This document shows positions 1 to 15,869 of a stretch of DNA of 15,869 nt, one piece after another. The position numbers and the translations under genes are program-made. Origin of the DNA: a bacterium. Lineage in GTDB: Bacteria > B130-G9. Positions within the stretch are counted from its first letter, which is position 1, and each line of letters opens with the position of its first letter. Under the pieces are notes generated by a model. That model did no database searches. It was not told where the DNA came from and saw only the letters and a list, made by a program, of their open reading frames with translations. The stretch spans positions 1-15,869 of the forward strand of contig JAGHCW010000221.1 of assembly GCA_021160245.1 (NCBI GenBank). Direction: 5' to 3'.

Positions 1-425
1 AACGTGGCGATCCTCCTTCCGGCCAAAAAGCTCTCTCTGTCCCAACCATAGAGCTTCGCGCTGGCGGCAAAGAGGTTCGCATAGCGGTCGAAATAGCCGC
101 AAAGAATTGAGATTGAGTCCGCATCGACTATGACGTCGTTGTTGAGAAACACCACAATGGGGAACTTCGCAACGAACGCGCCGATATTCGACGCCCTCTG
201 GAAACCCACATTGACCGGATTCGCAACAAGCCTCACCGACGGGAAATGACTCGAGATAAAGTCGCAGCTTTCATCTTGAGAGCTGTCGTCCACGACGATT
301 ATCTCGTCAAGCGGGTTGTGCCTCGACACGGCCTGGACGACTGAGGTTAGACACTCATCTAGAAGGTCTTTGCCATTGAAGTTCGTGATGACTATTGAAC
401 AAGGCGCCTTCGAGTATTCTCGCAT
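1..425 (-). CDS. Family 2 glycosyltransferase, N-terminal part (runs off the left edge)
   Basis: The first 141 residues of a GT-A fold, family 2 glycosyltransferase are present; the rest lies beyond the left edge. The start is the ATG at 425-423: a GGAG ribosome site lies 11 bases upstream and an in-frame TAA sits just before it, so no longer start is possible. Visible family features are the N-terminal SIVITNFNGKDLL strand, EIIVVDDSSQDES (about residues 41-53, nucleotide binding), NVGFQRASNIG (72-82) and VVFLNNDVIVD (91-101), whose NND stands where many members carry the DxD-type metal-binding motif. The NVGF and LNND pattern is typical of rhamnosyltransferase-like members acting on surface glycans at the cytoplasmic face of the membrane. 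It follows the RDD gene on the same strand after 121 bases. The sugar donor and acceptor cannot be deduced. Family assignment is firm, role inferred from the Wzx/Wzy neighbours. Confidence 0.9.
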   Translation of the reverse strand, partial: MREYSKAPCSIVITNFNGKDLLDECLTSVVQAVSRHNPLDEIIVVDDSSQDESCDFISSHFPSVRLVANPVNVGFQRASNIGAFVAKFPIVVFLNNDVIVDADSISILCGYFDRYANLFAASAKLYGWDRESFLAGRRIAT

Positions 426-546
426 GGTCGATTAAGCTCCTTCTGTTGGCATTCTGCGAACCACACCATCGAATTCATTACTTCGCGAGCATCGAAGCGC
501 CTGCGATACTTGCCGGGCATCTGGTGAGATCGCAAGATGCGGCAGG

Positions 547-1077
547 TCAGTCCGGCATTTCGAATAGGGCCTTGGGCTCGGTCGCACACTGAATAACGAG
601 GCAGCCCGCAAGCATGTCGTGAAGAGCCTGCTTTTTCTCCGTGAAGCCGGCCATAATGAACCCGACCTGAAATATCAGATGTGAGAGGAATTTGCCGAAG
701 TGCCTCCCCGTGGCTCTGAGGAAGGATATCCCCCTGCCATCAAGATCGGTCACGATGCTCCCCATAGCCATTTTCCCGAGGGTCGCCTGCAGCGTCGAGC
801 TCTCCATAATCGCGAAATACAGCCACCAAATCACTTGGACAGCCAGAATTGCCAGAGTTATCCTTGTAATTGTCTCCGGCATATTGTTTCTCAGCTCCTC
901 GACGTATTCCGGGCTGACAGCGCCGGACTCAATCTTCTCGAAAGTGTCCATGAAGAAATTAAACGGGAAGCCAATTAGGAAAACCACGGCGTAGGACGGA
1001 ATCATCAGAACAAATCCGTCAATGACCGATGCCATAAAGCGGCGCCAAAAGCCCGCATACTTCAATATATTATCCAT
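547..1077 (-). CDS. RDD family integral membrane protein
   Basis: A 176-residue RDD-domain membrane protein. The hallmark N-terminal stretch AGFWRRFMASVIDGFVLMIP (residues 8-27) carries the conserved Arg and Asp residues that name the family. Predicted membrane spans lie at about 20-42, 71-93 and 127-146, and the TLGKMAMGSIVTDLDG block (99-114) and the late QALHDMLAGCLVI block (150-162) are also typical. The ATG at 1077 was preferred over an upstream in-frame TTG at 1110: the domain starts right after it and a GAGG site lies about 11 bases upstream. RDD proteins are widespread and mostly uncharacterised; some have been linked to ion transport, so no function is claimed. It may share a transcript with the glycosyltransferase downstream, with a 121-base gap between them. 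It is divergent from the polysaccharide genes starting at 1309. Confidence 0.87.
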   Translation of the reverse strand: MDNILKYAGFWRRFMASVIDGFVLMIPSYAVVFLIGFPFNFFMDTFEKIESGAVSPEYVEELRNNMPETITRITLAILAVQVIWWLYFAIMESSTLQATLGKMAMGSIVTDLDGRGISFLRATGRHFGKFLSHLIFQVGFIMAGFTEKKQALHDMLAGCLVIQCATEPKALFEMPD

Positions 1078-1258
1078 CCTAACTAAGGCCTCGTCTCCAA
1101 GCAAGAACAAGCTCTCGTTGCCACCTAACCATACTCAAGCAGGCTCCCAAGTGTCAACTTAATTCTGAAACTCTCGAATTGCCAGATCGACTCTTCGGGC
1201 AACTAGTTGGACAGCCTAAAGCCCAGAATGCTAAGCTCTCCCTTTACTAAAGTGCTTC

Positions 1259-1267
1259 TGATATAAC
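1259..1267 (+). promoter_or_regulatory. Candidate extended -10 promoter element before the Wzy-like gene
   Basis: TGATATAAC reads as an extended -10 (TG, one base, then TATAAC, five of six matches to TATAAT). It lies about 40 bases before the ATG at 1309. No good -35 box is visible, which fits extended -10 promoters. It is the best candidate in the 231-base divergent gap between the RDD gene and the polysaccharide pair. Confidence 0.33.
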
Positions 1268-1308
1268 GCTCAATAAAGAGCTGCAAGCCAAGCTGAAGTA
1301 ATACGATA

Positions 1309-2643
1309 ATGGTATTAATACTATCAATCATCTTTGTCATCTGCCTGTTTTGCATGGCGCTTCTGGGCGCTACAAGGCCTCTCTGGGCCTTGTTCATCGC
1401 ATCATTTTTCTTCATCTTTGAGGACTACTACGACCTCGGAATCACCGTAACCAGCAACGAACTTCTGATCCTAGCTGTTCTTTCCGCGATTGCCATTCGT
1501 CTAATCAAGAAGGACGTAACATTCCACGAAATACTCCAGACCGCGATTTTATTCGCCCCGTTCATCTTCGTGCTCTTTATCTCCGCAGCACTGTCAGAGC
1601 TCCGAGCTGAGGCGATGAAAGATGTTGCCCGATGGCTCTCTTTCTTCGGGGTATTTATAGCAGCGGCGATTTGCGTGCGACTCTTCTCAAACGCGCGTGA
1701 TCTTGCCGCATGGCTTGTCGCAGCCAGCGTTCCCGCCTCGTTATTCGGCATCTTTCAAACAGCGCTCGGGCTGCCGTCAGCGGCGTACGAGTTGGCGCCT
1801 TCTTCGCGGATAGATTCGCTCTTCTGCGTTACAACTGGCGGCCTTGTCAGAGCGCATTCGTTCTTTAATCAGGCCAATTCCTTCGCCTGTTATCTAGTCA
1901 TCGTCCTGCCGCTTTGCCTTTTCTTCGCGATACACACAGAGAGAGGCAAGGTCAGTCGGTGGCTGGTTTCTGGGGTCTTTGGCCTGAACCTCATCGCTCT
2001 AATGCTCACATTTTCTCGCGCCTCATGGCCGCTTGCCATCGCGGGCATCGTCGCCACGCTCTTTTTGGGTCGAGGAAAGGGGATATCGTGGCCTCGACGG
2101 GGTTCGAAAATATGGCTTTGGGCTGCTGTCTTCATCCTGATATTGACCGTCATTGGTGTCGTCTCATTTCGCTCTTCGGACCTCGGCTCGCTCCTCTCGA
2201 GGCACTCCGGCGCTCAACGGCTTGCGCTCTATCGGGTGGGGCTTAAGATGGTTGCGGATCGGCCACTACTCGGCGCCGGCCCGGGCAATTACTCGCTCGT
2301 TGCGTCGAGGGTGCAGATGAAGCTCGACGAGGAGAGGCTCAAGAGAGCGCATCTGCACAATTTGTATTTGCAGATCGCCGTCGAATCTGGGCTTCTCGGC
2401 CTCTTTGGCTTCATCTTCTTTGCAGTATGCGTCGTGCTCATGATGTTCAAGGGGCTGAGGCGGGCCCCAGCCGGATGGCCCAGATTCCTCGCCGCCGCGA
2501 TGTTCGTCTCCGGCTGCTCCTTCTTTGCATACAACATGGTCGATATCTACCGCTACCACGGAGTCCATTTCGTCGCAGCTGTCATCATGGGGGCCGGCGT
2601 CGGGCTATCGAGGCGCCGATTGCAGGCCGGGGAGTCGAGTTGA
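1309..2643 (+). CDS. O-antigen ligase / polymerase-like membrane protein (Wzy/WaaL family)
   Basis: A 444-residue polytopic membrane protein with the Wzy_C / O-antigen ligase signature. The protein begins with closely spaced hydrophobic helices. HSFFNQANSFACYLVIVLP (183-201) matches the family's Asn-Ala motif. A large periplasmic loop follows, with the strongly diagnostic DRPLLGAGPGNYS (317-329) and HLHNLYLQIAVESGLLGL (348-365). These proteins work at the outer face of the cytoplasmic membrane, either polymerising lipid-linked repeat units or transferring the finished glycan to an acceptor; sequence alone does not separate the two roles. The ATG at 1309 is the first start after an in-frame TGA at 1294; its ribosome site is weak. 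The stop codon overlaps the start of the flippase gene, so both are probably translated together. Family assignment is strong. Confidence 0.88.
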   Translation: MVLILSIIFVICLFCMALLGATRPLWALFIASFFFIFEDYYDLGITVTSNELLILAVLSAIAIRLIKKDVTFHEILQTAILFAPFIFVLFISAALSELRAEAMKDVARWLSFFGVFIAAAICVRLFSNARDLAAWLVAASVPASLFGIFQTALGLPSAAYELAPSSRIDSLFCVTTGGLVRAHSFFNQANSFACYLVIVLPLCLFFAIHTERGKVSRWLVSGVFGLNLIALMLTFSRASWPLAIAGIVATLFLGRGKGISWPRRGSKIWLWAAVFILILTVIGVVSFRSSDLGSLLSRHSGAQRLALYRVGLKMVADRPLLGAGPGNYSLVASRVQMKLDEERLKRAHLHNLYLQIAVESGLLGLFGFIFFAVCVVLMMFKGLRRAPAGWPRFLAAAMFVSGCSFFAYNMVDIYRYHGVHFVAAVIMGAGVGLSRRRLQAGESS

Positions 2644-4103
2644 ACGTTCTGCAACGGCTCGTTTTGAACGTGTCCTTTCGAGGCGCGAGCGACGTTGGGC
2701 GCCGGCTGATAGGTTTTGGCTTCACGCTTTTCTTGGCCAACACCTTGGGCGCGAGCGGCTTCGGTAAGTACGGGGCCATTCTCGCATACACGCAGATTTT
2801 CGCGGTGATCGTCGATGCAGGTCTTAACTCGCTTTATGCTAGGGAGGCGTCACGAACGGGCGCGAAAAGGCAGGAGATAATGTCCTGTCTCCTTACGATA
2901 AAACTCATCCTGTCCGTCGTTATGATTGCCCTCATGGCATCTGTAACCTACGCATTCACCAAAGTCGGCTGGCTCAGCTGGACGAGTGCGGACATGGCGC
3001 CGCTAGCATTCTTCACATTATATTGGGTGCTTTTTTCCAGCATCGACCTGGTCAATGCCGTTTACGTTGAGCGACAGAAAATGGCTTACGACGCGGCGGT
3101 CAACTTAGGCCACCGGCTGCTATCGGCGGGCCTCGGCGTTGTCCTCGTTCTTATGCTCGGAAACGTCTTCGCCATCTCGGCAGCTTATGTGATAGCCGCG
3201 GCTGCGGCGCTGATCGCCACGTGCGCGATAGTCACGTTGCGTTTCAAGATTCTGCCGCTGCCTATGTGGGACCCCACCCGGGTCAAAGCACTCTTCTTTG
3301 AGGCCTTGCCTCTTATGGCCTACATGCTCTTCGCCTCGATGTTCTTCCGTGTGGACGTGGTGATGCTCAAAGAAATGACTAGTGAGGCCGAGACGGGTTA
3401 TTATGCCGCGGCCTTCCGGATTCTGGAGTTCACGATGCTTATTCCTGCCGCCGCGGCCCTCGTCATCTTGCCCATCTTCGCCAGGCAGTTCACCCAGAAC
3501 AAAACGCGGCTGGCGGAGACGGCCGGGAACTTGACCCGCCTTCTCTTCGCGGCTGGACTGGTCATGGGTTTCATTCTATCTCCACTCGCCGGGGAGATCG
3601 TCCCGATCTTCGGCAAGGATTTCGGGCTTGAGGCGAAGCTTGCCCTGCAGATTGTTATATGGTCTGCGCCTCTTATATACATCAACTACATTCTGATCCA
3701 GCTCCTGGTGGCAGCGAGAAACCAGAAAATGAACGCTATCACCGCATTCTGTTGCATGTTATTGAATATCGGGCTGAATTATATATTGATACCCGTCTAT
3801 GGATTCATGGGCGCCGCTGCCGCCACGATTGCGACTGAGTGTCTGCTGCTGGTCTTAAGCGCGAGATTCTTGCGCCGGCATCTTCCGGCGTTGCGATTGC
3901 TAGGCCACGTCACCAGAGTCGCTGCAGCGGGCGTGATCGGTGGCCTCGCGCTTTTACTGCTCAGAGATGCGAATCCCTTTCTCGCCTGCCTCGCGGCGCT
4001 GGCCGCTTTTTTGATTGGCCTATTCGTCTTTCGGGGCATCACCGGGGCGGACAGAAGGCTGCTTCAGGAGCTACTAGCCCGGCGCAACCAGGGCCCGGTA
4101 TGA
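2640..4103 (+). CDS. Wzx-type polysaccharide flippase (MATE/MOP superfamily)
   Basis: A 487-residue protein of the MOP exporter superfamily that would flip lipid-linked oligosaccharide across the cytoplasmic membrane. About 12-14 hydrophobic spans are visible throughout. The N-terminus (GRRLIGFGFTLFLANTLGAS, then GFGKYGAILAYTQIF) is the classical opening of this family, and FASMFFRVDVVMLKEMTS with ETGYYAAAFRILEF is the conserved middle segment. The frame stays open upstream to 2427, but that extension overlaps the previous gene and is Arg-rich and soluble. The chosen start is TTG at 2640, with GGAG five bases upstream and the previous gene's TGA at 2641-2643 (TTGA overlap). A TTG start with stop-start coupling implies expression tied to the Wzy-like gene. 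The two proteins would act in consecutive steps of glycan export. The exact start codon is inferred. Confidence 0.9.
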   Translation: MNVLQRLVLNVSFRGASDVGRRLIGFGFTLFLANTLGASGFGKYGAILAYTQIFAVIVDAGLNSLYAREASRTGAKRQEIMSCLLTIKLILSVVMIALMASVTYAFTKVGWLSWTSADMAPLAFFTLYWVLFSSIDLVNAVYVERQKMAYDAAVNLGHRLLSAGLGVVLVLMLGNVFAISAAYVIAAAAALIATCAIVTLRFKILPLPMWDPTRVKALFFEALPLMAYMLFASMFFRVDVVMLKEMTSEAETGYYAAAFRILEFTMLIPAAAALVILPIFARQFTQNKTRLAETAGNLTRLLFAAGLVMGFILSPLAGEIVPIFGKDFGLEAKLALQIVIWSAPLIYINYILIQLLVAARNQKMNAITAFCCMLLNIGLNYILIPVYGFMGAAAATIATECLLLVLSARFLRRHLPALRLLGHVTRVAAAGVIGGLALLLLRDANPFLACLAALAAFLIGLFVFRGITGADRRLLQELLARRNQGPV

Positions 4104-4206
4104 TTTGCTCCCGCGACGAGGCATTCAATGCGAGGCGGGCGGGGGAGTTTTTGAGATACGGAAGGGCGTGCCCCTGGATTGTAGGTAGCTGATTCGCAGT
4201 CAGCTC

Positions 4207-4226
4207 GACCGCGTTTCAACGCGGTC
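4207..4226. repeat. 20-bp perfect palindrome, unit 1
   Basis: GACCGCGTTTCAACGCGGTC consists of two 9-base arms around a central TC. It is 103 bases after the flippase stop and could fold into a tight hairpin in RNA. No T-run follows, so it is not a standard intrinsic terminator. Confidence 0.75.
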
Positions 4227-4251
4227 ATATAGATGGCTCTTATTACATTAA

Positions 4252-4271
4252 CGCCCGAATTCATTCGGGCG
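4252..4271. repeat. 20-bp perfect palindrome, unit 2
   Basis: CGCCCGAATTCATTCGGGCG has the same design as the unit at 4207 (9 + 2 + 9, central TC) but a different arm sequence. The two units start 45 bases apart. Conserved architecture with divergent arms implies selection on, or generation of, the fold and not the sequence. Confidence 0.75.
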
Positions 4272-4356
4272 CCCTGAAGAGACGAAACGCCCCCCTCCTC
4301 CCTCATCGGAATGCTTATCTGAAGGGGATGTAGGGGAGATTTCGGCTGTCCCACAT

Positions 4357-4448
4357 CCCACGAATCAATTCGGGGGCTATGGCAATAGGAACCATCTGCA
4401 TCGCCTCGACTGAAGTCGGGCGACGAGGGAACGGGTGCCTGATGCACC
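4357..4448. repeat. Further shorter hairpins of the same style
   Basis: Three weaker units follow. CGAATCAATTCG at 4361-4372 is flanked by CCCA and GGGG that extend the stem with one mismatch. CGACTGAAGTCG lies at 4407-4418. GGTGC and GCACC at 4434-4438 and 4444-4448 face each other across a 5-base loop. The first two share the 5 + 2 + 5 core layout. Together with the units at 4207 and 4252 they form a loose cluster of five over about 240 bases. Confidence 0.5.
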
Positions 4449-4547
4449 TCGCCCCTAACCTGCGAGCCAGCGCCATTTCTAGCGCATCAGAAGCCAAGAC
4501 CCGAAGTTATCTACAAACCAGAATCAACCCCGATACGGAACGGAGTC

Positions 4548-4578
4548 TTGTATCCGCCGGCCAAATGTGTCATATTAT
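4548..4578 (+). promoter_or_regulatory. Weak candidate promoter for the beta-propeller gene
   Basis: TTGTAT (4548-4553) and TATTAT (4573-4578) are 19 bases apart, and the latter lies 68 bases before the ATG at 4646. Spacing is long and the -35 match modest, so this is only the best available candidate. Confidence 0.22.
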
Positions 4579-4645
4579 TATGGCCCGCGTTCGATAACTG
4601 GGGCTACAGCATGTTTATCCGAACTCTGTCCTGAAGGAGGCGGCC

Positions 4646-6913
4646 ATGAACCGGCACATTCTAAGTCTAACAACCATCCTTTTTTGTCTCTGCCAGCTGG
4701 GTCTTGCTGGCGACGGCTTCTGGGAGACAGGGGGCCCTTACGGTGGCCGCATTGAGCGAGTTGAATACGATTGCGGCACGCCCGGGTTGTGCTACGCCGG
4801 GGGTGAGAATGGCTTCTTCAGGTCGGAGGATGGCGGCCTGAATTGGGAGAGAAGCGTCCCCGACCTCACGCCGAAAGAACTGGGCGTCGATTGCACCTCA
4901 TTCTGCGCCAGCAGAGCTGTTGAGGGGCTGGTCTATGCCGGCTTTGGCTATTTCAGCAGTTACTCGCTCTTCAAATCCGTGGACGGCGGGTTATCTTGGG
5001 AGGGCATTCGTGGGCCCTGGGGCACTAGAAGCCTGTCGGCGATTGCCAGCAGTCCTAGCAATGCAGACTACATCCTCGTCGCGACGTATGAGACCTATGA
5101 ACTGGGTCAGATATATCAGTCTTTTGACGGAGGCGCAAGTTGGGAGATGATATTCGAAGGAGCCAGACCATGTGCAATCTGCATCGATCCCAATGACGCT
5201 CAGACAATCTGGCTGGCCTGCTTATTTGATGCGCCGAAACGAAGCATGGACGGTGGAGTGACCTGGCAAGACCTGCCGCTCGGGCTAGTCCTGTCATATT
5301 TCTGGCCAACTGCGATTTATGTCTCGCCTACCGACTCCTCGGACGTCTTTATCTGCGAAATGGGGCTGTATAGTTGGAATCAGAGAGGTCTAACATGGGT
5401 TGATATGGGAATTGAGGCAGAGGATATCTGCTTCTGCGCGGATGATCCCTCCTTGATGTATGCCTGCACGTATAAAGAGGGGCTATATTCTTCCGACGAT
5501 GGCGGCGACACATGGACTGAAAGGGATGATGAGCACAACGGAATGTCCATCGATGCCTCGCCATTCGACGCAGATGATGTTCTCATCGCCTCCTATTCCG
5601 GGATTTCTCGCTCGACCGACGGCTGCGCAAGCGCTGAGTTCTCGTCGAATGGGATGATCGCTCAAGATTCCTATCAGCTTTTCGCCTGCGATTCTGAGAT
5701 GAATACGCTGGTCGTGTCGGGTATGCACTTTCTGGCAAGAAGCTCAGATGCAGGCATGAACTGGGAGATCAACGACTACTTCAGGGACATTTACTCCGTA
5801 TGCCTCGCCCAAGATCCCAATGACAGAAGTGTCCTATATGAGTGCAGTCCTTCTGAGGACATTATTCAGGTCTCTCGCAATTCAGGGCAGGATTGGGAGT
5901 TCTTCTCCTATTGGCCGGGCGGTCAATGGGATTGGTGCCAGGACCTCGCGGTTGATCCCAGCGATTCGAACAGGATATATGTCGCGATGCTTTCCGATGC
6001 GATCTTCAGAACAGAGAACCTGGGCTTAAACTGGGAGCGACTCTACAATTTTGTCGGCAGCTCGAGCGATCTTCGCACTTACGCTATAGCGATTGACCCA
6101 TGCGACGCCAATCGCATTTTCGTTTGTACATCAGAGGGGCTGTATCTTTCAACAGACTACGGCGACAGCTTTCTTCCAGTTGAGGGTTTGCCCATCGAGT
6201 CGAGGCACATCAAGTTTGATCCCATCGATTCCTCCATCATCTACGCTAGCGGCGGTTGGCGAGGGGGTGGGCTATATAGGTCAATTGACTCTGGGGAGAG
6301 CTGGGATAAGCTCGCGACGCCGGTCGAGCTAATCAATGACGTTGCGATAAACCCGAGCGATAGCGATGACTTCTACATCTCAGGGGACAAAGGGGTTCAT
6401 CACACAAGAGATAACGGCGAGACTTGGATTTCGCTCTCGACAAAGGGCCTTCAGTGCACATCGACGACCGCGATTCTCGTTGACTTTGGCGAGGCGGGCA
6501 ACACCATCCATGCGGCGGGCGCTGCGGTATTCACCTATTTTGAGCCAAACTCGCCCTCTGTTTGGCTTTCCACATCTGCCTCCGATTATCACGTCGGAGA
6601 CACATTGCGACTTGCGCTCAATCTCTCAAATACGGGCGATCAGATGCTTGTGGATTTGGCAGTTGCCGTCGGCCTTCCTGACGGGACGCTGATCTACCTG
6701 CCGAGTCTCTGGACTGGCTACAGCCCGTTCTACTCGGGCTGGTTACCGGGGCAATTTTCACTGACAGATTACACGCTGCTTGAGGCGCCGGTTGATGCTG
6801 GGTTGCCGATGGGAACGTTATGCGCTTATGCAGCGTTGCTTGAGCAAGGGACGATGAATTACATCTCGAACATCGCCACGACGACATTTACGATAGCATC
6901 CGAGAGTGAATAG
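4646..6913 (+). CDS. Secreted Asp-box (BNR/sortilin-type) beta-propeller protein with C-terminal shared domain
   Basis: A 755-residue exported protein. A signal peptide (about 1-21, cut near LGLAGDG) precedes a long propeller region with about eleven Asp-box motifs (S-x-D-x-G-x-x-W): near residues 60, 111, 159, 200, 283, 366, 410, 455, 502, 546 and 587, for example SEDGGLNW, SVDGGLSW and SIDSGESW. Between them recur IDPxDxxxIYxA-like strands (AIDPCDANRIFVCT, AVDPSDSNRIYVAM). This spacing fits the VPS10/sortilin-like multi-bladed propellers, whether one large or two. Residues about 638-750 form the domain shared with the proteins at 9037-10272 and 13336-15516. The start has an ideal ribosome site, AAGGAGG five bases upstream. 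No glycosidase catalytic set is evident, so Asp-boxes alone do not prove enzymatic activity; a binding or structural surface role is equally possible. Confidence 0.88.
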   Translation: MNRHILSLTTILFCLCQLGLAGDGFWETGGPYGGRIERVEYDCGTPGLCYAGGENGFFRSEDGGLNWERSVPDLTPKELGVDCTSFCASRAVEGLVYAGFGYFSSYSLFKSVDGGLSWEGIRGPWGTRSLSAIASSPSNADYILVATYETYELGQIYQSFDGGASWEMIFEGARPCAICIDPNDAQTIWLACLFDAPKRSMDGGVTWQDLPLGLVLSYFWPTAIYVSPTDSSDVFICEMGLYSWNQRGLTWVDMGIEAEDICFCADDPSLMYACTYKEGLYSSDDGGDTWTERDDEHNGMSIDASPFDADDVLIASYSGISRSTDGCASAEFSSNGMIAQDSYQLFACDSEMNTLVVSGMHFLARSSDAGMNWEINDYFRDIYSVCLAQDPNDRSVLYECSPSEDIIQVSRNSGQDWEFFSYWPGGQWDWCQDLAVDPSDSNRIYVAMLSDAIFRTENLGLNWERLYNFVGSSSDLRTYAIAIDPCDANRIFVCTSEGLYLSTDYGDSFLPVEGLPIESRHIKFDPIDSSIIYASGGWRGGGLYRSIDSGESWDKLATPVELINDVAINPSDSDDFYISGDKGVHHTRDNGETWISLSTKGLQCTSTTAILVDFGEAGNTIHAAGAAVFTYFEPNSPSVWLSTSASDYHVGDTLRLALNLSNTGDQMLVDLAVAVGLPDGTLIYLPSLWTGYSPFYSGWLPGQFSLTDYTLLEAPVDAGLPMGTLCAYAALLEQGTMNYISNIATTTFTIASESE

Positions 6914-6950
6914 CTGATCTGCAAGCAGGGATAGTCGCCCCTGCGATCAG
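6914..6950 (+). terminator. Two-part hairpin directly after the beta-propeller gene
   Basis: CTGATC (6914-6919) pairs with GATCAG (6945-6950), and inside it GCAGGG (6925-6930) pairs with CCCTGC (6939-6944), with a five-base bulge on the left arm. It begins at the base after the TAG stop. There is no T-run after it, so it may be a Rho-assisted terminator or an mRNA 3' end stabiliser. Confidence 0.4.
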
Positions 6951-7249
6951 TTGGGCCAAATAGAGCCTGATCGTGGAGAAGGCAGGAGGACATTTCGTGG
7001 TATCGTACCCTGCGTTTCACACGGGGGCACTCATGTAGATCCCCCTTCAGGGAGGCGATTGAACTAAGGCAAGACCCTCGGAATATGCATCTCGGCACGA
7101 GACTACAACAAGCCAGGTCAGCCTCTCTCACGTTGCCCTGCTTGACAGTGCAATGGTTTGTTCGATAGACTCCTGCCTGATAACTGAAATTGGAAGCTGG
7201 TCGCCCCAGCTCCTAAGATGAGATAAGCAAACTTGCGGAACGGAGTGTC
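6951..7249. other. Non-coding interval before the microcompartment genes
   Basis: No gene is supported here. The interval contains the promoter-like pair at 7142-7171. The ribosome site for the shell gene is GGAG at 7242-7245, only four bases from the ATG. Nothing else stood out. Confidence 0.6.
7142..7171 (+). promoter_or_regulatory. Candidate sigma-70-type promoter of the microcompartment pair
   Basis: A perfect TTGACA (7142-7147) is followed after 18 bases by TAGACT (7166-7171, four of six matches to TATAAT). Transcription would start about 70 bases before the shell gene. It is on the correct strand and is the best promoter-like pair upstream of these genes. Confidence 0.4.
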
Positions 7250-7537
7250 ATGCCTGGGCGTGAGGCGCTTGGACTTTTAGAGACGATAGGTTTAATCGGC
7301 GCGATTGAGGCGGCGGACGCTATGGTCAAAGCTGCCGATGTTACGCTGGTTGGGACAGAATACACAGGGGGGGCTCTTATCGCAGTCATGGTCAGGGGTG
7401 ATGTTGGGGCGGTCAAGGCGGCAACGGACGCCGGAGCGGTGGCGGCCGGGGCGGTAGGGGAATTGGTTTCCGTGCATGTTATCCCTTACCCTCACGGCGA
7501 GGTCAACAAGGCCCTGCCAAAGCCCCCGGGCGAGTGA
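7250..7537 (+). CDS. Bacterial microcompartment hexameric shell protein (BMC-H, PduA/EutM/CcmK type)
   Basis: A 95-residue single-domain BMC protein, the usual size for BMC-H. Hexamers of such proteins tile the flat facets of protein-shelled organelles and their central pores pass substrates. The match to PduA is clear through [20 protein letters not shown], then [32 protein letters not shown] (51-62) and the [11 protein letters not shown] tail (75-85). By alignment to PduA from memory, the pore segment GSG (Ser40 of PduA) is replaced here by Gly40-Gly41-Ala42, giving a smaller, apolar pore rim. The ribosome site GGAG is four bases from the ATG. The 198-residue partner gene starts 15 bases after the stop, so the two are very likely cotranscribed. 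No other shell gene (BMC-T, pentamer) or cargo enzyme gene is in the window. The compartment type therefore cannot be named. Confidence 0.95.
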
Positions 7538-7552
7538 TAGGGCGCCAGCTCT

Positions 7553-8149
7553 ATGACTAGAGTAATCGGTGCTAGAGAGGTCGAACGGCTCGAAATAGGC
7601 GCCTCGTTGACGATTCCTCTGGATGCGATTATCACGCCGCTTGCGAAGGACATCATTGGAGAGAAGCGTCTGAAACTCATTATGGCAGAAGCGGAGGCAG
7701 AAGTCGCGGCGGCCGAGCGGGAGACGGAGGAGAATGCGGCCGAGGCAGCGCTTGAGGAGTCCCTGCATTCATCACAAGTGCATTTGGAGACCACGAGGAT
7801 GACGGAACAATCCAATATAGCTGAGCCTCAGACCGCCTCGGTGGTTGAGGCGACGGTCAAGCATCTGCTCGCAAGAGACCTGCTCAAAAAGGTTGATTGT
7901 CCTGATGCCGAGAAGTTCGCCGTGTTTGGGGCGGATGCCGCTGCCCTTCTGAGAGCGGTGGTTATGGAATCCGAGATGTGCGAGGCGCGGATCGAGCGGC
8001 TCTCGGGACGAGTTGTGGCGGGATTATTCGTTTTGGCGGTTGCGGTGTCGTTTTCTGAGAGTGGTGAGCAACGGCCCCGAAAGGCCCTGGAGGAGGGCCT
8101 TTCAAGGCGCGGTGTTGCCCTAGTATTGGGAACCCAGGATGGGGATTAA
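7553..8149 (+). CDS. Microcompartment-associated protein with N-terminal ITPLAKD segment
   Basis: A 198-residue protein encoded 15 bases after the BMC-H gene. Residues 1-42 (REVERL, then TIPLDAIITPLAKDIIGEKR) resemble a segment I associate from memory with several microcompartment-locus proteins, including cobalamin adenosyltransferase and EutQ-like proteins; here it is not followed by a catalytic domain that I recognise. Residues about 44-72 are an Ala/Glu-rich, probably helical or coiled linker. The C-terminal part (about 92-190) is a mostly helical, unrecognised domain with an apolar stretch RVVAGLFVLAVAV (153-165). The ATG is the only possible start: an in-frame TAG lies at 7538, but no good ribosome site is visible, so translation may depend on coupling to the shell gene. 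It could be a scaffold, a cargo-targeting protein or an assembly factor. The link to the shell is strong from context; the function is unknown. Confidence 0.72.
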   Translation: MTRVIGAREVERLEIGASLTIPLDAIITPLAKDIIGEKRLKLIMAEAEAEVAAAERETEENAAEAALEESLHSSQVHLETTRMTEQSNIAEPQTASVVEATVKHLLARDLLKKVDCPDAEKFAVFGADAAALLRAVVMESEMCEARIERLSGRVVAGLFVLAVAVSFSESGEQRPRKALEEGLSRRGVALVLGTQDGD

Positions 8150-8398
8150 GGGCGCGTGAGCCTCTTTAGAGCGTTGTCCCAGCTTGTGGGTTTGGGCTTC
8201 TCTTTCTTCAAGTGCGTGAGCGCTTTCTTCTGTAATATTTCGTTCATTGATGCTAGGTACTTCAGCCGGAATCGCAGGTGATTCGAGCTTTCTGACTTCT
8301 TTTCCCCCTCGTCTATCGCTGCCACAGTTCACCCTCCCAAGTTCCCCATGTGACGTAGCTAGCCTCGCGGGCCAGATAATATTCTCTTTCCACGGCAT
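8120..8398 (-). CDS. Possible small charged protein, unknown
   Basis: An open frame of 92 residues beginning at ATG 8398 with an excellent ribosome site (GGGAGG, eight bases upstream). The product opens MPWKENIIWPARLATSHGEL and its second half is rich in Glu, Arg, Gln and Ala (ERNITEESAHALEERE), suggesting helix. It is convergent with the preceding microcompartment-associated gene and overlaps its last 30 bases, which is uncommon for real neighbours. A TATATT sequence lies about 60 bases upstream of the ATG. I recognise no family. The ribosome site is the main argument for it; the overlap and lack of similarity argue against it. Confidence 0.3.
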   Translation of the reverse strand: MPWKENIIWPARLATSHGELGRVNCGSDRRGGKEVRKLESPAIPAEVPSINERNITEESAHALEEREAQTHKLGQRSKEAHAPLIPILGSQY

Positions 8399-8606
8399 TT
8401 TTCTAACCTCCCGCATCCGAAGTCCACGAGTTGCCACTTTCTCTTACGAATATAAAGAGCAGGATTCGTGCCAGATGCTTTTTTGCGTTTCAGCGATGCA
8501 AGTTATTTTGCCGGTAAAGCAACTACGCAGGCGGTAAGACGTGGCATAGACCTTGACGAGGCGATCCTATCGACGTTCATTGGGCACCGTTATCGTATCG
8601 AGATTC

Positions 8607-8654
8607 TGTCCCATTTGGGACAACTTGCGCCGCGCCTCTGTCCCAAATGGGACA
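8607..8654. repeat. Pair of 16-bp palindromes that are reverse complements of each other
   Basis: TGTCCCATTTGGGACA (8607-8622) and TGTCCCAAATGGGACA (8639-8654) each have 7-base arms around a 2-base centre (TT or AA). Because the centres are complementary, each is the exact reverse complement of the other. The sites are 32 bases centre to centre, about three helical turns. They could be paired operators for a dimeric regulator, or form one 16-bp stem with a 16-base loop, or two small hairpins. Confidence 0.8.
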
Positions 8655-8924
8655 ACATTTGACGAGTCCGTACTCACGAATGATCTGGAATACTGAGACG
8701 CATCAGCCAACGTCCATCGAATTCATTCCCGAGCATTTACTATTTCTCAGATTGCCAGAGCCCCTTGAGATAGACAACGATGAACTTGTCCATTGGATGA
8801 AGACTCGAATGCAGCACATCCGATACGAGGTCATCGCTCGCGCATTTGTGGCGATCGAGAGCGAGACTCGGGGTGGCAGACCCCAGCCCTGCTGTAGCTC
8901 AGACTACCCACTCGGGGCTACGCC

Positions 8925-8955
8925 AAAAATGAAAGGCCCTCCGAGGAGGGCCCTT
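8925..8955 (-). terminator. Intrinsic terminator of the 9037-10272 gene
   Basis: Read on the minus strand, a GC-rich stem (GGCCCTC at 8935-8941 paired with GAGGGCC at 8946-8952) is followed by TTTCATTTTT. It lies 84 bases past the stop codon of the minus-strand secreted-protein gene and is in the right orientation for it. Confidence 0.72.
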
Positions 8956-9036
8956 CGACTGCGCGAATCATGTACTACACTTCATAAATCCGCCGGCGCC
9001 TGATGCTGAGGCAACCGGGCGAACGCCATCGAATTA

Positions 9037-10272
9037 CTACTGCAGGTCCACGTTTCCCTGGACACTTGCGGAAGCGTAGGCGGTCGATAGCTCGGTCAGG
9101 CCGCTGGCGCTGAATGCGGTCTCCGCCTGGCGCGATATCGAGAAGGACGGCAGGTACCATTCCACACTCGGCGAGGGCGGCAGTTGACTTAGCAGACTCG
9201 CTGGAACTGTCCCCTGGCCATTGTCCACAAAGCGGCATGAGCACTGCGTGACAGAGGTTGGCTCTTGGGTCATCTGGTCTATGTCATACGAGGTGATCGA
9301 CACGAAGACATCGCCAACACCAGTACCCTCCCAGCTGACGTTCAGGTCTTGAGAGCGATTAATTTCAGGGACAGGATATAGAGTCGGCGCATAGAGAACG
9401 ACCGGCGCAGGCGCAACAACTGATACCGTGAATGCTCCAACATCCGGACCGCCATATCCCTCAAAGGTGTAGTTGGAGCCTCCGGAGTAATGGCCCTCTA
9501 CCATCTCGTCTGCAGGATAATACTGGATCATGTCCATGTAGGAGAATTTGGGCAGCGCAACTGTCCCGAGTGGACTGCCAAACATATCGAGCTTGGCTCC
9601 AGCGTCGAGATACTTGCTGTAGGTGGTTTCTCCGCCGTTCTCCCAGTCCCAAGTGGTTACCTCACAACCATACTCCATCTCATCCTTGTCAAGCGCCTCG
9701 CGCCGTCGCTCCTCCTCATACACCTCGAAGAAGAGGCCACCAGCCATAACCCAGACCTCACCATCCGGGGCAAGCTCGTCAAACGACTTCGACCAATCCA
9801 AATATAGATGACCGTATGACCCGGCCGACGTCCCCTGGTTCATTATGGTAAATGGCGTCCAGGCGAGCTCCCCCACAAACTCCAAAGTCCCAGGTCTTGT
9901 GTAGGCCGCAGCCGCGACATAATCCCCAGCCTGATTCAGCGGAAAGCTGCCTATCGAAAACGAGCCAAGCGATGCAGGGCCGAACATAAAGAACGAAGGA
10001 AGCGTCAGGTTCGGGAACCACGGATTGAGACTCGTATTCATATCCGGCAGCTCGTAAATAGCGCCACCGGGGGCGATGATCGCCAGATGAACGTCGAGCG
10101 TTATCTCCGGCCCCAAGTTCATGGCCATAGCCGAAAGATTTAGCGTGGCATCATCCCCGATTATGTACGAGGTCTTGTCCGTGAACGTCATGATGGTGGG
10201 ATCTTGGGCAATAGCCATCCCACTCCCAAGCGCAAACACACAAATCGACAACACCAAAACACATCTGCGCAT
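9037..10272 (-). CDS. Secreted two-domain protein, unknown function
   Basis: A 411-residue exported protein. The start is ATG 10272, with AAGGAG six bases upstream; a longer in-frame ATG at 10290 would itself contain that ribosome site. Residues 1-22 are a signal peptide (MRRCVLVLSICVFALGSG, cut near AIAQ). Residues about 28-143 are the domain shared with the proteins at 4646-6913 and 13336-15516 (YIIGDDATLNL, DVHLAIIAPGG, FPNLTLPSFFMFGP, ending TPFTI), here N-terminal. A middle region (about 150-260) is acidic and rich in Tyr, Trp and Glu. The C-terminal region (about 265-395: GGPDVGAFTVSV, INRSQDLNVSWEG, VTQCSCRFVD, VPASLLSQLP, TAFSASGL) resembles, from memory, a beta-sandwich pattern in uncharacterised secreted proteins of Acidobacteria-like genomes. 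It stands alone on the minus strand with its own terminator. Function unknown; export and domain sharing are well supported. Confidence 0.83.
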   Translation of the reverse strand: MRRCVLVLSICVFALGSGMAIAQDPTIMTFTDKTSYIIGDDATLNLSAMAMNLGPEITLDVHLAIIAPGGAIYELPDMNTSLNPWFPNLTLPSFFMFGPASLGSFSIGSFPLNQAGDYVAAAAYTRPGTLEFVGELAWTPFTIMNQGTSAGSYGHLYLDWSKSFDELAPDGEVWVMAGGLFFEVYEEERRREALDKDEMEYGCEVTTWDWENGGETTYSKYLDAGAKLDMFGSPLGTVALPKFSYMDMIQYYPADEMVEGHYSGGSNYTFEGYGGPDVGAFTVSVVAPAPVVLYAPTLYPVPEINRSQDLNVSWEGTGVGDVFVSITSYDIDQMTQEPTSVTQCSCRFVDNGQGTVPASLLSQLPPSPSVEWYLPSFSISRQAETAFSASGLTELSTAYASASVQGNVDLQ

Positions 10273-10315
10273 ACCAATCTCCTTTTTCATATCAGTGCGC
10301 AATAACTAACAATCA

Positions 10316-10361
10316 AAAATACAACATCATTAACTCTGGCAACCGAGCGAGGCAATGTCAA
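10316..10361 (-). promoter_or_regulatory. Candidate promoter of the secreted-protein gene
   Basis: On the minus strand there is a perfect TTGACA (10361-10356) without a good -10 at 17-18 bases. A second set, TTGCCA (10342-10337) and TATTTT (10321-10316), has a short 15-base spacer. Either lies 45-90 bases before the ATG at 10272. Which is used cannot be told. Confidence 0.28.
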
Positions 10362-10376
10362 TACCCGAGGCAGGCC

Positions 10377-10468
10377 GATTTCGGATTGGGGATTGGGGAT
10401 TGTGCCAATTTCGGATTTCGGATTGGGGATTTCGGATTTCGGATTTCGGATTGGGGATTGCGGATTGA
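10377..10468 (+). repeat. Interrupted heptamer repeat, GGATT plus two variable bases
   Basis: One partial and eleven full copies of GGATTNN run almost without a break; the last two bases are TC, GG, GC or GA. One break (TGCCAATTTC, around 10403-10412) lies inside. The array ends four bases before the four-helix-bundle start codon. In frame it reads as a spurious N-terminal extension (GFRIGDFGFRISDWGLRIED), which explains why the open frame starts too early at 10386. Confidence 0.88.
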
Positions 10469-10472
10469 AGAT

Positions 10473-10853
10473 ATGATGGCCAGTGTGCATTATTGGGATA
10501 TGGATGCTGAGGAATTCAGGGGGAGAACGAAAACTTTTGCACTGCGCGTGATTCGGCTGGTTGAGGCGTTGCCGAAGTCTCGGACGGCGGATGTGCTTGG
10601 AAGACAGCTGATGCGATGTGGGACGTCGGTCGGGGCGAACTACCGCGCGGCCTGCCGAGCAAGGTCTCCGAAGGATTTCATCGCGAAGATGGCGATTGTT
10701 GAGGAGGAGTGCGACGAGGCCATCTACTGGATGGAGCTTCTCGTCGAGGCGGATCTTATGGATGAGAGCCGGGTTGCCGACCTCAAGAGAGAAGCAGTTG
10801 AAATCTTGTCGATGGTCGTGAGTTCCATCAAAACGGCGAGGTCACGCAAATAA
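10473..10853 (+). CDS. Four-helix-bundle protein (23S rRNA intervening-sequence / S23 family)
   Basis: A 126-residue protein of the four-helix-bundle family first seen in 23S rRNA intervening sequences and related to the Avd proteins of diversity-generating retroelements. Family landmarks: EEFRGRTKTFALRVIRLVEA (helix 1), QLMRCGTSVGANYRAACRAR (the nearly invariant GTSVGANYREA region), KDFIAKMAIVEEECDEAIYW (helix 3) and a C-terminal helix ending KTARSRK. Start candidates are ATGs at 10473, 10476 and 10500; the first was chosen because it directly follows the repeat array. The ribosome site is poor (GAAG). The family is thought to bind nucleic acid; the biological role is unsettled. Gene and stop codon are bracketed by an inverted 14-bp copy of the upstream repeat, giving a cassette-like unit. 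No reverse transcriptase or variable-region pair lies nearby. Confidence 0.93.
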   Translation: MMASVHYWDMDAEEFRGRTKTFALRVIRLVEALPKSRTADVLGRQLMRCGTSVGANYRAACRARSPKDFIAKMAIVEEECDEAIYWMELLVEADLMDESRVADLKREAVEILSMVVSSIKTARSRK

Positions 10854-10865
10854 TCCGAAATCCCC
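10852..10865 (-). repeat. Inverted copy of the heptamer motif at the four-helix-bundle stop codon
   Basis: AATCCGAAATCCCC, overlapping the last two bases of the TAA stop, is the exact reverse complement of GGGGATTTCGGATT at 10425-10438 inside the upstream array. The gene is therefore flanked by a perfect 14-bp inverted repeat, about 413 bases apart. Confidence 0.85.
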
Positions 10866-10924
10866 ACAAGCCGCAATTGGCCATTTGCAGTCGATAATCG
10901 GCCTTGATCCAGCCGCCACGAGTG

Positions 10925-10953
10925 CTGTAATCTGTTCATGAGATTGATTACAG
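10925..10953. repeat. Dyad: CTGTAATC ... GATTACAG
   Basis: Perfect 8-base arms (10925-10932 and 10946-10953) separated by 13 bases. It lies between the four-helix-bundle gene and the small gene at 11088. It could be an operator or a weak hairpin; no T-run follows. Confidence 0.45.
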
Positions 10954-11051
10954 AATACTCCAGCATGAGATGCCAAGGAACGCAACTGCTTGAGCGAAGG
11001 AGGCCACGGCGTGCGCAGCCCGGTTCACTGTTTGCCGCATTATACAGACTT

Positions 11052-11057
11052 TATAAT
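11052..11057 (+). promoter_or_regulatory. Consensus -10 box before the small gene
   Basis: A perfect TATAAT 30 bases before the ATG at 11088. The -35 region (TTTGCC near 11031) is poor and too close. The position suits a short leader. Confidence 0.35.
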
Positions 11058-11087
11058 GATTGTTAATGTCGAGAAAAGAGACGAGGA

Positions 11088-11348
11088 ATGACGGTACAGG
11101 AACTCGAAGACAAGGTCTGGAAACTGGATGGTATTAGAATCGTGGTTCGAGCCTCGGTCAGCACTCAGGTCGGGGACTACTCGCACAAAAACAAAGGGCA
11201 GAACAACTGGAGAATAAGTGAGTTTGTCCAGAAGCGCCTTGCTGGTTTGCTGAGCAAACTGGAAGTTGTGGTGCTTATGGGAAACGGACAGGAGGCTCAT
11301 GGGAACACCTTGCTCTCCTCGATTCGGGATTCGTACTCCAATGAATAA
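11088..11348 (+). CDS. Small conserved-looking hypothetical protein
   Basis: An 86-residue soluble protein opening MTVQELEDKVWKLDGIRIVV. I recall from memory a small, widespread family with the same order of features: an N-terminal ELExxxW-xxDGIRIVxRA block, a DY plus Asn-Trp segment (GQNNWRISEFVQKRL), a central strand EVVVLMGNGQEAHG and a terminal SxRDSY; no function is known to me. A consensus -10 lies 30 bases upstream. The ribosome site is unusual: AGGA abuts the ATG, so translation may rely on the AAGAG a few bases earlier or be inefficient. It stands alone, with gaps of more than 200 bases on both sides. Being real is likely from its composition and the recognised pattern; the role is unknown. 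Confidence 0.68.
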   Translation: MTVQELEDKVWKLDGIRIVVRASVSTQVGDYSHKNKGQNNWRISEFVQKRLAGLLSKLEVVVLMGNGQEAHGNTLLSSIRDSYSNE

Positions 11349-11764
11349 GATTCCGAACGACGGCATGGGGCCCCTAGGGCCCACCCGCTACACATTCAGA
11401 TGAATTCGCCTACAGAATCCTCAGGGCACGCCGCTTGGCTTGTTCGGGGCTAGTCATCTTGGGCCCGTTCAGGGCTGAAATTCGTTCGATGGCTGTATTG
11501 AGTGTTTATGCACCTCATTAAGGGGGCCATGGAATTTCATCTTGAAGGTCTCAAGGCGGATGGAGCCCCGATCCCCCCAGCTGAGCTCCGAAATCGAATA
11601 CGCCGACATTACTGCGCCTGACGGGTAGCGGCAGTCGACCGTCCTGGCCGATTTGTCTTTGTTGGGCATACGCTTCGCCGCGGCGCGCCGGTGATGGATA
11701 TCGTTCGATAGGAGATTATCCGATTTCCCTTCTTTGCCAGTCTGCCGTATCATTCGCTCCATGA
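11349..11764. other. Gap with no convincing gene
   Basis: The interval includes a short GC-rich hairpin (GGGCCC, CTA, GGGCCC at 11368-11382) soon after the small gene's stop, without a T-run. A minus-strand open frame of 101 residues (11469-11774) has acceptable codon composition but no ribosome site and no recognised similarity. It may be a decayed gene or chance. Confidence 0.45.
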
Positions 11765-12001
11765 GTGAGTACATTTACTGACTACTTTCTCAATGAGGTC
11801 ATGCGGAAGCGACCGTACATCAAGAAGGAATGGTGTATCCGAGTGTGCGAAGACCCTCTGAAGGTGGAGTCCCAGGAGCACAACCGGTTCCGGTTTTGGG
11901 GCGAGATTGAGGAGCTTGAGGGCAGAATCCTCCGCGTCATTACACTGGAAGACAAGAAGACCATACACAATGCATTCTTGGACAGGAGATTCAAGATATG
12001 A
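11765..12001 (+). CDS. Putative toxin-like small protein paired with DUF2283
   Basis: A 78-residue basic protein. Landmarks are DYFLNEVMRKRPYIKKEWC (RPY block), EIEELEGRILRVITLED (strand rich) and the tail IHNAFLDRRFKI. This pattern resembles small proteins, some near DUF4258 or the RelE-like fold, encoded directly upstream of DUF2283 genes; that is recollection, not a search. The start used is GTG 11765; an inner ATG at 11801 would drop 12 residues, and neither has a clean ribosome site. Its TGA overlaps the next gene's ATG by four bases (ATGA), so the two are coupled. The order and sizes fit a type II toxin-antitoxin module. Toxicity is not demonstrated by sequence, and an alternative is a small regulatory pair. 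Confidence 0.7.
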   Translation: MSTFTDYFLNEVMRKRPYIKKEWCIRVCEDPLKVESQEHNRFRFWGEIEELEGRILRVITLEDKKTIHNAFLDRRFKI

Positions 12002-12216
12002 AGCTGAATTACTACCGGGAGACCGACTCTCTCTATATCGACCTTTCGTCTAGGCCGAGTGCGAGCAGCACAGAGGTCTCGGATGGCATCGTCTTGGACT
12101 ATGATGTCGAGGGCAATCTAGTTGGGATCGATATCGACAATGCAAGCCGCAAGATGGACCTGAAGGAAGTGATCCTAAACAAAGTTCCGGCTGAGGTCAA
12201 GGCTGTCATCGCGTAA
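11998..12216 (+). CDS. DUF2283 family protein, putative antitoxin partner
   Basis: A 72-residue protein with a complete DUF2283 pattern: MKLNYYRETDSLYIDLSSRP (the YDxxxDxLYI opening), EVSDGIVLDYDVEGNLVGID (the V-x-DGIVLDYDxxGxLVGIDI core) and a short C-terminal tail. The start ATG overlaps the TGA of the upstream gene and has its own AGGAG nine bases upstream. DUF2283 proteins are small and common next to toxin-like genes, and are often proposed as antitoxins; experimental proof is limited. The glycosyltransferase gene begins 26 bases later, so the pair may be read through into it, although the three products have no obvious functional link. Confidence 0.85.
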   Translation: MKLNYYRETDSLYIDLSSRPSASSTEVSDGIVLDYDVEGNLVGIDIDNASRKMDLKEVILNKVPAEVKAVIA

Positions 12217-12242
12217 AAGCAGATTCTTATTTGAGCGAGGCG

Positions 12243-13169
12243 ATGCCAAAACATAAACTGCCAGGTGTATCGATTATTGTGCCCGTCTATAACGGGGAGC
12301 GGACGATTGCGGGGGCGATCGAGGCGCTGCTTGCGCTTGATTACCCGAGTCGCCTCGTTCAGATAATCGTTGTTGACAACAACTCGACGGATAACACTCC
12401 GGACATCCTCCAGCAATTCGACGGGATAGACGTGGTCTTCGAGCCGAAGCAGGGGGCCTATGCTGCTCGAAATTGCGGATTAGAGTTCGCAAAGCACGAC
12501 CTTATCGCGTTCACCGACGCCGATTGCCTCCCCAAGCCCGATTGGTTAACCCAGCTTGTCGAGTGCATGAATATCCCGAATCAGAAGGTCCGTCCTACAC
12601 AGACGGGCATCATTGGGGGGCGGGTCGAGGCGTTTCCGCCGTCGAATCTGGTCGAGGAATATATTGATCATCAGAAGATACTGGACCAGGAGAAGATGTT
12701 TGGCGCGGCGGAGTTCTCGCTGCCGTTCTTCGTTACGGCCAACTGCTTGGTGAGGCGCGATGTTTTTGACAGGATTGGTGGATTCGACACCTATTTTAAG
12801 ATAGCGGGCGATGCTGATTTGTGCTGGCGGGCGCAGCTTGAGGGCTTTGGGCTGGCCTATTGCCCTGATGCGGCCGTGGTTCACAAACACAGGTCGGACC
12901 TGCTTGGACTTTATTCCCAGTCGTTCGAGTACGGTTTCGGCCGCGCCTCGCTTTTCGCAAAGCACCGGCGCCTCTTCGGCAAGCGCTTTCGATTTGACTG
13001 GAAGGAGCACGTTTTTCTCGCTGAGAGCATTCTAAAGAGCATTGCCGCGCCGCTTTCTGGACGGGGCAAGTTTGAGGCGATGCTGCCGATCTTCGATACG
13101 ATTGCATTCTCAGGCCTTGCGCTTGGCAAGATATGGGGTAGCCTTAAGCGACGGACGCTTGTGCTGTGA
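12243..13169 (+). CDS. Family 2 glycosyltransferase
   Basis: A 308-residue GT2 enzyme with a complete GT-A domain. VSIIVPVYNGERTI (9-22) and IIVVDNNSTDNTPDIL (41-56) form the nucleotide-binding half. QGAYAARNCGLEFAKHD (70-86) and FTDADC (90-95) contain the DxD-type metal site. GGFDTYFKIAGDADLCWRA (179-197) is the acceptor-side motif with the acidic catalytic position. The last 60 residues are basic and partly hydrophobic, perhaps membrane-associated. ATG 12243 was chosen over a TTG at 12231: it lies closest to the conserved opening and has GAGG upstream, though only two bases away. It follows the DUF2283 gene after 26 bases. It probably adds a sugar to a surface glycan; substrate unknown. Confidence 0.9.
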   Translation: MPKHKLPGVSIIVPVYNGERTIAGAIEALLALDYPSRLVQIIVVDNNSTDNTPDILQQFDGIDVVFEPKQGAYAARNCGLEFAKHDLIAFTDADCLPKPDWLTQLVECMNIPNQKVRPTQTGIIGGRVEAFPPSNLVEEYIDHQKILDQEKMFGAAEFSLPFFVTANCLVRRDVFDRIGGFDTYFKIAGDADLCWRAQLEGFGLAYCPDAAVVHKHRSDLLGLYSQSFEYGFGRASLFAKHRRLFGKRFRFDWKEHVFLAESILKSIAAPLSGRGKFEAMLPIFDTIAFSGLALGKIWGSLKRRTLVL

Positions 13170-13238
13170 ATTGTGGGGACTTACCGAGACTGGGACATAA
13201 GTCGAATTTGGGATCGTATAGGGGCCGGGCTTGTCTTC

Positions 13239-13258
13239 GCCCATCTATATATTTGGGC
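13239..13258. terminator. Weak hairpin between convergent genes
   Basis: GCCCA (13239-13243) faces TGGGC (13254-13258) across an AT-rich 10-base loop. It lies in the 166-base gap between the convergent glycosyltransferase and beta-helix genes and may help end both transcripts. The stem is short, so this is weak. Confidence 0.22.
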
Positions 13259-13335
13259 AGACACAAGGCCTGCCTCTGCATGTGATATGCCTGCTGCACC
13301 ATCTCCGTAGGAAACCGACCTATTGGACAGCCTCT

Positions 13336-15516
13336 CTATTCGGAGATCGTGAAGCTGGCGAGGCTCGGGAGACTGATGTAGTCCATAGTATCCGCCTCAC
13401 AGAGCGCGCTTGCGGCATAGTATGTGCCGGCCGCTATGGAGCTCGGCAGCTTGAGCTGAAGCACCACTTGAGGACCAAATACGAAGTCCGATGGTATCGT
13501 GATGTTCGGAACCCAGGGGAATACTCCGATTCCTAGGCCGCCCGATTGGCCGAGGCAGAATATCGCTCCATCGGGAAGGATAAGGGCGACATAGACATCT
13601 GCGACAAATGGCATGCCCGGGTTCTCCACGGTAATCGATACAGACAGCGATTCTCCGGGCTTCAGCAAGGCCGAGTTCACACCGGTCAGAATGCTTGGAA
13701 GCGATGATGGATAATGGAATCCGATGTCAACCGCGCCACCATCGAAGAGGTCGTCCGTTCGGGTGGTTTTCGTCGAAAGCCCAATATCCGAGGCTAGGTC
13801 GCTTCCAGCATCGACACAGGGGCTATTCGCGGCCTGTCCGGCCTCAAGCGAGCTTAAGTAATAGAGCCCAAGCGGGCCTTCGGTAAAGATTGGGGTAGAT
13901 TCCACGCAATGAGCGCCCGCGAAGACCGGAGCGATACAGCAATATGAGGTTCTAAATCCGCTCTCACCAGTGAATATCGAGCTCTCTGTCCCTCCCTGGA
14001 TGATGCTGTTTAGAGCCTCCGGCCAGCAGTGCGATTCGCAGTAGAGCGTGCTCCCTGTGGGCGCCGTGTTGTTCCAAATAGTCGTGTTCTCAAAGACCGG
14101 GTCGCAATAGACGGTGCTGAAGATAGCTCCTCCGAAACCTGCGGACGAATTATCTGCGATAAGGCAATTGAAGAACTCCGGATAGCAGTATTCCTGAATG
14201 TAAATCGCGCCTCCTTCAGCGCTCTGCCCATTCGCTTCGTTTGAGATGATCTTACAGTGAGAGAACATTGGGGATGAATCGCTTATGCAGAACAATGCGC
14301 CACCGCTGCCGCTGGCTTGATTCTGCCTTATGACGCACGATTCGAGTTCCGTCCCTGCGCTTTCGCATACAGCCAGCGCGGCTCCGGATACGGCGGTGTT
14401 CGCGGCAATTGTGCAATCCTCGATAATCGCCGAGCCGTTCTCACCGATATAAAGTCCACCGCCCTCAAGGAGCGCTTCGTTTGCGGCGAGGTCGGAGTTC
14501 GAGAGGTCGAGTTCCGAGTTAAGGCAGCAGATGCCGCCCCCGTTTTGTTGAGCAGTGTTTGCGGACATCTGCGAGTTGACAACTACGCAGCTTGATCTGC
14601 CGTCACACAGGATGGCCCCGCCGGCGCCTTCAGACTCATTGCTGAAGAGCGTGCAGGAATCGATGGTCGCATCTGAATGATCGGTGCAAACGACGCCCGC
14701 GCCGACTGCCCCCGTATTGGACGCCACATTGGAACCTTTGATGCTGGCAGACGCATATTCGCTGATCGTTATTCCGCCGCCTGTGTTCGATGCTATGCTG
14801 CAATTCTCGAGCATGATGGAAGACCATCTATGGGCTGCTATTCCTCCTCCAGCGTTCTCGGATACTTGGCAATTTTTGATCGTTGGGGCCGCGTAGAATC
14901 GACTTAAGATACCGCCCCCAGAAGCGTCGGCGGTGTTGACCGATATGACGCAGTCGTCGAGCACGGGGAAAGAACGTCCGTATATATAGACTCCGGCCCC
15001 GCCATCGTCCGCGCCGAGTCCTGTCACGCTATTTTCACTGATGTCGCATTCTGACGCGGTGAATGTGGAGTCTATGCTGCATATTCCGCCTCCACAGCCG
15101 TCCGGCCAACTCCCCGACGCTGCCCCTCCTGTTATCGCCATTCTCTGCAAAGTCGAGGCTGTGGCATCCTGAAAGAAGATCACGTGCTTGGCGGATGATT
15201 CTGCGTCAAGAACGGTCGAATTGGGCCCGGTTCCCACAAGACATAGATAGCTCGGCATAACGAGTGGAAAACTCTCGCCATTCCCACTCGGCGAGTAGGC
15301 GCCGGCGCCAATGTGAAGAGTGGCCGGCGACGTCTGCGACGTGCTAATCTGCGTCAACGCGTGCGTCAGCGTCTTCCATTGACCATCGATTGTGCCTTCG
15401 TTCTCGTCGTTGCCAATGATGCCGTTTACGTAATAATCAGTGGTTTCGGCGTGTGCTAGGCCAAATGCCAAGACGAATATCCCAGCGGTGCAAAGCAACC
15501 AGAAATGATTCCTCAT
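13336..15516 (-). CDS. Secreted right-handed beta-helix protein with C-terminal shared domain
   Basis: A 726-residue exported protein. A signal peptide (1-23, MRNHFWLLCTAGIFVLAFGL, cut after AHA) precedes a DUF1565-type opening (YYVNGIIGNDENEGTIDGQW, then KTLTHAL). Most of the rest is a parallel beta-helix with about 20 coils in which short GG[AG][ILV] turns recur: GGGICSID, GAGVYIYG, GGGILSRF, GGAILCDG, GGGICCLN, GGGLYIGE, GGALFCIS, GGAIYIQE, GGAIFSTV. With N-C-x-I and SNxT/ANTA steps the pattern recalls polymorphic membrane proteins (GGAI and FxxN motifs) and pectate-lyase-like helices. Many coils carry Cys, which may form a ladder or disulfides. Residues about 608-726 are the shared domain (DVYVALILPDG, DTMDYIS, SFTISE). 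The start has AAGGAG seven bases upstream. No catalytic residues were identified; adhesion or a surface structural role is the simplest guess. Confidence 0.88.
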   Translation of the reverse strand: MRNHFWLLCTAGIFVLAFGLAHAETTDYYVNGIIGNDENEGTIDGQWKTLTHALTQISTSQTSPATLHIGAGAYSPSGNGESFPLVMPSYLCLVGTGPNSTVLDAESSAKHVIFFQDATASTLQRMAITGGAASGSWPDGCGGGICSIDSTFTASECDISENSVTGLGADDGGAGVYIYGRSFPVLDDCVISVNTADASGGGILSRFYAAPTIKNCQVSENAGGGIAAHRWSSIMLENCSIASNTGGGITISEYASASIKGSNVASNTGAVGAGVVCTDHSDATIDSCTLFSNESEGAGGAILCDGRSSCVVVNSQMSANTAQQNGGGICCLNSELDLSNSDLAANEALLEGGGLYIGENGSAIIEDCTIAANTAVSGAALAVCESAGTELESCVIRQNQASGSGGALFCISDSSPMFSHCKIISNEANGQSAEGGAIYIQEYCYPEFFNCLIADNSSAGFGGAIFSTVYCDPVFENTTIWNNTAPTGSTLYCESHCWPEALNSIIQGGTESSIFTGESGFRTSYCCIAPVFAGAHCVESTPIFTEGPLGLYYLSSLEAGQAANSPCVDAGSDLASDIGLSTKTTRTDDLFDGGAVDIGFHYPSSLPSILTGVNSALLKPGESLSVSITVENPGMPFVADVYVALILPDGAIFCLGQSGGLGIGVFPWVPNITIPSDFVFGPQVVLQLKLPSSIAAGTYYAASALCEADTMDYISLPSLASFTISE

Positions 15517-15673
15517 CTCATCTCTCCTTCTATTAAGAGACTAAATTGGCCCCGGAGCAGGCTGTCGAGGTTTCCCCCAACCCGGCGTTGCCACATATCG
15601 CGTTATAGGCTAACGTCTGCTCGCGGTGTACGTGTTGAGTGTCTAGTCGGAATCTTGAGGAGGAACTTGAGCC

Positions 15674-15869
15674 ATGTCAAAGGATTATTTCATAACGGGT
15701 TGTATTGTGATGCTTGTTTTTGCCGCATTCACGCAATCTCATCTCGTGTCCGCCGACTGGTCGGCCCCGGTTGTCATCGACCAACGGGACGGAGACTTTT
15801 GGGCATCGATTACGCTCGATAAACGAGGCGATCTTCAGGTTGCGTATCTCCACGAGAATGGAATGGACG
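15674..15869 (+). CDS. Exported protein, N-terminus only (runs off the right edge)
   Basis: The first 65 residues of a gene cut by the right edge. The start is ATG 15674, with AGGAGG ten bases upstream. Residues 1-27 form a signal peptide (FITGCIVMLVFAAFTQSHLV, cut near SADW). The mature start ADWSAPVVIDQRDGDFWASI then TLDKRGDLQVAYLHENGMD has the W-x-x-P, (S/A)-I-x-L-D and G-x-(L/H)-x-V-A-Y spacing of repeats in sialidase-like and related secreted beta-propellers. It is divergent from the beta-helix gene with a 157-base gap that must hold both promoters, though none is clear. It is probably another secreted propeller protein, but too little is present to be sure. Confidence 0.7.
   Translation, partial: MSKDYFITGCIVMLVFAAFTQSHLVSADWSAPVVIDQRDGDFWASITLDKRGDLQVAYLHENGMD

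Follow-up and report, generated by a model that had tools for sequence, protein, structure and literature searches.

A conserved pair of a BMC-H shell gene and a putative ACT-fused linker gene among dispersed microcompartment genes

A BMC-H shell gene and the gene of a 198-residue partner protein were found to form one conserved unit in three genera, in which the neighbouring genes change. By sequence comparison, the N-terminal module of the partner was shown to be homologous to parts of EutQ, EutT, PduM and the family TIGR02536, and its C-terminal domain was predicted to be ACT-like. With a probability that we put at roughly one half, the partner is a shell-core linker of the EutQ/PduM kind in which an ACT-like domain replaces the cupin, co-encoded with a BMC-H of different pore. 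As far as our searches reach, the ACT-fused linker is new; the dispersed compartment itself is known (FRAG).

The gene pair and its conservation

The window, that is the whole stretch of DNA analysed (15,869 bases), is the complete contig C21 of genome G000, a 3.43 Mb draft of 94.8% completeness, both ends of which are over 7 kb away from the pair. Both open reading frames and the gap of exactly 15 bases between the BMC-H stop and the partner start were confirmed as given by the first-pass annotation, and the start that it had chosen for the locus coincided with a promoter-like site (Table 1), of which the scan gave 3 in the region against 1.0 expected. The shell protein carried a single full-length BMC domain, scoring 86.4 bits against the curated PF00936 cut-off of 24.5 with positions 1-75 of the 75 in the profile covered, and thus belongs to BMC-H. 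As the same annotation had stated, no BMC-T, BMC-P (pentamer) or aldehyde dehydrogenase gene was seen within the window, and the pair is flanked by genes of surface type, for a Vps10/BNR protein (4646-6913) and a beta-helix protein (13336-15516).

Table 1. Positions of the gene pair in the window, domains of the partner, and contigs of the G000 shell genes
Feature	Position	Strand	Basis
Promoter-like site TTGACA-18-TAGACT, upstream of the pair	7142..7171	+	Consensus scan only, 10/12
BMC-H shell protein (95 aa)	7250..7537	+	PF00936 over full length, E 1.3e-24
Partner protein (198 aa, ATG start): N-terminal BMC module, linker, ACT-like domain	7553..8149	+	ORF; adjacent orthologues in G001 and G002; codon-position selection
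ITPLAKD module (residues 1-46)	7553..7690	+	Profile and NCBIfam matches; model pLDDT 85
Ala/Glu-rich linker (residues 47-116), poorly conserved	7691..7900	+	Alignment, model, codon positions
ACT-like domain (residues 117-195)	7901..8137	+	AF2 model, Foldseek, VIA-align, PF13740 sub-threshold
BMC-H genes (G000)	C21 and C31		
Tandem BMC-T gene (G000)	C14		
BMC-P genes (G000)	C94, C11, C14		

The pair was sought within the phylum in three other genomes, G001, G002 and G003. In the first two, which represent two other genera, the BMC-H and partner genes were again adjacent, separated by 12-16 bases and sharing 77-78% (BMC-H) and 41-50% (partner) identity with G000. The neighbours differed: G001 has an ABC-transporter gene there, and G002 a PAS-type gene and a gene for an SbcD-like exonuclease (names by sequence reading). 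The pair was not found in G003, where the draft state (83% complete, 420 contigs) makes its absence uninformative. Between the three partner orthologues obtained in all, third codon positions of the module changed 3-6 times as often as second positions (0.52-0.55 vs 0.09-0.18) and those of the ACT region about twice as often, and in the linker first positions changed almost as freely as third. These patterns show that both ends of the partner are under protein-level selection, with the linker nearly free.

It is very improbable that the two genes are a remnant, or part of an ordinary locus that was split up in assembly, which the first-pass annotation had named as a refuting finding. The genome is indeed a draft of 244 contigs, but the pair is intact in the middle of its contig and is found again in two further genera beside different genes, selection is visible in the codon positions of the partner, and several genomes keep other BMC genes within conserved housekeeping surroundings. 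A broken locus was thus rejected.

No relative of the partner was detected in the viral contigs searched. When genome contigs of 84,980 species were scanned with two N-terminal peptide patterns only, a full-length relative was found only in JAFGIT01, which is G002, and the remaining matches, in two Tissierellaceae, were to the module only. As far as these sequence searches reach, the combination of module and ACT-like domain appears confined to the source phylum.

The module and the ACT-like domain of the partner

Residues 4-43 of the partner matched the C-terminus of TIGR02536 (NCBIfam) with E 0.0019, or 1.5e-4 when the module was scanned alone. A profile built from 26 module sequences recovered EutQ 2-46 (30.1 bits) and EutT 5-48 (23.9 bits) from E. 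coli K-12 and picked only these two among the 14 eut-region proteins of that strain, while 100 column-shuffled profiles reached at most 5.5 bits. For EutQ 2-46, an HMM score of 26.8 bits and an hhalign probability of 95% were also obtained. Against 18,950 NCBIfam models, TIGR02536 was matched by all 26 modules, two PduM models by 14 and 12, EutQ by 10 and EutT by 7, and further models by scattered single matches only; in PduM the module lies at the C-terminal residues ~114-153 (NCBIfam). The ITPLAKD segment, noticed at first as common to microcompartment-locus proteins, is therefore real and not a chance resemblance, as judged by TIGR02536 and the shuffle-controlled profile. According to a paper of 2025 (PMC12108088), sequence homologues of PduM are not known beyond the Pdu compartments. 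Among openly available papers naming PduM, EutQ and EutT together, judged by title and abstract, none described a shared module.

In Salmonella EutQ, the H1/H2 region (9-41) was shown experimentally to be needed for contact with the shell and H3/H4 (62-99) for contact with the cargo EP, and the C-terminus dimerises (PMC12487888). The EutQ stretch matched by the module includes H1/H2, so an H1/H2-type module as in shell-core linkers is present in the partner according to the EutQ/EutT profile and the NCBIfam PduM matches. The module was modelled as two helices with short strands, vs the two helices predicted for EutQ H1/H2 in PMC12487888. By its homology with EutQ, the module would confer shell binding on the partner.

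The predicted module had no Foldseek match at E <= 0.001, and the partner profile had no match among PDB sequences, where the module profiles gave only chance matches and a weak match to an E2 peripheral-subunit-binding domain. The corresponding Pfam family, E3_binding, weakly matched 9 of the 26 module sequences (best E 0.0058), possibly because the TPLARD helix is locally similar; identity with this domain was rejected, as the predicted module contains strands and gave no Foldseek match at that threshold.

Of 386 genomes from across the domain that were searched with a profile, 29 had a module match. Outside the phylum, a BMC-H or BMC-P gene was present within the ~3 kb locus at 10 of the 13 strongest module loci (L057-L069). 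The module occurs there standalone or fused to RpiB, triose-phosphate isomerase or flavoprotein-like domains. In G000, G001 and G002 the partner was the sole module-bearing protein, even at E <= 1. Separately, a triose-phosphate isomerase with the module at its N-terminus was observed in an unrelated genome (L072 1495-2403), in a short locus without a shell gene.

That the companion might be a known enzyme, for example an adenosyltransferase, had been raised at the outset. EutT was rejected, since PRK15020 gave 12 bits vs 226 and only over the module, and for enzymes of other kinds no full-length family match to the partner was obtained. The partner scored far below the cut-offs of the TIGR02536, EutT, RpiB and triose-phosphate isomerase families, with the module alone in common. 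These proteins and the triose-phosphate isomerase fusions share the 46-residue module with the partner and differ from it in carrying flavoprotein-like, adenosyltransferase or isomerase domains instead. The partner also falls outside the EutQ family proper (PRK15457), as full-length scans gave no EutQ or cupin family.

The linker was partly helical in the AlphaFold2 model, with low confidence at residues 74-98. An EP-binding or EP-like helix was not detected in it, the hydrophobic moment being not above that of shuffles in two of the three orthologues. The C-terminal domain, initially described as unrecognised, proved recognisable. AlphaFold2 predicted a beta-alpha-beta-beta-alpha-beta domain at residues 120-192, whose core pLDDT of ~69-83 per block indicates moderate confidence. 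On this model, the predicted fold matched solved ACT domains, which were the best Foldseek matches (SerB, E 9e-5; 1zpv, TM 0.71 over 76 columns, rmsd 2.3), and VIA-align gave the ACT domains of PGDH, AcuB and IlvH type with Z 8.7-9.6 (PGDH 9.6). VIA-align also returned ribosomal S6 at Z ~8, the fold being common, and PF13740 (ACT_6) scored 20.3 bits with the G001 orthologue, below its 23-bit cut-off, and did not match the window copy. For these two reasons the domain is called only ACT-like, which is a fair term. The usual glycine loop of ACT domains (DRPG) is replaced by GADA, GPDC and GIDS in the orthologues (sequence reading), so that ligand binding is putative. Compared with ACT_6 members (SerB, GcvR-like, 1zpv), the domain is alike in predicted fold and, in one orthologue, in sequence pattern, and differs in its score below the curated cut-off and its altered ligand loop. 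A literature search joining "microcompartment" and "ACT domain" found nothing relevant.

Dispersed shell genes and candidate cargo

The shell set of G000 consists of two BMC-H, one tandem BMC-T and three BMC-P genes, placed singly at six places, with the two loci on C14 4.3 kb apart, and no main BMC locus was found anywhere in the genome. The pair had been interpreted as a satellite of a compartment encoded elsewhere. This held insofar as a lone shell gene with one companion does stand far from the other BMC genes; the search of the rest of the genome found no main locus to which it could be a satellite, every shell gene standing alone here and in the relatives.

The relatives repeated the scattered single shell genes with conserved local surroundings. 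A helicase gene precedes BMC-T in G000, G001 and G003. In three genomes one BMC-P gene comes after queuosine genes (QueC- and QueE-like), and in G000-G003 another BMC-P gene has an energy-transducer-like gene and a gene for a permease as neighbours (for both, L011 3013-5450; L031, L032). In four genomes the other BMC-H (C31; L018, L019, L020) directly follows a class II aldolase gene, which in G002 is truncated at a contig end, and lies upstream of leuS; the gene intervening before leuS is of DUF262 type in G000 and of transposase type in G002. Apart from this BMC-H, which adjoins the aldolase, five of the six G000 shell loci are without an adjoining BMC-type enzyme gene.

Microcompartments of the FRAG type, widespread in candidate phyla, have their shell genes spread over up to six loci and possess a BMC-P triplet, according to Sutter et al. 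(2021, PMC8217296). Several separate shell loci with no main locus were likewise found in G000 and its relatives, and the compartment of G000 is a good fit to this published kind. The FRAG triplet consists of a BMC-P of the grey clade, one of the orange clade and a third of some other clade, and the three BMC-P genes here were compared with it by number. Shell genes lying mostly apart from enzyme genes are a further FRAG trait, with which the five G000 loci noted above can be compared. The compartment differs in that one BMC-H gene adjoins that of an EP-tailed class II aldolase and the other that of the putative ACT-fused linker, neither of which is named for FRAG in the passages of PMC8217296 consulted.

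By sequence, the window BMC-H is the second BMC-H paralogue of the genome. Its pore loop reads EYTGGA vs EKIGGG in the other BMC-H and KQIGGG in E. coli EutM; in the three genomes with the pair the loop is EYTGGA, EYTGGG or EYAGSA, always unlike that of the other BMC-H. The modified facets proposed at first sight thus remain part of the picture. It is conceivable, though quite unlikely, that this tile is the whole point of the unit, expressed separately to tune permeability, as proposed for CcmK3/K4, with the partner as a minor accessory. Such a role would agree with the constant difference in pore loop and with proposals that satellite shell genes change permeability (PMC8217296). Against it, the partner stays adjacent despite only ~41-50% identity, with both of its end domains under selection.

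Two candidate cargo enzymes were recognised in G000. The C31 aldolase ends in an EP-like amphipathic helix, whose hydrophobic moment was above that of shuffles in G000 (p 0.03) and not in the G003 copy. An acylating aldehyde dehydrogenase of the EutE/PduP subfamily is encoded on C71, apart from the shell genes; an EP-like N-terminus was visible in G001, the N-terminus of the G000 copy being cut by a contig end. A PduL-type PTAC (PF06130) was not found in G000; PTA_PTB was present in all four genomes, its tie to the compartment being hypothetical. As a side observation, a D-2-hydroxyacid dehydrogenase-like gene lies ~2.5 kb from the pair in G001 (L054 4821-5828); none was seen beside the pair in the window, and a hydroxyacid dehydrogenase also occurs in ACI-type loci having the same aldolase type.

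Possible role of the pair and its neighbours

Under the preferred reading, the two genes would form a single unit within a dispersed metabolosome of the FRAG type. Facet tiles would be supplied by the BMC-H, with a pore unlike that of the other BMC-H; the module of the partner would, like the H1/H2 region of EutQ to which it is homologous, dock on the inner shell, and the flexible linker would extend into the lumen. The ACT-like domain, in the position of the dimeric cupin of EutQ, would pair linker copies and may bind a small ligand, and the partner would gather or tune the EP-tailed aldolase and the aldehyde dehydrogenase. Shell binding in the source species, dimerisation, ligand sensing and cargo contact are what we infer from these comparisons. 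The partner was taken as the linker because a core with EP-bearing enzymes needs joining to the shell and it is the sole recognisable candidate; the recruitment role suggested for the companion by the first-pass annotation is accordingly, as recruitment or assembly, still its best reading.

Like EutQ, the partner begins with the module, continues in a flexible stretch and ends in a globular domain (the part that dimerises in EutQ), and would be the sole or a rare linker of its compartment. It differs in that its C-terminus is ACT-like and not a cupin, that H3/H4-type EP-binding helices are not demonstrable, and that its gene adjoins a BMC-H gene instead of lying within an eut operon. With PduM, a structural protein of low abundance connecting the shell to the core (PMC9132943), it shares the module, which PduM carries at the opposite, C-terminal end behind an N-terminal signal sequence; no ACT domain has been reported for PduM.

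The occurrence of the module on enzymes (RpiB, triose-phosphate isomerase, EutT), which need only a location in the lumen and where it is possibly a mere cargo tag, speaks against the linker reading. So do the lack of a demonstrable EP-binding helix in the linker, the sub-threshold ACT match, the altered glycine loop and the small set of three orthologues. ACT domains usually regulate metabolic enzymes, and the fold matched those of SerB, PGDH and GcvR-like proteins. The module could then be an encapsulation tag only, and the partner a lumen regulator of the aldolase or dehydrogenase with no structural role. We regard this as the less probable course, although a serious one, for in these genomes no other protein carries the module, and the partner has no enzyme fused to it and forms its gene pair with a shell protein, not with the aldolase. 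If the partner is the linker, the joining of an ACT domain to a shell-docking module might make it metabolite-gated, so that assembly or loading would depend on a small ligand at the sole assembly hub of an operon-less compartment; this extension is speculative and on balance unlikely.

Beyond the pdu and eut systems, it is an open question by what means a shell acquires its cargo. The module is common to PduM, EutQ, EutT, TIGR02536 and enzyme fusions across phyla, and one docking part may therefore serve many microcompartments. In the partner it occurs together with an ACT-like domain, and the compartment concerned lacks an operon that would hold its parts together. FRAG compartments, whose function is unknown, gain from this a testable assembly factor besides the two candidate cargo enzymes.

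Among the neighbours in the window, three large proteins of secreted type (4646-6913, 9037-10302 and 13336-15516) differ in their main folds and apparently share one domain of ~110 residues, N-terminal in the second and C-terminal in the other two. It also ends a protein adjoining a BMC-P gene in G002 (L030 1-732) and is perhaps a lineage-specific surface or sorting domain. The open reading frame 10386-10853 encodes a four-helix bundle (S23-like), and its longest reading crosses a degenerate repeat (FGFRIGDFGFRISDWGLRIEDM), the true start being probably further in.
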